NCBI GenBank assembly: GCA_012960535.1
Contig: DUBB01000019.1
Span: forward strand, 18,660 to 82,659
Reading direction: 5' to 3'
Length of the DNA stretch: 64,000 nt
DNA from: Gammaproteobacteria bacterium
GTDB lineage: Bacteria; Pseudomonadota; Gammaproteobacteria; Pseudomonadales; Azotimanducaceae
Part shown: piece after piece, positions 1 to 64,000 of the stretch
Position numbering within the stretch: the first letter of the stretch is position 1
How the letters are laid out: each line of letters opens with the position of its first letter
Notes under the pieces: generated by a model
Told to the model about the DNA's origin: nothing
What the model saw: only the letters and a program-made list of their open reading frames with translations
Databases searched by the model: none
Translations under genes and position numbers: made by a program

Positions 1-778
1 TGTCGCCGACCACCAGAAATTCAGGATTCAGCAGGCTATCTTTCTGATTATAGAGCAGTGGCTGAAAATCCAGATCAAGCACCCGGCCGCCAGCAGCCTC
101 AACGATTGCCTGAGCTGCAGCCGTATCCCATTCACTGGTGGGTGCAAGTCTTGGATACAAGTCTGCTTTCCCCGCAGCCACTAAACATAACTTCAATGAA
201 CTGCCCATGTTGGTCAATTCCACCTGTTTGAACCTAGTACGTAGTCCATCCAACAAATGTTCAAGGGCATCTGCCCCATGCCGCCTGCTAGCAACGACAA
301 CAAGAGGGTCACCCTCTTGCCTGGTCTGCATGGATCTCGCATGGATTTCTTTACGATGACCATTTTCTATGAACCAAGCCGCTGGCTTGTCTAACTGAGT
401 TCCGAAGTAACTGGTTCCCTGCACTGGTACATGTACAACACCCACTATGGCTTTGCCTTGATCGATTAAGGCAATATTCACGGTAAATTCACCGTTACGC
501 TGAATGAATTCTTTGGTCCCATCCAAAGGATCAACCAGAAAATACCTCGACCAGGCGCGCCTTTGTTCAAGCGATACCGAATCCGATTCCTCCGAGAGAA
601 CTGGAATTTCTGGATAGTACTCAGCCAGTCTAGCAACGATAATCCTGTGCGCTGCAAGGTCCGCCTGAGTTAGAGGGGAACTATCTGATTTTATTTCAAC
701 CTCAATATTACTACCCTCATAAACCTCGAGGATCGCTCTACCTGCCTCTTCTGCAATCTGTATAATCTGTTCAAACAC
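1..778 (-). CDS. cysQ: 3'(2'),5'-bisphosphate nucleotidase CysQ (3' end outside window)
   Basis: Inositol-monophosphatase-family enzyme that hydrolyses 3'-phosphoadenosine 5'-phosphate (PAP) to AMP, clearing the by-product of sulfate assimilation. Translating the minus strand gives the metal-binding signature DPLDGTKEF (around 520-545) and, further on, the second family motif SEWDTAAAQAIVEAAGG (around 95-155). The reading frame is still open at position 1, so the C-terminus is missing. I place the start at the GTG at 778 because GGGAG lies 8 bases upstream; no in-frame ATG is available nearby. It is divergent from yrfG, with about 70 bases between the two starts. In many gammaproteobacteria cysQ, nudE and yrfG are neighbours; nudE is not between them here. 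Family assignment is secure, start codon moderately so. Confidence 0.9.
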   Translation of the reverse strand, partial: MFEQIIQIAEEAGRAILEVYEGSNIEVEIKSDSSPLTQADLAAHRIIVARLAEYYPEIPVLSEESDSVSLEQRRAWSRYFLVDPLDGTKEFIQRNGEFTVNIALIDQGKAIVGVVHVPVQGTSYFGTQLDKPAAWFIENGHRKEIHARSMQTRQEGDPLVVVASRRHGADALEHLLDGLRTRFKQVELTNMGSSLKLCLVAAGKADLYPRLAPTSEWDTAAAQAIVEAAGGRVLDLDFQPLLYNQKDSLLNPEFLVVGD

Positions 779-850
779 GACAAAACTCCCGAAAACCCCA
801 TAGGTTACTATGGCCGACAGATGATTGGGAACTCTTCAATAGGAATAGCT

Positions 851-1516
851 ATGCTGCAAAAGACCACCACCCTGTTCGTGGATATGGATGGAACGCTTCT
901 TGACTTGCATTTTGATTCCTTCTTCTGGAATTACCACCTACCCAAGCGCTTCGCCGAGATACACTCGATACCTCCCATGGAAGCCTCAACTATGATCGCT
1001 GAGCAAATGACCAAGGCCAAAGGGACCCTTCACTGGTGCTCTAGCCGCTACTGGTCAGATACATTCGATGTCGACATTATCGACCTGAAGCATGAAGTAA
1101 AGCATCTCATAGGTTATCGTCAGGGGACTCGCGAGTTCCTGGCGGCTGTAAAGAAATTTCCCGTCAAGCTGGTATTACTAACCGATGCTGATCCCCATGT
1201 TATCGCCCTTAAAGAGTCGGTTTTGCATGAAGCCGGCCATTCCCTGTTGCAGTACATGGACAAGATCGTATCCAGCCATGAACTGGGTTATCCCAAGGAA
1301 AATGACGCATTATGGCATGCGCTTAGGCGGCATTTACCCTTCGAGCAATCAACCAGCTGCCTCATTGACGACAATTTAGCGGTGTTACGGGCAGCAGAGA
1401 ATTACGGTATTGGGCAACTGATTGCCATAAGTCAACCTGACTCGACCCAACAGGATCAAACTATGGAAGGATTCAAGAACATCAATTCTCTTGACGAATT
1501 GACTGGGCATTCTTAA
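851..1516 (+). CDS. yrfG: HAD-family 5'-nucleotidase YrfG (GMP/IMP nucleotidase-like)
   Basis: Haloacid-dehalogenase-fold phosphatase; the E. coli homologue dephosphorylates purine mononucleotides such as GMP and IMP. Motif I is DMDGTLLDL near the N-terminus, motif II the LLTDAD segment near residue 120, and motif IV the CLIDDN segment near residue 180. The chosen ATG at 851 has AGGA six bases upstream and gives 221 residues, close to the E. coli length of about 222; the ATG at 821 would add ten residues without a ribosome binding site. The stop codon is directly followed by the hslR ATG, so the two are surely cotranscribed, as in E. coli (yrfG-hslR). Confidence 0.88.
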   Translation: MLQKTTTLFVDMDGTLLDLHFDSFFWNYHLPKRFAEIHSIPPMEASTMIAEQMTKAKGTLHWCSSRYWSDTFDVDIIDLKHEVKHLIGYRQGTREFLAAVKKFPVKLVLLTDADPHVIALKESVLHEAGHSLLQYMDKIVSSHELGYPKENDALWHALRRHLPFEQSTSCLIDDNLAVLRAAENYGIGQLIAISQPDSTQQDQTMEGFKNINSLDELTGHS

Positions 1517-1900
1517 ATGGCAACCAGAATCGATAAATGGTTGTGGGCTGCGCGATTTTTTAAAACCAGAGCAAAAGCTAAAAACGCTATTGAAACGGGT
1601 AAAATTCACATCAATCGAGCTCGTCCAAAACCGTCTCGAAACATTGTTATCGGAGATTTTCTAGCGATCAGGCAGGGCTTTGATGATCTAGTCGTTGAAG
1701 TAATGGATATTTCTGAGAAGCGAGGGGGTGCGCCTGAGGCGAGCAAACTGTATCGCGAAACCGAAACCAGCAGGCTTGCTCGGGAAGCTGAAATCCTAAA
1801 ACGAAAAATGGCCGGCAACCTTGTCATATCCAAAACAAGGCCCAGCAAGAAAGGACGCCGTATGATCCATCAATTTAAAGACAAAAAGAATTCCGAGTAG
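1517..1900 (+). CDS. hslR: Heat shock protein 15, S4-domain ribosome-associated protein
   Basis: Hsp15 binds stalled 50S subunits that still carry peptidyl-tRNA and helps recycle them. The 127-residue protein opens with the S4 RNA-binding domain (RIDKWLWAARFFKTRAKA, with the lysine-rich turn ETGKIHINRARPKPS), followed by a basic tail ending in KKGRRMIHQFKDKK, as expected for the family (E. coli about 133 residues). The ATG abuts the yrfG stop, so translation is probably coupled. The usual downstream partner hslO (Hsp33) is absent; gshA follows after a 257-base gap. Confidence 0.92.
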   Translation: MATRIDKWLWAARFFKTRAKAKNAIETGKIHINRARPKPSRNIVIGDFLAIRQGFDDLVVEVMDISEKRGGAPEASKLYRETETSRLAREAEILKRKMAGNLVISKTRPSKKGRRMIHQFKDKKNSE

Positions 1901-1936
1901 CCACGACCAGTGCGACACCGGCGAGTTAATTAATAA

Positions 1937-2012
1937 CCCGGAGCAACTGATAATACCGTGCTGATATCGCTATTTTTGTACACTAAAGTGATGTTATGCT
2001 CCTCGGGTTTTC
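1937..2012 (+). terminator. Possible terminator or structured leader between hslR and gshA
   Basis: CCCGGAGCA at 1937-1945 can pair with TGCTCC-T-CGGG at 1997-2007 (nine base pairs interrupted by a two-base bulge), and the 3' arm is followed by TTTTCTT. The loop is about 50 bases, long for a simple intrinsic terminator, so it may instead be a larger folded leader. It sits 37 bases after the hslR stop and about 145 bases before gshA. Confidence 0.3.
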
Positions 2013-2157
2013 TTGAATTAAGGCAAAAGTGCGGGTCCCGATCTAACCATTATCGGTGCGTGGCTAACAACAAGCCAAGGCAAACCCAACAAAACCTTGT
2101 CACTGATCAGAAGCCAACGCGATTATTTAGATTTCATATTTTAAGGGAACAGGATTT

Positions 2158-3723
2158 ATGCGGAATGACAGTCTTTTAAGACTCGCAGACTCTAACGATG
2201 CAGAGGCAATCTTCACTTTCAACAGAGGCATCGAGCGCGAAGCCTTACGAATTCAACCCAGCGGCCTGTTGGCCAACAGCCAGCATCCGTCTGAATTCGG
2301 TTCCAAACTAGCTCATCCTTTGGTCACGACTGATTTCTCAGAATCCCAGTTAGAAATCATAACGCCCGTACATACCAGTAGTGAAGAAATACTGGCTGAA
2401 CTTCAAAAGTTACACCAACATGTCTACCATGGACTGTCATCAGAACTGCTCTGGCCAGGCAGCATGCCCTGTATCCTACCCGCTGACCAGGATATTCCTC
2501 TGGCCAACTATGGTGACTCTAACCTGGGAAGGCTGAAAACCACCTATCGCAATGGATTAGGGCTACGCTACGGTCGGAGCATGCAGACAATCTGCGCAAT
2601 TCATTACAACTTCTCACCCAGGCAGGCGTTCTGGTCTGCGCTGAAAAAAACATCGCCAAAGGAGCCAGCTCAAGCATTCCGTTCACGGCGATATTTTGAT
2701 TTGATGCGTAATTTTCGCAGATTATCCTGGTTGCCTTTATATCTCTTTGGCTCTTCACCGGCATTGCACAAATCGTTTATTCAGCAGCCTGATCATGGAT
2801 TGAAATTATTGGATCCAGAAACTTTGTATCTACCGTATGCCACATCGCTTCGAAGCGGACGCTTTGGCTATCAAAGCAGTACCCAGGCCGATCTGCTCAA
2901 AATCTGCTTCAATAGTCTTGACAATTACATTGATACCTTGCGTATGGGTATCACCACACCACACCAAAACTACCATAAACTCGGCTTCGAATCTGAGTCC
3001 GGCCTGCATCAGTTGAATCAGAACATTCTCCAGTCAGAAGCCGAATTCTATACCAGCGTCAGGGCCAAAGGGGCACCTCAACCGGGAGAAAACTTCCTCG
3101 CTCACTTGGAGAGTAAGGGCGTTTCCTACATCGAAATACGGCTGCTGGATGTAAACCCTTTTGAGCCTACCGGCGTTTCCACCTCCCAGGTTAACTTTCT
3201 AGATTTACTGTTGATGTTCTGCCTGCTGTGCGACAGTCCGGAACATGATGATGCACTCTGTGAGGCCGTCACAACAAATTTTATGAAAACCGTTTATGAA
3301 GGTAGAAAACCCGGCCTGAAACTGGATCGAGATGGGTCACAAGTAATACTAGTGGATTGGGCAAAACAAATCTTTGCCGAAATGAGACCCTTTGCTGAGG
3401 TTATTGATCGGGTAACTAACAGTAATCAATATTGCCAAAGCCTTGATCTTCACTGGGAGCTCATTACCCAGAGTCAACTGACGCCAAGCGGCAGGGTGCT
3501 GGATCATCTCACAAACAACGCCGAATCTTTTAAAGATTTTTCTCTGAAGCAAGCTGAAAATCACAAAAATTATTTTTCAGAACTGCCCATGACAGTCGTT
3601 GATCTCGCTAAATTCCAGAGGATCTCTGCACAATCCGTTGCAATGGCAGCAAAGCACACACCTTCAACGCCGGCTGCTTTCAGAGATTATGCTCTGAATT
3701 TCCAGACGGCTTATCTCTCATGA
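2158..3723 (+). CDS. gshA: Glutamate-cysteine ligase, GshA type 1
   Basis: Catalyses ATP-dependent joining of glutamate and cysteine, the first and rate-limiting step of glutathione synthesis. At 521 residues it matches the proteobacterial type-1 family (E. coli 518). Recognisable stretches are FNRGIEREALRI near the N-terminus (substrate and metal site), TTDFSESQLEIITP near residue 60, and the segment YIEIRLLDVNPFEPTG near residue 325, a family hallmark. AAGGGAACAGG precedes the ATG with suitable spacing. It is followed after four bases by acpH, so it heads a gshA-acpH-dsbB transcript. The neighbourhood (glutathione synthesis plus DsbB) is redox-themed, which may be coincidental. Confidence 0.95.
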   Translation: MRNDSLLRLADSNDAEAIFTFNRGIEREALRIQPSGLLANSQHPSEFGSKLAHPLVTTDFSESQLEIITPVHTSSEEILAELQKLHQHVYHGLSSELLWPGSMPCILPADQDIPLANYGDSNLGRLKTTYRNGLGLRYGRSMQTICAIHYNFSPRQAFWSALKKTSPKEPAQAFRSRRYFDLMRNFRRLSWLPLYLFGSSPALHKSFIQQPDHGLKLLDPETLYLPYATSLRSGRFGYQSSTQADLLKICFNSLDNYIDTLRMGITTPHQNYHKLGFESESGLHQLNQNILQSEAEFYTSVRAKGAPQPGENFLAHLESKGVSYIEIRLLDVNPFEPTGVSTSQVNFLDLLLMFCLLCDSPEHDDALCEAVTTNFMKTVYEGRKPGLKLDRDGSQVILVDWAKQIFAEMRPFAEVIDRVTNSNQYCQSLDLHWELITQSQLTPSGRVLDHLTNNAESFKDFSLKQAENHKNYFSELPMTVVDLAKFQRISAQSVAMAAKHTPSTPAAFRDYALNFQTAYLS

Positions 3724-3727
3724 TATT

Positions 3728-4342
3728 GTGAATTATCTAGCTCACCTTTATCTGGCCAGGGACAATGATGCTCTACTGCTCGGTGGATTCCTTGGCGATT
3801 TTATCAAAGGCAGGTTAACCGGTATCAGACCAAAGGAAATTGAATCTGGCATACAACTGCACCGAAATATCGATGCTTTCACCGATGCGCATCCCATCAC
3901 CCTGTTGAGTCGAAACCGTTTCCCTTCATCCATACGCCGAATGGCAGGTATTTCGGTTGACATCATCTATGATCACCTCCTGGCTGTTAACTGGCATCAC
4001 TACAGCAGTACCAGCCTTGCAGCCTTCGAGCAGGATTGCTTCCAGCGTTTACTGCAACCAGATTTTCGTGATTACTTTCCCGAACGCGCCCTGCACACCT
4101 GTCGACGCATGGCGTCGGCACAAAGTCTTAGCATGACCAAAAAAGAAGACTATATCACCAGGTCCATGCAATCACTTGCCAGCCGGGTTAAAAAAGGGGA
4201 ACAGCTGTTAGCGAGTACACATGTATTTGCAGCCCACCGAAATGATTTCTCATCCGATTTTGATCTTTTCTTTGAGGCTCTGATAAAATTTGTTACTGAA
4301 AAAACCCTGGCCTACGCAGACGCCTCCAGACAAAGGACATAA
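3728..4342 (+). CDS. acpH: Acyl carrier protein phosphodiesterase (DUF479)
   Basis: AcpH removes the 4'-phosphopantetheine arm from acyl carrier protein. The protein starts (GTG) with NYLAHLYLARDNDALLLGGF, the conserved opening of the family, followed by GDFIKGR and then HRNIDAFTDAHP, where the clustered histidine and aspartates form the HD-like metal site. Length 204 residues compares with about 193 in E. coli. The GTG lies only four bases after the gshA stop, and the gene ends one base before the dsbB ATG, so it is the middle gene of a tight operon. No better start exists downstream without losing the conserved N-terminus. Confidence 0.87.
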   Translation: MNYLAHLYLARDNDALLLGGFLGDFIKGRLTGIRPKEIESGIQLHRNIDAFTDAHPITLLSRNRFPSSIRRMAGISVDIIYDHLLAVNWHHYSSTSLAAFEQDCFQRLLQPDFRDYFPERALHTCRRMASAQSLSMTKKEDYITRSMQSLASRVKKGEQLLASTHVFAAHRNDFSSDFDLFFEALIKFVTEKTLAYADASRQRT

Positions 4343-4343
4343 C

Positions 4344-4847
4344 ATGCACTTAAGTGAATCGTTTACTCCCCGAATAATTTTTGCGGGCCTTGGCTTTATC
4401 TGCGTTGGATATATCGTTGTTGCCTTACTCATGGAACACCAGCTAGGTCTTGAACCCTGCCCCTTATGCATCCTGCAGAGGCTTGCCGTTATCCTCTGCG
4501 GATGTACTGCCTTTCTCGCAGCGATCCATGCTCCCAAACAAGGCATTAACATCTACCGCAGCGTGTTCATTTTAACGGCGCTGATCGGTTCTGCCATCTC
4601 GATACGCCATCTCTGGCTGCAGAGTCTTCCAGCAGATCAGGTACCCGCCTGTGGTCCCGGCCTGGACTATCTACTAGATGTCTTCCCATTAACTGAAGTG
4701 TTAAGTATGGTGCTCTCTGGAGACGGCAGCTGTGCCGAAGTCACCTGGTCATTTATAGGACTGACCATACCTGGATGGACGCTGATCGCATTCCTACTGC
4801 TTATAGCTATCGCCCACTACACCATTGAATCCACTCCCAAACAATAG
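4344..4847 (+). CDS. dsbB: Disulfide bond formation protein DsbB
   Basis: Inner-membrane quinone reductase that reoxidises periplasmic DsbA. The 167-residue protein has four hydrophobic segments, the first periplasmic cysteine pair in EPCPLCILQR (CPLC, residues about 35-38), and a second pair separated in ACGPG and GSCAEV, the arrangement that exchanges with DsbA. The ATG at 4344 has AAGGAC just upstream and follows the acpH stop by one base; the longer reading frame from 4290 overlaps acpH and is unlikely. Its partner dsbA is in this window at about 30.4-31.1 kb. The 3' end overlaps the decayed DUF4124 gene on the other strand. Confidence 0.93.
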   Translation: MHLSESFTPRIIFAGLGFICVGYIVVALLMEHQLGLEPCPLCILQRLAVILCGCTAFLAAIHAPKQGINIYRSVFILTALIGSAISIRHLWLQSLPADQVPACGPGLDYLLDVFPLTEVLSMVLSGDGSCAEVTWSFIGLTIPGWTLIAFLLLIAIAHYTIESTPKQ

Positions 4848-5319
4848 TGGTCAGTGGCCCAGCGCTGATAATCAGCCGCTGGGTGCTACCTGGTGACCCG
4901 CAACAGCTCAAATTTTTTACCTTGTGATTAAGCTGTTTCTTTACCGCTTCGAGCTGTTTATGCTGTTTATCAATCTTTTCCTGAAACTGCATCGGTGCAT
5001 TGACGGCGGTTTGAATATCTCCCGGCATAATGGAGAGTCCAGTTTCAGTCTTCACTCTGGGACTTTTGGTAGCTTTCATCAAATTGATGTCACCGTCAAA
5101 ATGCACGATTTCATCACCGCCTGAACTCGACGGCTGATCAGAATAGACCCAGTTGCCATCCGCATCCTGCCAGCGATACAAACTGGCTCTTTTACCCTAC
5201 TTGGCCTCCTCCGCTGGGGAATCCGGTATCAGATCTTCAGGACTCAACAGTGGTTGGCCATCCTGATAAAAAAGGGCCTACGATCGATACAAACAGACAT
5301 AACAAATAAGGTATTTCAC
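4807..5319 (-). pseudogene. DUF4124-domain periplasmic protein, interrupted by two in-frame stops
   Basis: A GTG at 5319 is preceded by a strong GGAGGAAG and opens a frame (KYLICYVCLYRS) that meets a TAG after 13 codons, then a second TAG after 27 more codons. In the same frame beyond this comes LYRWQDADGNWVYSDQP, a clear DUF4124 motif, and then a helix rich in Lys/Gln (EKIDKQHKQLEAVKKQL). Intact relatives carry a signal peptide directly before the LYRW-type motif, so the reading frame looks like a secreted protein gene broken by nonsense changes. A TTG at 5181 could in principle restart translation but would lack a signal peptide. The 3' end runs 41 bases into dsbB. Function of the family is unknown. 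Confidence 0.55.
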
Positions 5320-5391
5320 AACTATCTTCCTCCATTGAGACTAGCTGATATCAGCAATGTTACACTGGGGCTCTTTGAATCCTAACGTCCT

Positions 5392-7281
5392 ATGCTTTCT
5401 TTTCAAAATCTCAGCTTAAGAAGAAATGGTGAATTGCTTCTCGATCAGGTATCGGTGACCCTGTACCAGGGTGCCAAAGTCGGATTAGTTGGCGCGAACG
5501 GTATTGGCAAAACCAGTCTATTCAACCTCATCACCGGAGAATTAGAGGTGGACACCGGCCACCTTGCCTTGCCTAGATCGCTCAAAATTGCGCATATGGC
5601 CCAGGAAGTCTCCGCCAGTCATCAAACCGCTCTGGCATACGTGCTCACAGGAGACGACGAAATCAATCAGATCCAGCTGGCCATACAGGCGGCAGAAGAG
5701 GCTGGGGCATACAGCCAACTCGCGGGCCTGCATGAATCACTGGCCGATAACGATGGTTATCGGGCCAGATCCAGAGCAGAGAAACTACTGGTTGGACTCG
5801 GCTTCCAGCAAAATCAATTTCAACAGCCGTTGCTTTCGTTTTCCGGTGGCTGGCGAGTGCGATTGAATCTTGCCCATACCCTTATGAAACAATCTGATTT
5901 ATTACTTCTCGATGAGCCTACAAACCACCTGGATTTAGATGCCATATTATGGCTGGCAGAATGGATAAAAAGCTATGAAGGGACGCTCATACTCATTTCT
6001 CACGATCGCGAATTCCTCGATGACTGCGTGACCCAGATCGCTTTTATGCATCTCCAGAACATAAATATGTATTCTGGCAATTACTCGCAATTTGAACTGA
6101 CTCGAGCTGAACGCTTGTCCGCACAACAAAAACAATTTACCAAACAACAAAAAGAAATTCGTCACATGGAAGATTTCGTCCGACGTTTTCGTTTCAAAGC
6201 ATCAAAAGCGAAACAGGCCCAAAGCCGCCTGAAGGCATTAAATAAAATGGCCCAGGTAGCCGAAGTACATCTCGATTCACCTTTCAATTTCCAGATAAGA
6301 GAAGCTGCCCGGATGTCTGACCCACTGTTGGAATTGGAATCAGCCGACCTCGGTTATCAGATTCCTATTCTGTCCAGGATAAATCTCAGCATCCGCCCCG
6401 GTGACCGCATCGGTTTACTCGGCGCAAACGGCGCAGGCAAGTCAACCTTGCTAAAGTCCCTGCGAGGAGAACTGCCACTGCTGGCCGGAAAGCGTATCTG
6501 TGGAAGCCACCTTAGAATCGGCTATTTCTCCCAGCATCAGGTGGACGACCTGGAACTAGATCTTAGCGCACTGGAACAACTCCAAAAACTGGATACACAG
6601 TGCAGTGAGATTCAGTTAAGGAATTTTCTGGGCGGGTTCAATTTTAGAGGCAGCAAAGCAGAAGTCCCTGCACAGCGTTTTTCAGGTGGCGAGAAAGCCA
6701 GACTGGCACTCGCCCTGGTTTCCTTTTCACAACCAAACCTGCTGCTATTAGATGAACCAACCAACCATCTCGACATGGATATGCGCCAGGCGCTGACCGA
6801 GGCCATGAATCTATTTACCGGCGCTCTGATAGTTATTTCTCACGATCGCCATCTACTTGGTAGCACCGTTGAATCACTGTTAATGGTGCATGAGAGTTCC
6901 ATATCCCTATTCAAAGGCGATCTGCAAACCTATCGAGCCGACCTTTTTGAGACTGTCGCGGCAACCAGCACAGCAACGACCAGCACCTCAACTGAAGATC
7001 CACACCACAAAGTATCAGTCAGCGAACAACCGGTGGCACCCTTGGGTCATAAAATTCAGAAACGAATGCAAAGCAGGGTCAAATCAATCGACAAACGACT
7101 CGATCGGTTGGCCTCTAAACTGACTGAGGTTGACAATGCATTGAGCTCACCTGAGATATATCGTGACCCCCAGAACTCTGACCTACAGAATTTACTGCGG
7201 GACCAACTCGCTCTAAAGGATAAGATCCAAACCCTCGAGGAAGAATGGCTGGCCCTTGAAACTGAACTCGACGCGGGTTAA
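5392..7281 (+). CDS. yheS: ABC-F family ATPase, YheS type
   Basis: Soluble protein with two ABC ATPase domains and no membrane segments; ABC-F proteins act on ribosomes as translation factors. Domain 1 has Walker A GANGIGKTS, signature LSFSGGWRVRLNLA and Walker B LLLLDEPTNHLDL. The linker around residues 240-290 is basic (RFRFKASKAKQAQSR), as in the P-site tRNA interaction motif of the family. Domain 2 has GANGAGKSTL, FSGGEKARLALAL and a second LLLDEPTNHLD. The C-terminus is a charged coiled coil (SRVKSIDKRLDRLASKL). The FSGGW signature and 629-residue length fit YheS (about 637 in E. coli) better than Uup. It ends convergently with the LLM gene, overlapping by four bases. Confidence 0.9.
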   Translation: MLSFQNLSLRRNGELLLDQVSVTLYQGAKVGLVGANGIGKTSLFNLITGELEVDTGHLALPRSLKIAHMAQEVSASHQTALAYVLTGDDEINQIQLAIQAAEEAGAYSQLAGLHESLADNDGYRARSRAEKLLVGLGFQQNQFQQPLLSFSGGWRVRLNLAHTLMKQSDLLLLDEPTNHLDLDAILWLAEWIKSYEGTLILISHDREFLDDCVTQIAFMHLQNINMYSGNYSQFELTRAERLSAQQKQFTKQQKEIRHMEDFVRRFRFKASKAKQAQSRLKALNKMAQVAEVHLDSPFNFQIREAARMSDPLLELESADLGYQIPILSRINLSIRPGDRIGLLGANGAGKSTLLKSLRGELPLLAGKRICGSHLRIGYFSQHQVDDLELDLSALEQLQKLDTQCSEIQLRNFLGGFNFRGSKAEVPAQRFSGGEKARLALALVSFSQPNLLLLDEPTNHLDMDMRQALTEAMNLFTGALIVISHDRHLLGSTVESLLMVHESSISLFKGDLQTYRADLFETVAATSTATTSTSTEDPHHKVSVSEQPVAPLGHKIQKRMQSRVKSIDKRLDRLASKLTEVDNALSSPEIYRDPQNSDLQNLLRDQLALKDKIQTLEEEWLALETELDAG

Positions 7282-8546
7282 CTACCCTGAGCCACCTTAT
7301 TCGGGTCTGCAGCGCCCGCTACAACAGAACGCCCAAGCGCAGGATAAACGGGAAGGTCCTTATCCGCTGGCATCTCCATAAACTGCTTCCGCTGCATGGC
7401 TGCCTCGATATAGGGTTTTAGTTCGGTATCTTTACGAGACTCCCGCTCTGCTTCCCGTGCCTTAAACTCAGGTAAAACCTCAGATGCAAACAATTCCAGT
7501 GATTCACAGATATGTTCATGTTTATTCATACCAGCCTGTTGAATAAAGGTCACCTGATCTACGCCAACATCTTCAAACTTGCGCAGGTGGTTTCTCATAT
7601 CGTCCGGCGTACCAATACCGCCTCTCTCCGCCGCTAGCGACTGAGTGATATCCAGCGGATTATCAAGTAGTCGCTTTTTATGGATTTTTCTGAATTCATC
7701 AAAAAGATTCATACGACCGGGGCGATGCTCGCCAAAGCCATATAGCGACCCCAGCGCATAACCAAAAAATTCAAAGCCTTCGAGTCCACGATCAATTGCA
7801 ACCTGACGATCCTGATGCAGGGAAAAGCTGGTGACCATGCAAATATTGGCATTAACATGGTGTCCGATGGGAACACATTCTTCGCTCTTGATAATGCTGT
7901 AATATTCGTCAACCCAGTGCCTTGCTTCCAGCGGGTCAACAAAGGCGAAGGTCAGAGCACCAATGCCCAGCCGGGCAGCCATTTTGATAGTCTCTCGATT
8001 TGAGCAGGCAACCCATACCGGTGGATGGGGTTTCTGCACTGGCTTGGGCACGATGTTACGACAGGGCATACTGAAATACTCGCCCTCATAACCAGGGTAG
8101 GGGTCCATCGCCAGCATGTTACAGATCTGTTCGGTGGCTTCCAGATACTGCGCTCTCTTACTGTCAACGGGAATTCCAAAACCACCTAGCTCAAGGATGG
8201 CCGAGGATTCACCGGTTCCAAATTCAACCCTTCCATTGGAGACTAGATCAAGGGTAGCAATACACTCAGCCGTTCGAGCAGGATGATTATAAGCACTGAT
8301 AACCTGCCGAATACCGTGCCCCAGGCGAATTCTTTTTGTCCGTTGTGAAGCCGCAGCCAGAAAAATTTCCGGTGCTGATGAGTGTGAATATTCTTCCAGA
8401 AAATGATGTTCTACTTCCCAGGCATAATCAATGCCAATGCGATCGGCCAGCTCAACCTGTTCCAAGGCATCTTGAAACAGCTTCTGTTCCAGCCCTTCAT
8501 CCCAGGGCTTAGGTAATTGATGTTCGTAAAAAATTCCAAATTTCAT
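7278..8546 (-). CDS. LLM-class flavin-dependent oxidoreductase (luciferase-like monooxygenase)
   Basis: Member of the bacterial-luciferase superfamily, FMN-dependent TIM-barrel monooxygenases. The N-terminus MKFGIFYEHQLP, the EVEHHF segment and RIRLGHGIRQVISAYNHPAR (residues about 75-95) followed by DLVSNGRVEFGTG are the standard barrel motifs. The ATG at 8546 has a perfect AGGAGG six bases upstream; the GTG one codon earlier is less likely. The C-terminal third (after about residue 350) is charged and variable. Substrate cannot be told from sequence. It is divergent from a short-chain dehydrogenase across a 0.5 kb control region, which hints at a shared oxidation pathway, but that is inference. 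Confidence 0.85.
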   Translation of the reverse strand: MKFGIFYEHQLPKPWDEGLEQKLFQDALEQVELADRIGIDYAWEVEHHFLEEYSHSSAPEIFLAAASQRTKRIRLGHGIRQVISAYNHPARTAECIATLDLVSNGRVEFGTGESSAILELGGFGIPVDSKRAQYLEATEQICNMLAMDPYPGYEGEYFSMPCRNIVPKPVQKPHPPVWVACSNRETIKMAARLGIGALTFAFVDPLEARHWVDEYYSIIKSEECVPIGHHVNANICMVTSFSLHQDRQVAIDRGLEGFEFFGYALGSLYGFGEHRPGRMNLFDEFRKIHKKRLLDNPLDITQSLAAERGGIGTPDDMRNHLRKFEDVGVDQVTFIQQAGMNKHEHICESLELFASEVLPEFKAREAERESRKDTELKPYIEAAMQRKQFMEMPADKDLPVYPALGRSVVAGAADPNKVAQGS

Positions 8547-8713
8547 CACTATCCTCCTGTGATCTATGCCAGGTGCACTCCGGGTACACGAATGACGCCC
8601 TGGAGACTAAATTGTTAAGCCACCGATTCAGCTGTCGTCCCGAACGACAATTTAGGTTAGGCCTGGCAAATTGATGTTATCTCTACCAACGCTTTTAATA
8701 AATGCACTTAATT

Positions 8714-8743
8714 ACTTCTACTTCTACTTCTACTTCTACTTCT
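8714..8743. repeat. Hexanucleotide microsatellite (ACTTCT)5
   Basis: Five perfect head-to-tail copies of ACTTCT, then ATT. It lies about 170 bases upstream of the LLM oxidoreductase start and about 310 bases upstream of the SDR start, so it is intergenic and could alter promoter spacing if copy number changes. Confidence 0.9.
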
Positions 8744-8838
8744 ATTAGTATGAGTGCTCTTACTGATTTCTATTGAAGCTACGAATAACCTGGCTTCTAG
8801 TCACTTTACTACATACAACAATTTATTTTCATCACTGT

Positions 8839-8883
8839 TTCACGCGAGTGATACTGATCAAAGTTCAATTCGCCTAATTTAAG
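8839..8883. repeat. Imperfect direct repeat, copy A (contains FNR-like box)
   Basis: Forty-five bases match 9957-10001 at all but seven positions. The core GTGAT-ACTG-ATCAA (8848-8861) resembles the FNR/ANR consensus TTGAT-N4-ATCAA with one mismatch. Copy A precedes the SDR gene by about 170 bases. Confidence 0.6.
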
Positions 8884-9052
8884 AATGACGCCGACGCTAT
8901 GTCGATGAAGATAATCCAGCTTCATTTTAAAACATCATCAACGTGAATGTGAATCGAGTCGCTGTGCAATTGGAATTGTTGATTGCAAGCAATGCGCAAG
9001 GCGTGTTATTTCTCTCAGACACATTTGCTAATAAAGATCATTGGGGTACCTT

Positions 9053-9919
9053 ATGAAGATTGCGGTTGTTACGGGAACGAGTACCGGTATTGGCTTTACC
9101 ACCAGTTTATACCTTGCCAGAAACGGATATCAGGTATTTGCCGGGATGCGAAACCTAGGCAAAGCTGAAGCATTGCAAACCGCAGCAGCTGCCGAGGACT
9201 TGCCGGTTACCATCGTTAAACTTGATATCTGCGATTCAAATTCGGTCATTCAGGCATTTGCAGAAATTGATAAAACCGGGCCTGTCGATGTGCTTGTGAA
9301 CAACGCGGGTATCGGTGGTGCTGCGCCGCTCGAGTTGGTGCCGGAAGATGAACATAAGCAGATGTTTGAGACTAATTATTTTGGTTCAGTTCGTTGTGTA
9401 CAGGCTATTTTGCCCTCTATGCGTGAGCGGCAGACTGGCTGCATTGTTAACATCACCTCTGCGGTTGGTTTGCAGGCTACTCCAAACCAGATTGCCTATT
9501 CTGCCTCTAAATGGGCGCTCGAGTGCCTTGGCGAAGCCTTAGCGCATGAGGTTTATCGATTCGGTGTGAGGGTGGTAAATGTTGAGCCGGGTGTCATCAT
9601 GACTTCGATTTTTGAAAACTCGGCAGAACAGACGCGGTACGACAAGACTTCGCCGTATCAACCGATTATGCGCCGCAACGGCAAGGTATTCTCCGCCGGT
9701 TTTAAACGTTCTGTGTCCCCTGATTTAGTAGCGCAAGCAATTCTTGAATCCATTACGACCGATGATTACAAGTTACGTTGGCCGGTTGGGGCCGATGCTG
9801 AAGGGTTTATGGCGGCGCGGAATACGGTGCCCAGCGAAGATTGGATTGCGATGGGCGCGGACCTTACCGATGATGAATATAACGAAAAGTTCAAATCAAT
9901 GTTTGGGATCGACTTATAG
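9053..9919 (+). CDS. Short-chain dehydrogenase/reductase (classical SDR)
   Basis: NAD(P)-dependent oxidoreductase with a Rossmann fold. The nucleotide-binding glycine motif TGTSTGIG is at residues 7-14, the NNAG motif (VNNAGIGG) near residue 85, the catalytic serine in NITSAVG, and the YxxxK pair in YSASK near residue 153. The 288-residue length is normal for classical SDRs with a longer substrate loop at the C-terminus. The ATG at 9053 has GGGG six bases upstream; the TTG at 9041 has none. Codon choice (many GTT, GCG, GTG) looks somewhat different from the neighbours, and imperfect direct repeats flank the gene, so acquisition as a cassette is possible. The substrate is unknown. Confidence 0.85.
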   Translation: MKIAVVTGTSTGIGFTTSLYLARNGYQVFAGMRNLGKAEALQTAAAAEDLPVTIVKLDICDSNSVIQAFAEIDKTGPVDVLVNNAGIGGAAPLELVPEDEHKQMFETNYFGSVRCVQAILPSMRERQTGCIVNITSAVGLQATPNQIAYSASKWALECLGEALAHEVYRFGVRVVNVEPGVIMTSIFENSAEQTRYDKTSPYQPIMRRNGKVFSAGFKRSVSPDLVAQAILESITTDDYKLRWPVGADAEGFMAARNTVPSEDWIAMGADLTDDEYNEKFKSMFGIDL

Positions 9920-9956
9920 ACTGCAACAATAACCTCTCGACACAAGCAGACATGGA

Positions 9957-10001
9957 TTCACGCAAGTGACGCTGATCAAAGTTTAAATCGCCTGATTTAA
10001 A
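9957..10001. repeat. Imperfect direct repeat, copy B, upstream of hemB
   Basis: Partner of 8839-8883. The FNR-like core here is GTGAC-GCTG-ATCAA (9966-9979), two mismatches from TTGAT-N4-ATCAA. It lies about 100 bases upstream of the hemB -10 element. Confidence 0.55.
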
Positions 10002-10069
10002 ACCTAGCAAATTAAAATAACGCTTCAATCCGTTGTAAACCACTTTTAAACGTCCTTTCAATACTAGGC

Positions 10070-11088
<1,019 letters not shown>

Positions 11089-11099
11089 AATATAAACAT

Positions 11100-11128
11100 T
11101 TGAGTAATCTAATAAGACCGACTAGGAT
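11100..11128 (+). promoter_or_regulatory. Candidate trxA promoter
   Basis: TTGAGT (11100-11105) and TAGGAT (11123-11128) are separated by exactly 17 bases and lie about 40 bases before the trxA ATG. Each hexamer has two or fewer mismatches to the sigma-70 consensus. Confidence 0.45.
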
Positions 11129-11168
11129 AACGCTATCTTAAATCTGGATACTCTGGAGTTCAAAACCA

Positions 11169-11492
11169 ATGGCAAATATCGCTCATGTTACAGACGAATC
11201 ATTTGAAACAGACGTGCTCGGGTCAGATTTACCCGTACTAGTTGATTACTGGGCAGAGTGGTGTGGACCCTGCAAGGTTATTGCACCAGTACTGGAAGAT
11301 ATTGCCGTTGAATATGAGGGAAAGATGAAAGTCTGTAAGCTGGATATAGACTCTAATGGAGAAACACCACATAACTACGGTATTCGTGGAATCCCGACTT
11401 TGATGCTTTTCAAGAATGGTAATGTTGAAGCCACTAAGGTTGGCGCCCTGTCAAAATCTCAGCTGGCGGACTTCTTGGATAGCAATATCTAA
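11169..11492 (+). CDS. trxA: Thioredoxin 1
   Basis: Cytoplasmic disulfide reductase, electron donor for ribonucleotide reductase and other enzymes. The 107-residue protein carries the active site WAEWCGPCK (CGPC) near residue 33, the buried aspartate in LVDYW, and the cis-proline loop [11 protein letters not shown] near residue 75. Length equals that of E. coli TrxA (109). CTGGAG lies upstream of the ATG. It is followed 313 bases later by rho, the same trxA-rho order as in E. coli. Confidence 0.97.
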
Positions 11493-11805
11493 ATAGTAGT
11501 CCTTGATAGCAATCATTGAATAACTAAAAAATAGACCTAATTAGGTAGCCATTTATAGCTGGAAGTTGTTAACATCTGACAATCAAAACCATAATGGTTT
11601 ACGGTATCAATTCAATTCCGAATGGACCAAACAACAAAAAAGAGTTGACAAAAAGCGCTCAAAGACGCACTTTGCGAATGTAGCAATCAATATTGTCACG
11701 CCGATCTACTCGGGATCAACCGATTCCCATAAAAAAAAACTCCTTAAAAAGGCCTAAAACCTTTTGTCGGTTACTACAACCAAATCAATCTTAAAGTGAA
11801 AATCA
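11493..11805 (+). other. trxA-rho intergenic region, presumed rho leader
   Basis: AT-rich, 313 bases. It contains the 12-base palindrome ACCTAATTAGGT (11535-11546), the inverted repeat AAACCAT-A-ATGGTTT (11586-11600) and a consensus TTGACA at 11645-11650 with no convincing -10. A 63-codon frame beginning at a TTG (11566) has no ribosome binding site and resembles nothing I know. In E. coli the rho leader is long and mediates autoregulation; a similar role is plausible here but not shown. Confidence 0.5.
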
Positions 11806-13065
11806 ATGAACCTGACTGACCTCAAAGCGAAGCCCATACCAGAGCTTCTCGAAATAGCCCACGAAATGGGCATGGATAATCTTGGACGATCCAGAAAACA
11901 AGAAATTATCGCCAATGTACTCCGTAAACATGCTAAAAGCGGTGAAGACATCTATGGCGATGGCACATTAGAAATCCTCCAGGATGGGTTTGGATTTCTT
12001 CGCTCGCCTGATAGCTCTTATCTGGCAGGACCGGACGATATTTACGTATCACCCAGTCAGATCCGACGATTTAACCTGCGCACCGGAGACACCGTTTCAG
12101 GTAAAATTCGGCCACCCAAAGACAGTGAACGTTACTTTGCTCTACTCAAGGTTGATCAAATTAACTTTACAGATCCCACGGAATCTAAGAACAAAATCCT
12201 GTTTGAAAACCTGACACCGCTATTTCCGGACGAACCATTAACGCTGCAGGGCGGAAACGGTAGCACAGAGGATCTAACAGCGCGCATAATTGATCTGACA
12301 GCACCTATCGGTAAAGGCCAACGCGGGCTTATCGTGTCGCCACCCAAGGCTGGTAAGACCCTCATTCTGCAGAATATCGCTCAATCCATTATGCGCAACA
12401 ATCCTGAGTGCCATCTTATCGTCCTTTTGATCGATGAGCGCCCCGAAGAAGTTACCGAGATGCAGAGATCTGTTCGTGGCGAAGTGGTAGCCAGCACATT
12501 CGATGAGCCACCATCCAGGCATGTTCAGGTTAGCGAAATGGTTATCGAAAAAGCGAAAAGGCTGGTAGAGCATAAAACCAATGTGATCATTCTACTCGAC
12601 TCCATTACCCGCCTGGCCAGGGCCTATAACACGGTCATTCCTGCCTCTGGAAAAGTCCTCACAGGCGGTGTGGATGCGCATGCCCTCGAACGCCCAAAAC
12701 GTTTCTTTGGCGCAGCAAGAAATATTGAAGAGGGCGGCAGTTTAACCATTATAGCCACCTGTCTGATCGATACAGGATCAAAAATGGACGAGGTCATCTA
12801 TGAAGAATTTAAAGGCACAGGTAATTTAGAACTTCATTTAGAAAGAAAAATTGCCGAAAAAAGAGTTTACCCAGCGATTAATATTCGCCGCTCAGGAACA
12901 CGTAGGGAAGACCTCCTGATGAGCGAAGAAGAACTGCAGAAAGTATGGATATTGAGAAAAATACTGCATGAAATGGACGACCTCGCGGCAATCGAATTTC
13001 TGTTAGGGAAAATGAAGAAATCAACCACTAATGAAGAATTCTTCGCGTCAATGAAAAGAAGCTAA
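11806..13065 (+). CDS. rho: Transcription termination factor Rho
   Basis: Hexameric RNA-dependent ATPase/helicase that ends transcription. The 419-residue length equals E. coli Rho. The N-terminal helical bundle ([18 protein letters not shown]) leads to the cold-shock-like RNA-binding domain with GFGFLRS and [16 protein letters not shown]. The ATPase domain has Walker [10 protein letters not shown] (near residue 180), Walker [17 protein letters not shown] and the Q-loop KVLTGGVDA. The C-terminal R-loop and subunit-interface segments are intact. It is followed after nine bases by the flavin reductase gene. Confidence 0.98.
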
Positions 13066-13074
13066 CGGTTTATC

Positions 13075-13794
13075 ATGAGAGTTGAGTGTGCTGTCGAGCA
13101 AATTAAATACCTCAGCGCTGATGTCAGACAATTGCTTTTAAAGCCCCCTCGCTCAGTTCCGCCTTTTAAAGCCGGACAATATCTGGAATTGATACTACCG
13201 GACAGAAAATGCGCTTTTTCAATTGCCAGCGTGCCCAACGAGCCTCTTTTCCAGCTCCACATCAAACCAACCCCGGATTCAGAAGATTCAACGATCATCG
13301 AGGCCCTACTGGACGACCTACCAGACTCACTGACAGTAGAGTATCCCCTGGGAGAATGCTTCCTCGATAACTGCCCGGACCGGCCCGTCATCCTGATCGC
13401 TGCGAGCACCGGTATCACCCAGATGAGAAGCCTGTTGGGATTTCTCGAGGAACAGAAATTCCGAAAAAACGTGTTCCTGTACTGGGGCGTATTACTCGAA
13501 GATGACTTGTACCTCCACCATGACCTGCTGATGCTTGCACAAGAATGGCGTTATTTTCACTATATCCCAGTAGTCAGTGAAATCACCAGATCCTCTTCTT
13601 GGCAGGGTAAAACCGGCCTGGTAGGCAATACCGTTTTAGCCGACATAGAGGACTTAAATACCCACTTAATCTACATCAGTGGTAGCCCGGCTATGGTATA
13701 TGGAACTTTGGATAACTTTGTACAAAAAGGCTTCGATGAGACCAACATGCACTCTGACGTTTTCTCGTTTGCGCCGCGACAACTAATTAACTGA
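13075..13794 (+). CDS. fre: NAD(P)H-flavin reductase, ferredoxin-reductase family (Fre-like)
   Basis: FAD/NAD-binding oxidoreductase without an iron-sulfur domain. The beta-barrel domain shows FKAGQYLELILP and the flavin motif RKCAFSIASVP (RxxSxxS-like), and the nucleotide-binding domain has PVILIAASTGITQMRSLL and YLYWG-type segments. Length 239 matches Fre (233 in E. coli), which reduces free flavins with NAD(P)H. Related longer proteins carry a ferredoxin domain, absent here. Its stop overlaps the convergent hemY stop region by eight bases. The symbol is a best guess; the family is sure. Confidence 0.75.
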   Translation: MRVECAVEQIKYLSADVRQLLLKPPRSVPPFKAGQYLELILPDRKCAFSIASVPNEPLFQLHIKPTPDSEDSTIIEALLDDLPDSLTVEYPLGECFLDNCPDRPVILIAASTGITQMRSLLGFLEEQKFRKNVFLYWGVLLEDDLYLHHDLLMLAQEWRYFHYIPVVSEITRSSSWQGKTGLVGNTVLADIEDLNTHLIYISGSPAMVYGTLDNFVQKGFDETNMHSDVFSFAPRQLIN

Positions 13795-14917
13795 CTACTT
13801 TGAGGGCCAGCTTAAACTGTTCCATACTGGCTTGCTTATCGCCCCGGTCGGCTAATAACAAAGCCAGCCGATAGTGAGCCTGAGCAGAAGAATCGATCTC
13901 TAGACTCTTCTGATATTCAGCCAGGGCCAATTCAGGTCTGTCACTCAGGTAGTATAAAGTGCCCGCACAACACCGATACGCTGCATTATCAGCAAATTTA
14001 CGTGCCCAGGACTCAACCTGTTTTAACCTAACCGGCAAATTGGTCTGACCCAGGTCAGCGTAGGCAACAAACAACGCCGGGCTGGCGCGCTTGTCAATTT
14101 CCCGTCGCAGCACTTTCTCTGCAATATCCTGGTCAGACACAGTCCTGCAATAAGCGATTAAAAGCAATTCATCGCCATCTTGCATAATCGATAATGCTGA
14201 TCGCCAGAGATGTCTTTCGGTATCAGTTTGCATCCCTGCAAGTGCAGCTCGCAGAGAATTTTTATGGTCCTGAGTCAGGATAATGTCATATTTCACCAGA
14301 TCTTTACTCAGAGCTGCTAAATCCTTCCATTTCCGCATTTCAATAAACAACTCGAGCTTCAGTGAAGTGGTCGCACCATTAACCGGTAAGGTATCGAGCG
14401 TTTCCTGGGCAAACGCAAATTCATCGTTCGCTACTGCATCCTTTACCAACCCTAACCGCGCTGCAGTAACATAATCCTGACCTGCATCAATGGCGCTCTG
14501 CCACATGAGCTTTCGCCCGTCAACATCAGCCGAACTCATCTGCGCAAGTAGTAAAGTTGCTGGACCCTGGGTTGTTTCATGCTCTGAAGCTTTGACCAGA
14601 AATCTCATGGCTCTATCCTGTTGACCTGCCAGTGACAGAGCAAAGCCTTTATTCAAGAACTGCACAGCTCGGGATTTTGACTTTTCACCACGCCAGTTTG
14701 AAACTCGCTCAGGGAACGCTATCAGGCTATGGACTAGTCCCCATAGAAAATAACCGGCTGTTACCAGCACAATGATTAAAAACAAACCCACCCACAGACT
14801 GGTCTGCAGAGAATAATCCTGATAAACAATAAGAATATAACCCGGATCTCTGGCAATTAGGGTCCCTACTATCCCTGCGACAGTAACAATAATCAGCATG
14901 GCCGCTGCTACTTTCAC
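13787..14917 (-). CDS. hemY: HemY, inner-membrane TPR protein of the hem operon
   Basis: Despite its name this proteobacterial HemY is not protoporphyrinogen oxidase; it is a membrane-anchored tetratricopeptide protein of unclear role encoded with hemCD. Two N-terminal membrane helices (AAAMLIIVTVAGIVGTLIA and LWVGLFLIIVLVTAGYFLW) are followed by the conserved region around FPERVSNWRGEKSKSRA, with later TPR-like repeats (CAGTLYYLSDRPELALAEYQ near the end). Length 376 is normal. The GTG start overlaps the hemX stop by four bases, so translation is coupled. It is the last gene of hemC-hemD-hemX-hemY. Confidence 0.88.
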   Translation of the reverse strand: MKVAAAMLIIVTVAGIVGTLIARDPGYILIVYQDYSLQTSLWVGLFLIIVLVTAGYFLWGLVHSLIAFPERVSNWRGEKSKSRAVQFLNKGFALSLAGQQDRAMRFLVKASEHETTQGPATLLLAQMSSADVDGRKLMWQSAIDAGQDYVTAARLGLVKDAVANDEFAFAQETLDTLPVNGATTSLKLELFIEMRKWKDLAALSKDLVKYDIILTQDHKNSLRAALAGMQTDTERHLWRSALSIMQDGDELLLIAYCRTVSDQDIAEKVLRREIDKRASPALFVAYADLGQTNLPVRLKQVESWARKFADNAAYRCCAGTLYYLSDRPELALAEYQKSLEIDSSAQAHYRLALLLADRGDKQASMEQFKLALKVVS

Positions 14918-15981
14918 TCAAGCGTCTCCTGCTGCAGCGACTGCAACTCATCCAGGGCTAACATGGTTTCTGTCAGCTTTGGCAGGGGTGCCGAAATAGG
15001 TATGTCATGAATTAGCCTTAACTGCTCGACAAGCTGACGCGTATTCGGAAGATTCAGATTAAAGTAATTCTCTACCCAAGCCTGCGCCTGTTCTATAGAC
15101 GATTGAAAAACGCGCTGCTCACCCCGTAATAGCGCTAGCTGAGCTGTTTGCAACTGTAACAGTATGTTCTGCCTTAACACTCGTGTTTGTTCTGGTGTAG
15201 GCAGCGGTTTAATTTCAATATCTCCCCGTCGAAAATCAACCAAACTGAATACTTTCTGACCAAATTGGCTCAACAATGCAAGTAGTGAACCGAGTAAACC
15301 TGGCCTGTCTGCCTCCACAATCTGATTGCTTGACCTTCCTGAACTGAATCCCCTTGCTGCTAATTCCAGCGATTCGACTTGTCCTACCAACGAGGCAATT
15401 TCCAGAAATATACCAACCTGATCGATACCCTGGAAATTTCTGAGAGACCCTATATCGCCGGCAAGCGCTGCCCGCAACGCAAATACACCGGGTAAATCAA
15501 GGGACGCGAGTAATTCATCTGCTTCTTGCAGCGCCATCAAAGCCTGCCCTGGCTGCTGCTGCATAGCTAACGCATGTTCTGCAATTCTGACTAGATGACT
15601 GACTTCTGCCAGCCTCCATCTTGAATCACGACGAACCTGACCGGACTGCAAACTGTGCAGTTGTATTACATCGTCATCCAGATCGGATAATTTCTGATCA
15701 AGTTCCTGTCTGAGGATTTCAATAGACTCGGCCGAGAGAAGCTGAGCTTGCTGCAAATCAACCTGCTTGATTGCCTGTTCACGGCTCTGGCCAGTCAATG
15801 CTGACAGGGCTTGTTTTGATCGGTTCTGATCCCAGCTATTATAACCCGTCAACAATGCAGTAGTGATAAGTATCAGCCATAGCAACCAGCTAAAACCTGG
15901 CAATCCGGTCTTTTTGGTTTCACCCTTATTTGAATCTGATGATTTCTCAGCAATCTTTTTTTTCTCCTCATGCTCTGTCAT
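14914..15981 (-). CDS. hemX: HemX, uroporphyrinogen-III C-methyltransferase-like membrane protein
   Basis: Proteobacterial HemX: a short charged cytoplasmic N-terminus, one membrane helix (LPGFSWLLWLILITTALL, residues about 27-44) and a long periplasmic helical part that begins with a coiled coil (LTGQSREQAIKQVDLQQAQL...). The conserved RWRLAEVSHLVRIAEHALAM segment near residue 125 is the family signature. It has no methyltransferase motifs, so the annotation inherited from E. coli is probably misleading. It sits four bases after hemD and overlaps hemY. Role is likely structural or regulatory in tetrapyrrole synthesis; this is inference. Confidence 0.87.
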   Translation of the reverse strand: MTEHEEKKKIAEKSSDSNKGETKKTGLPGFSWLLWLILITTALLTGYNSWDQNRSKQALSALTGQSREQAIKQVDLQQAQLLSAESIEILRQELDQKLSDLDDDVIQLHSLQSGQVRRDSRWRLAEVSHLVRIAEHALAMQQQPGQALMALQEADELLASLDLPGVFALRAALAGDIGSLRNFQGIDQVGIFLEIASLVGQVESLELAARGFSSGRSSNQIVEADRPGLLGSLLALLSQFGQKVFSLVDFRRGDIEIKPLPTPEQTRVLRQNILLQLQTAQLALLRGEQRVFQSSIEQAQAWVENYFNLNLPNTRQLVEQLRLIHDIPISAPLPKLTETMLALDELQSLQQETLE

Positions 15982-15985
15982 TTAC

Positions 15986-16723
15986 TCAATCCTGAATCAT
16001 TAAGGTTTCAATGGCTTTTAACAATCCATCTGTGCTCGCATCGTCTGCAACATGCACCTTATTATAGCCCTGCCTGATTGCCTGTTCACCAATTCTTGCC
16101 GAGGTTGCTATCAATTGAACATCCTGCCTATGGCGCACCGAACAGACCAGACTAAACGAGTCCAGTATCTGTACACTGGACACCACAATGGTATCAATGC
16201 TGGCTTCGCGCATCTGCTGCCACAAACCGGCATGGCCGACTTTACGACGCTTGTATACTGCTAGATATTGAACCAATGCACCCTGGTTCGAAAGGGTATC
16301 TCCCAGTAAAGCTCTTCCGCCGTGGCCGCTTACAATGAGAATCTGTTTACCTTCAGGTTGACGCAGTTGAGCCAGTTCTAAAAGACCTTCCGAACCGGGC
16401 GAATCAGGAAATACCGATGCAATGCCAAGCTGCTTTAGTTCCTCTGCAGTACCTGGGCCCACAGACAACCATTGCAACTGTGGCCACTGCGGCCAGTAAC
16501 TCTCCAGCACGGGTAAGCCAAATCGAACGGCATGCCGACTGACGAAAATGACAATATCATTTCTATCCAGATCCTCCATGAGCAATCTAGCATCTGCCTG
16601 TATATCAAGCTGGGTAATTTCAATGAGTGGGGTGATCTGATAAGAAACCTGCCGTAGCTGCAACGCACCAGCCAACGCTTGGTTTAAACCATCAGGCCGA
16701 GTCAGCAGTATTCCATTCAACAT
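15986..16723 (-). CDS. hemD: Uroporphyrinogen-III synthase
   Basis: Cyclises hydroxymethylbilane to uroporphyrinogen III, inverting ring D. The sequence is poorly conserved in the family, but LLTRPDGLNQALAGAL at the N-terminus, VIFVSRHAVRFGLP near residue 58, QWLSVGPGTAEEL near residue 85, ILIVSGHGGRALL near residue 130 and IATSARIGEQAIRQGY near residue 205 are the expected landmarks. Length 245 is normal. Three bases separate it from hemC upstream and four from hemX downstream. Confidence 0.92.
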   Translation of the reverse strand: MLNGILLTRPDGLNQALAGALQLRQVSYQITPLIEITQLDIQADARLLMEDLDRNDIVIFVSRHAVRFGLPVLESYWPQWPQLQWLSVGPGTAEELKQLGIASVFPDSPGSEGLLELAQLRQPEGKQILIVSGHGGRALLGDTLSNQGALVQYLAVYKRRKVGHAGLWQQMREASIDTIVVSSVQILDSFSLVCSVRHRQDVQLIATSARIGEQAIRQGYNKVHVADDASTDGLLKAIETLMIQD

Positions 16724-16726
16724 GAC

Positions 16727-17647
16727 TCAGTCTACCCGAATGAGCTGTAATGCACCTTGATCTATCATTGCCTCTGCAACCCGTTCGGCCAACGCGCGGC
16801 CCTGACCCGCTGGTGCAGAATCACTTAGGCGCAGTGGTGTCTGACCGTCTTGACCGCTGATAAAAGTCTTCAACAGGATTTTTTCTCCGCCCTCAACATA
16901 AGTCGCAAAAGCAGCTACGGGTAGACTGCAGTTAGCTCCCAGCTTCTCACTGATTCTACGCTCACAAGTCACCAGCTCAAAGCTAGCAGGATCATTCAAG
17001 GATGACAGAATCGGAGTAAGGTCCTCCCTTTCTGACAGACTTTCAATACCAACTGCGCCCTGACCTGCACTGGGAACACAATCATCAACGGGAATTTGCA
17101 TGCAGATACGATGGCCAAGACCAAGCCGTTGAAGCCCTGCTGAGGCGAGAATAATGCCATCAAAATAGCCATCATCCAGGCGCTTTAATCGAGTATCAAC
17201 ATTGCCCCTTAATTCCTTAAATTCCAGACCTGGATAACGATGCTGCAATTGAAATCTGCGCCTCAAACTTGATGAGCCTATAACAGCGCCCTCAGCCATA
17301 TCCGCAAAAACCAGATTGCCCGCAGAGATCAACGCATCACTGGGCTCTGCTCTGGTGCAGATTGCAGTAATGGCAAGCCCCTGAGGAAGCTCAGCAGGCA
17401 CGTCTTTCATGGAATGTACCGCGATATCAGCATCACCTTGCAACAAGGCATTTTCCAACTCTTTGACGAACACACCTTTACCACCCAACTGGCTCAAAGA
17501 CTCCCTGCGGTTTCGATCCCCTTGCGTGCTCAGACCGATAATCTCCACATCGGTGTGGGTAAAAACTTGATTAATCTTCTCTTTTACAAATTTTGCCTGC
17601 CACAAAGCCAGGGTACTTTTTCGAGTTACTATCCTAATTTTTCGCAC
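16727..17647 (-). CDS. hemC: Hydroxymethylbilane synthase (porphobilinogen deaminase)
   Basis: Polymerises four porphobilinogen units onto a dipyrromethane cofactor. The opening RIVTRKSTLALWQA, the STQGDRNR loop, VFVKELENALLQGDADIAVHS (with KDVPAELP) and the cofactor-attachment cysteine in ERRISEKLGANCSLPVAAFA are all present. Length 306 is typical. The start is a GTG with only a weak upstream CGAG. It heads the minus-strand hem operon and is divergent from argH. In Pseudomonas the algZ-algR regulatory pair lies between these two genes; here there are only 350 bases. Confidence 0.95.
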   Translation of the reverse strand: MRKIRIVTRKSTLALWQAKFVKEKINQVFTHTDVEIIGLSTQGDRNRRESLSQLGGKGVFVKELENALLQGDADIAVHSMKDVPAELPQGLAITAICTRAEPSDALISAGNLVFADMAEGAVIGSSSLRRRFQLQHRYPGLEFKELRGNVDTRLKRLDDGYFDGIILASAGLQRLGLGHRICMQIPVDDCVPSAGQGAVGIESLSEREDLTPILSSLNDPASFELVTCERRISEKLGANCSLPVAAFATYVEGGEKILLKTFISGQDGQTPLRLSDSAPAGQGRALAERVAEAMIDQGALQLIRVD

Positions 17648-17840
17648 AATGCTCGACTTTTTTTCAAAGATGCAACACTAACCTCATGCGTCGTTCGAGT
17701 AAACCAATACAAGCAGCAGGTAAGCCAATTCAAGAACCGAATTTCCTCATGACAGTGCCCGCGAACTTAAATAAGGCGCTTTCAACCGACTTAGCCCCCT
17801 TACATGGCTGATTTTACGCCAACTCATTAATAGTTCTGAT

Positions 17841-17873
17841 ATATTGCGGTGATAATGCGGAAATAGTGCGGTG
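17841..17873. promoter_or_regulatory. Three tandem 11-bp repeats, likely transcription factor site
   Basis: The units ATATTGCGGTG, ATAATGCGGAA and ATAGTGCGGTG follow each other without gaps, giving ATANTGCGG at exactly one helical turn. Such phased direct repeats are typical of sites for response regulators with winged-helix domains. They lie about 110-145 bases upstream of the argH transcription start and about 195 bases upstream of the hemC start codon. Confidence 0.55.
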
Positions 17874-17969
17874 AACGACATCACAGTGAGTATCTGCAAG
17901 GGTGGATCCAATGACCTGGTAAAACAGCCAGCCAATTTTTACCTTAACCCCTCAAGAAGGTGACGCAGC

Positions 17970-17978
17970 TGTTATAAT
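17970..17978 (+). promoter_or_regulatory. argH extended -10 promoter
   Basis: TG-T-TATAAT is a perfect extended -10 element 22 bases before the argH ATG, implying a very short leader. There is no good -35, as often with extended -10 promoters. Confidence 0.6.
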
Positions 17979-17999
17979 GGGCGTGCACTCAACCGAGAC

Positions 18000-19400
18000 A
18001 TGACATTGGCAAACCAAAAAGACAAACTTTGGGACGGTAGATTTACTGAAGCAACCGATGCTTTCGTAGAGTCATTTACAGCATCCGTTAACTTCGATCA
18101 CATCCTTGCTGACTACGATATTGAGGGATCCATGGCCCATGCCCGCATGCTCAGCAAAGCAGACATTATCAGTGCACCTGACCTTGCCACCATGCTGGCA
18201 GGCCTCAGTGAGATTCGCCAAGAAATCAGCCAGGGCCAATTCCAATGGTCAGTGCAGCTAGAAGATGTTCATATGAATATTGAAGCTGCTTTAACGGCAC
18301 GAATCGGTGAACTAGGTAAGGTATTACATACCGGACGTTCCAGAAACGACCAGATAGCGACCGACCTGCGCCTGTATTTACGAGAACAGATTGATCTGAT
18401 AATAGGAAAAATAAAACAGCTCTTAACCGGGATTCTCGATCTTGCAGAGACTCACACACAAACTATAATGCCAGGTTTCACCCATCTGCAAATTGCCCAG
18501 CCCATCGTCTTCGGTCATCACCTGATGGCCTGGTACGCTATGCTTGCACGCGATGCAGAACGACTCATCGAGTGCCGCAAAAGAGTCAACTGCATGCCCC
18601 TGGGGTCTGCCGCTCTGGCGGGCACGAGTTTTCCGATTGATAGAGCCTATACGGCAGAGTTATTAGGCTTTCAGTCGATAGCTGATAACTCCCTGGATGC
18701 CGTCAGTGATCGGGATTTTGTCATTGAATTCTCGGCCTGTGCCAGCATGCTGATGATGCATCTATCCAGGTGGTCAGAAGAGATGATCCTGTGGACCTCA
18801 CCGCAATTCGATTTTATAGAGCTCCCAGATCGCTTCTGCACCGGATCATCGATTATGCCCCAGAAGAAAAACCCGGATGTGCCTGAACTGGTTCGTGGTA
18901 AATCGGCCCGGGTGTTTGGTTCCTTACTGTCTCTGCTGACGCTGATGAAAGGTCAGCCACTGGCCTACAACAAAGACAACCAGGAAGACAAAGAGCCACT
19001 TTTCGATACCGTTCAAACCGTTATGGCCTGTCTCACGGCGTTCGCCGATATGGTGCCCAATATCATCCCAAAGAAGGAAAACATGCTGCGCGCTGCATCA
19101 ACCGGCTACGCAACCGCAACAGACCTGGCAGATTATCTGGTCCGCAAGGGACTTGCCTTTCGAGATGCCCATGCCATCGTAGGCAGACTAGTGGCCACAG
19201 GTATAAACGAGCACAAGGATCTGGCTGAACTCAGCCTTGAGCAGCTCCAGGCTGAGTCTGATTTAATCCAGGAAGATGTTTACCAGTTTCTCGACATTCA
19301 CGGGTCCGTAGCAAGTCGAAGTCATCCTGGCGGTACGGCCCCTGACACTGTCAGGCACGCCATTAACCGTGCCCGGGGGCTACTTACAAAAAACGGCTAA
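18000..19400 (+). CDS. argH: Argininosuccinate lyase
   Basis: Last step of arginine synthesis: cleaves argininosuccinate to arginine and fumarate. Family landmarks are DKLWDGRF at the N-terminus, [17 protein letters not shown] (near residue 110), the [14 protein letters not shown] segment near residue 158, and the superfamily signature [19 protein letters not shown] near residue 280, with the catalytic serine. Length 466 is typical. The ATG has only GAG upstream, but the TATAAT is so close that no earlier start is possible. Its end overlaps the convergent cyaY by 17 bases. Confidence 0.97.
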
Positions 19401-19713
19401 CCTTTTCACCCGTCTGCTCTGAGAAAATTCTGTTGAGCAAAGCGGTTAACGACTCCGACGTAGTCCCGCAAAGCCATTGTCCGTTTAACCAGGCCAGGTG
19501 AAAACCACCTGAACGAGCTGCTACCCATACTTCACGCTGGCTGATCTGCCGACTCATTATAACTTGAGACTGATTCGGAAAAGTGACAGTTAAATTACCA
19601 CTGCCCGCATCAATATCAAAATCCTGATCGAATGAGTCAATAATATCCTCGATATCAGAAAACAGGTTATCAAGCTTTTCTGTGAACGCCCGTTCACAAA
19701 GAGAATCATTCAC
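19384..19713 (-). CDS. cyaY: Frataxin homologue CyaY
   Basis: Iron-binding protein that modulates iron-sulfur cluster assembly on IscS/IscU. The 109-residue sequence has the acidic first helix ([18 protein letters not shown]), the strand [17 protein letters not shown] and the conserved [19 protein letters not shown]. Length is normal (E. coli 106). The start is a GTG with GGGGAG eight bases upstream. A perfect inverted repeat TGTGAACG-CC-CGTTCACA (19681-19698) lies just inside the coding region. Divergent from lptM, convergent with argH. Confidence 0.93.
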
Positions 19714-19779
19714 TGCGACTGCTCCCCATCAAGTTCATACTCCAGTATACTAGCTCTCCTACGCCTACTCCGAATCAAT

Positions 19780-19884
19780 ATGCGCTTGATAATCATTTTA
19801 TTGATACTGTTAGTGTTAACCAGTTGCGGCCAAAAAGGGCCTCTATACTTACCTGGCTCGCCAGCACAGCTCCTGGTTATCTAG
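19780..19884 (+). CDS. lptM: LptM (YifL) small lipoprotein
   Basis: A 34-residue lipoprotein: MRLIIILLILLVLTSCGQKG is a signal peptide ending in the lipobox LTSC, followed by the highly conserved GQKGPLYLP. In E. coli LptM promotes maturation of the outer-membrane lipopolysaccharide translocon LptD/LptE. The mature part here is only 20 residues, shorter than the E. coli protein, but the conserved N-terminal motif is all that the family shares. It is immediately upstream of lysA (two bases), the usual lptM-lysA-dapF position. Confidence 0.88.
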   Translation: MRLIIILLILLVLTSCGQKGPLYLPGSPAQLLVI

Positions 19885-19886
19885 TC

Positions 19887-21152
19887 ATGCCAGCATTTGA
19901 CTACCGCAATGGGTTTTATCACGTTGAAGACTTAGACTTGAGGGAACTGGCTGAGCAGTTTGGTACACCTGCTTTTATTTATTCGGAATCCGCTATAAGA
20001 GAAGCTTACCATCATTTTGAGCTCGCCTTTGCTGACCAGCCTCACTTGATCTGTTATTCCGTTAAGGCAAACTCTAATCTGTCAATTCTTCAATTACTGG
20101 CATCAATGGGTTCCGGATTCGATATCGTTTCTGGGGGCGAGTTAACCAGGGTATTAAAAGCAGGGGGTAGTCCAAAAAAGATCGTTTTTTCAGGTGTCGG
20201 TAAAACCCAAGAAGAGATATCGCAGGCCCTGAGTATCGGCATTCACTGCTTCAATATCGAGTCAGAAGAAGAGTTGACTAAAATCGAGAAGATTGCTTCA
20301 GCGCTCGGTATAGTGGCGCCAATCTCGCTTCGGGTAAACCCAGATGTCGATCCAAAAACACACCCCTACATTTCCACCGGACTAAAGCAAAGCAAATTCG
20401 GAATACCCACCGAGACCGCACTGAGGCTCTATCAGCAAGCCGATCAATCCGCCGCACTGAATATTATCGGCATGAATTGCCATATCGGCTCTCAGATAAC
20501 TGAATTGGCGCCTTTTACAGATGCTTTAATAAAACTGTTAGAACTGGCTGATGCACTGACACAAAAAGGCATCTTTATGGAACATATCGATATCGGCGGC
20601 GGTATGGCGGTTCAGTACCAAAACGAAGACAGCGTAGCTATTGCCGATCTGGCAGAAGCCATAACTGAACTCATGTCAGGACGCCCGCAGAAAATCTTGC
20701 TGGAACCCGGTAGAAGCTTAGTGGCCAACGCCGGAATTCTACTAACCCAGGTCATCTATGTTAAAGAAAACAGCGGCCAAAATTTCGCCATCATTGATGC
20801 GGCCATGAACGACTTCATAAGACCCGCTTTATACAAAGCCTGGCACAACGTTTTACCAATTATTCAATTCGCCGAAGAAAGACCAGAACGAGAATACGAA
20901 GTCGTAGGGCCTATCTGCGAATCCGGTGATTTTCTGGCTAAACAACGCCGCTTGAAAATCCGCTCAGGTGATCTACTCTCCATTCAATCGGCAGGTGCTT
21001 ATGGTTTCACCATGAGTTCCAATTATAATAGCCGAGGCCGGTCAGCTGAGGTTCTGGTGAAGGGTACCCACGCTAAGGAAATTCGCCGCAGGGAATCCAT
21101 AGAAGATCAGATGAGGCTCGAATCTAACCCGTCTTTTGACTCCGGCTATTAA
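19887..21152 (+). CDS. lysA: Diaminopimelate decarboxylase
   Basis: PLP enzyme that decarboxylates meso-diaminopimelate to lysine. The PLP lysine is in LICYSVKANSN (residues about 53-63), the glycine loop in HIDIGGGMAV, the phosphate site in LLEPGRSLVANAG, and the C-terminal VGPICESGDFLA supplies the catalytic cysteine. The ATG at 19887 gives MPAFDYRNGFYHVEDL, the normal N-terminus (421 residues); the longer frame would overlap lptM. Second gene of the lptM-lysA-dapF-DUF484-xerC-HAD operon. Confidence 0.97.
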   Translation: MPAFDYRNGFYHVEDLDLRELAEQFGTPAFIYSESAIREAYHHFELAFADQPHLICYSVKANSNLSILQLLASMGSGFDIVSGGELTRVLKAGGSPKKIVFSGVGKTQEEISQALSIGIHCFNIESEEELTKIEKIASALGIVAPISLRVNPDVDPKTHPYISTGLKQSKFGIPTETALRLYQQADQSAALNIIGMNCHIGSQITELAPFTDALIKLLELADALTQKGIFMEHIDIGGGMAVQYQNEDSVAIADLAEAITELMSGRPQKILLEPGRSLVANAGILLTQVIYVKENSGQNFAIIDAAMNDFIRPALYKAWHNVLPIIQFAEERPEREYEVVGPICESGDFLAKQRRLKIRSGDLLSIQSAGAYGFTMSSNYNSRGRSAEVLVKGTHAKEIRRRESIEDQMRLESNPSFDSGY

Positions 21153-21196
21153 AACTAAATTCTTGCATTAAAGGAAACCTGAAGTAACCTATTCAT

Positions 21197-22051
21197 ATGC
21201 TGGTTCATTTCACCAAAATGCAGGGGGCGGGCAACGATTTCGTCGTAGTTGATCTTGTTTCTCAGAATATTAAATTAACACGCGAAATAATTGCCACCAT
21301 GGCAGATCGCCGTTTAGGCATTGGTTTTGACCAATTGCTGGTAGCGGCACCACCCACCGATCCTGAGGCTGATTTTTTCTACCGAATTTATAACGCCGAT
21401 GGCTCTGAGGCAGAACAGTGTGGCAACGGAGCAAGATGTTTAGCTAAATTTGTGCACGACAAACAACTGACGCCCAAACGCAAATTGACCTTTCAATCCA
21501 TTAACGGACTCATCCTTGCAGAATTACTGCCAGACGATCGATTCAAAATCAACATGGGGCAACCGAAATTCGCTCCTGAACAGATTCCGTTTACGACTTC
21601 CACCAGAAAAGAAGTCTATCACCTGGACCACAACCCGATTGGCCACCGGACTACAGCAGGCCCCGATATTGCGTTCGCTCTGGTAAATATGGGTAATCCA
21701 CATGCTGTTATTCAGGTCTCATCAATAACCGCTGCACAGGTCGAGGAAATCGGTCCCTGGCTAGCCAATCACGCCGCGTTTCCTGAAGGCGTCAATGTAG
21801 GCTTTATGGAAGTTATAGACTCAGGACACATTAAGCTACGTGTATACGAACGTGGCGTCGGAGAAACCCAGGCCTGTGGCTCAGGTGCCTGTGCAGCTGT
21901 CGCAACAAAGCGGCAACACCAGCAACTCGCTGAAACAGTTGAAGTCTCCATGTCTGGCGGTACCATCACTGTTCAATGGCAGGGCCCGAATCATGATTTA
22001 TTTCAAATTGGATCGGCTAATAAAGTCTATGACGGCAGAATCAAGTTATGA
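21197..22051 (+). CDS. dapF: Diaminopimelate epimerase
   Basis: Converts LL- to meso-diaminopimelate, feeding both peptidoglycan and LysA. The cofactor-independent two-cysteine site is evident: EAEQCGNGARCLAKF (first cysteine, near residue 78) and GETQACGSGACAAVA (second, near residue 222). The N-terminus FTKMQGAGNDFVVVD is canonical. Length 284 is slightly above the E. coli 274. It overlaps the next gene by four bases. Confidence 0.97.
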   Translation: MLVHFTKMQGAGNDFVVVDLVSQNIKLTREIIATMADRRLGIGFDQLLVAAPPTDPEADFFYRIYNADGSEAEQCGNGARCLAKFVHDKQLTPKRKLTFQSINGLILAELLPDDRFKINMGQPKFAPEQIPFTTSTRKEVYHLDHNPIGHRTTAGPDIAFALVNMGNPHAVIQVSSITAAQVEEIGPWLANHAAFPEGVNVGFMEVIDSGHIKLRVYERGVGETQACGSGACAAVATKRQHQQLAETVEVSMSGGTITVQWQGPNHDLFQIGSANKVYDGRIKL

Positions 22052-22767
22052 GTAATAAAAAACCTGTTACCAGTACAACCGACCTAAACCCTGAACTAGT
22101 ACTCAGGTATTTAGAGGAACACCCCGACTTTACAGAAAAGGCTTTACAGCAACTCGAGTTGCCAACTCACTCTACATCGCACGGAACCATATCTTTCTCA
22201 GGCAGGAAACTGACCTCAGTTAACAAAAAGCTGGCTGAAACTGAGTCAAAACTGGCGGAATTAATTCAAAATTCAACCGATAACAGCCATCTGTTTGAAT
22301 GCTGTCACAGGCTCATACTGGCGCTGCTCGATACCTCCAATACGACCTCGTTTATCACTGCATTAACTAAGAGCCTGGAGAACGATTTTAAATTTTCTAA
22401 TCACCAACTGTTTATCTTTGCGGATCAACCGGCCCCTATTAATGAGCACGCCAGTTTCATAAAACGAAAAACGCTTGAGCAGCAACTCGGTGGTATCGTC
22501 TCGTCCCAGCAACCGACGCTGGGCATACTCAGACAACAGGAAATGAGGTTACTGTTTCCTGATAACCACCTGACCATAGCCTCAGCAGCGGTACTACCAA
22601 TCAATGACAAACAACCCATTGCACTTCTTACCCTTGGCAGTGCTGATCAGAATAATTTTCGTGCCGGCCTGGAAACCACCTTTATAAAATTAATCACTGA
22701 CGTCCTGTCGAGACTCATTCCTGCGCGAGTGACGCCCCCGGATTCAATACTGGGTAGGGCAGAATGA
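22048..22767 (+). CDS. DUF484 family protein
   Basis: Homologue of E. coli YigA-type DUF484 proteins, always found between dapF and xerC. The N-terminus DLNPELVLRYLEEHPDFTEK is the family signature, followed by a short coiled coil (LTSVNKKLAETESKLAELIQ) and a GAF-like domain with AAVLPINDKQPIALLTLGS near residue 190. Length 239. Function is unknown; the GAF-like fold suggests small-molecule or protein binding, which is inference. Start and stop overlap dapF and xerC by four bases each. Confidence 0.88.
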   Translation: MSNKKPVTSTTDLNPELVLRYLEEHPDFTEKALQQLELPTHSTSHGTISFSGRKLTSVNKKLAETESKLAELIQNSTDNSHLFECCHRLILALLDTSNTTSFITALTKSLENDFKFSNHQLFIFADQPAPINEHASFIKRKTLEQQLGGIVSSQQPTLGILRQQEMRLLFPDNHLTIASAAVLPINDKQPIALLTLGSADQNNFRAGLETTFIKLITDVLSRLIPARVTPPDSILGRAE

Positions 22768-23690
22768 GCACACTGTCAGAGCAGATCAATCATTTTCTCA
22801 ACCATATCCGTAATGAGAGAGGTCTGGCAGATAACACCATTGAAAGTTACCAGCATGATTTAAAGATTTTGCTGGGCTATGCTGAGGATATCAACCTCAA
22901 CCAGGCCCAAGACTTTACGGCCAATCACATTCGACAACTGATAGGCCAGAGCCATCGTAAGGGCATGTCCGGTCGCAGCCAACAGCGACGATTATCGACC
23001 TTTCGTACTTTCTTCAATTTTATAGCAAGAGAAGAGGTGCTCAGCCAGAATCCAGCCCAGCTTGTCACAGCGCCAAAGCATGCCAGAAAATTGCCCAGGA
23101 CACTGGATACTGATCAGGTATCACAACTCCTCAACTTCGTCCCCGAGGACTGGCATGGTTATCGGGACAAGGCGATTCTCGAATTATTATATTCTTCCGG
23201 GCTTCGACTGAGTGAGTTAACCAAGGCCGATTGCGACAGCATCTCACTGTCTGAAGAAACCATACGGGTTACCGGAAAAGGCAACAAACAGAGAATCATT
23301 CCTGTTGGCAGCCTCGCTATGCAGGCTTTGCGAGACTGGATGCTGGTCCGGAAAAACCTTCCAGTAAAAAGAAAACAGGTGCACGCAAATGCCCTGTTCA
23401 TCAGCCAGGCAGGTTCGCGTATCAGTCCCTCAAGTATTCAGGCCAGATTGCGGTACTGGGCCAAAAAACAACATCTGGTCAATAACCTGCACCCACACAT
23501 GCTACGGCATTCCTTTGCCAGTCATGTGCTCGAATCAAGTGGCGACTTAAGGGCGGTGCAGGAATTGCTGGGCCATGCAGACATCAGTACGACGCAGATA
23601 TACACGCATCTGGACTTTCAGCACCTGGCGGCCGTATACGATAAAACACATCCACGAGCACAACGTAAAAAAACAAGTGAGCCAACATGA
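22764..23690 (+). CDS. xerC: Tyrosine recombinase XerC
   Basis: Acts with XerD at dif to resolve chromosome dimers. The N-terminal SAM-like DNA-binding domain (FLNHIRNERGLADNTIESY) precedes the catalytic domain, where the residues of the family can be placed: R in YSSGLRLSEL, K in TGKGNKQR, H and R in HPHMLRHSFASH, H in LLGHADISTTQ and the nucleophile Y in IYTHLDFQ. Length 308 (E. coli 298). The dapF-DUF484-xerC position identifies it as XerC rather than XerD. Confidence 0.95.
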   Translation: MSTLSEQINHFLNHIRNERGLADNTIESYQHDLKILLGYAEDINLNQAQDFTANHIRQLIGQSHRKGMSGRSQQRRLSTFRTFFNFIAREEVLSQNPAQLVTAPKHARKLPRTLDTDQVSQLLNFVPEDWHGYRDKAILELLYSSGLRLSELTKADCDSISLSEETIRVTGKGNKQRIIPVGSLAMQALRDWMLVRKNLPVKRKQVHANALFISQAGSRISPSSIQARLRYWAKKQHLVNNLHPHMLRHSFASHVLESSGDLRAVQELLGHADISTTQIYTHLDFQHLAAVYDKTHPRAQRKKTSEPT

Positions 23691-24388
23691 TTAAAGTCAT
23701 CGGTTTTGATCTTGATGATACGCTCTGGGCTGTTAAGCCCGTTATAATCGGTGCTGAAGCTGCACTCAAAACCCATCTCAAAGATCGTTTGCCGCACTTT
23801 GACTATGCGCAGCAAGACCTGCTCATTGCCCGCAAACAGCTACTTGCGGAAGACTCTTCCTTATCTTTTAGGCTGACCGCCTTACGCCAGGCGGTATTGA
23901 CAAAAGCCATGTTAAACAGCGGTATAAAAACAACCCAGGCGCAGAACCTGGCGACCGAAGCAATGGATGTTTTTCTTGAAGCACGCAACCGAGTGACATT
24001 TTTCCCCGGTGCCCTCAAAGCATTGGCAGCGCTCGCGCAGAACTACATCTTGGGTGCCCTGACTAATGGTAATGCAGATATCAAAAGGCTGGGCCTGGAT
24101 CATTTGTTTATGTTTTCGTTTTCAGCCGAGCAGGTAGGTGCAGCAAAACCTGACCCCATCTTATTTGAATCAGCACTGGCACACACAAACATCAAGGCCC
24201 ACGAAATGATCTATGTTGGCGATGACCCTTTATTAGACATTGATGCTGCTGCTCGCCTGGGTATCAGGACCATCTGGAAATCAAACCCGAAAAAACAATC
24301 TGATCTCATCTCAGCACCCGATGAACGGATACAGCATTTATCAGAACTCCCAGGTGCGGTAAAGAAAATTGCCCTGAGGCAGACCTAA
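23687..24388 (+). CDS. yigB: HAD-family phosphatase, YigB-like
   Basis: Haloacid-dehalogenase hydrolase with motif I FDLDDTLWAV, motif II ALTNGNADI near residue 125, motif III lysine in GAAKPDPILFESAL and motif IV YVGDDPLLDIDAA. E. coli YigB in the same position after xerC dephosphorylates a riboflavin-pathway intermediate (5-amino-6-(5-phospho-D-ribitylamino)uracil) and FMN. Length 233 (E. coli 238). Last gene of the operon; 30 bases separate it from the convergent thrC. Confidence 0.83.
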   Translation: MIKVIGFDLDDTLWAVKPVIIGAEAALKTHLKDRLPHFDYAQQDLLIARKQLLAEDSSLSFRLTALRQAVLTKAMLNSGIKTTQAQNLATEAMDVFLEARNRVTFFPGALKALAALAQNYILGALTNGNADIKRLGLDHLFMFSFSAEQVGAAKPDPILFESALAHTNIKAHEMIYVGDDPLLDIDAAARLGIRTIWKSNPKKQSDLISAPDERIQHLSELPGAVKKIALRQT

Positions 24389-24418
24389 CACTACTCAAGA
24401 GCGGATCAGACTGCCTGA

Positions 24419-25795
24419 TCATAACGTGGAACAATGCTCACTGATAAACGCTTTTAGATGATCGACACTGGCAGGTAAGTTGAATTTTCTGGTTTCCAGA
24501 TCATGCAGATTCTTCAGAGACTCATGCCTGGGAACAATCAATGGCAGCGCTTTATGAACGGCGGCCTCAAATTTTGCTGGATGTGCGGTAGCAAGACAAA
24601 CCATAGGCACCCCCGGTTCAATAACACGCTCTGCCTGGGCAATACCAACGGCAGTATGCGGGTCTGCCAGGTAACCATTATCCTGATAACATCTGGTAAT
24701 GCTCTGCAGGGTATCAATATCATCTACTGAGCCCGCTTCGAATTGTTCCATAATACCCTGGCAACCCGGTACGCCGGCTAATCCTGTTGTATGAAAATCT
24801 TCCATGAATCGATTCACCTGTGCGCTGTCTTCGCCTAGATGATAAAACAGAAATCGTTCAAAATTACTGGCTATCTGTATATCCATAGCAGGACTTTCAG
24901 AAAAATGTACGCGCCCTTTCTGGTAGATACCTGAATTAAAATAGCGCGCCAGAATATCATTACTATTGGTCGCTAAAACCAACCTGCGTATAGGTAAGCC
25001 CATTTGTTTTGCAATAAAACCCGCGAAGATATTACCAAAATTGCCCGTGGGTACCGTCACATCAAACTCGGTCGGTCGCTGAAGCTGAAACCATGCAGAA
25101 AAGTAGTAGACAATCTGAGCAAGAACCCGAGCCCAGTTGACCGAATTAACTGCCCCCAGATCATAACTAGACTTAAACTCCAGGTCATTGAATACCGTCT
25201 TCATGAGCATCTGGCAATCGTCAAAACTGCCATCAATGGCAATGCTGAAAACGTTCTGATCCAGAACCGTTGTCATCTGCAGTTCCTGGATAGGGCTCGT
25301 TCTACCCGCCGGGAACATGATGAATATATTAACCCCGGGCTTACTTCTAACACCTGCAATCGCGGCACTACCGGTATCACCACTGGTTGCACCCAGAATA
25401 TTCAGGGTCGAATCAGTTTTTGACAGAATATGACCAAACAGATTTCCAAGAAGTTGCAAGGCGATATCTTTAAAAGCCAGGGTGGGTCCATGAAACAATT
25501 CGAGAACATGGATATTAGCTACTCTCACCAAAGGCGATACCCTGGCATGGTCAAAAGTAGAATAACTCTGGTTAATCAAAGAGGCTAGATCAGAAACGGG
25601 AATATCATCGACGAACGGAACCATAACCTTGGCTGCCAGTTCAGAATAGGAAAGCTTATGCCAGTCAGCCATTTGTGAACTGACATCAGGAATGGTCTCA
25701 GGAATTAACAGGCCGCCATCCGCAGCCAATCCCATCATAACCGCCTCAGAAAAGGATAAACCATTCACCCCGCCCCGGGTGCTTCGGTATTTCAC
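24419..25795 (-). CDS. thrC: Threonine synthase
   Basis: PLP enzyme converting O-phosphohomoserine to threonine. The PLP lysine is in HGPTLAFKDIALQLLGN, the phosphate loop in GATSGDTGSAA, and VPTGNFGNIFAG near residue 235 is family-specific. The GTG at 25795 opens KYRSTRGG with GGAG eight bases upstream, giving 458 residues; a TTG at 25822 would add nine residues without a ribosome binding site. In many relatives it follows hom (homoserine dehydrogenase), which is not here. The substrate-producing thrB is 10 kb away in the window. Confidence 0.94.
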   Translation of the reverse strand: MKYRSTRGGVNGLSFSEAVMMGLAADGGLLIPETIPDVSSQMADWHKLSYSELAAKVMVPFVDDIPVSDLASLINQSYSTFDHARVSPLVRVANIHVLELFHGPTLAFKDIALQLLGNLFGHILSKTDSTLNILGATSGDTGSAAIAGVRSKPGVNIFIMFPAGRTSPIQELQMTTVLDQNVFSIAIDGSFDDCQMLMKTVFNDLEFKSSYDLGAVNSVNWARVLAQIVYYFSAWFQLQRPTEFDVTVPTGNFGNIFAGFIAKQMGLPIRRLVLATNSNDILARYFNSGIYQKGRVHFSESPAMDIQIASNFERFLFYHLGEDSAQVNRFMEDFHTTGLAGVPGCQGIMEQFEAGSVDDIDTLQSITRCYQDNGYLADPHTAVGIAQAERVIEPGVPMVCLATAHPAKFEAAVHKALPLIVPRHESLKNLHDLETRKFNLPASVDHLKAFISEHCSTL

Positions 25796-25906
25796 GCTGC
25801 TGACTCCGATCGGCCCAGCCAAAACGATAAAGCCCTTGTCAACCTCTTAACATCAGTCGCCTTCTCACCTGGAGTCATCATCTACTGGTCTAACCACACA
25901 CAAAAA

Positions 25907-26619
<713 letters not shown>

Positions 26620-28116
26620 ATGGCAATAGCGCACACCTACACCAGGGCCATTCTCGGCGTGGATTCTCCACTTATTCTAGTCGAAGCTGATATCAGCAAT
26701 GGTCTTCCGCAAATGCAGATTGTTGGCATGGCCGATGGGAAAATGCGACAGGCTCGAGAACGCATAAAATCAGCCATTAAGAACGCTGGGTTTAAGCTCC
26801 CCGACAGGAAAATTACAATCAATCTATCTCCTGCCGACATACCAAAGGATGTCAGCAGCTTTGATCTACCCATTGCCCTGGCCATTCTAAAAGCCAGTCA
26901 ACAAATACCCGATACGCCTGTGGAGGATTACTGCTCAATGGGTGAGCTAGCACTGGATGGCAAAATACTTCTAAGCCCAGGCATATTGCCTGCATCTATT
27001 GCCTGCCACGAAGCAAAAATGAAGCTGATTATTCCTGAATTAAACCAGGCAGAAGGTGCACTGCTGGCGTCTCCATACCTATTCAGTGCAAATCATCTAA
27101 CCGAGGCTGCCACCGATGCCTGCACTTGTTGTCAACCATGCCACAACAACAGGCTTTCAGAAATAATTAGCCCCACTGCCATCACACTAGATCAGATTAA
27201 AGGTCAGGAACACGCTAAAAGGGCCTTAATCATCGCCGCTACCGGCCAACATCACCTGCTGATGGTAGGTCCTCCTGGCGCTGGTAAAACCCTGCTCGCC
27301 AAAAGCCTGGTCACATTGTTACCGCCTCTGGACTTCAAAGAACAACTCGAGATCGGCTGTATCAGATCAGCTAACGGCACGCGCTACGATGATAACTCGG
27401 GTATGCACAGACCTTTTCGTTCTCCGCATCATACGGCATCCGCCGCCGCCATGGCGGGTGGCGGCAATCCCCCTAAACCAGGAGAGATATCTCTGGCACA
27501 CCAGGGCGTTCTGTTCCTTGATGAACTACCTGAATTTTCGCCTTCTGTCATCGAGACATTACGCCAGCCACTAGAATCGGGCTGCATTGAGATAAGCCGG
27601 GCCCACTTTCGAATCAAATATCCTGCTCGCTTTCAATTATTGGCAGCAATGAATCCCTGCCCCTGTGGCTGGCATGGCTCGCTAAATCACGCCTGCGAAT
27701 GTGGCTTCGAGAAAATTCGAAAATACCAGCAGCGGATTTCCGGACCGATTCTGGATCGCCTGGATATGCAAATCCAAGTGCCTGCTCTACCGCCGGCCGC
27801 ATTACTCAAAAAGCATAAAACAGTGCAGCCTAGTCAACAGCAAAAGGCCCAGCAAAAAATACTAGAAGGTTATCAAATCAGAAAGAAGCGACAGGCTTGC
27901 CTACCCCGCACAGAGGATACAGAGAGCATCATTACGGCTTGCAAGCTTTCCGGGAAGCACCAGGTATTTGCAAACCTGTTAGCGACTAAATTGAGCATGA
28001 GCGCTAGAGGTTTTACCCGACTGCTGAAAGTAGCACGTTCAATTGCAGACCTGGAACTGGCCGATGAGGTTAAAAAGCACCATCTCGAGGAGGCGCTGAG
28101 CTTCCGAAAACTCTAA
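26620..28116 (+). CDS. comM: ComM/YifB, Mg-chelatase-like AAA+ helicase
   Basis: Hexameric branch-migration helicase that helps integrate DNA during natural transformation. The N-terminal Lon-like domain (RAILGVDSPLILVEADISNG, LPQMQIVGMAD) precedes the AAA+ core with Walker A GPPGAGKTLLAKSL, Walker B GVLFLDELPEFSPSV, and the cysteine motif NPCPCGWHG. Length 498 from the ATG at 26620 (AGGAG seven bases upstream) matches E. coli (506). With dprA elsewhere in the window, part of a transformation toolkit is present, although dprA is unusual here. Confidence 0.94.
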   Translation: MAIAHTYTRAILGVDSPLILVEADISNGLPQMQIVGMADGKMRQARERIKSAIKNAGFKLPDRKITINLSPADIPKDVSSFDLPIALAILKASQQIPDTPVEDYCSMGELALDGKILLSPGILPASIACHEAKMKLIIPELNQAEGALLASPYLFSANHLTEAATDACTCCQPCHNNRLSEIISPTAITLDQIKGQEHAKRALIIAATGQHHLLMVGPPGAGKTLLAKSLVTLLPPLDFKEQLEIGCIRSANGTRYDDNSGMHRPFRSPHHTASAAAMAGGGNPPKPGEISLAHQGVLFLDELPEFSPSVIETLRQPLESGCIEISRAHFRIKYPARFQLLAAMNPCPCGWHGSLNHACECGFEKIRKYQQRISGPILDRLDMQIQVPALPPAALLKKHKTVQPSQQQKAQQKILEGYQIRKKRQACLPRTEDTESIITACKLSGKHQVFANLLATKLSMSARGFTRLLKVARSIADLELADEVKKHHLEEALSFRKL

Positions 28117-28147
28117 CTCGTGTTGATTCAATCGCGCTTCACTTGAA

Positions 28148-28558
28148 TTAACGCGCTGCATCAACCATATAGTCTGTCAGTGCCCTTATATCATCATCCG
28201 AACAATTAAAGCACATACCCCTGGCTGGCATCGTCGGCAGCAAGCCATTAATTGCACTGTTATACAATGCTTCCATGCCTTTACTAATGCGTGGCTCCCA
28301 TTCACTGGGCTCTGCAAACCTGGGCGCACCGGCTACCCCCAGATTATGGCAGGTAGCGCAACTCTGCTCATAGCTGCTGACAACATCGAAATCAGCTGCA
28401 TCAGCGGAAGTTGTGGTCTGCTCTGTGGCTGCACAATCCGTGCCTTGGATGCAAACAGTTCCCACTTTCTGAATTCTGGCGATAATGTCGTCTTCGCCGG
28501 GATCTGCAACCGCAGTCATCCCCATACAAAAAATAGGGAGGATAAAAAAAATTTTCAT
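28148..28558 (-). CDS. Cytochrome c5 family monoheme protein
   Basis: Small periplasmic c-type cytochrome: signal peptide MKIFFILPIFCMGMTAVADP, one heme site CATCHNLGVAGAPRF near residue 87, and the c5-specific loop TMPARGMCFNCSDDDI with the axial methionine candidate and the structural cysteine pair (CFNC). An extra cysteine pair lies in VCIQGTDC. Length 136 is longer than minimal c5 because of the linker. It is convergent with comM. Electron partners are not evident from the neighbourhood, although cytochrome c4 lies 3 kb away. Confidence 0.85.
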   Translation of the reverse strand: MKIFFILPIFCMGMTAVADPGEDDIIARIQKVGTVCIQGTDCAATEQTTTSADAADFDVVSSYEQSCATCHNLGVAGAPRFAEPSEWEPRISKGMEALYNSAINGLLPTMPARGMCFNCSDDDIRALTDYMVDAAR

Positions 28559-28609
28559 CTAAACAAGGGCCTCAAACCAAAACGCTGCATAGTATAGCTG
28601 AATCTTCGC

Positions 28610-30139
28610 CTAAGTACCCCAGTCGAATTCATCAATTTCCCGCTTTCTGGAGAATTGAAAAACATTAGAAGTACCTGCTTCAACAATGGACTGTTCGGAT
28701 ACAAGTGTGAGCTCGGCATTTTGCCGAAAATCAATCAGGTTATCTGCCCCGACATTAATCATAGTGCTCTTTAACTTATACAAGGTTGTCTCCAATACTT
28801 CGGCCAATGGACCGACAAGCGGGACATAGGCGTCAACACCCTCCTCAAACATCATTTTCCTACTGCTCATGCCATCTGAATAACGCTGCCAGTTCTGGGC
28901 TCGCAGAGTACCTTCACCCCAGTAGGGTTTATACATCTGGCCATTAATGGACACCTTCGGCGTTGGGCTTTCCTCGGTCATCGCAAAATAGCGCCCCATC
29001 ATTACAAAATCAGCGCCCATGGCCAGAGCGACTACTATCTGCGTATCATTTGCCAGGCCCCCATCTGAGCAGATGGGAATGTAGGTGCCAGTATCATTAA
29101 AATGCGCATCCCGCCGTTTAACAACATCCAGAAGCGCGGATGCCTGGCCTCTACCAACGCCTTTCTGTTCTCGAGTGATGCAGATAGAACCACCGCCAAT
29201 ACCAACTTTGATGAAATCCACTAATTCCGCCTGCGCTAAATAGTCAAACCCCTCAGGCGTAACAATATTGCCTGCACCAATCACAATTTGGTCACCGAAC
29301 TGTTCGCGAATCCATTGAATGCCATCCATCTGAAACTCTGTAAAACCATCCGAGGAGTCAAAACAAAGAACATCAGCACCCGCTTCAATGAGTGCAGGAA
29401 CGCGCTGCCGATAATCATGTGTATTGATAGCGGCTCCCACCGACAATCTTTTATTTTCGTCTAACAGCTCAAGCGGATGGCGTTGATGGTCTACATAGTC
29501 TTTCTTAAACACCAGGGAATTCAAATTTCCTGCCCGATCCAAAATTGGCAGACAGTCTTTTTTATGATGATGCAGCAGTTGATTAGCCTTACGCAGGGTT
29601 ATCCCTTCCGTACCAAAGAAGACCTCGGATTTAGGCGTCATATGATCCTTGACTGAATTGGCCAGATCATCTTCAAATTCCCAAAAATCCTGATCCGTTA
29701 TCAAACCACAGAACTCACCCTTGGCAGAACCATCTAACGTTACCGGTATAGTAGAGTGCCCAGTTTCTGTCATCAATTCGAGCAGCGATGCGAGCGTAGA
29801 TTCCGGTTTAGTATTAGCGCCACTGGTAACAAACCCTGCTTTATGTGCTTTCACCTGACCAACCATTTCAACCTGGCTGTCAATACTCTGGGAGCAGAAG
29901 ATCATACTCAGACCACCTTGCCTTGCCAGGGAAATGGCAAGACTGGTTCCGGATACAGACTGCATACAGGCCGACACCACCGGAATATTAATATCGAATT
30001 TAGAAGCCTTGCCGGACTGGTACTTTCCTATGGGAGTTTTCAAGGTAATCTTATTGATGGATTGATCCCGCCTCGTTAACCTTGGCAGCAGCAGATACTC
30101 GCTAAAGGTCCGGGAAATATCGTCTAAAATTATCGCCAT
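28610..30139 (-). CDS. IMP dehydrogenase of the Tritrichomonas/clostridial type
   Basis: Oxidises IMP to XMP, the committing step of GMP synthesis. The catalytic loop GIGGGSICITREQKGVGRGQ contains the active-site cysteine; the aspartate/serine loop is CFDSSDGF; the flap has NWQRY (the Arg-Tyr pair that activates water) and FEEGVDAYVP. A CBS-domain pair sits at about residues 90-220. These sequences resemble the IMPDHs I recall from Tritrichomonas foetus and clostridia far more than the usual gammaproteobacterial GuaB, which lies next to guaA. It is a lone gene; no guaA is nearby. All catalytic residues are intact, so it should be active. The cell may also have a second, standard guaB elsewhere. 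Confidence 0.85.
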   Translation of the reverse strand: MAIILDDISRTFSEYLLLPRLTRRDQSINKITLKTPIGKYQSGKASKFDINIPVVSACMQSVSGTSLAISLARQGGLSMIFCSQSIDSQVEMVGQVKAHKAGFVTSGANTKPESTLASLLELMTETGHSTIPVTLDGSAKGEFCGLITDQDFWEFEDDLANSVKDHMTPKSEVFFGTEGITLRKANQLLHHHKKDCLPILDRAGNLNSLVFKKDYVDHQRHPLELLDENKRLSVGAAINTHDYRQRVPALIEAGADVLCFDSSDGFTEFQMDGIQWIREQFGDQIVIGAGNIVTPEGFDYLAQAELVDFIKVGIGGGSICITREQKGVGRGQASALLDVVKRRDAHFNDTGTYIPICSDGGLANDTQIVVALAMGADFVMMGRYFAMTEESPTPKVSINGQMYKPYWGEGTLRAQNWQRYSDGMSSRKMMFEEGVDAYVPLVGPLAEVLETTLYKLKSTMINVGADNLIDFRQNAELTLVSEQSIVEAGTSNVFQFSRKREIDEFDWGT

Positions 30140-30447
30140 TAAAGCGCTCCAAATGAGAAATTCAGCAGGGTTTCCAATTCGAAATAGACCAGTCCCTCAA
30201 TAAGCCCTGCAACGGAGCAGAGGCTCGCAACATTTTCTGACTAGGGAAAAACCCACCGGTTAAAACTTCGAGAAAAGAGAAATTAAAAAGGAATGCATTG
30301 ATAGATGCCATGTTGAATTTTAAGCGAAGGCTGACTTCAATACAATCCGGAACTCGACATTAGATGGCTCAACGCAGCGAAACTAAAATTCGACAAGTCC
30401 AGATCTGCCAACACAGACAGTGGTAATTACAGACTGGCTGCGAAAAA
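30140..30447. other. Intergenic region upstream of the IMP dehydrogenase
   Basis: About 308 bases without a gene. GGAGC near 30145-30150 is the IMPDH ribosome binding site. On the minus strand GCAGGG and CCCTGC, 36 bases apart, could form a leader stem. Nothing else is clear. Confidence 0.35.
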
Positions 30448-31071
30448 TCAATTCATCTCACGTTCTTTATCGATCAGGTAATCTACCACATTAATCATAC
30501 CAGCCTGGCCACCCGCTGAACGGCCTTCCACACGATATTTCCCGTTGACAATAAGCGTGGGAACACCACTGGCTCGATAGGCCCTTCCACGAGCTTCTGC
30601 CTGCTGAACGCTGGCCTGTACGCCAAAGCTCCCATAAACTTTTGCGAATGAAATGGGATCTACACCTACCTCGGCAAGAAAATTAGCAATGGCTTTGGGG
30701 TCCCGCATATCTCGTCTTTGTAAATGGATGGCGTTAAAAATCTCCAGATGGACTTTTTCCAAGATACCCATGGCTTTAACGGTATAATATGTCTGGGCAA
30801 ATACTCGGTAAGTCGAATTCCAGATAGCGGGAGTTCGATTGAATTCAACGTCTTCTGGAAGTTTCATTTCCCAGGCTGCCAAAATCGGATCAAACTGATA
30901 GCAATGCCCGCAACCGTAGGAGAAGTATTCGGTCACCTCTATTTTGCCATCTGCTACTACCCCTACAGAAATCGGCAATTCAAAATAATGAACACCTTCT
31001 TCATACCCCACCGCCCAACTCTTGCACGAGAAAAACACGGCCACGATTATGATGAATAACTTTTGAATCAT
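30448..31071 (-). CDS. dsbA: Thiol:disulfide interchange protein DsbA
   Basis: Periplasmic dithiol oxidase that introduces disulfides. A signal peptide (MIQKLFIIIVAVFFSCKSWA) is followed by a thioredoxin fold with the active site FSYGCGHCYQFDP (CGHC) near residue 55, the inserted helical domain and the cis-proline loop ASGVPTLIVNGKYRVEG near residue 170. Length 207 is typical. AGGAGC lies upstream. It is downstream of cytochrome c4 on the same strand with 126 bases between; this cc4-dsbA order is common in Pseudomonas-type genomes. DsbB (4.3 kb) would reoxidise it. Confidence 0.93.
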   Translation of the reverse strand: MIQKLFIIIVAVFFSCKSWAVGYEEGVHYFELPISVGVVADGKIEVTEYFSYGCGHCYQFDPILAAWEMKLPEDVEFNRTPAIWNSTYRVFAQTYYTVKAMGILEKVHLEIFNAIHLQRRDMRDPKAIANFLAEVGVDPISFAKVYGSFGVQASVQQAEARGRAYRASGVPTLIVNGKYRVEGRSAGGQAGMINVVDYLIDKEREMN

Positions 31072-31197
31072 ACTTTGTTAGCTCCTTTTACAGTCGCCCC
31101 ACAATTGGCGTTGTCTGGCTAAAAGTAAATCTTAACCCATTCAATCTGAATACAGCCTGTCCTGCAGCACAACAGCCTACTTATCCTGTCATTTGCG

Positions 31198-31800
31198 CTA
31201 CTGCAACCCATGCAGATAAGAGGCCACAGCAGCAATCTCTTCATCATTTAAGTCCATAGCAGACAGGCGCATCATTTTGCTGTCACCATCGTTTTTTCGC
31301 TCACCGGAGCGAAACGCTTTCAATTGAGCTTCAGTATATTCTGGCCATTGGCCAGCTAGCACTGGAAAGCCCGCTAACTCGTTTCCCTGGCCACTAGGCG
31401 AATGGCAGGCAGTGCATGCAGCAATCCCTTTTCTGGCAATACCAGCGCGGTAAATACTTTCACCCAATTGCACATTAGCTGGGTCGGCTGCACCCTGGCT
31501 GGAAATTTTATCTCCGTAATAAGCAGCAAGATCCTCAAGGTCCTGATCTGACATACCCATCAACATACCCGTCATTAGTAACGCGGGCCTTTCACCGGAC
31601 TGCATTTCTCGCATCTGCTTAAGTAAATATATTTCATTCTGTCCTGCTATATTTGGAAAGCTGCCTGCGAAACTGTTTCCATCCTCGCCATGGCAGGCAA
31701 CGCACATCATAGTCAAGGTTTCTCCCCGCGCTGAATCTCCCTGAGCCATTACGGTCATAGCCAACATCGATAATCCAATTCCTGCAATAAGTCTTAACAT
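31198..31800 (-). CDS. Cytochrome c4, diheme
   Basis: Periplasmic two-heme electron carrier to terminal oxidases. Signal peptide MLRLIAGIGLSMLAMTVMAQ, then two homologous domains with CVACHGEDGNSFAGSFPNIAGQ and CTACHSPSGQGNELAGFPVLAGQ; the methionine ligands are in the LLMTGMLMG and KMMRLSAMDL stretches. Two-hundred-residue length is standard. I start at the ATG at 31800 rather than the TTG four codons upstream. It lies between engB (divergent) and dsbA. With SCO1 and CyoE in the window it fits aerobic respiration through a heme-copper oxidase. Confidence 0.92.
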   Translation of the reverse strand: MLRLIAGIGLSMLAMTVMAQGDSARGETLTMMCVACHGEDGNSFAGSFPNIAGQNEIYLLKQMREMQSGERPALLMTGMLMGMSDQDLEDLAAYYGDKISSQGAADPANVQLGESIYRAGIARKGIAACTACHSPSGQGNELAGFPVLAGQWPEYTEAQLKAFRSGERKNDGDSKMMRLSAMDLNDEEIAAVASYLHGLQ

Positions 31801-32081
31801 CTTGTCATCCAATTAAAATTCCAATCAATAAACTAATTTTACCTGCGCTGTCTAACAAAGTTTCCCTCTACCAGTCCATCAAAATCAACCTAAGCAAGTG
31901 AGCAGAAAGCTGTTGCACCGTCGTCATCATGCCAATCTTGCAATTTTCTTTGCAACTTTCCTTGCTACCTTCCAATCACAATCTAACCACCACCTTTCCT
32001 GCGCACTGGCCGGGCGATGCGCTATTATAGCTAAATACTTCCCAAGTGACAGTTCAGGTTAAACAGATTTGTTCACAAAAC

Positions 32082-32693
32082 ATGATTGACTTCAGTAAAG
32101 CACAATTCCTGACCAGTGCATCACAGCTCCAGGGCTGCCCCATCGATGTGGGCACGGAAATAGCCTTCTGTGGTCGCTCTAATGCGGGCAAGTCCAGTGC
32201 CATCAATACCCTCACCAGGCAGAAAAAACTGGCTAGAACCAGTAAAACGCCAGGCCGAACGCAACTGATAAACTTTTTTTCGTTATCCGCGGATACCAGA
32301 CTGGTCGATCTCCCAGGGTTTGGCTACGCCAGAGTGCCCACCTCAATCAAACAGCATTGGCATAAACATCTCGATGAGTATCTGAGAGCTAGATTGTCGC
32401 TGCGCGGGCTTGTATTACTGATGGATATTCGCCATCCGCTCAAGCCTTTCGATGAAACCATGATAAATTGGTGTGCCGACGCTGCCTTACCTTTACATAT
32501 ACTGCTAACCAAAGCAGATAAACTCAAACGCGGTGCCCGACAGAACACCTTGTTAAGCCTTACCAGGTCATTACCAATTAATGTCACTGTACAAATTTTT
32601 TCGGCGCAGAATGGATTAGGACTCACCGAATTCGAAAATAAGCTCCAGACCTGGATGCACTCAGGTGTGTTAAGCGAAGAGAACGAATGCTGA
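32082..32693 (+). CDS. engB: Ribosome biogenesis GTPase EngB/YsxC
   Basis: Small essential GTPase for 50S assembly. G1 is GRSNAGKSS, the switch-I region is KTPGRTQLINFF, G3 DLPGFGYA, G4 LTKADKLKR, with FSAQNGLG as G5. The ATG at 32082 places G1 at about the same distance from the start as in E. coli (203 residues in all); a GTG at 32046 would add 12 residues. Neither has a good ribosome binding site. A TATTAT sits about 20 bases before the GTG. The engB-sRNA-polA arrangement corresponds to the Spot 42/ErsA locus of other gammaproteobacteria. Confidence 0.94.
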   Translation: MIDFSKAQFLTSASQLQGCPIDVGTEIAFCGRSNAGKSSAINTLTRQKKLARTSKTPGRTQLINFFSLSADTRLVDLPGFGYARVPTSIKQHWHKHLDEYLRARLSLRGLVLLMDIRHPLKPFDETMINWCADAALPLHILLTKADKLKRGARQNTLLSLTRSLPINVTVQIFSAQNGLGLTEFENKLQTWMHSGVLSEENEC

Positions 32694-32787
32694 AAAAAAG
32701 CCCCAGCCATAACGGGGATTATGACTGGGGCTGAGACTTCGGTAAATAGGGGAATAACCGAAGCTTACTGCCGAAACTTTATGCTGC
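32693..32787 (-). ncRNA. Tandem sRNA copy 1 (ErsA/Spot 42-locus small RNA)
   Basis: Predicted ~95-nt RNA on the minus strand. After a sigma-E-type promoter come a single-stranded start, a hairpin CUUCGGU...ACCGAAG (32737-32763) with the loop UAUUCCCCUAUUU, and a 14-bp terminator hairpin (32699-32732) whose six-base loop is UCCCCG, ending in seven Us directly after the engB stop. The 29 bases at 32749-32777 are identical to 33245-33273 in copy 2. All differences between the copies in the two stems (C-G to U-G, A-U to G-U, U-G to C-G, U-A to U-G) keep pairing. ErsA of Pseudomonas lies between the same two genes and depends on AlgU; homology is likely by position and promoter but not shown by sequence. 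Confidence 0.8.
32694..32732 (-). terminator. Intrinsic terminator of sRNA copy 1
   Basis: On the minus strand a 14-bp stem (one G-U) with loop UCCCCG is followed by seven Us. It reaches the engB stop codon, so it also ends anything transcribed through from polA. Confidence 0.92.
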
Positions 32788-32792
32788 TTACT

Positions 32793-32821
32793 TTACGACT
32801 ATAAGCCTTACAAAAAGTTCC
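32793..32821 (-). promoter_or_regulatory. Sigma-E/AlgU-type promoter of sRNA copy 1
   Basis: -35 GGAACTT (32815-32821) and -10 TCGTAA (32793-32798) are separated by 16 bases, matching the GAACTT-N16-TCTGA pattern recognised by RpoE/AlgU. Confidence 0.65.
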
Positions 32822-33188
32822 AAATGATTTATTAAATTATCCTATGTGCACGCCATCGTTCTCTCTTGTGATAGACCCGAGCAGCTTTGGATGAATAAAC
32901 AGGATTCTCCTGGAACCTGAATTAATCTTCCTGATTACAAAAAATAACCTAATAACAATATGATAGAAAGTACAATATTAATCTGAAATTTACAACTGGA
33001 TAAACAAAAAAATCATACCAGCAATAAGATGTTGCTTTTTAGAGCTAGGCATAGGTGTTAATAAATACCCTCTATGATATTAAATTTCTCGCTCCTGAGA
33101 AATCCTCTTATCCAGGAATGGGCTGTCTGGAAGACAATTTCGAATATCGGATCAGGTGCTGGCTGGCAAAGGCTTACTGACCTAAAAT
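32822..33188. other. Spacer between the two sRNA copies
   Basis: About 360 AT-rich bases with no gene. Apart from a small inverted repeat TTTCTC-N6-GAGAAA (33085-33102) I see nothing that matches the two RNA copies. Confidence 0.5.
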
Positions 33189-33228
33189 AAAAAAAGCCCC
33201 AGCCATAACGGGGATTATGGCCGGAGCT
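33189..33228 (-). terminator. Intrinsic terminator of sRNA copy 2
   Basis: Fourteen-bp stem with two G-U pairs, loop UCCCCG, then UUUUUU on the minus strand. It also serves polA, whose stop lies about 110 bases upstream. Confidence 0.9.
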
Positions 33229-33284
33229 GGGACTTCGGCCAATTGGGGAATAACCGAAGCTTACTGCCGAAACATTGTTTTACC
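33189..33284 (-). ncRNA. Tandem sRNA copy 2 (polA-proximal)
   Basis: Predicted ~96-nt RNA with the same design as copy 1: hairpin CUUCGGUUA...UGGCCGAAG (33233-33259, nine pairs) with the loop UUCCCCAAU, then a 14-bp terminator stem (33195-33228) with loop UCCCCG and a U run. Compared with copy 1, stem differences are all compensated or wobble pairs while the UCCCC loops are unchanged. The RNA begins about 50 bases after the polA stop. C-rich loops of this kind pair with Shine-Dalgarno sequences in several known sRNA families (for example the sibling RNAs of Neisseria), so translational repression is the natural prediction. Confidence 0.8.
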
Positions 33285-33289
33285 CTATG

Positions 33290-33317
33290 TCAGACATAAA
33301 GTCTGACAGAAAGTTCC
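33290..33317 (-). promoter_or_regulatory. Sigma-E/AlgU-type promoter of sRNA copy 2
   Basis: -35 GGAACTT (33311-33317), 16-base spacer, -10 TCTGA (33290-33294): a perfect match to the AlgU pattern GAACTT-N16/17-TCTGA. A perfect inverted repeat TGTCAGAC-N5-GTCTGACA (33288-33308) overlaps the spacer and -10 and is absent from copy 1, so copy 2 may have an extra operator. Confidence 0.75.
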
Positions 33318-33338
33318 CTATGATAAATAATTATAGGG

Positions 33339-36026
33339 TTAGTGGGCTTCCTCCCAGTCTTTACCGACGCCGACTTCAACCTCCAGAGGAATAGTTAAAT
33401 CTGCTGCCGAAACCATATGCTGCAGCAGGCCCGCTTTAACCTCCTCAAGTTCCGCTTCAACAACTTCCAGAACTAATTCATCATGCACCTGCATAATCAT
33501 TTTTGATCTCAGCTGGGATTCCTGTAACCAGTTTTGCACCTGGATCATGGCAAGTTTTATGATATCTGCTGCAGTACCTTGCATCGGTGCATTAATGGCA
33601 GTCCTCTCGGCTGCCTGGCGCAACTGAAAATTAGTCGAATTTATAGCTGGCAGGTAGAGCCGCCGACCGAAATGAGTTTCCACATACCCCAGACTAGCTG
33701 CCTGCTTTTTGATAGCATCCATATAATCCCTGACGCCGGGATAGCGTTCAAAATAAAGGTTAATATAATCCTGGGCATCGCCGCGACTGATCCCCAACTG
33801 TCGTGCTAAACCAAAAGCAGACATGCCATAGATCAGGCCAAAATTAATTGCCTTGGCACTGCGTCGCTGGTCCATACTGACCTGTTCCAGTGAACAGCCA
33901 AACACTTCTGCCGCTGTGGCTTTATGGATATCCAGACCCTTTTTGAATGCCTGGGTTAATCCTGAATCTGAGGACAGATGCGCCATAATTCTTAACTCAA
34001 TCTGTGAGTAATCTGCTGCGACCAACAAATATCCAGGATTAGCAACAAATGCCTTGCGGATTCGACGACCCTGCTCTGTTCTTATGGGAATGTTCTGCAG
34101 ATTAGGATCGCTACTGGATAACCTGCCAGTAGCCGCCACCGCCTGATGATAGGAGGTGTGAACCCGCCCTGTAGTAGTATTAATCTGCTTAGGCAATTGA
34201 TCAGTATAGGTTGATTTGAGCTTGCTTAAACCTCTGTAAGCTATAATCAGTTTAGGTAATGGATAATCCAATGCTAATTCCTGGAGCACCGCTTCGGCAG
34301 TAGAAGGCTGACCTTTCGGTGTTTTCTTTAGAATGGGCAGTTTTAATTTTTCGTAAAATATCTGCTGCAGTTGTTTCGGGGAACCTAAATTGAACGTTTC
34401 ACCCGCCAGGTCGAATGCTTCGGCTTCCAATTCAGTCAACCTTAGTGCTATTTCCTGGCTCTGTTTATGGAGCATCTCGGCATCAACAAGAACACCCGTT
34501 CGTTCAACGGTGGATAAAATAGGCACCAGCGGCATTTCTATATCCAGAAACACACTCATCAGTTGATTGGTTTGGCGCAATTCCGGCCACAGCGTTTCGT
34601 GAAGTTGCAAGGTTATATCTGCATCCTCAGCAGCATAGTCAGCAGCGACCTCGACCGATATCTGATTGAAGGTTAATTGCTTAGCGCCCTTACCAGCAAT
34701 ATCTGTGAAATGGGTGGTCTTCCTGCGCAGATAATTCGCTGCTAAATCATCCATATTGTGTCTGGAAAAAACTGAGTTCAGAACATAGGATTCCAACATG
34801 GTATCGTGAACTTGGGCCCTAACCTCAACGCCATAGCGTGCCAGCACACTCATATCAAACTTAAAATTCTGGCCAATTATCCATTTCTGCTCATTACCCA
34901 GAAGTTCCTTTATAGCTGGTATCACAATAGCTAAAGGCAGCTGCTTGGGCGCACCCAGATAATCATGGCCTATTGGCAGATAAGCAGCTTCACCGGGTTT
35001 GCAACAAAACGAGATGCCGACCAGTTCAGCATTGATGTAATCTAGGCCGGTTGTTTCCGTATCAAATGAAAAATATGGGGCAGCGTTAAGCTTATTGAGC
35101 CAGGCTTTAAAATGGACTTCATCTAATATCACCTCATAGTGAGCAACCGGTACGGGTGCCATAACCGTTGCCGGGCTGCCGAGTTCTTCCAGCCAACCTG
35201 CAAACTCATACTCAAGGTAGTATTTCTGTAAGCCCTCAAGGTCTCGATCGGCCTGCTCTAACTCATCTATTTTCTTTGGCAATTCGAGGTGCTGGCGGAT
35301 CGTTGCCAGGTCGTAAGACATGGGTAAAAACTCTAAAGAGGCGCGAAGGTTTTCACCGACCTTACCTTTCACCTGATCCGCATTAGCCATCACGCCTGTT
35401 AAAGAATCAAATTCGGTCAACCATTTAACAGCCGTCTTTGGTCCACATTTTGGAACTCCTGGGATGTTATCAGAGGTGTCTCCCATGAGTGCCAGATAAT
35501 CAATGATCTGGTCCGGATTGACGCCGAATTTCTCTTTAACGCCATCCACATCCATATACTGTCCATTCATGGTATTGATCAGCACAATCTGATCATTAAC
35601 CAATTGCGCCATATCCTTATCCCCTGTTGAAATCAGGGTGCGCTTACCGGCGTCATCGAGCTGTCTTGCAAGCGTGCCAATGACATCATCTGCCTCAACC
35701 CCTTCAACGCATAACAAAGGTATTCCCAGGCATTCTACAATGCGATGAATCGGTTCAATCTGGCTACGTAACTCCTCAGGCATGGGCGGCCTGTTCGCTT
35801 TATAGTCCGTGTATATATCGTTCCTAAACGTTTTTCCCTTGGCATCAAATATAACGATTAACTGACTCTCGTAAAATTCTGCCTGCAGCTTTCGAATCAT
35901 GCTGATAACACCTTTTATGGCACCGGTCGCCTGGCCTTTTGAATTCTCCAGCGGTGGTAGTGCATGAAAGGCACGAAAAAGGTAGGATGAGCCATCCACC
36001 AGGATAACTTGGAAATCATTATTCAT
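33339..36026 (-). CDS. polA: DNA polymerase I
   Basis: Repair and Okazaki-fragment polymerase with three domains. The 5'-3' exonuclease domain (residues 1-290) has VDGSSYLFRAFHALP, GVEADDVIGTLA and GDTSDNIPGVP. The 3'-5' exonuclease shows FDTETTGLDY, so proofreading should be active. The polymerase domain has DYSQIELRIMAHLS (motif A), RRSAKAINFGLIYGMSAFGLA (motif B, shortened here) and MQVHDELVLEV (motif C). Length 895 from the ATG at 36026; a TTG two codons earlier is the alternative. Its start faces the DUF2782 gene, and its 3' side holds the tandem sRNAs. Confidence 0.97.
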   Translation of the reverse strand: MNNDFQVILVDGSSYLFRAFHALPPLENSKGQATGAIKGVISMIRKLQAEFYESQLIVIFDAKGKTFRNDIYTDYKANRPPMPEELRSQIEPIHRIVECLGIPLLCVEGVEADDVIGTLARQLDDAGKRTLISTGDKDMAQLVNDQIVLINTMNGQYMDVDGVKEKFGVNPDQIIDYLALMGDTSDNIPGVPKCGPKTAVKWLTEFDSLTGVMANADQVKGKVGENLRASLEFLPMSYDLATIRQHLELPKKIDELEQADRDLEGLQKYYLEYEFAGWLEELGSPATVMAPVPVAHYEVILDEVHFKAWLNKLNAAPYFSFDTETTGLDYINAELVGISFCCKPGEAAYLPIGHDYLGAPKQLPLAIVIPAIKELLGNEQKWIIGQNFKFDMSVLARYGVEVRAQVHDTMLESYVLNSVFSRHNMDDLAANYLRRKTTHFTDIAGKGAKQLTFNQISVEVAADYAAEDADITLQLHETLWPELRQTNQLMSVFLDIEMPLVPILSTVERTGVLVDAEMLHKQSQEIALRLTELEAEAFDLAGETFNLGSPKQLQQIFYEKLKLPILKKTPKGQPSTAEAVLQELALDYPLPKLIIAYRGLSKLKSTYTDQLPKQINTTTGRVHTSYHQAVAATGRLSSSDPNLQNIPIRTEQGRRIRKAFVANPGYLLVAADYSQIELRIMAHLSSDSGLTQAFKKGLDIHKATAAEVFGCSLEQVSMDQRRSAKAINFGLIYGMSAFGLARQLGISRGDAQDYINLYFERYPGVRDYMDAIKKQAASLGYVETHFGRRLYLPAINSTNFQLRQAAERTAINAPMQGTAADIIKLAMIQVQNWLQESQLRSKMIMQVHDELVLEVVEAELEEVKAGLLQHMVSAADLTIPLEVEVGVGKDWEEAH

Positions 36027-36062
36027 TGGCAATTTTTCCCTGGTTTAAGAGCAAACCATACT

Positions 36063-36341
36063 GTGATTATTCGACTACTTTCAATCATATTTGCACTATC
36101 TCTATTATTTCCTTGTCTGAACACTGATGCTGGTGAGACTGAACAAGAGGTTATCTCTATTGTTGAAGATAAAGAACGTACCATTTACGAATATCGCCAC
36201 AATGGTGTACTGATCATGATAAAAGTCCAATATAAAAACCGGCGTCCTTATTATATGGTTCCAGCAGACGGTGCGGCCCATTACTCAGATCTAAGCAGGA
36301 AAAAGCATCTATACCCTCAATGGGTCATCCTGGAGTGGTGA
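36063..36341 (+). CDS. DUF2782 periplasmic protein
   Basis: Small secreted protein (92 residues from the GTG at 36063) with signal peptide VIIRLLSIIFALSLLFPCLNTDAGE and a compact domain EEYRHNGVLIMIKVQYK-like followed by RRPYYMVPADG, the DUF2782 signature. It is conserved between polA and thrB in Pseudomonas-type genomes. The longer frame from 36009 overlaps polA's start and hides the signal peptide, so I prefer the GTG. Function unknown; it ends three bases before thrB. Confidence 0.8.
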   Translation: MIIRLLSIIFALSLLFPCLNTDAGETEQEVISIVEDKERTIYEYRHNGVLIMIKVQYKNRRPYYMVPADGAAHYSDLSRKKHLYPQWVILEW

Positions 36342-36344
36342 TTC

Positions 36345-37271
36345 GTGGCAGCTTTTACACCCCTGCATAAAATAGATATCGAAAATTTCCTGGCTTTGTT
36401 TAACGCCGGGCAACTAACTGACTTTAGGCAAATACCAACGGGCATAGAAAACACAAACTATTTTGTAACCACAACCAAATACGATCAGGAACAACACTTT
36501 GTTCTAACCCTGGTAGAAGTGGCTTCTTTCTCTGAAGTACCTTTTTTCCTCAATCTGACTCGCCATCTGGCAAACTATGGACTACCCGTGCCGGCTGCAG
36601 AATTGACCCTGGACGGCATGTCATTAACTGTACTTAAAAACAAACCGGCAATGCTTCTGCCAAGGCTGCCTGGTGCTCATCTGCAACAAGCCAGTTCTGA
36701 ACATTGTCTCGAGGTAGGCCAACTACTGGGCCTCATGCATTCGACTTTACTAGGCAGTTCGTATCACAGAGAAAATCCCTATTCCTCAGACTGGATGTAT
36801 ACAACAATTCAACAAACGCAGGCGCATTTTGATCCTGCAATGAAAAACCTGTTAACCCACTGTGCAGAACTTTATGACCTGCTCGAGTCCTCTTCCCTGC
36901 CACGCGGAATCATTCACGGTGACCTGTTCAGGGACAATATACTATTCACTGATGCCAAGATTACCGGCGTGCTCGATTTCTTTCATGCCAGTACCGATTT
37001 CCTGATGATGGATATTGCAATCACCGTCAACGACTGGTGTCGCAACCAGGACCAGTCCATTGATCCCGAACTCGAGGCCTGTTTACTTCGTGGCTATGAA
37101 ATGACTCGGTCCATAGAGCCGGAAGAACGCGATTACATGACAACTTTTCAACAAATCGCGGCTGCGAGGTTCGCCTTAACCCGATCATTAACAGGCCTAC
37201 CCGGCAATTATTTAAAAGATCCCAAAGCGTGTTTACTGCTATTAGAATCTCTAGCATACCCCCGGACATAG
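36345..37271 (+). CDS. thrB: Homoserine kinase type II
   Basis: Phosphorylates homoserine for threonine synthesis; this is the aminoglycoside-phosphotransferase-fold enzyme of Pseudomonas type, unrelated to GHMP-type ThrB of E. coli. The N-terminus has PTGIENTNYFVTT (glycine-rich region), the Brenner-like catalytic loop is GIIHGDLFRDNILF and the DFG-like metal motif GVLDFFHAS. Length 308. The GTG start has GGAG upstream. It supplies O-phosphohomoserine to thrC at 24.4 kb. Confidence 0.92.
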   Translation: MAAFTPLHKIDIENFLALFNAGQLTDFRQIPTGIENTNYFVTTTKYDQEQHFVLTLVEVASFSEVPFFLNLTRHLANYGLPVPAAELTLDGMSLTVLKNKPAMLLPRLPGAHLQQASSEHCLEVGQLLGLMHSTLLGSSYHRENPYSSDWMYTTIQQTQAHFDPAMKNLLTHCAELYDLLESSSLPRGIIHGDLFRDNILFTDAKITGVLDFFHASTDFLMMDIAITVNDWCRNQDQSIDPELEACLLRGYEMTRSIEPEERDYMTTFQQIAAARFALTRSLTGLPGNYLKDPKACLLLLESLAYPRT

Positions 37272-37379
37272 ATCTGGATAAACAGCCAAACCTTGACGTT
37301 ATACACTAAAACCCCTTCACGCGGCTGACCCATTAACAAGGCTAGCGGTGATCAGTGCGCATCAGCGACATGACATGAT

Positions 37380-38018
37380 TCAATTACTAGGTAGATTTTT
37401 AATTATGGTTAAAAGATTCGCTACAGAATGAGGTGATCTGATATATCCTGCATGTCGGCCTGACGAATCAACCAGTACAAGACTACTGCCATGATCTACA
37501 TTATAACCGGTAGAATCAACATCCGGCATATGACCAACGCTTACATAAACCTGCTTGGCCAGGGCCTTTATTTCCTGAATTTCACCGGTAATTCCGGTAA
37601 ATGCAGAATCAAATTCTTTCAGATACAGATCCAGCTGGTCAGGTGTATCTCGCTGAGGATCAACCGTCACTAGCCAGACCTGAGGAAATTCATGCTCTGC
37701 TCTAGCCTTGGCGCTGGCTAATGTCGCCATGGTTGTAGGACAAATATCCGGGCAATGGGTAAATCCAAAAAAAAGGATATTCCACTGGCCTTCAAAATCA
37801 ACCGCTGTAAATACCTCTCCCGAATCCTGAGTGAGACTTACCGGATCTAATACGCGCGGTTCATCTAAAAGAATCAGACCAATCTGCCGAGCCTCTACCT
37901 TGCTCAGTCCTGCAGGAGAGCCAAGCTGATATACCATCAAGGCGAACATTATCCCGGCAACAGACAGCACCCATGCTAATAGTTTTTTCGACTGTAACCT
38001 ATTCTTCATGCTCTGCAT
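37380..38018 (-). CDS. SCO1/SenC copper chaperone for cytochrome oxidase
   Basis: Membrane-anchored thioredoxin-fold protein that delivers copper to the CuA site of cytochrome c oxidase. One N-terminal anchor (KLLAWVLSVAGIMFALMVYQL), then WNILFFGFTHCPDICPTTM with the copper-binding CPDIC, and the third ligand histidine in YNVDHGSSLVLVD. Length 212 is typical. It follows cyoE by 14 bases on the same strand, the common cyoE-SCO1 pair; the oxidase subunits are not in the window. Confidence 0.92.
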   Translation of the reverse strand: MQSMKNRLQSKKLLAWVLSVAGIMFALMVYQLGSPAGLSKVEARQIGLILLDEPRVLDPVSLTQDSGEVFTAVDFEGQWNILFFGFTHCPDICPTTMATLASAKARAEHEFPQVWLVTVDPQRDTPDQLDLYLKEFDSAFTGITGEIQEIKALAKQVYVSVGHMPDVDSTGYNVDHGSSLVLVDSSGRHAGYIRSPHSVANLLTIIKNLPSN

Positions 38019-38032
38019 TATGGGGAAGCTCT

Positions 38033-38932
38033 TTAAACGTAAGACAAGGGCATAAGATAATGATCAATCAGCAGAGCACCGAATAACCCGGTTAAATAAA
38101 TGATTGAATAACGGAACGTCTTTAGAGGTGCACGCGGATTCTTGCCAAGGTACGTAACGCTCGACCAGTATAGAAAACCTGCCCCTAGAACTAATGCTGA
38201 TGACAGATACAGCAGGTTACTCATACCAATAACATAGGGTAGTAATGTCGTCAAAACCAGAATAATGGTATATAGCAAGATCTGCAGCCGTGTATAGGCT
38301 ACGCCGTGAGTCACCGGCAACATGGGTATGTCGACTTGCTTATATTCTTCTATTCGATCAATCGCCAGTGCCCAAAAATGCGGTGGCGTCCAGACAAATA
38401 TAATCAGAACCAGCAGCAATCCACCTCCATCAATACTATTAGTAACTGCGGTCCAGCCAAACAGGGGAGGGGCTGCACCAAACAAGCCTCCCAGGACAAT
38501 ATTCTGGGAGGTCGCTCGCTTTAAATACATAGAATAAATGACCCCATAACCCACCCAGGCCGCCAGGTTTAACCAGGCCGTTAATGAATTAATGAAAATA
38601 AAAAGCACAGCCATACCCAGGGTACAGGTCGCAGCAACGAAAACACTCCCCTGAAAATTGCTCACTCTACCCTGAGCTACAGGCCGGTTGTGGGTTCGGG
38701 CCATTTTTGCATCAACACTGGCATCGACCAGGTGATTTAACGCAGCTGCAGAACTCGAAATTAAAGCGACACCTAAAAGACCAAAAAATAGCGTTGCAAA
38801 TGGCACCATAGTATCGGTTGCAAGAAACATACCTACCAGCGTACACAGCAGCATAAGCATCACGACTCGCGGTTTACACATCTCATAAAAATCTTGCCAG
38901 CTAGGCTGGAAATTATTCTGCATGGTCTTCAT
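38033..38932 (-). CDS. cyoE: Protoheme IX farnesyltransferase (heme O synthase)
   Basis: Polytopic UbiA-family prenyltransferase that converts heme B to heme O for heme-copper oxidases. The aspartate-rich prenyl-diphosphate motif is NHLVDASVDAKMARTHNRPV (near residue 68), with a second motif in LAIDRIEEYKQVDIPMLPV; nine membrane helices are expected. Length 299 is normal. No ctaA (heme A synthase) is adjacent. It has an unusual, structured ~195-nt leader. Confidence 0.93.
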   Translation of the reverse strand: MKTMQNNFQPSWQDFYEMCKPRVVMLMLLCTLVGMFLATDTMVPFATLFFGLLGVALISSSAAALNHLVDASVDAKMARTHNRPVAQGRVSNFQGSVFVAATCTLGMAVLFIFINSLTAWLNLAAWVGYGVIYSMYLKRATSQNIVLGGLFGAAPPLFGWTAVTNSIDGGGLLLVLIIFVWTPPHFWALAIDRIEEYKQVDIPMLPVTHGVAYTRLQILLYTIILVLTTLLPYVIGMSNLLYLSSALVLGAGFLYWSSVTYLGKNPRAPLKTFRYSIIYLTGLFGALLIDHYLMPLSYV

Positions 38933-39239
38933 TACCGGAAATTGGGGGGCTTTGAGTTTCGAAACGGATTGTAACCAAACTGAACCTTAAATTCATGGTC
39001 CGTTGATCTGTTCCGAACGTTATTCGCACTATCAACCGTTCATGTTCAGCTCAATCAGGCGAATTATCGTAGAAATAGATGGACCATAAGGTTCCAGAGT
39101 ATTGTGGTTTAAGCAATTAAACCGATACGGCTACCATTATAGCAGTGCATCTCGAAGCCTGCGCCGCTTTTTCAGGGTATGAAACTGTCCCCTTGCCACT
39201 TGCTGCTGTAACACCCAGTGCAGACAATATGCTATCTGT
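38933..39239 (-). other. cyoE leader with nested inverted repeats
   Basis: No gene. On the minus strand an extended -10 promoter (39136-39144) begins a leader with hairpin GGTTTAA-N4-TTAAACC (39106-39123), then a long-range stem: AACCTTA and ATGGTCC (38983-38989, 38995-39001) pair with GGACCAT and AAGGTT (39081-39093), with a five-base bulge. Inside it ATTCGC (39022-39027) pairs with GCGAAT (39059-39064). The nesting suggests a folded RNA domain. Confidence 0.5.
39136..39144 (-). promoter_or_regulatory. Extended -10 promoter for cyoE leader
   Basis: The minus strand reads TG-C-TATAAT, a perfect extended -10. There is no good -35. Transcription would start near 39129, giving a leader of about 195 nt. 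Confidence 0.5.
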
Positions 39240-41282
39240 TCAAACAGAAATACCTTCCTGCTTTAACAGCGCGTCAACGGTGGGTTTTCTACCACGAAAA
39301 GCGGTGAACAACTCCATTGGTTCTCTAGAACCGCCCTGTTCAAGAATAGTCGATAAAAACAATTCTCCGGTCTGGCGATTGAATATTCCCTCTTCGGAAA
39401 ACCTGGCAAAAGCATCGGCTGACAACACCTCAGCCCATTTATAACTGTAATAACCTGCAGCATATCCCATGGTGCTTCCGAAAATATGGCCGAAGGCATT
39501 CTGGAAGCGGTTATCCTCTCTAACCGGTACAACCGATACTTTTGAACGAACTTGATCGAGAATGTCCTGAGTCTGGGTCGCTTGTTTTTCATCAAATTCT
39601 ATATGTAAGCGCAGGTCAAACAGTGCGAACTCAAGTTGCCTGACCATCTGCATACCAGATTGAAAATTCCGGGCTAATAGCATTTTATCCAGGAGATCTT
39701 CCGGAAGGGACTCTCCAGTCTCATGATGAGCCGAAATAATAGGTAAGGATTCCCTCTGCCAACACCAGTTTTCCAGAAACTGGCTAGGCAATTCGACCGC
39801 ATCCCAGGCAACACCATTAATGCCTGAAACCGGCGCGCAATCAATCTGGGTAAGCATATGGTGCAATCCATGGCCAAATTCATGGAACAATGTCACCACA
39901 TCTGAATGGCCCAGCAAAGAAGCTGCGTCACCCAGAGGGCTCGGGAAATTACAGGTCAGGTAAGCCACAGGTAGCTGCAGATGACCATCCTGGCGGGTAC
40001 GACGCGTTCGACATTCTGCCATCCATGCACCGCCTCTTTTCCTGGGTCGGGCATATAGATCCAGATAGAAACGGGCAATTAATACATTGTCGCGATAGAT
40101 ATCATAGGTAGTTACATCAGCGTGCCATGTGTCTACCTGCTTTGATTCCCTGACTTCAATGTCAAACAGTTTTCTGACAATCTCAAACATACCGCTGATA
40201 ACAACTGGCGCAGGGAAATAGGGTCTCAGCTGTTCTTCGGATAAATCAAATTTTGCCAGCTTCAATTTTTCTGAGCAAAAGGCCACATCCCATGGCTGGA
40301 GCTCATCTAATCCCAATTGCTGCCTGGCAAATTCCTTTAGTTCAGCGAATTCCTGGTCAGCAACAGGTTTGGACTTATCAGCCAGTTCAAGCAAAAATTC
40401 CAATACCTGTTGCGGCGTCTCGGCCATCTTTGTTGCTAAACTGAGTTCTGCAAAATTCTGAAATCCAAGAATTCCTGCTAATGCTTTTCGCCCAACTAAA
40501 ATCTCCTGCATCAGCTGACTGTTGTTAAAATCAGCCAACCCTGGCCCCTGATCTGAGGCTCTTGTGGTAAAGGCAATATGCATCTCCTTACGAAGTTCTC
40601 GATTCTCACAATGCGTCATAACCGGCAAATAGCAGGGGAAGTCGAGTGTCAACAGATACCCTTGTTCATTTTCTCTCTCCGCACTTTGCTTTGTTAAAGC
40701 AATCGCATTTTCTGGCATGCCGCGTAATTCATCTACCTGCTCTAATACTTTGCGCCAGCTATCGGTGGCGTCCATAACATGTTCAGAATAACGACTGGTG
40801 ATTTCTGACAGCTTCTTTTTAATATCAGCAAACTGTTCTTTTAGGCCCCCTTTCAAATCCACACCTGACAATCGAAAATCCCGCAACGCATTTTTTACGG
40901 CCTTGCGCTCAGCTAAATTCAGCAGATCGAATTGTTCACTCTGGTCAAGCGCCTGGTAAATGGAAAACAACTGCTGATCCTGTCCTAAAGCTGTGGAATA
41001 TTCGCTGAGTAAAGACAAACAATGATTGTAGGCTTGTCTCAACGAATCATTGTTTACCACCGAATTCATATGACTGACAGGAGACCAGGCCTGACTTAAC
41101 CGATCATCAAGCTGGTCCAGCTGGCTAACCATATCGCGATAATTTCTGGATCGAGATTTTTTCAGAACTTTGATAGCAGCCTGATTTTCCGCAATGATCT
41201 GTTCAATGGCAGGTGTGACATGCTCCGGCTTAAGCGCACTGAATACGGGCAACTCATGCTCAATAATTAAAGGGTTCTTCAT
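39240..41282 (-). CDS. prlC: Oligopeptidase A (M3 metallopeptidase)
   Basis: Cytoplasmic zinc endopeptidase that degrades peptides, including signal-peptide remnants. The zinc motif is VVTLFHEFGHGLHHML (HEFGH) near residue 465, with the downstream glutamate in the helix containing WDAVELPSQFLENW. Length 680 equals E. coli PrlC. GAGGAAA lies six bases before the ATG. It follows aroE by 26 bases on the same strand, so aroE-prlC may be one transcript, while the 307-base gap after it carries the cyoE promoter. Confidence 0.95.
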   Translation of the reverse strand: MKNPLIIEHELPVFSALKPEHVTPAIEQIIAENQAAIKVLKKSRSRNYRDMVSQLDQLDDRLSQAWSPVSHMNSVVNNDSLRQAYNHCLSLLSEYSTALGQDQQLFSIYQALDQSEQFDLLNLAERKAVKNALRDFRLSGVDLKGGLKEQFADIKKKLSEITSRYSEHVMDATDSWRKVLEQVDELRGMPENAIALTKQSAERENEQGYLLTLDFPCYLPVMTHCENRELRKEMHIAFTTRASDQGPGLADFNNSQLMQEILVGRKALAGILGFQNFAELSLATKMAETPQQVLEFLLELADKSKPVADQEFAELKEFARQQLGLDELQPWDVAFCSEKLKLAKFDLSEEQLRPYFPAPVVISGMFEIVRKLFDIEVRESKQVDTWHADVTTYDIYRDNVLIARFYLDLYARPRKRGGAWMAECRTRRTRQDGHLQLPVAYLTCNFPSPLGDAASLLGHSDVVTLFHEFGHGLHHMLTQIDCAPVSGINGVAWDAVELPSQFLENWCWQRESLPIISAHHETGESLPEDLLDKMLLARNFQSGMQMVRQLEFALFDLRLHIEFDEKQATQTQDILDQVRSKVSVVPVREDNRFQNAFGHIFGSTMGYAAGYYSYKWAEVLSADAFARFSEEGIFNRQTGELFLSTILEQGGSREPMELFTAFRGRKPTVDALLKQEGISV

Positions 41283-41308
41283 CTACTGTTTCCTCAATAT
41301 TAGTTACC

Positions 41309-42124
41309 TCAACGAGATCCTTGTGCAAGTTTCTCGATGACTGCCTGGGTATCGGGTTCTCGACCAAACCAGACGAAAAAAGCCAGTGCTGCCTGTTCAA
41401 TTAACATGCCCAGCCCATCAGCACAGGGCCTGTCCTGGTCCAGGCAACTCCACTTTAAGAAATGGGTCTTATCGGGTCCGTACATCATGTCATAACAACG
41501 AGTATCCGCACCCAGCACACGCCTGGGAACTAAAGGAACCTGATCACTTAATCCTGCAGATGTGCCATTAATCACCAGATCGTAATGGCCTTCAAGCTCT
41601 GATTCGTTTTTTGCAGTAAACCGCGCATCTGCAAACAACGCTACCATTTCAGCGGCCCTTTGCGGAGATCTATTCCATATAGCTAATTCAGATGGTGATT
41701 CGGCAAGCAGCGAAGAAATGATACCCTGAACGGCACCACCCGCACCCAAAACAAGAATTTTTTGACCTTTAAGTTGCCAGTCGAGACGAGCTTTTAGATC
41801 CCTTACCAATCCTGGGCCATCGGTATTGTAGCCAATAAGTTCGCCATTCTCGGTTAGACTTACAGTATTGACAACGCCCGTAGTCAGGGCAGACGGATCA
41901 TGATGGTCAACCAGATTAAATGCCTCGGCCTTACAAGGCACGGTGACATTAAACCCGGACCCACCCCGAGCACAAAATTCTCTCACAGCTTCAGCAAATA
42001 GACCTTCCTGCACTAACACCTTTTCATAGTGTAGAGAAATATCAAATTGTTCAGCAAATGCCTGATGGATGGCTGGAGAACGACTGTGACCAATAGGGTT
42101 CCCAAATACAGCAAGTAAAGTCAT
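41309..42124 (-). CDS. aroE: Shikimate dehydrogenase
   Basis: NADPH-dependent reduction of 3-dehydroshikimate. Substrate motifs are NPIGHSRSPAIHQAF and NVTVPCKAEAF with the catalytic lysine; NADP site VLGAGGAVQGII; the signature GTSAGL near residue 190. Length 271 (E. coli 272). Its start overlaps the tsaC stop by four bases. tsaC-aroE pairing is common in gammaproteobacteria. Confidence 0.96.
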   Translation of the reverse strand: MTLLAVFGNPIGHSRSPAIHQAFAEQFDISLHYEKVLVQEGLFAEAVREFCARGGSGFNVTVPCKAEAFNLVDHHDPSALTTGVVNTVSLTENGELIGYNTDGPGLVRDLKARLDWQLKGQKILVLGAGGAVQGIISSLLAESPSELAIWNRSPQRAAEMVALFADARFTAKNESELEGHYDLVINGTSAGLSDQVPLVPRRVLGADTRCYDMMYGPDKTHFLKWSCLDQDRPCADGLGMLIEQAALAFFVWFGREPDTQAVIEKLAQGSR

Positions 42125-42696
42125 ACAACCCTGCCTTGCCGCAAAACCTCACCACTGAGTAAATCTCTAATTTCACTGGGGCCTTTAGAACCGCTTACCT
42201 CACCTGAAACTATCAAATCAATTTCCGTACCGAACACGTTACTGACCGCGGCCTCAGTTAGCGCTGGAGCACAACCACTTCGATTAGCAGAAGTTGAAAC
42301 TATTGGCCCATTGACTAGATTACATAGCGATTGAACAACCGAATGAGCACTCACCCTTAGCGCAACCGTACCATGATTACCTTTAACCCAATCCGGGCAG
42401 AAACCATTATCGGGTATCAAAAAAGTCACTGGTGCAGGCCAGGTTCGCCTCAGCTCAATCATTGAATGATCGGACAAGCCCTTTAAATAACTATCAAAGT
42501 GGCCAATTTCAGCACCCACTAATATTAAACCCTGTTCTCTATGGCGTCGTTTTAGGTTTAGAATTCGCTGCACGGCTATTTCAGATGAGGGTAAGCAGCC
42601 CAGACCCCATACGCCTTCGGTCGGATAGGCAATGACACCATCATTCAATAGCGCGGACAGAACGTCGAGATTCAGATCTGATGGCCTTCCTGTCAC
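42121..42696 (-). CDS. tsaC: Threonylcarbamoyl-AMP synthase TsaC
   Basis: Makes threonylcarbamoyl-adenylate for t6A37 in tRNAs reading ANN codons. Sua5/YrdC/YciO fold motifs: GVIAYPTEGVWGLGCLP, ILNLKRRHREQGLILV (the KxR/K region), PAPVTFLIP and VSTSANRSGCAP. Length 191 is the short TsaC form without the C-terminal Sua5 domain. It overlaps purE and aroE by four bases on each side. Confidence 0.95.
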   Translation of the reverse strand: MTGRPSDLNLDVLSALLNDGVIAYPTEGVWGLGCLPSSEIAVQRILNLKRRHREQGLILVGAEIGHFDSYLKGLSDHSMIELRRTWPAPVTFLIPDNGFCPDWVKGNHGTVALRVSAHSVVQSLCNLVNGPIVSTSANRSGCAPALTEAAVSNVFGTEIDLIVSGEVSGSKGPSEIRDLLSGEVLRQGRVV

Positions 42697-43202
42697 TTTT
42701 TTTCAAGATTTTTATTTACGGCCTGATTACTTAAACGAATTTTGGTCGCGTTATCCGAGCGCTCTGCTGATAAATCTGCCGAGAGCTTTTCATCCTCTAC
42801 TGCCATAATCTGGAGAGCCAGATAGGCCGCATTCTTGGCGCCAGCTTTACCGATTGCTACGCAAGCAACAGGAATACCACCTGGCATCTGCACGGTAGAC
42901 AATAAGGCGTCTATCCCCTGCAATGAACCTGCATCAATGGGCACGCCAATAACGGGTTTAATCGTCTGCGCAGCCACCGCGCCTGCCAGGTGCGCAGCCA
43001 TGCCCGCCGCAGCAATAAAGACCTTGCAACCCCTTACCTCTGCATCGCAAACATATTCCTGAGTATCCTTTGGCGTACGATGCGCTGAAGTAATGCGTAC
43101 CTCATATGGAATAGAAAACTGCTCCAGAATACCCATACTTGATCGCATAACTGGAAGATCAGATTCTGACCCCATCATAATAGCGACAAATGCTTCTGCC
43201 AT
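42693..43202 (-). CDS. purE: N5-carboxyaminoimidazole ribonucleotide mutase
   Basis: Class I PurE: converts N5-CAIR to CAIR in purine synthesis. The phosphate loop [10 protein letters not shown] opens the protein, the catalytic histidine is in SAHRTP, and [13 protein letters not shown] and [19 protein letters not shown] are standard. Length 169. The usual partner purK is not adjacent. It overlaps tsaC by four bases and follows dprA by 112 bases. Confidence 0.96.
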
Positions 43203-43314
43203 GGCTTATTTCCCGAATCAAAAGTGAAACGTTACCTAAGGAGAAGATTCCAATCAATGAGATAGTGAAAAAATACTGCTAAAAGCTCCGATTGGCCCTG
43301 TTTACCAGGTCATT

Positions 43315-44187
43315 TCAGGATCGATGATAGCCTTCCACAGAATTAACAATAAGTCCGGCTATTTCCAACTGACTCAACTGCCTTGACAGCTCAGTGGCGG
43401 TATAGCCGCTTGCTTTCAATAGTAACTGGAACGACTCAGGCTGATCACCCATTAAGGAAAGTAAATTTGATTCAGATGCCTCGCAAGCCGAAACTTCTGA
43501 ACTTAACAGCGGTGTTAATTCGCCAACTACATCAGCAATGCTTTCTGTTATGACGGCACCTGAGCGAATCAACTCATGGCAACCCGCATAGTGGCCATAT
43601 TCCACGGCACCCGGAATAGCAAAAACATCCCTATTCTGATCCAACGCAGTTTGAGCGGATATCAGCGATCCGCTTTTCCGTCTCGCTTCGACGATCAGCG
43701 TTCCCTGGGCTAAACCCGTTATAATTCGATTTCGCCTGGGGAAATGATGCGGCAAAGGTGGGGTTCCCAGTGGGTACTCGGAAAGGACCAAACCGGTTTC
43801 CCATATCTTTCTCGTAAGATCACCGTTACTGGCAGGATAGATAATATCGCAACCACAACCAAGAACCGCGATCGTTTTTCCACCAACATCTACAGCGCCC
43901 CAGTGACTTGCAGCGTCAATCCCCAGGGCCAGGCCGCTCACCACTACCCAGTCCAAAGCAGCCAATTGCCGGGCAAATGTGCGCGCCTGACGCAATCCAG
44001 GCAAAGACGCTTTTCGACTGCCCACCATCGCTATAGCGCGGCCTCGTAATAATGCCAGATTACCTTTGGCAAATAGCAGTTTGGGTGGATCAGCGATTTC
44101 ATTGAGCAGCGAAGGATAAGGATCCTGTCCCTGGATCAATAAATGGTGGCCTGGCTGAGTTAACCATTGTCTGGACCGATCATCCAT
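43315..44187 (-). CDS. dprA: DNA-processing protein DprA lacking its N-terminal domain
   Basis: Rossmann-fold protein that loads RecA on incoming single-stranded DNA in transformation. The core is intact: YPSLLNEIADPPKLLFAKGN, AMVGSRKAS (nucleotide loop), VVSGLALGIDAASH, TIAVLGCGCDIIYPASN and SEYPLGTPPLPHHFPRRNRIITG; the C-terminal winged-helix remnant follows. Relatives begin with an extra SAM-like domain of about 60-80 residues, which is missing; a stop precedes the longest possible frame (TTG at 44235). Start codon is uncertain (44187, 44199 or 44235). The 300 bases upstream hold a tandem repeat and fragments that may be the lost domain. Confidence 0.8.
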   Translation of the reverse strand: MDDRSRQWLTQPGHHLLIQGQDPYPSLLNEIADPPKLLFAKGNLALLRGRAIAMVGSRKASLPGLRQARTFARQLAALDWVVVSGLALGIDAASHWGAVDVGGKTIAVLGCGCDIIYPASNGDLTRKIWETGLVLSEYPLGTPPLPHHFPRRNRIITGLAQGTLIVEARRKSGSLISAQTALDQNRDVFAIPGAVEYGHYAGCHELIRSGAVITESIADVVGELTPLLSSEVSACEASESNLLSLMGDQPESFQLLLKASGYTATELSRQLSQLEIAGLIVNSVEGYHRS

Positions 44188-44487
44188 GATTCTTTTCATC
44201 CTCTCATAGAGCGACAGCAATACAATCACCTGCAATCACAAAAACCCTGCTGTAAAGGCCTTTGCAAAGAGACACCCTGCTGTAAAGGCCTTTACAAAGA
44301 GACGCCCTGTTATAAGGGCTATTGGATAGAAATGCCCGGCAATCGAAATCATCGATTACGGCGGCAATTAAATTGAGGCCCGTGAAGCCAGAAGCCCTTC
44401 AAACCAGGCACAACTATGGGAGTAAAAGAAACAACTAACCAGACGTCCTGGTGGATATGATGTGTAAGCGATAAGCCGGCCACCGTG
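44188..44487. other. Degenerate region between LysM gene and dprA
   Basis: Three hundred bases containing a 30-bp tandem repeat. On the minus strand one frame reads WLVVSFTPIVVPGLKGFW, loosely similar to the start of DprA, and breaks at a stop near 44349; another frame continues as VIDDFDCRAFLSNSPYN before entering the repeats. I read this as decayed dprA 5' coding sequence, with low certainty. Confidence 0.4.
44244..44303. repeat. Two 30-bp tandem repeats plus a degenerate third unit
   Basis: Units 44244-44273 and 44274-44303 differ at one position (TTTGC versus TTTAC); a third, poorly matching unit follows to about 44333. Each unit contains the palindrome AAAGGCCTTT. The 30-base length keeps reading frame. 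Confidence 0.85.
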
Positions 44488-45555
44488 TCAGGGCTGGGAG
44501 ATTTCGTCGCCGACTCGCACGGGTGAGTTAGTCTCCAGCACGATTCCATAGGCCATTTTCATAAAGCTGCGATAGATCATAATCAGGCCGACCCGTTCCG
44601 AGGGCAACTCAACACGCTCTCCTTTGACTCGGTCCCGAACAACCTGGCCTTTCTTATGAACCGCCAAAACAGTCCCGGCAGATAAGCCTTGCGATTCACC
44701 TCGGTTAAGCACAACAGCACCATTCTTACCAACCATGCTAAGACCTTTGCTTATGGCTATAACAACCCCATGTATCCGTTGCTCGGGGGGTTTAGGGTAA
44801 AACGTAGGCTGTAATTTCCGTTCTTCAGTCGGCAGTAGACGATCTGTTACCCTGACGTCCTCTTCTACTGACAATAACTCAAAAGTCGCCAGGTCGCCTT
44901 CTCTACTGAGCATCCGGGCCATGCCAACAGCCTGCGCTTCGTAACCTAGAATTTCCTTGTTTTCAATATCCCTATAAATTTGACCTTCCCGAAAAACGCC
45001 AAAAACAGTGGTCAAGTCTGGCCAGTTGCCGCGTCCATAAAATTTATCTCCCGGACCAAATATCAGGCGTTCAGATACCCCCGCCAGAATATAGGGGGCA
45101 TTAGCCAGGGTGCCTTTTTCAACAATCCTGCCCTGGGCAAACCAACTTGATACATCTTCAAGCGATATTGCAGGAATACCGCTCACCAGAGGCTCTGTCC
45201 TTACTCTGGGTAAAAGCTTTTCAAGGTCATTCCCCCCCGTTCTGTTCACTGTCAGCACTAAAGTTCTGCCATCGTCACCTCTTCGTAAGTCCAACCTGGG
45301 TTGACCATCAACGAATATCAAGCTGAGACTATCACCGGGATAGATCAGATGAGGATTTTCTATGCCAGGGTTCAGTTCCCAGATCTGTGGCCAACGCCAG
45401 GCTTGCTTGAGGAACAATGAAGCAATATGCCAAAGCGTATCACCTTTTTTTACCATATATCGATCGGGATGATCCGGTCTTAGCAGCTCATCGGCCTGGA
45501 GCTGCCCAAAGGTCAAAAGTATCATCACAAAAGACCATCTTAAAATCCTAATCAT
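44488..45555 (-). CDS. LysM-domain periplasmic protein
   Basis: Secreted peptidoglycan-binding protein. A signal peptide (MIRILRWSFVMILLTFGQLQA) is followed by a LysM domain, YMVKKGDTLWHIASLFL...WELNPGIENPHLIYPGDSLSL (residues about 33-83). The remaining 270 residues have no motif I recognise. The ATG at 45555 has AAGGGA upstream and gives 355 residues; the longer frame hides the signal peptide. This LysM protein lies between def and dprA in many gammaproteobacteria and is divergent from def here too. Confidence 0.87.
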   Translation of the reverse strand: MIRILRWSFVMILLTFGQLQADELLRPDHPDRYMVKKGDTLWHIASLFLKQAWRWPQIWELNPGIENPHLIYPGDSLSLIFVDGQPRLDLRRGDDGRTLVLTVNRTGGNDLEKLLPRVRTEPLVSGIPAISLEDVSSWFAQGRIVEKGTLANAPYILAGVSERLIFGPGDKFYGRGNWPDLTTVFGVFREGQIYRDIENKEILGYEAQAVGMARMLSREGDLATFELLSVEEDVRVTDRLLPTEERKLQPTFYPKPPEQRIHGVVIAISKGLSMVGKNGAVVLNRGESQGLSAGTVLAVHKKGQVVRDRVKGERVELPSERVGLIMIYRSFMKMAYGIVLETNSPVRVGDEISQP

Positions 45556-45692
45556 GAGGAGAATCCCTTCCTTAATCGCGCTACAATTGCCCATCAATCA
45601 ACTCCATCAACTGAACTAGCAGGCCTAACTAGAGTCTTGAAATTATCTTATCAGTACCGCTTCATTAAAACATCAGGACTTTAATACTTGAT

Positions 45693-46196
45693 ATGTCTAC
45701 CCTAGAAATATTGGAATTCCCAGACCCTCGGCTTAGAAAAAAAGCCCTGCCTATCGCCAACGTCACGGCAAAGGAGTACGACCTGGCAAGCCGAATGCTG
45801 GCTGCTATGTACAAGGCTCCCGGCATTGGCCTTGCGGCAACCCAGGTCAATATTCACAAGCGACTGATTGTTTGCGATGTATCCGAGAACCAGGATAACC
45901 CTCTGATACTGATAAACCCGGTGATACGAGAGTCTTATGGCTGCACCGAAAGCCAGGAGGGCTGCTTATCAATTCCTGGATTCTATGAGACCATAACCAG
46001 GTCCAGCGAGATCCTGATTGACACAATAGATCAACATGGCAAACCAATTTCAAAGGAAGCCAATGGCACACTGGCGATCTGTATACAGCATGAAATAGAT
46101 CATCTAGAAGGAAAACTATTTGTTGACTACCTGTCATCGACTAAACGACAGTTGATTCGAAAAAAACTCCTGAAAATCCAGCAGATGAAGGACTAG
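45693..46196 (+). CDS. def: Peptide deformylase
   Basis: Metalloenzyme removing the N-formyl group from nascent proteins. All three family motifs are present: GIGLAATQV, EGCLSIP (cysteine ligand) and QHEIDHLEGKLF (HEIDH). Length 167 (E. coli 169). It is followed by fmt after three bases; the def-fmt-rsmB-trkA-trkH order is a classic gammaproteobacterial operon. Confidence 0.97.
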   Translation: MSTLEILEFPDPRLRKKALPIANVTAKEYDLASRMLAAMYKAPGIGLAATQVNIHKRLIVCDVSENQDNPLILINPVIRESYGCTESQEGCLSIPGFYETITRSSEILIDTIDQHGKPISKEANGTLAICIQHEIDHLEGKLFVDYLSSTKRQLIRKKLLKIQQMKD

Positions 46197-46199
46197 TAA

Positions 46200-47162
46200 G
46201 TGAACATTCTGTTTGCTGGAACTCCAGATTTTGCAGCCGTTCATCTGCAAGCCCTCGTTGACAGCAGACACACCATAACGGGTGTCATAAGCCAACCTGA
46301 TAAACCCGGTAAACGCGGCAAACAAAAAAGACCCAGCCCTGTCAAACAACTGGCTGTGCACTACCATTTACCCTTATTTCAACCGCAGAAGTTAAGCGCC
46401 GAATTACTCTATTCGAATGCCGCAGATGTGCTGGTAGTGGTTGCCTATGGGCAAATTCTCGACCAAAGCATATTAGACCTGCCAAGATACGGCGCTATTA
46501 ATGTCCATGGGTCTGTCCTGCCAAGGTGGCGCGGGGCTGCGCCGGTACAACGCTCCATCATGGCAGGCGACCATAAAACCGGTATTTCAATAATGGCCAT
46601 GGATGCGGGATTGGATACCGGACCTGTCTACCAAACCAGAGAGGTCAACATTGCCGGCAAGGAAACAGCAGGCACATTGCTCAATAGACTGGCCGAACTG
46701 GGCCCGGATGCTTTATTGCATACGCTGGACCAACTGGAAACTCAGACAGCCCAGCTAAAACCACAGTCATTGTCTGGTCTGACCTATGCCAAAAAAATCA
46801 GCAAAACCGAAGCCAGGCTAAACTGGTACGATTCTGCTGTAAACCTGGAGCGCACTATTCGCGCGCTCAATCCAGACCCCATCGCTTTTGGTATCCTGGA
46901 TGAGCTCAGGATTCGCATCTGGGAAGCAGAGGTAGACACGACCCATAAACCAACTGAACCAGGCGAGCAGTCAAGCCCTGGTACTATTATTGCTGCAACC
47001 AAGCAGGGCCTGACCATCGCCTGTGGAACAGATAACCTAAAGATAACTGGTCTCCAGATACCTGGGGGTAAAGGAACCCTGGTACGGGGACCACAGATCA
47101 GAAACGCACGGGCGAGCCTCTTTAAAACAGGAAACCAATTTCAGGCGTTATCGCATGCGTAA
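46200..47162 (+). CDS. fmt: Methionyl-tRNA formyltransferase
   Basis: Formylates initiator Met-tRNA using 10-formyl-tetrahydrofolate. N-terminus NILFAGTPDFAAVHL; the formyl-donor signature HGSVLPRWRGAAPVQRSIMAGD with the catalytic asparagine/histidine region; C-terminal OB-like domain with LKITGLQIPGGKG. Length 320. GTG start four bases after the def stop; the end overlaps rsmB by eight bases. Confidence 0.97.
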   Translation: MNILFAGTPDFAAVHLQALVDSRHTITGVISQPDKPGKRGKQKRPSPVKQLAVHYHLPLFQPQKLSAELLYSNAADVLVVVAYGQILDQSILDLPRYGAINVHGSVLPRWRGAAPVQRSIMAGDHKTGISIMAMDAGLDTGPVYQTREVNIAGKETAGTLLNRLAELGPDALLHTLDQLETQTAQLKPQSLSGLTYAKKISKTEARLNWYDSAVNLERTIRALNPDPIAFGILDELRIRIWEAEVDTTHKPTEPGEQSSPGTIIAATKQGLTIACGTDNLKITGLQIPGGKGTLVRGPQIRNARASLFKTGNQFQALSHA

Positions 47163-48432
47163 CCTTAAGAATGAAGTCCGGGCTTTACACGAGGTGGTCA
47201 TCGAAAAAACCAGCTTTTCCGGTAAAGGCCTGGATGCTCTGGGCAAGCAGGTGGTATTCAGCGTGCTACGTCAATTCTTTGAACTCCAGGCAATCACCCA
47301 TGAACTCCTGGACAAACCACTTAACCAAAAACATATCGACCTTGAATTACTCATCATGTGCGGCCTTTACGCTGTAGATCACCTTGCTCAGCCCGTACAT
47401 ACGTCGGTCAATGCAGCAGTTGAAACCAGCAAGGCATTCAATAAAGCCTGGGCCAGGGGCCTGGTCAACGCGACCCTCAGGCGATACCTCAGAGACGCTC
47501 AAAACATTCGCCATAAGGCATTAACCAGTGATACCGCCATCAGCAATCATCCAGACTGGTTCACTACCAGCGTCCAGCAATACTGGCCAGAACAATACCA
47601 GCACATTATCGACGCCAATAACACGCCAGCACCGATGCACCTGCGTATCAACTGTCAAAAAATTTCACGCGACAACTATATGACAAAACTCGAGGCAGAA
47701 AATCTGGGCTGCATCAAAAGCCAGAATAGTCCGCACTGTCTGACGCTTATGGAACCCGTACCAGTCGAAAGACTACCCGCATTCAATCGAGGTTTTGTGA
47801 GTGTGCAGGACGAAGCTGCCCAGCTCGCCACCCTCATCCTTAAGCCAGTCGCAGGAGACCATATTTTAGATGCCTGTGCAGCGCCAGGCAGTAAATCCTG
47901 TCACCTGCTCGAGGTCGAACCAGGCATTAAGTTAACGTCAATAGATTCGAACTCGGATCGGCTAACCATGGTACAGGATAATTTTACCCGTCTGGGGTTG
48001 CAGGGAGACATCATTCATCAGGATCTATTACAAATCGATGATGATCAACTGGCCTGTTTCGACAAAATTCTCCTGGATGCGCCCTGTTCAGCGACCGGTG
48101 TCATCCGCCGGCATCCTGATATTAAATTACTGCGCCAAGCAAATGATATTGATAAGCTAGTATCTATTCAGCGACAACTACTGGAGAACTGCTGGAGAAT
48201 GTTGAAACCAGAAGGAAGCCTTGTCTATGTTACCTGTTCAATTCTTCCTCGAGAAAATGAACACTTGGTAGCCGCGTTCGTTCAGCAGCACACCGATGCC
48301 GAAACTATTGACATCCCATTAAGCATCGGCCATCGCCAATCGCCAGGATATCAATTGCTTCCAACAGTAGGGTCCCACGATGGGTTTTATTTCGCACATT
48401 TACGGAAAACCAGCGCGAGCATAATGCTATGA
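47155..48432 (+). CDS. rsmB: 16S rRNA m5C967 methyltransferase RsmB
   Basis: SAM-dependent RNA cytosine methyltransferase. An N-terminal NusB-like RNA-binding domain (residues 1-140, containing LLIMCGLYAVDHLAQPVHTS) precedes the catalytic domain with SAM motif DACAAPGSKSCHLLE, motif IV DAPCSATGVIRRHPDIK (one catalytic cysteine) and VTCSILPRENE (second cysteine). Length 425 (E. coli 429). Confidence 0.96.
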   Translation: MRNLKNEVRALHEVVIEKTSFSGKGLDALGKQVVFSVLRQFFELQAITHELLDKPLNQKHIDLELLIMCGLYAVDHLAQPVHTSVNAAVETSKAFNKAWARGLVNATLRRYLRDAQNIRHKALTSDTAISNHPDWFTTSVQQYWPEQYQHIIDANNTPAPMHLRINCQKISRDNYMTKLEAENLGCIKSQNSPHCLTLMEPVPVERLPAFNRGFVSVQDEAAQLATLILKPVAGDHILDACAAPGSKSCHLLEVEPGIKLTSIDSNSDRLTMVQDNFTRLGLQGDIIHQDLLQIDDDQLACFDKILLDAPCSATGVIRRHPDIKLLRQANDIDKLVSIQRQLLENCWRMLKPEGSLVYVTCSILPRENEHLVAAFVQQHTDAETIDIPLSIGHRQSPGYQLLPTVGSHDGFYFAHLRKTSASIML

Positions 48433-49802
48433 AAATTATCATATTAGGCGCTGGACAGGTCGGCGCTGGGTTAGCAAAGAACCTGGTAAAGGAAGCCAGC
48501 GATATTACTGTCGTTGATACCAACGCCAATCGATTACGCGACCTGCAGGACCGCTACGATATTCGAACTGTTACAGGCATGGCCTCTCACCCGGACGTCC
48601 TCTATCGTGCCGGTGCCGAAGATGCCGACATGTTAATAGCAGTTACCGATAATGACGAAGTCAATATGGTGGCCTGCCAGGTGGCCTACACGGTATTCCA
48701 CACACCAACAAAAATAGCCAGAATTCGATCTAGAGCCTATTTAACCAGCGGCGGCATATTCAGAGATGATGCCAGCCCAGTGGATCATATCGTTAATCCG
48801 GAAGAAATCGTAACCCATGATATTCAGCGTCTCATCGATAACCCTGGAGCATTACAGGTAATAGATTTCGCCAGCGGCCAGGTCAAACTGGTTGGGCTCA
48901 AAGCGCACAGTAATAGTCCGATGGTTAACCAGCAACTTAAAACGCTTCACAAACATATGCCGCTGGTTGAAACACGCGTAGCTGCCATATTTCGCAAGGA
49001 TCACCCTATTATCCCAAAAGGAAGCACCGTTATAGAAGCAGACGATGAAGTCTTTTTTATTGCGGCTGCTGAGCACATTCAAACCGTCACCAGTGAATTA
49101 CGCCAGAATGAAAAGCCCAATAAGCGAGTCATTATTGCCGGGGGAGGTCAGATAGGTGAGAATTTAGCAATCCAAATTGAAAAAAAATACGGTGTTCGTA
49201 TTATCGAGCAAAATCGACAACGCTGTGAAGCCCTGGCCGAATCACTTTCCAGATCGATTGTTCTCAACGGCAACGCATCCGATCGTGAACTGTTACTGGA
49301 GGAAAATATTGAAGAAACTGACGTATTCTGTGCTGTTACCAACGATGACGAAGCTAACATCATGTCATCGATGCTGGCAAAGAGTCTAGGCGCTCGGAAG
49401 GTCATCACGCTGATCAATAATCCTGCTTATACTGATCTCATTCACGAACAGGACATCGACATTGCGGTGTCCCCGCAAATGGCAACCCTTGGCGCTATTC
49501 TTACCCATATTCGACTCGGCGATGTGGTTCAGGTTCACTCGCTGAGGAGAGGGGCAGCCGAAGCGATAGAAGCGATAGCCCATGGCGACAAGAATTCATC
49601 CAAGGTCATCGGTAAAGCCCTGGGTGATATCCAACTGCCTTCGGGAACCAATATTGGCGCACTGGTCCGAGCTGGCGAAGTTCTCATTGCTCATGATGAT
49701 ATTGTGGTAGAACCTGATGACCACTTCATTCTGTTTCTGGTAGACAAAACAAAAATTAAAGAAGTCGAGGTGCTCTTTCAGGCGCCTTTGAGTTTTTTCT
49801 AG
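48429..49802 (+). CDS. trkA: Trk potassium uptake regulatory subunit TrkA
   Basis: Peripheral membrane protein with two tandem RCK units controlling the TrkH channel. Each begins with a Rossmann NAD motif: IILGAGQVGAGLA at residue 3 and IIAGGGQIGENLA near residue 236; each is followed by a TrkA-C domain. Length 457 (E. coli 458). The start overlaps rsmB by four bases and trkH follows three bases after its stop. Confidence 0.97.
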   Translation: MKIIILGAGQVGAGLAKNLVKEASDITVVDTNANRLRDLQDRYDIRTVTGMASHPDVLYRAGAEDADMLIAVTDNDEVNMVACQVAYTVFHTPTKIARIRSRAYLTSGGIFRDDASPVDHIVNPEEIVTHDIQRLIDNPGALQVIDFASGQVKLVGLKAHSNSPMVNQQLKTLHKHMPLVETRVAAIFRKDHPIIPKGSTVIEADDEVFFIAAAEHIQTVTSELRQNEKPNKRVIIAGGGQIGENLAIQIEKKYGVRIIEQNRQRCEALAESLSRSIVLNGNASDRELLLEENIEETDVFCAVTNDDEANIMSSMLAKSLGARKVITLINNPAYTDLIHEQDIDIAVSPQMATLGAILTHIRLGDVVQVHSLRRGAAEAIEAIAHGDKNSSKVIGKALGDIQLPSGTNIGALVRAGEVLIAHDDIVVEPDDHFILFLVDKTKIKEVEVLFQAPLSFF

Positions 49803-49805
49803 CTC

Positions 49806-51251
49806 ATGCAGATCGGCGTTACTTTTCGAATTCTTGGCGCTTTGCTGCTGTTTTTCAGTGCCACCATGCTGCCGCCAATTGCTGTCTCCCTGCTCTACCA
49901 GGATGGCGCCTACGAAGTCTTCGTAAAATCCATGGTCACCATCTTCCTATCAGGCGCAACCCTCTGGTTTGTGTTTCGAAACTATCAAAAAGAACTGAAG
50001 ACCCGCGACGGCTTTCTAATTACCGTTCTTTGTTACCTTGCTCTAGGCTGTTTCAGCGCATTGCCATTTTACGATGCTGTACTGCTTGATCTGACACTGG
50101 CAGATGCGTTTTTTGAATCCTTCTCTGGATTAACAACCACCGGCGGTACGGTTATAGTCGGCCTCGATCAGCTGCCAGCATCACTGCTCTATTACCGACA
50201 GCAACTCCAGTGGTTGGGCGGCATGGGCATCATCGTGCTGGCAGTCGCTATTTTACCGATGCTGGGTATAGGGGGTATGCAATTGTATCGAGCAGAAACG
50301 CCCGGTCCCATTAAAGACAGCAAACTGACCCCCAGGATCAAACAAACAGCTATAGCCCTGTGGTCAATATATATCAGTCTGACCGTTATGTGCGCTTTAG
50401 CTTACTGGATTGCAGGAATGACATTATTCGATGCCATCTGCCACAGTTTTTCCACCATCGCCATAGGTGGATTCTCTACACATGATGCCAGTATTGGATA
50501 TTTCGATTCCGCCGCCATTGAAGCCGTTGCCGTTGTTTTTATGCTTATTTCTGGTCTTAATTATGCGCTGCATTTTTTTACGGTAAGAGACCACTCGATT
50601 CGCCACTACTTTCAGGACGAAGAAGCTCGTTTTTACCTGGTAATTATTATCATCGCCATCGTGATAACCGCGATAGTCCTAGCGACAACACTCACCAGCG
50701 GCGAAACAGCTGTCAGGCAAGCTGTCTTCCAGGTCGTATCAATATTTACGACAACAGGTTTTGCCACAACTCAATTCAGCGAATGGCCGAGTATTTTGCC
50801 TTACCTGTTAATACTGGGTGCCTTTGCAGGTGCCTGTGCAGGATCCACTGGTGGCGGCCTCAAGATTATCCGGGTGTTATTGATATACAAACAGGGGCTT
50901 CGAGAAATATACCGACTAATACACCCTAATGCTATTTTTCCGATAAAAGTAAGCGGCCGTAAAATGACCGATAATGTCATCGATGCAGTCTGGGGATTCT
51001 TCTCAATTTACATCCTGTTGTTCATCGTCCTGCTGCTCGGTCTAATCGCAACTGATCTAGATTTTGTAACCGCCTTTTCAGCTGTCGGGTCCGCCCTGAA
51101 TAATCTTGGACCCGGACTCGGCGCAGTGGCAGAGAATTACGCCGAAATCAGTAGCACCGCTAAGTTTCTACTCTGTCTTGGGATGGTACTGGGACGACTG
51201 GAAATCTTTACCATATTAGTTTTGTTTACCGCTATGTTCTGGCGAAAATAA
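49806..51251 (+). CDS. trkH: Trk potassium uptake channel subunit TrkH
   Basis: Membrane pore of the Trk system: four pseudo-repeats of two helices around a selectivity loop. Filter-like segments are SGLTTTGGTVI, FSTIAIGGFST, FTTTGFATT and LNNLGPGLG. Length 481 (E. coli TrkH 483). Located directly after trkA. Last assured member of the def operon, with the methyltransferase gene six bases downstream probably cotranscribed. Confidence 0.96.
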   Translation: MQIGVTFRILGALLLFFSATMLPPIAVSLLYQDGAYEVFVKSMVTIFLSGATLWFVFRNYQKELKTRDGFLITVLCYLALGCFSALPFYDAVLLDLTLADAFFESFSGLTTTGGTVIVGLDQLPASLLYYRQQLQWLGGMGIIVLAVAILPMLGIGGMQLYRAETPGPIKDSKLTPRIKQTAIALWSIYISLTVMCALAYWIAGMTLFDAICHSFSTIAIGGFSTHDASIGYFDSAAIEAVAVVFMLISGLNYALHFFTVRDHSIRHYFQDEEARFYLVIIIIAIVITAIVLATTLTSGETAVRQAVFQVVSIFTTTGFATTQFSEWPSILPYLLILGAFAGACAGSTGGGLKIIRVLLIYKQGLREIYRLIHPNAIFPIKVSGRKMTDNVIDAVWGFFSIYILLFIVLLLGLIATDLDFVTAFSAVGSALNNLGPGLGAVAENYAEISSTAKFLLCLGMVLGRLEIFTILVLFTAMFWRK

Positions 51252-51257
51252 GCGCCT

Positions 51258-51836
51258 GTGTCCAGCCAGCAGAAGTGGGACCGTATCTATGCGCAGCAAA
51301 ATTATCCTGCACCAGCAAACCCCTTGTTACAACAATACGCTTTTCTTTTTCCCAATAATGCCACCGTTCTGGATCTCGCTTGCGGTCTGGGCAGTAACAG
51401 TCTTTATCTTGCCCAATTGGGATGTCGGCTAACTGCCTGGGATATCTCGCCTGTTGCTCTGCAAAAACTTACCACCGAAGCTGACAGACTTGGCGTTGAC
51501 ATCAATACCGTATGTCTTGATATCAACGCAGCTTCCTTTGACCAGCAGCACTTCGACCTGATCATCGTTAATCACTATCTGGACCGCAATCTGGCACCGT
51601 CTTTAGTAAGGGCGCTTAACCCAGGAGGGATTCTATTTTACCAAACCTTCGTTCGGACTTCTTTGCCATCGAATAAGCGAACGGGCCCAAGAAATCCTGC
51701 CTATTTGCTAGCGCAAGGTGAACTGCTGTCACTATTCAGCGATTTACACGCCAGGGTCTTTATCGATCTCCAATCCACTGGCGCTACTGGCCAGGGGCTA
51801 CGCAATCAATCACTGCTTATTGCTGAAAAAGACTAG
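51258..51836 (+). CDS. SAM-dependent class I methyltransferase, TehB-like
   Basis: Small methyltransferase: motif I VLDLACGLGSNSLYLAQLG (near residue 36), acidic loop AWDISPVAL, motif IV FDLIIVNHYLDRNL. Length 192. It resembles TehB-type enzymes, but the substrate is not evident and related proteins follow trkH in other gammaproteobacteria without known function. GTG start. Its end overlaps the convergent acyltransferase stop by four bases. Confidence 0.8.
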   Translation: MSSQQKWDRIYAQQNYPAPANPLLQQYAFLFPNNATVLDLACGLGSNSLYLAQLGCRLTAWDISPVALQKLTTEADRLGVDINTVCLDINAASFDQQHFDLIIVNHYLDRNLAPSLVRALNPGGILFYQTFVRTSLPSNKRTGPRNPAYLLAQGELLSLFSDLHARVFIDLQSTGATGQGLRNQSLLIAEKD

Positions 51837-52726
51837 TGAAACGCTTCTTTTTCAAATGAGTACAGTTTTTTTTCACCTTCAGGACGAAACTTGAAGCGTT
51901 TATATTCCCATTGATATTGCTCGGGGCAGACCCGTACGCACGCTTCAATGGTTTTGTTCAGACCCTGCACTGCAGTTTGTTCATCCAGGCTCGCGAAGTC
52001 CGGATGCGGTTCACTGAAACAAATCTTGAAAAGACCACTGGGCAAACGATAAACCGCCACAGCTAACACCGTTACTTTGGCTCGCTGAGTTAATCGATAT
52101 GCAAGCCGATCGGTTAAAGCCAGAGACCCAAAGAAAGCAGCAAATAGTCCGCTTTCCGGTATTTGATCCGGTAATACTGTTACCACCCCACCTTGACTAA
52201 GCGCCCGAAATAACCGACTCAAACCCCGCTTATCGGTTGCCACCATTTCGTTTCCATACTGACTTCGCAAGGCAACAATTGCATCGCTCAAGCTGGTTAA
52301 CTTCGGTGGTTTATATAGCGCCGTCATGCCGCCTTTTTGAGAAAGATAAACGTTCAATAATTCCCAGTTTCCCAAGTGCGGCAATAGCAGAAGAGTCCCT
52401 TTTGAATCTCTTAAAGCAGCTATCAGCAGGTTTTCGCCTTCGATTTTTGAAATCCATTTAAGTAAGCGCTTACTATCAGCCAGCCAGGCAGCCGGTGTCT
52501 CCATCAAAGTTTTACCTGTTGATATCAGGCTACTCAATACCAGTTTTTTCTGTCCTTGTGCAGACAAATGTCCAAAACAAAGGCCTATATTAGCCTGGGT
52601 CACACGACAAGCCTGAGACCGGGCTAGAAAATGACCATAACCAATCAGCCAACCGAGTGCCTGACTCATCTTTCTGGGCTGCAAAGCCAGCAGCTGCAAC
52701 AAAGTCAATATGAACCTAGAAATCAT
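51833..52726 (-). CDS. LpxL/HtrB-type lipid A acyltransferase family protein
   Basis: Inner-membrane acyltransferase that adds a secondary acyl chain to lipid A or a related lipid. The catalytic HxxxxE is in LLLPHLGNWELLNVYL, preceded by an N-terminal hydrophobic region (MISRFILTLLQLLALQP); QANIGLCFG and LPDQIPESGLFAAFFG are family segments. From the ATG at 52726 it has 297 residues; the longer frame runs through tag and is unlikely. The start overlaps the tag stop by 11 bases. Which acyl chain is transferred is unknown. Confidence 0.85.
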   Translation of the reverse strand: MISRFILTLLQLLALQPRKMSQALGWLIGYGHFLARSQACRVTQANIGLCFGHLSAQGQKKLVLSSLISTGKTLMETPAAWLADSKRLLKWISKIEGENLLIAALRDSKGTLLLLPHLGNWELLNVYLSQKGGMTALYKPPKLTSLSDAIVALRSQYGNEMVATDKRGLSRLFRALSQGGVVTVLPDQIPESGLFAAFFGSLALTDRLAYRLTQRAKVTVLAVAVYRLPSGLFKICFSEPHPDFASLDEQTAVQGLNKTIEACVRVCPEQYQWEYKRFKFRPEGEKKLYSFEKEAFH

Positions 52727-53294
52727 TAATCGCTCTGCATTCCTGATGCCGAAAACAAGACACGAGATGGTCGTTAACCATCCCGGTAGCTTGCATGAAG
52801 GCATAACAAATGGTGGGACCAACAAAGGTAAACCCATCTTTTTTAAGCTGCTTACTCATCTGAAAAGAACGAGCATCTGAGCCAGGTACCTGGCTTAGCA
52901 ACGTAAACTGATGCTCGATTACCTTGCCGTCAACAAAAGACCAGACATAGTCAGAAAAGCATCTGCCATCATCCCGCAATGACAGGAAACACCGTGCATT
53001 TGAAACAGCACCGCGAATCTTTGATTGATTCCTTATAATTCCCTTATCCGTTAACAAAGCTTGAATTTTGGCCTCGTCGTATCGGGCTATCTTTTCAGGG
53101 TTGAAAGCATCCATAACTCGTCGATAGTGATCTCGTTTCTTTAAAATAGTAATCCAGCTCAATCCAGCCTGAAATCCTTCCAGTAACAAAAACTCAAATA
53201 ATAAAGTATCATCATAAAGTGGCACGGCCCACTCTTCATCGTGATATTTTTCGTACATCGGATCGCCGTCTGCCCAACCACATCTTAACTTCAT
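52716..53294 (-). CDS. tag: 3-methyladenine DNA glycosylase I
   Basis: Base-excision enzyme for 3-methyladenine. Starts with MKLRCGWADGDPMYEKYHDEEWAVP (shared zinc and substrate region begins RCGW), contains LLLEGFQAGLSWITILKKR and ends with the zinc-binding histidines in VSCFRHQEC. Length 192 (E. coli 187). The ATG at 53294 has AGGG upstream. It is divergent from glyQ, as in many relatives, and overlaps the acyltransferase gene. Confidence 0.95.
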   Translation of the reverse strand: MKLRCGWADGDPMYEKYHDEEWAVPLYDDTLLFEFLLLEGFQAGLSWITILKKRDHYRRVMDAFNPEKIARYDEAKIQALLTDKGIIRNQSKIRGAVSNARCFLSLRDDGRCFSDYVWSFVDGKVIEHQFTLLSQVPGSDARSFQMSKQLKKDGFTFVGPTICYAFMQATGMVNDHLVSCFRHQECRAINDF

Positions 53295-53356
53295 ATCGTT
53301 AACCCTGTTCAATATTGGTTATACTTACCGACTTTTCAATACAGAGCAATTCCCGG

Positions 53357-54292
53357 ATGGCAAAAACAGATACGTTCCAGGATCTAATTCTTTCGCTTCA
53401 ACATTTCTGGTCTGAAAAGAACTGTGTGCTCATGCAGCCTTATGACATGGAAGTGGGTGCGGGTACCTTTCATCCAGCCACCTTTTTACGAGCCATTGGC
53501 CCTGAGTCCTGGTCGGCAGCTTATGTACAGCCGTGCCGAAGGCCCACCGACGGTCGCTACGGAAAGAACCCTAATAGATACCAATATTACTACCAGTTCC
53601 AGGTAGTCATGAAGCCCAACCCAGAAAATTTTCAGGCGCTGTATCTGGAATCTCTACAATATTTGGGTATCGATACCAAGGTGCACGATATTCGGTTCGT
53701 CGAGGACAACTGGGAATCCCCGTCTCTGGGTGCATGGGGGCTGGGTTGGGAGGTCTGGATGGATGGCATGGAAATAACCCAATTCACCTATTTTCAACAG
53801 GTAGCCGGACTGGAATGCTATCCAGTCATGGGTGAGATCACTTATGGACTGGAGCGCCTGGCACTTTACCTACAGGGGGTAGAAGATTTCCAACAACTCG
53901 TGTGGGCCAAAAATGACAACGGTATCGTGTCCTACGCAGACGTCTTCCATCAATACGAAGTCGAGATGTCGACCTTTAATTTTGATCAGGCAGATATTAA
54001 AGGCCTCTTTTCACAATTTGAGTTTTATGCAAGTGAGACCACCAGAATGCTCGATGTTGATCTACCCTTGGCTGCCTATGAATATGTTATCAAGGCTTCG
54101 CACACCTTCAATCTACTGGATGCCCGGCAAGCCATATCGGTTACCGAGCGACAACGCTTTATGTTAAGAGTGAGGACGCTTTCAAGCGCAGTTGGGCAAA
54201 GCTATTTCAATGCCAGAAAAGCATTGGGTTTTCCTCTCGCTGTAGAATCAGCTCGCCAGGCGGCGATGCAGGAGAAAACCAATGGCAGCTAA
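53357..54292 (+). CDS. glyQ: Glycyl-tRNA synthetase alpha subunit
   Basis: Catalytic alpha subunit of the bacterial alpha2-beta2 glycyl-tRNA synthetase. [59 protein letters not shown] and [26 protein letters not shown] are all canonical class-II motifs. The ATG at 53357 gives 311 residues (E. coli 303); the longer frame starts in the tag promoter. Overlaps glyS by 11 bases. Confidence 0.97.
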
Positions 54293-56339
54293 ACCACTGC
54301 TTATAGAAATTGGCATGGAAGAACTGCCACCCAAACAGCTCAAGCCGCTAATGGATGCGCTAGGGCGGGAAGTCGCTACTCAACTAGATGCCCTACAACT
54401 CCCTTTTCAGGACATTGAAACTTTTTCTACACCGCGCCGATTAGCGGTTAGAGTTAATGCACTAGCCAGTCAACAGGCAGATCAGAACATAGAACGAAAG
54501 GGCCCTTCGCTGAGCGCAGCCTACGATAGCCAAGACAAACCAAGCAAGGCTTTGCTTGGATTCGCAAAGTCCTGTGGTATAGATGAAATAAGTGCCCTGC
54601 AGACGCTCGAAACCAAAAAGGGAAGCTGGGTGGTGTATCGATCCAGCATGCCAGGTAAAAGCCTGAAGGATTTAATCCAGGCCATATTACATCAATCCAC
54701 AGTTAAACTACCTATAGCCAAAAAAATGCGCTGGGGGTTTTCAAGAGACGAGTTTGTCAGGCCCGTTCAGTGGCTTCTAGTCCTGCATGGAAGCACTATT
54801 CTGGCTAGCTCTCTGTTTGGCAAAAAGTCCGACAGGGTAACCAGCGGGCACCGTTATATGGGCAAAAAGCGACGAGCTATTGACCATGCCCAGAACTATG
54901 AAGCGATTCTAGGCGAAGAAAAGGTCGTGGTAAACTTCGAGCAGCGGCGCAATCAGATAATTACTCAACTGGAGCTGGCAGCTGCAGATCTAGACGGCAT
55001 TGTTACCCGAGACGAAGATCTGCTCGATGAAGTCACGGCGCTGGTGGAGTGGCCGGTTGTACTTTCCGGCTCTTTCTCAACTTCTTTTCTTAGCGTTCCG
55101 GAAGAAGCGCTGATCTCGGCAATGCGGGAACACCAGAGATATTTCCATATTAGAAATTCAAAAGGTGTACTACTTCCGCATTTTCTCACCGTTACAAATA
55201 TTGAAAGCCATCAGTCGCAGACCATCGTGAAGGGTAATGAACGTGTGATTGCACCGCGTTTAGCGGATGCGGCCTTCTTTTACGACAAAGATGTTGCAAC
55301 ATCCAACGACAGTCGTTTGCAAAAGCTGGGTAAGGTCGTTTTCCAACATCAACTTGGGTCTTTTTTAGATAAAGCCAATCGAATATCTGCACTAGCCGGT
55401 TTTATTGCAGCTGCAATCAACGTTGATCCAGAACCTGCCAGACGGGCAGGCTTGCTGGCTAAAACAGATTTAGTCAGCCATATGGTCGGCGAGTTTCCCG
55501 ATCTACAAGGCATTATGGGCGGCTATTACGCGGAGAAGTCTGGCGAATCCAGCGTTGTCGTGGCCGCCATTGGAGAGCATTATCAGCCCAGTTTTTCAGG
55601 AGACAAGCTGCCTGGCAGTGATACAGCCTGCTGCCTCGCGTTAGCAGACAAGCTAGATACATTGGTAGGGCTGTTTGCAATCGGCCAACCACCCACCGGA
55701 AGTAAAGACCCATTTGGTCTGAGGCGGCTGGCGCTCGGTATAGTCAGGATCTGTATCGAAAAACAACTTCCCTTAGATCTGGTAACGATCGCTGAGTACA
55801 GTAGTTCATTATTTTCTCACCGATCTGACAACCACACACTATTGGAATACATTAGGGACCGATTTGAACAATGGCTCGTTGATCAGGGCAAGCCATTGGA
55901 CGTCATTCGAGCAATTCGCCATCGAAGCGATAACATCCATAATTTACTATCAGCAACAGCCGATATTGAAGCCCTGATAGCCTTCCGTTCCAGACCGGAA
56001 GCAGCTCAATTGATCCTTGCTCAAAAGCGTATTCAAAAAATACTCGACAAATCGACACTAAACTCACAATCCCAGGTCAATATAGCGCTTTTCCAACATC
56101 CCAGTGAACATGAACTCTATACCGAAATCCTTAACCTGCAGGAAATTGAAACAAAGGACTTCGGCTTCAGTCAGCGTCTGACAAAACTGGCTGGCAGTTC
56201 TAACTCACTGCAGGCGTATTTTGAGAATGTCATGGTCATGGATGAGAATCTGGAACTACGGCAGAATCGACTAGCCACGCTTAACCTACTCAGGAAGATG
56301 GTTATGAATATGGCAGATCTCTCGCTGTTGCAGAGTTAA
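54282..56339 (+). CDS. glyS: Glycyl-tRNA synthetase beta subunit
   Basis: tRNA-binding beta subunit. Opens with [19 protein letters not shown], contains [33 protein letters not shown] and [17 protein letters not shown], and ends in an anticodon-binding helical domain. Length 685 (E. coli 689). It overlaps glyQ and is convergent with gyrB with 32 bases between the stops; no terminator is visible there. Confidence 0.97.
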
Positions 56340-56371
56340 CAACTTGCCAGGCTCTGCTGACGCTGACATCA

Positions 56372-59866
<3,495 letters not shown>

Positions 59867-59870
<4 letters not shown>

Positions 59871-60967
59871 AGTTTCATTGGCATGATCACATAAAGTGCG
59901 TTCTCAGAAGCGGGATCTTCCAGCAGTGCGCTGCTATTTTCATCAAACACCGTGATTCTGACCTCATCACTACGCACCACATTGAGAACATCCAGTAGGT
60001 ATCCTACGTTAAAACCAATCTCCAGGTCGGGTCCTGTATATTCGACCGGAACAGATTCCTCTGCATCTTCCTGCTCGGGGTTGTTAGCCGTTAACTGAAT
60101 TAGCCCACTAGTGAACTGAACTCTGATACCCCTGAATTTCTCATTAGAAAGAATAGCGGTACGATTCAACGCCCTTCTTAAATCCTGCTTGTTTGCCAGG
60201 ATAGTTTTATCCCCGTTTCGGGGAATGACCCGTTCATAATCAGGGAATCTACCATCAATCAACTTGGTCGTTAGTCGGTATCCACCCGCTTGCAAACACA
60301 GATGGCTGGAACCTATCGAAATATTGACATTCTCTTCGAACTCAGCCAGTAGTCGCTGCAATTCCAACACGCCTTTACGCGGAACAATCACCTGGCCCAG
60401 GCTTGCTTGGCCCTTATCCAGTGGCAAACTGTTCATAGCCAGGCGATGCCCATCGGTCGCCACTGACCGCAAATAGCCTTCGCCATGCTCAATCAACATA
60501 CCATTCAAAAAATATCGAACATCTTGTTGGGCCATCGCGAAACCGGTTAACTCCAGCAATTGTTTGAGAGATTGAGAATCAACCGTGGCCGACTGCTGGG
60601 TTTCGGACTTATCAACCACTGGAAAGTCCATGGCTGGCAACGTGGACAAATGCGATTTGAATCGCCCGGCACGAATTTCCAGCCGCTGTTCATTTAGACT
60701 AACCTCGATATCAGCGTTATCAGGCAGCTCTCTACAGATATCTAACAGTTTCCTGGCAGGCACCGTGATTTCACCGGATTCTGAACCTACTACTTCGGTC
60801 AGTGCCACCATCTCGACTTCGAGGTCAGTGCCAGTTAGGGATAACTGCTGGTCGTCCAACTTCAATAAAATATTTGATAGGATAGGTAAAGTTTGTCGTC
60901 GTTCTACCACACCTGCTACTTGCTGAAGGGGCTTAAGAAAATTTTCTCTACTAATTTTGAATTTCAT
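59867..60967 (-). CDS. dnaN: DNA polymerase III sliding clamp, recF-proximal copy (canonical)
   Basis: Beta clamp, a ring dimer that tethers polymerases. Full length (366 residues, as in E. coli) with canonical binding-cleft residues: VATDGHRLAM, FPDYERVIP and the C-terminus YVIMPMKL (E. coli YVVMPMRL). MKFKISRENFLKPLQQVAGV, RQTLPILSN and AILSNEKFRGIRV are typical. The stop overlaps recF by four bases, as single-copy dnaN genes usually do not but the dnaN-recF coupling is common. No good ribosome binding site is visible before the ATG; a 357-base gap separates it from the other copy. Confidence 0.96.
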
Positions 60968-61324
60968 AGGCTACTAATATTGATGGTTAATAATACAAGT
61001 TGGTAACGTCAATAGTATCGCGATGAATATCAACTTACATACGAGTCCTGTTAATGCCACCATTTACCCAGGTATAATTAAAATTGATAACAAATACACC
61101 TAAATTAAAAACACTGGCGCTAATGATATCATGAGACTGCTGGTTGCGAATGTTGAATCTGCCGCTACTGGCCTTGTCAGTCCTCAGAAATCTTTAATAC
61201 TAAACCTACTTTAAGTTAATAATAATAAGATAAATCCGCTGCATATAATATCGTAGATTCGCCTATCAATGATAATTCTGATTTGTCTAAGTTGAATTTT
61301 AAATTGGTTAGTAAGCGCTTACTA
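60968..61324. other. Intergenic region between the two dnaN genes
   Basis: AT-rich, 357 bases, no gene. It holds a 16-bp palindrome TAGTAAGCGCTTACTA (61309-61324) directly after the dnaN-A stop and, on the minus strand, a TTGACG about 45 bases before dnaN-B with no clear -10. No DnaA box (TTATCCACA-type) was recognised. Confidence 0.5.
61309..61324. promoter_or_regulatory. 16-bp palindrome after dnaN-A stop
   Basis: TAGTAAGCGCTTACTA is a perfect palindrome of the form seen in LacI-family operators (central CG). It could also be a small hairpin in the dnaN-A 3' end. The inner 14 bases recur at 52461-52474 inside the acyltransferase gene. Confidence 0.35.
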
Positions 61325-62440
61325 TTAAACAATCATCGGGCTGATAACATATTGCGACTGTAAATCATCAGGGTCATTTAACAAGCACGGACTGGTTGCA
61401 TTCGACAACTGCATAACCAGTGTGTCTCCTGTCATAACAGATAAGGCTTCTATCAGAAAATTAACATTAAACCCGATTTCCAAGGGTAGCCCTTCATAGC
61501 CAATGCTCAACATCTCAGTTGCCTGTTCCTGTTGCGGGTTATTAGTAAATAACTCCAGCGCGTTGTCACCCGCCGATAGTTTCACATTCTTATAAACTTC
61601 ATTGGAAAGTATTGAGGTTCTAACCAACGCTTCGCGCAAACTGGTCCTCTTACACTGAATCGACTTATCTCCCGCTACCGGTATCGCCTTACTGTAATCA
61701 GGATACTCCGCATCGATTAATTTAGTGGTGAGCCGCGCAGCGCCAGACAGCAAGACCATGTGATTATCTGTAAAGGCTATCTTAATTCCTTCAGGGGTAT
61801 CGGAAACAAGTCTCTGTAGCTCTATGATACCTTTACGAGGAACAATCACTCGCAACTTATTTCCAGTATTTTCGATGGTCGTATCAGTCATTGCTAACCT
61901 CTGACCATTGGTCGCAACAAGTCTTAAAACCGAGTCTTCTTGTTCGAATAACATCCCGTTAAAAAAATAACGTACATCCTGCTGAGCCATAGCAAAACTT
62001 GTTTTATCTAACATCGTCTTAAGCACAGTGGCGGGTAATTCAAAGGAATTATCGGTATCTTCTTCATGCTCCAGGTTTGGAAAATCCATAGCCGGTAGTG
62101 TTGCCAGTTGCGATTCAAACTCGCCGCTATTTAACGTAAACCGGCTGTCAGCAACATTTACCGCAATTCTACTGTCAGCGGGCAAATTCTTACAGATATC
62201 TAGCAGCTTTCTTCCTGGAACGGCGAGTTGACCTTCCTCTGAAACCATTAAATCAGATTCCTCACTAGAGATCGTCATTTTGACTTCAACTTCTTGATCG
62301 GTACCTGTCAGAGAAATTTTCTGATGTTCTGCATGCAACAGAATATGAGATAAAATCGGCAGCGTCTGCTTCTTTTCAATGACATTGACCACCTGTTGTA
62401 AAGCATCAATAAATGCCGCTCTGGAAATGGTAAAATTCAT
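61325..62440 (-). CDS. Second DNA sliding clamp, dnaA-proximal copy (divergent cleft)
   Basis: Full-length beta clamp (371 residues) immediately after dnaA. It is clearly homologous to the neighbour (for example FAMAQQDVRYF and IVPRKGIIELQRL shared) but far from identical. Positions that line the partner-binding cleft in E. coli differ: VATNGQRLAM (His to Gln), YPDYSKAIP (Arg to Lys, Val to Ala) and the C-terminus YVISPMIV (Met to Ser, Arg to Ile, Leu to Val). A four-residue longer loop is near residue 60. AGGTGA precedes the ATG. Intact length and cleft changes suggest a specialised or degenerating paralog rather than a recent duplicate. Confidence 0.93.
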   Translation of the reverse strand: MNFTISRAAFIDALQQVVNVIEKKQTLPILSHILLHAEHQKISLTGTDQEVEVKMTISSEESDLMVSEEGQLAVPGRKLLDICKNLPADSRIAVNVADSRFTLNSGEFESQLATLPAMDFPNLEHEEDTDNSFELPATVLKTMLDKTSFAMAQQDVRYFFNGMLFEQEDSVLRLVATNGQRLAMTDTTIENTGNKLRVIVPRKGIIELQRLVSDTPEGIKIAFTDNHMVLLSGAARLTTKLIDAEYPDYSKAIPVAGDKSIQCKRTSLREALVRTSILSNEVYKNVKLSAGDNALELFTNNPQQEQATEMLSIGYEGLPLEIGFNVNFLIEALSVMTGDTLVMQLSNATSPCLLNDPDDLQSQYVISPMIV

Positions 62441-62448
62441 CCCATCAC

Positions 62449-63792
62449 CTAACTTGTTAACAACCTTTTCAAGTTACGATAATCCTCCTTAATATCGGGA
62501 TTCAGCTCCTTTAACTCGTCTATTTTTCGGCAAGCATGTAAAACAGTGGTATGATCTCTGCCACCAAATGCATCGCCAATCTCTGGCAAGCTATGGCTGG
62601 TCAGATCTTTAGATAACGCCATGGCGACCTGCCGGGGTCTGGCAACTGAACGATTCCTCTTTTTAGAAAGCAGTTCCCCTAAGCGAAGTTTGTAATAATC
62701 GGCCACTGTTTTTTGAATATTATCGACGCCGACCTGTCTATTCTGAATCGCAATGAGATCTCGCAACGCCTGCTTAACCTGATCAATGGTGATTGATCGT
62801 CCAGTGAAATTAGCATTGGCAATGACGCGTTTCAGGGCCCCTTCCAACTCTCGGACGTTTGATCGCACTCTTTCAGCGATAAAGAACGCGGCGTCCGACG
62901 GAATAAATACTTTCTCACGTTCTGCTATCTTCATTAATATAGCAACACGCGTTTCCAGCTCAGGTGGCTCGACAGCCGCGGTCATTCCCCAAACAAATCG
63001 GCTTTCCAGTCGCTCTTCAAGACCTACTATTTCCTTGGGGTATCGATCGCAGGTCAATACGATCTGGCGGCCTTCCTCTTGCAAGCGATTAAACACGTGA
63101 AAAAATTCTTCCTGAGACTTAGATCCTTTCGCCAGAAATTGGATATCATCCATCAGAAGCACATCAACGGAACGGTAATACTGCGTGAAATCGGACATTG
63201 CGCCTCGCTCAATCGCGCGCACCATATCTTCCATAAACCGTTGTGAGTACATATAAGATACTTTCAATTCAGGATGAGATTCTGCAATAGAATTACCAAC
63301 CGCATGCATCAGATGGGTTTTACCCAAGCCAACGCCCCCATACAATAACAAGGGATTATAAGAACTGCCGCCGATATTTTGAGTGACCTGAACCGCAGCA
63401 GCCCTGGCCATTTCATTAGACCGGCCTTCCACAAAACTATCAAAAGTAAAAGACTTGTTGAGCTCCAGAAGGGGGTAGAAATTTTCTCTCTTAACAAACG
63501 AATTAGCCGATATTTTCTTATGACTAACCGGAACTCTATTGATTTCCTGTTGGATTCGCTGACTGCCAATGCGTATCTCAACACTGATAGTTCCGCTTTC
63601 CTGCAGCAACACCTTGATTCGCGTCAGATACTGACTTGTTAAGGTATCAAGAATATATTTATTGGGTGCAAGTAATAACAAATGCCCGTCTTCATCAGAC
63701 ACCTGCAATGGCTTAATCCAAGTATTAAATTGTTGACTAGATAGCTCTTTCTGAAGCTCATTTAGACATTTTTGCCAAACTTTGGATGCCAC
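62449..63792 (-). CDS. dnaA: Chromosomal replication initiator DnaA
   Basis: AAA+ protein that opens oriC. N-terminal domain [21 protein letters not shown]; Walker [20 protein letters not shown]; Walker [16 protein letters not shown]; arginine-finger region in [16 protein letters not shown]-binding signature [15 protein letters not shown]. Length 447 with a short domain II. The start is a GTG with GGTGA upstream. It is followed after eight bases by the first dnaN. Confidence 0.98.
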
Positions 63793-64000
63793 TGATTCAC
63801 CAACTCTAGAAATTAAAATATTTCAGATTCTTTATCTGATCGAACCCTTCACTACCGTGACCGCTAGGGCTTGTCTTTTACTTTATTCGCTGAAAATTAT
63901 ACTAACCTTATTCCCTTACTCAGTGCTAGTAATATTATTGATTATTACAAATTCTTACAAAAAAATATTTCATATTATCAAAGGTTTAAGGGACTTCTTG

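Follow-up and report, generated by a model that had tools for sequence, protein, structure and literature searches.

A tandem pair of candidate ErsA-like small RNA genes with sigma-E-type promoter elements between polA and engB

In the stretch of gammaproteobacterial DNA analysed here (64,000 nucleotides, called the window below), two similar minus-strand units stand in tandem between polA and the convergent engB. We consider it likely that they are two sibling genes for trans-acting sRNAs of the ErsA type, born by duplication and each equipped with its own sigma-E promoter and terminator, whose RNAs would be induced by sigma-E and would repress mRNAs. At the level of the sequence, this reading is supported by the two copies, their structures, their promoter elements, the locus, their conservation and their duplication. 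The features are as follows:

32046..32693, plus strand: engB/yihA-type GTPase gene, convergent (Pfam MMR_HSR1, 64 bits)
32693..32786, minus strand: putative sRNA L, engB-proximal, about 94 nt (repeat and fold; predicted 5' end)
32699..32732, minus strand: terminator hairpin of sRNA L, 15 bp, loop CCCC (fold)
32736..32764, minus strand: hairpin 1 of sRNA L, CCCC within the loop (fold)
32749..32777, minus strand: 29 nt identical in both copies, copy L (read directly from the sequence)
32794..32799, minus strand: -10 element GTCGTA of the engB-proximal copy (sequence)
32815..32821, minus strand: -35 element GGAACTT of the engB-proximal copy (sequence)
32829..33188, no strand: 360-nt spacer between the repeats (repeat boundaries)
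33189..33283, minus strand: putative sRNA R, polA-proximal, about 95 nt (repeat and fold; 5' end predicted from the -10 position)
33195..33228, minus strand: terminator hairpin of sRNA R, 15 bp, loop CCCC, followed by a U run (fold)
33232..33260, minus strand: hairpin 1 of sRNA R, loop UUCCCCAAU (fold)
33245..33273, minus strand: 29 nt identical in both copies, copy R (unpaired 5' segment into loop 1)
33290..33295, minus strand: -10 element GTCTGA of the polA-proximal copy (spacing equal to that of the other copy and of the element upstream of rpoE)
33311..33317, minus strand: -35 element GGAACTT of the polA-proximal copy (sequence; pattern enriched on the polA strand)
33339..36032, minus strand: polA (DNA polymerase I), upstream of the sRNAs on the same strand (Pfam DNA_pol_A, 552 bits, and exonuclease domains)

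The units are direct repeats of 136 nt (32693-32828 and 33189-33324) with 80% identity, which confirms the two-copy minus-strand tandem put forward in the original prediction. The assignment of the locus to polA and engB also holds, by the Pfam domains of the two flanking genes; the name engB for the GTPase gene is one that we presume from that prediction and from the literature, and engB matches adjoin polA in relatives too. The separation of a third of a kilobase is measured as 360 nt, and the 29 bases said to be shared are present without a difference. Aligned as units, the two copies score 134, with 79 of 87 positions identical, compared with a top score of 45 among 2640 cross-family pairs of terminator units. 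The hairpins could have turned out to be scattered genomic repeats, but a DNA search and a covariance model built from the window's genus only (called R1) both find two copies in the whole genome. While the units align between the window's genome (G000) and its genus-mate G013, the window spacer has no blastn match at E 1e-3 in the intergenic region of G013. A likeness of 18 out of 20 nt between the 3' coding end of polA (33404-33423) and the 5' part of sRNA L (32768-32787) is probably due to chance, because by eye the polA ends of G012, G008, G002 and G001 are without it.

Both units fold into a hairpin followed by a terminator, as had been proposed, although the terminator helix has 15 bp instead of 14. 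In sRNA L, the U run of the terminator abuts the engB stop codon. The 111-nt stretches have fold stabilities of z -6.3 and -4.2, and in each case none of 200 dinucleotide shuffles is as stable. It had further been claimed that every stem difference between the copies keeps pairing and that this is strong internal evidence for structure. Over the 72 positions that lead from hairpin 1 into the T run, seven differences separate the copies, and five fall in stems. Four of these preserve pairing (UG/UA, UG/CG, GU/AU and CG/UG), but the fifth, UG/UU near the loop end of hairpin 1, breaks the pair. Since all the stem differences are one-sided changes, the evidence for structure inside the window is weaker than first claimed.

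Across 18 aligned copies from the genus, the evidence for structure is strong. Here, 98.3% of the pair cells are paired and two-sided changes occur at 7 of 20 pairs, and none of 500 shuffles is as high on either measure, the structure under test being the consensus of the same alignment, which favours it. When the partners are slid by 1-3 columns, 34 to 53% of the cells pair. All seven two-sided pairs fall in the terminator helix. Hairpin 1 shows no two-sided covariation among the 18 copies because it hardly varies, and its structure therefore rests on folding and sequence conservation. The CCC of loop 1 is kept in 18/18 copies, while the terminator loop varies.

GGAACTT-N15-GTC, which we take to be a form of the sigma-E consensus, stands ahead of both copies (33317-33293 and 32821-32797); these sigma-E-type promoters were absent from the original prediction. 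Of 105 convergent polA-engB intervals with lengths of 60-1300 nt, many of which come from near relatives and are thus not independent, 36 carry the related pattern GGAACT-N16-GTC on the strand of polA (46 sites in total) and 2 carry it on the opposite strand, compared with a mean of 0.1 and a maximum of 1 in dinucleotide shuffles. For spacings of 12 to 21, the numbers of sites in these intervals are 1, 2, 2, 1, 46, 5, 1, 0, 0 and 0. In the window alone, two pattern matches are only moderately rare, as two are reached by 4 of 100 shuffles. In the whole genome of 4.24 Mb, GGAACTT-N15-GTC has four occurrences, two of which are those at the copies, while the reversed control has 20, as if the element were avoided elsewhere. 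One of the other two sites lies within an ORF and one directly after an ORF that we presume to be ftsW-like.

The genome encodes an RpoE equivalog (285 bits, over the cut-off), with a MucB/RseB protein and a trypsin-PDZ (DegP-like) protease adjoining it and, downstream of rpoE, a 220-aa ORF that matches no Pfam family and stands where the anti-sigma factor would be expected. Upstream of rpoE itself, a promoter-like TGAACTT-N15-GTCAGA can be recognised by eye. Hfq is encoded as well (92 bits over cut-off). A sigma-70-type scan of the region gave six sites, compared with 1.4 expected, and none of the six is placed to start either RNA at its predicted site. In the regions of family f21, a GAACT element and a TCAGA-like or GTCATA box were found by eye upstream at nearly the same spacing. 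At four loci of family f39 (L124, L125, L128 and L129), C-loop RNAs matched by R1 appear, by eye, to have a TATAGT-like box upstream that replaces the sigma-E element, which suggests that the promoter class has changed there.

The original prediction had linked the locus to Spot 42 and ErsA, and here the comparison with known families gives a divided answer. At gathering scores, Rfam finds no family in the window; over 80 named polA loci, 14 have a match, in all cases to tRNA. Under permissive settings, the ErsA model RF01719 (Pseudomon-1) is the best Rfam match in the window by E-value, with 26.6 bits for sRNA L (E 0.0059 over 4227 families) and 15.7 bits for sRNA R, both short of its gathering score of 50 bits. 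The sX13 model RF02232 gives 24.8 bits for sRNA R (E 0.018; cut-off 50), and the Spot 42 model RF00021 gives a poor 17.0 and 15.8 bits (gathering score 80). The resemblance to ErsA thus stands, but identity with either family does not. In whole-genome searches at E 0.01 with stricter filters, RF01719 has no match in the window's genome or in genus-mate G010, and over 390 genomes of the order it matched 33, 17 of them above its cut-off.

In the opposite direction, every one of the 13 f21 loci (12 fetched by RF01719 and one by PolA) has an R1 match at the ErsA position, with E values from 0.0014 to 0.098 in ten and of 0.36 in the remaining three, where part of ErsA is covered. The covariance-model search that had been suggested as a check thus yields weak matches with ErsA in both directions, but RF01719 misses the window's genome at genome scale. 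At loci of other families, R1 has a match up to E 5 in 28 of 34, the six without one being L154, L162 (tandem, f8), L270, L261, L220 and L269. Over the 390 genomes of the order it matched 17, two of them in the window's genus; among the 15 loci outside the genus, eight have polA and/or engB in the 1.5-kb flanks and seven do not, and at least three of these seven resemble plain terminators. In nine of the 80 named polA loci, R1 has one match each with E up to 5, the best being L058 (38.2 bits) and L015 (33.1 bits). The match in L058, a Gammaproteobacteria MAG, lies at 7822-7914 on the minus strand, about 1.1 kb downstream of polA and on the opposite strand to it.

The excerpts available from the literature place ErsA between polA and engB and give it a U-rich unstructured domain between its stem-loops (PMC8575079), with strictly sigma22-dependent expression (PMC7565897). 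The window pair shares with the Pseudomonas RNA the polA-engB site, the polA strand and direction, an envelope-stress sigma promoter of the sigma-E type as far as sequence elements tell, a C-rich terminator loop and a GGCAG motif before the C-loop hairpin. In an alignment by eye, the RNAs picked from f21, f8 and f35 have GTGTTWAGTGTTGGCA before this hairpin, and the window has GTTTCGGCAG. Unlike ErsA, which is a single unit in 13 f21 regions, the window has a tandem, and the U-rich stretch between the stem-loops is reduced in its copies. We therefore describe the pair as ErsA-like by locus, promoter type and architecture, and probably orthologous to ErsA, while by the family's curated test it is not a member: the scores are below the Rfam cut-off, the model misses the pair at genome scale and the U-rich stretch is reduced.

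Spot 42 is similar in its position relative to polA and yihA/engB and, according to the excerpt at hand, is repressed by cAMP in A. salmonicida (PMC3295665), in contrast to the sigma-E-type promoter of the window. The sX13 RNA of Xanthomonas is described, in the part of its report drawn on here, as adjoining polA and as repressing through C-rich loops mRNAs that bear G-rich motifs, and its authors mention C-rich loops in further polA-locus RNAs (PMC3771888). The window copies resemble it in both position and loops; however, sX13 has three stem-loops, whereas they have two main hairpins.

Fifteen genomes of the window's genus were surveyed. A complete tandem pair is present in seven (G000, G011, G013, G010, G004, G012 and G002), and four (G014, G003, G006 and G007) have a single copy in an interval that reaches engB. 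The remaining four are uncounted: the contig ends after copy 1 in G001 and G008 and within polA in G005, and in G009 only the engB-proximal copy is on the contig. In the DNA search of the genus, 12 of 12 matches lie beside polA and/or engB.

The wider survey covered the polA-downstream regions of 190 genomes, a biased set in which 71 come from the window's family, some were fetched via model matches and the order search contributed only its listed places. Tandem units, called by similarity, occur in 16 of these 190 genomes, so that the tandem is not unique to the window. Beyond the genus, the window's family has tandem units in two other genera, with three units in G430 and a tandem in G438. 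Other families contribute four of eight genomes in f8 (G195, G217, G238 and G257), two of five in f41 (G112 and G167) and one of seven in f43 (G142, 139 nt at 76% by self-BLAST), while f21 has a single unit in all 13 regions. The G217 interval holds three exact promoter elements, its third unit being below the similarity listing. The f41 units look different, being without the exact sigma-E element and, in G112 and G167, without a C-rich terminator loop, so that they are at most tentative relatives of the window pair. In this family, 2-3 highly similar terminator units lie downstream of polA (L295 of G167 and L275 of G112), and units 2 and 3 of G167 are identical at 116 of 120 positions. The tandem calls rest on the similarity of non-overlapping units and on self-BLAST, because an automatic unit counter makes mistakes: it gives a false second unit in G008 and extra ones in G119, G140 and G213, and it misses G142. 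Rows with overlapping segments (G006, G203, G226, G188, G120 and some of G195 and G112) were set aside.

As to the origin of the pair, a PolA tree from a quick search places G000, G011 and G013 in one clade (A), with the rest separate; within this rest, the single-copy lineages (G006 and G003; G014 and G007) branch before a tandem clade B. A DNA tree built from 21 copies puts the seven from clade A, that of G009 included, in one group with a support of 99/100, and most other branches are without resolution. A single ancestral copy 1 common to clades A and B is rejected (p-AU 4.3e-5), and so is a single ancestral copy 2 (p-AU 3.4e-6). Because common descent of the pair in the two clades is rejected, either the duplication took place separately in A and B, or the copies were homogenised by gene conversion, which would give the same picture.

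The G012 spacer contains a relic of the polA 3' end, from -89 to +8 around the stop codon, with a score of 74 compared with a maximum of 27 in 500 shuffles. This is as expected if it is the footprint of a duplicated segment that started inside polA. Eleven intervals were tested, and the other ten contain no clear polA relic; short non-polA matches in G217 and G238 were equalled by 19 and 10 of 500 shuffles, respectively. In one sub-clade, an array of a unit of about 22 nt with the core AAGCCCTTAGCG lies beside the sRNA copies, downstream of copy 1 (L105:833-1144 in G004, with 13.6 copies, and also in G002, G001 and G010). In G001 (C207) and G004 (C105), the same core is also present in stretches that hold neither polA nor engB. 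This short inter-copy repeat was considered as a part of the system and rejected, as it also sits at other places.

It is important to weigh this picture against other explanations of the same locus. It is unlikely, in our judgement, that one copy works as an sRNA and the other is a decaying duplicate. Decay of one copy does occur: two of the seven tandem genomes have one copy without its -35 element, namely copy 2 in G013, where AGAATT replaces GGAACT, and copy 1 in G012, whose copy 2 has a disturbed terminator, and 4 of the 11 genus genomes with a complete interval have a single copy. However, in the other five tandem genomes (G000, G011, G010, G004 and G002) neither copy has lost its exact sigma-E-type elements, their spacing, the C-rich loop 1 or its strong terminator. 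Moreover, over 132 nt the second copy of G010 is 90% identical to that of G004, whereas in the G010 spacer of about 290 nt only the first 110 nt or so align with G004, short repeat aside.

We find it a good deal less probable that the units are mainly 3' ends, that is, that they provide the terminator of the polA mRNA and that the RNAs are processing products of its 3'UTR or plain terminators. The -35 element of the polA-proximal unit starts 21 nt past the polA stop codon and the unit closes with a strong terminator, and some model matches elsewhere in the order do resemble plain terminators. However, a widely conserved promoter element stands ahead of each unit, the ending of polA transcripts needs no second unit, and the CUUCGGU and CCC loop upstream of the terminator are more invariant than the terminator itself. 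Several short polA-engB intervals, for example of 9 nt in f9 and of 24 and 49 nt in f2, are also without a detected terminator. Mobile or dispersed repeats of the REP kind that lie at this locus by happenstance are hardly credible: in some relatives the copies do have a dispersed short repeat between them, but the units themselves number only two genome-wide, which contradicts a dispersed repeat, and their matches in the genus are confined to the surroundings of polA and engB.

We return to the reading as two sibling sRNA genes and to how they might act; transcription, sigma-E control, start sites, Hfq binding, targets and division of labour are what we infer here. A separate sigma-E (RpoE/AlgU) promoter would drive each copy and a separate intrinsic terminator would close it, so that two RNAs of about 95 nt result; envelope stress, by freeing RpoE, would lead to both being made. 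Each RNA is predicted to have a single-stranded 5' segment GUUUCGGCAG, a hairpin 1 with the loop UUCCCC and a U-tailed terminator. The 5' segment and the C-rich loop could pair with G-rich ribosome-binding regions of mRNAs and thereby lower translation, a step modelled on the C-loop RNA sX13 from the polA locus of Xanthomonas. Hfq would perhaps assist the pairing. By analogy its use is plausible but uncertain, because in the excerpted reports sX13 works without Hfq (PMC3771888) and Hfq is dispensable for the action of ErsA on amrZ, while ErsA requires it on anr (PMC8575079).

The pair would have been born by tandem duplication of promoter, RNA and terminator together. The shared core would then give shared targets and a higher dose, while the diverged first ten or so nucleotides and the promoter spacers would allow the copies to differ in timing or to have targets of their own. 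The second copy would probably add dose and partial specialisation.

The original prediction had called a tandem sibling pair at this locus a new architecture. The sibling pair stands, with two homologous adjacent genes that each have a putative promoter and terminator, but the novelty does not hold in this general form, since tandem sibling sRNAs are established. OmrA/OmrB and PrrF1/PrrF2, in the part of the source used here, are likewise neighbouring homologous sRNA genes whose sequences are in part common to both and in part private (PMC4211561), although they are found at other loci and under other regulators (EnvZ/OmpR and iron). Two sRNA genes in one polA-downstream intergenic region also have a precedent in the Vibrionaceae, where VSsrna24 lies in the Spot 42 intergenic region; it is, however, a different sRNA of about 60 nt with expression opposite to that of Spot 42, and the excerpt does not describe it as a Spot 42 copy (PMC3295665). 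A literature search over titles and abstract openings, with subscription papers mostly outside its scope, found no report of ErsA-type copies that stand in tandem at polA, each with a sigma-E-type promoter of its own. What appears to be new is thus an ErsA-type tandem at polA that recurs over lineages.

On a wider interpretation our opinion is evenly divided: the polA-engB interval may be a recurrent nursery in which an ErsA-type, sigma-E-driven gene has been duplicated in place in several lineages, the window pair being one of several parallel cases of dosage and subfunctionalisation. If this were true, doublets and triplets would keep the promoter, the C-loop and the terminator, while their 5' ends and spacers diverge. 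Sibling sRNAs are common, and it is seldom clear whether they were duplicated for dose, timing or new targets. Among relatives, this one locus occurs with one, two or three copies, many of them behind a recognisable promoter and some visibly decayed, which opens the question of duplication to comparison. The results also suggest that the curated Rfam model captures only part of the ErsA-like sRNAs linked to envelope stress at polA.
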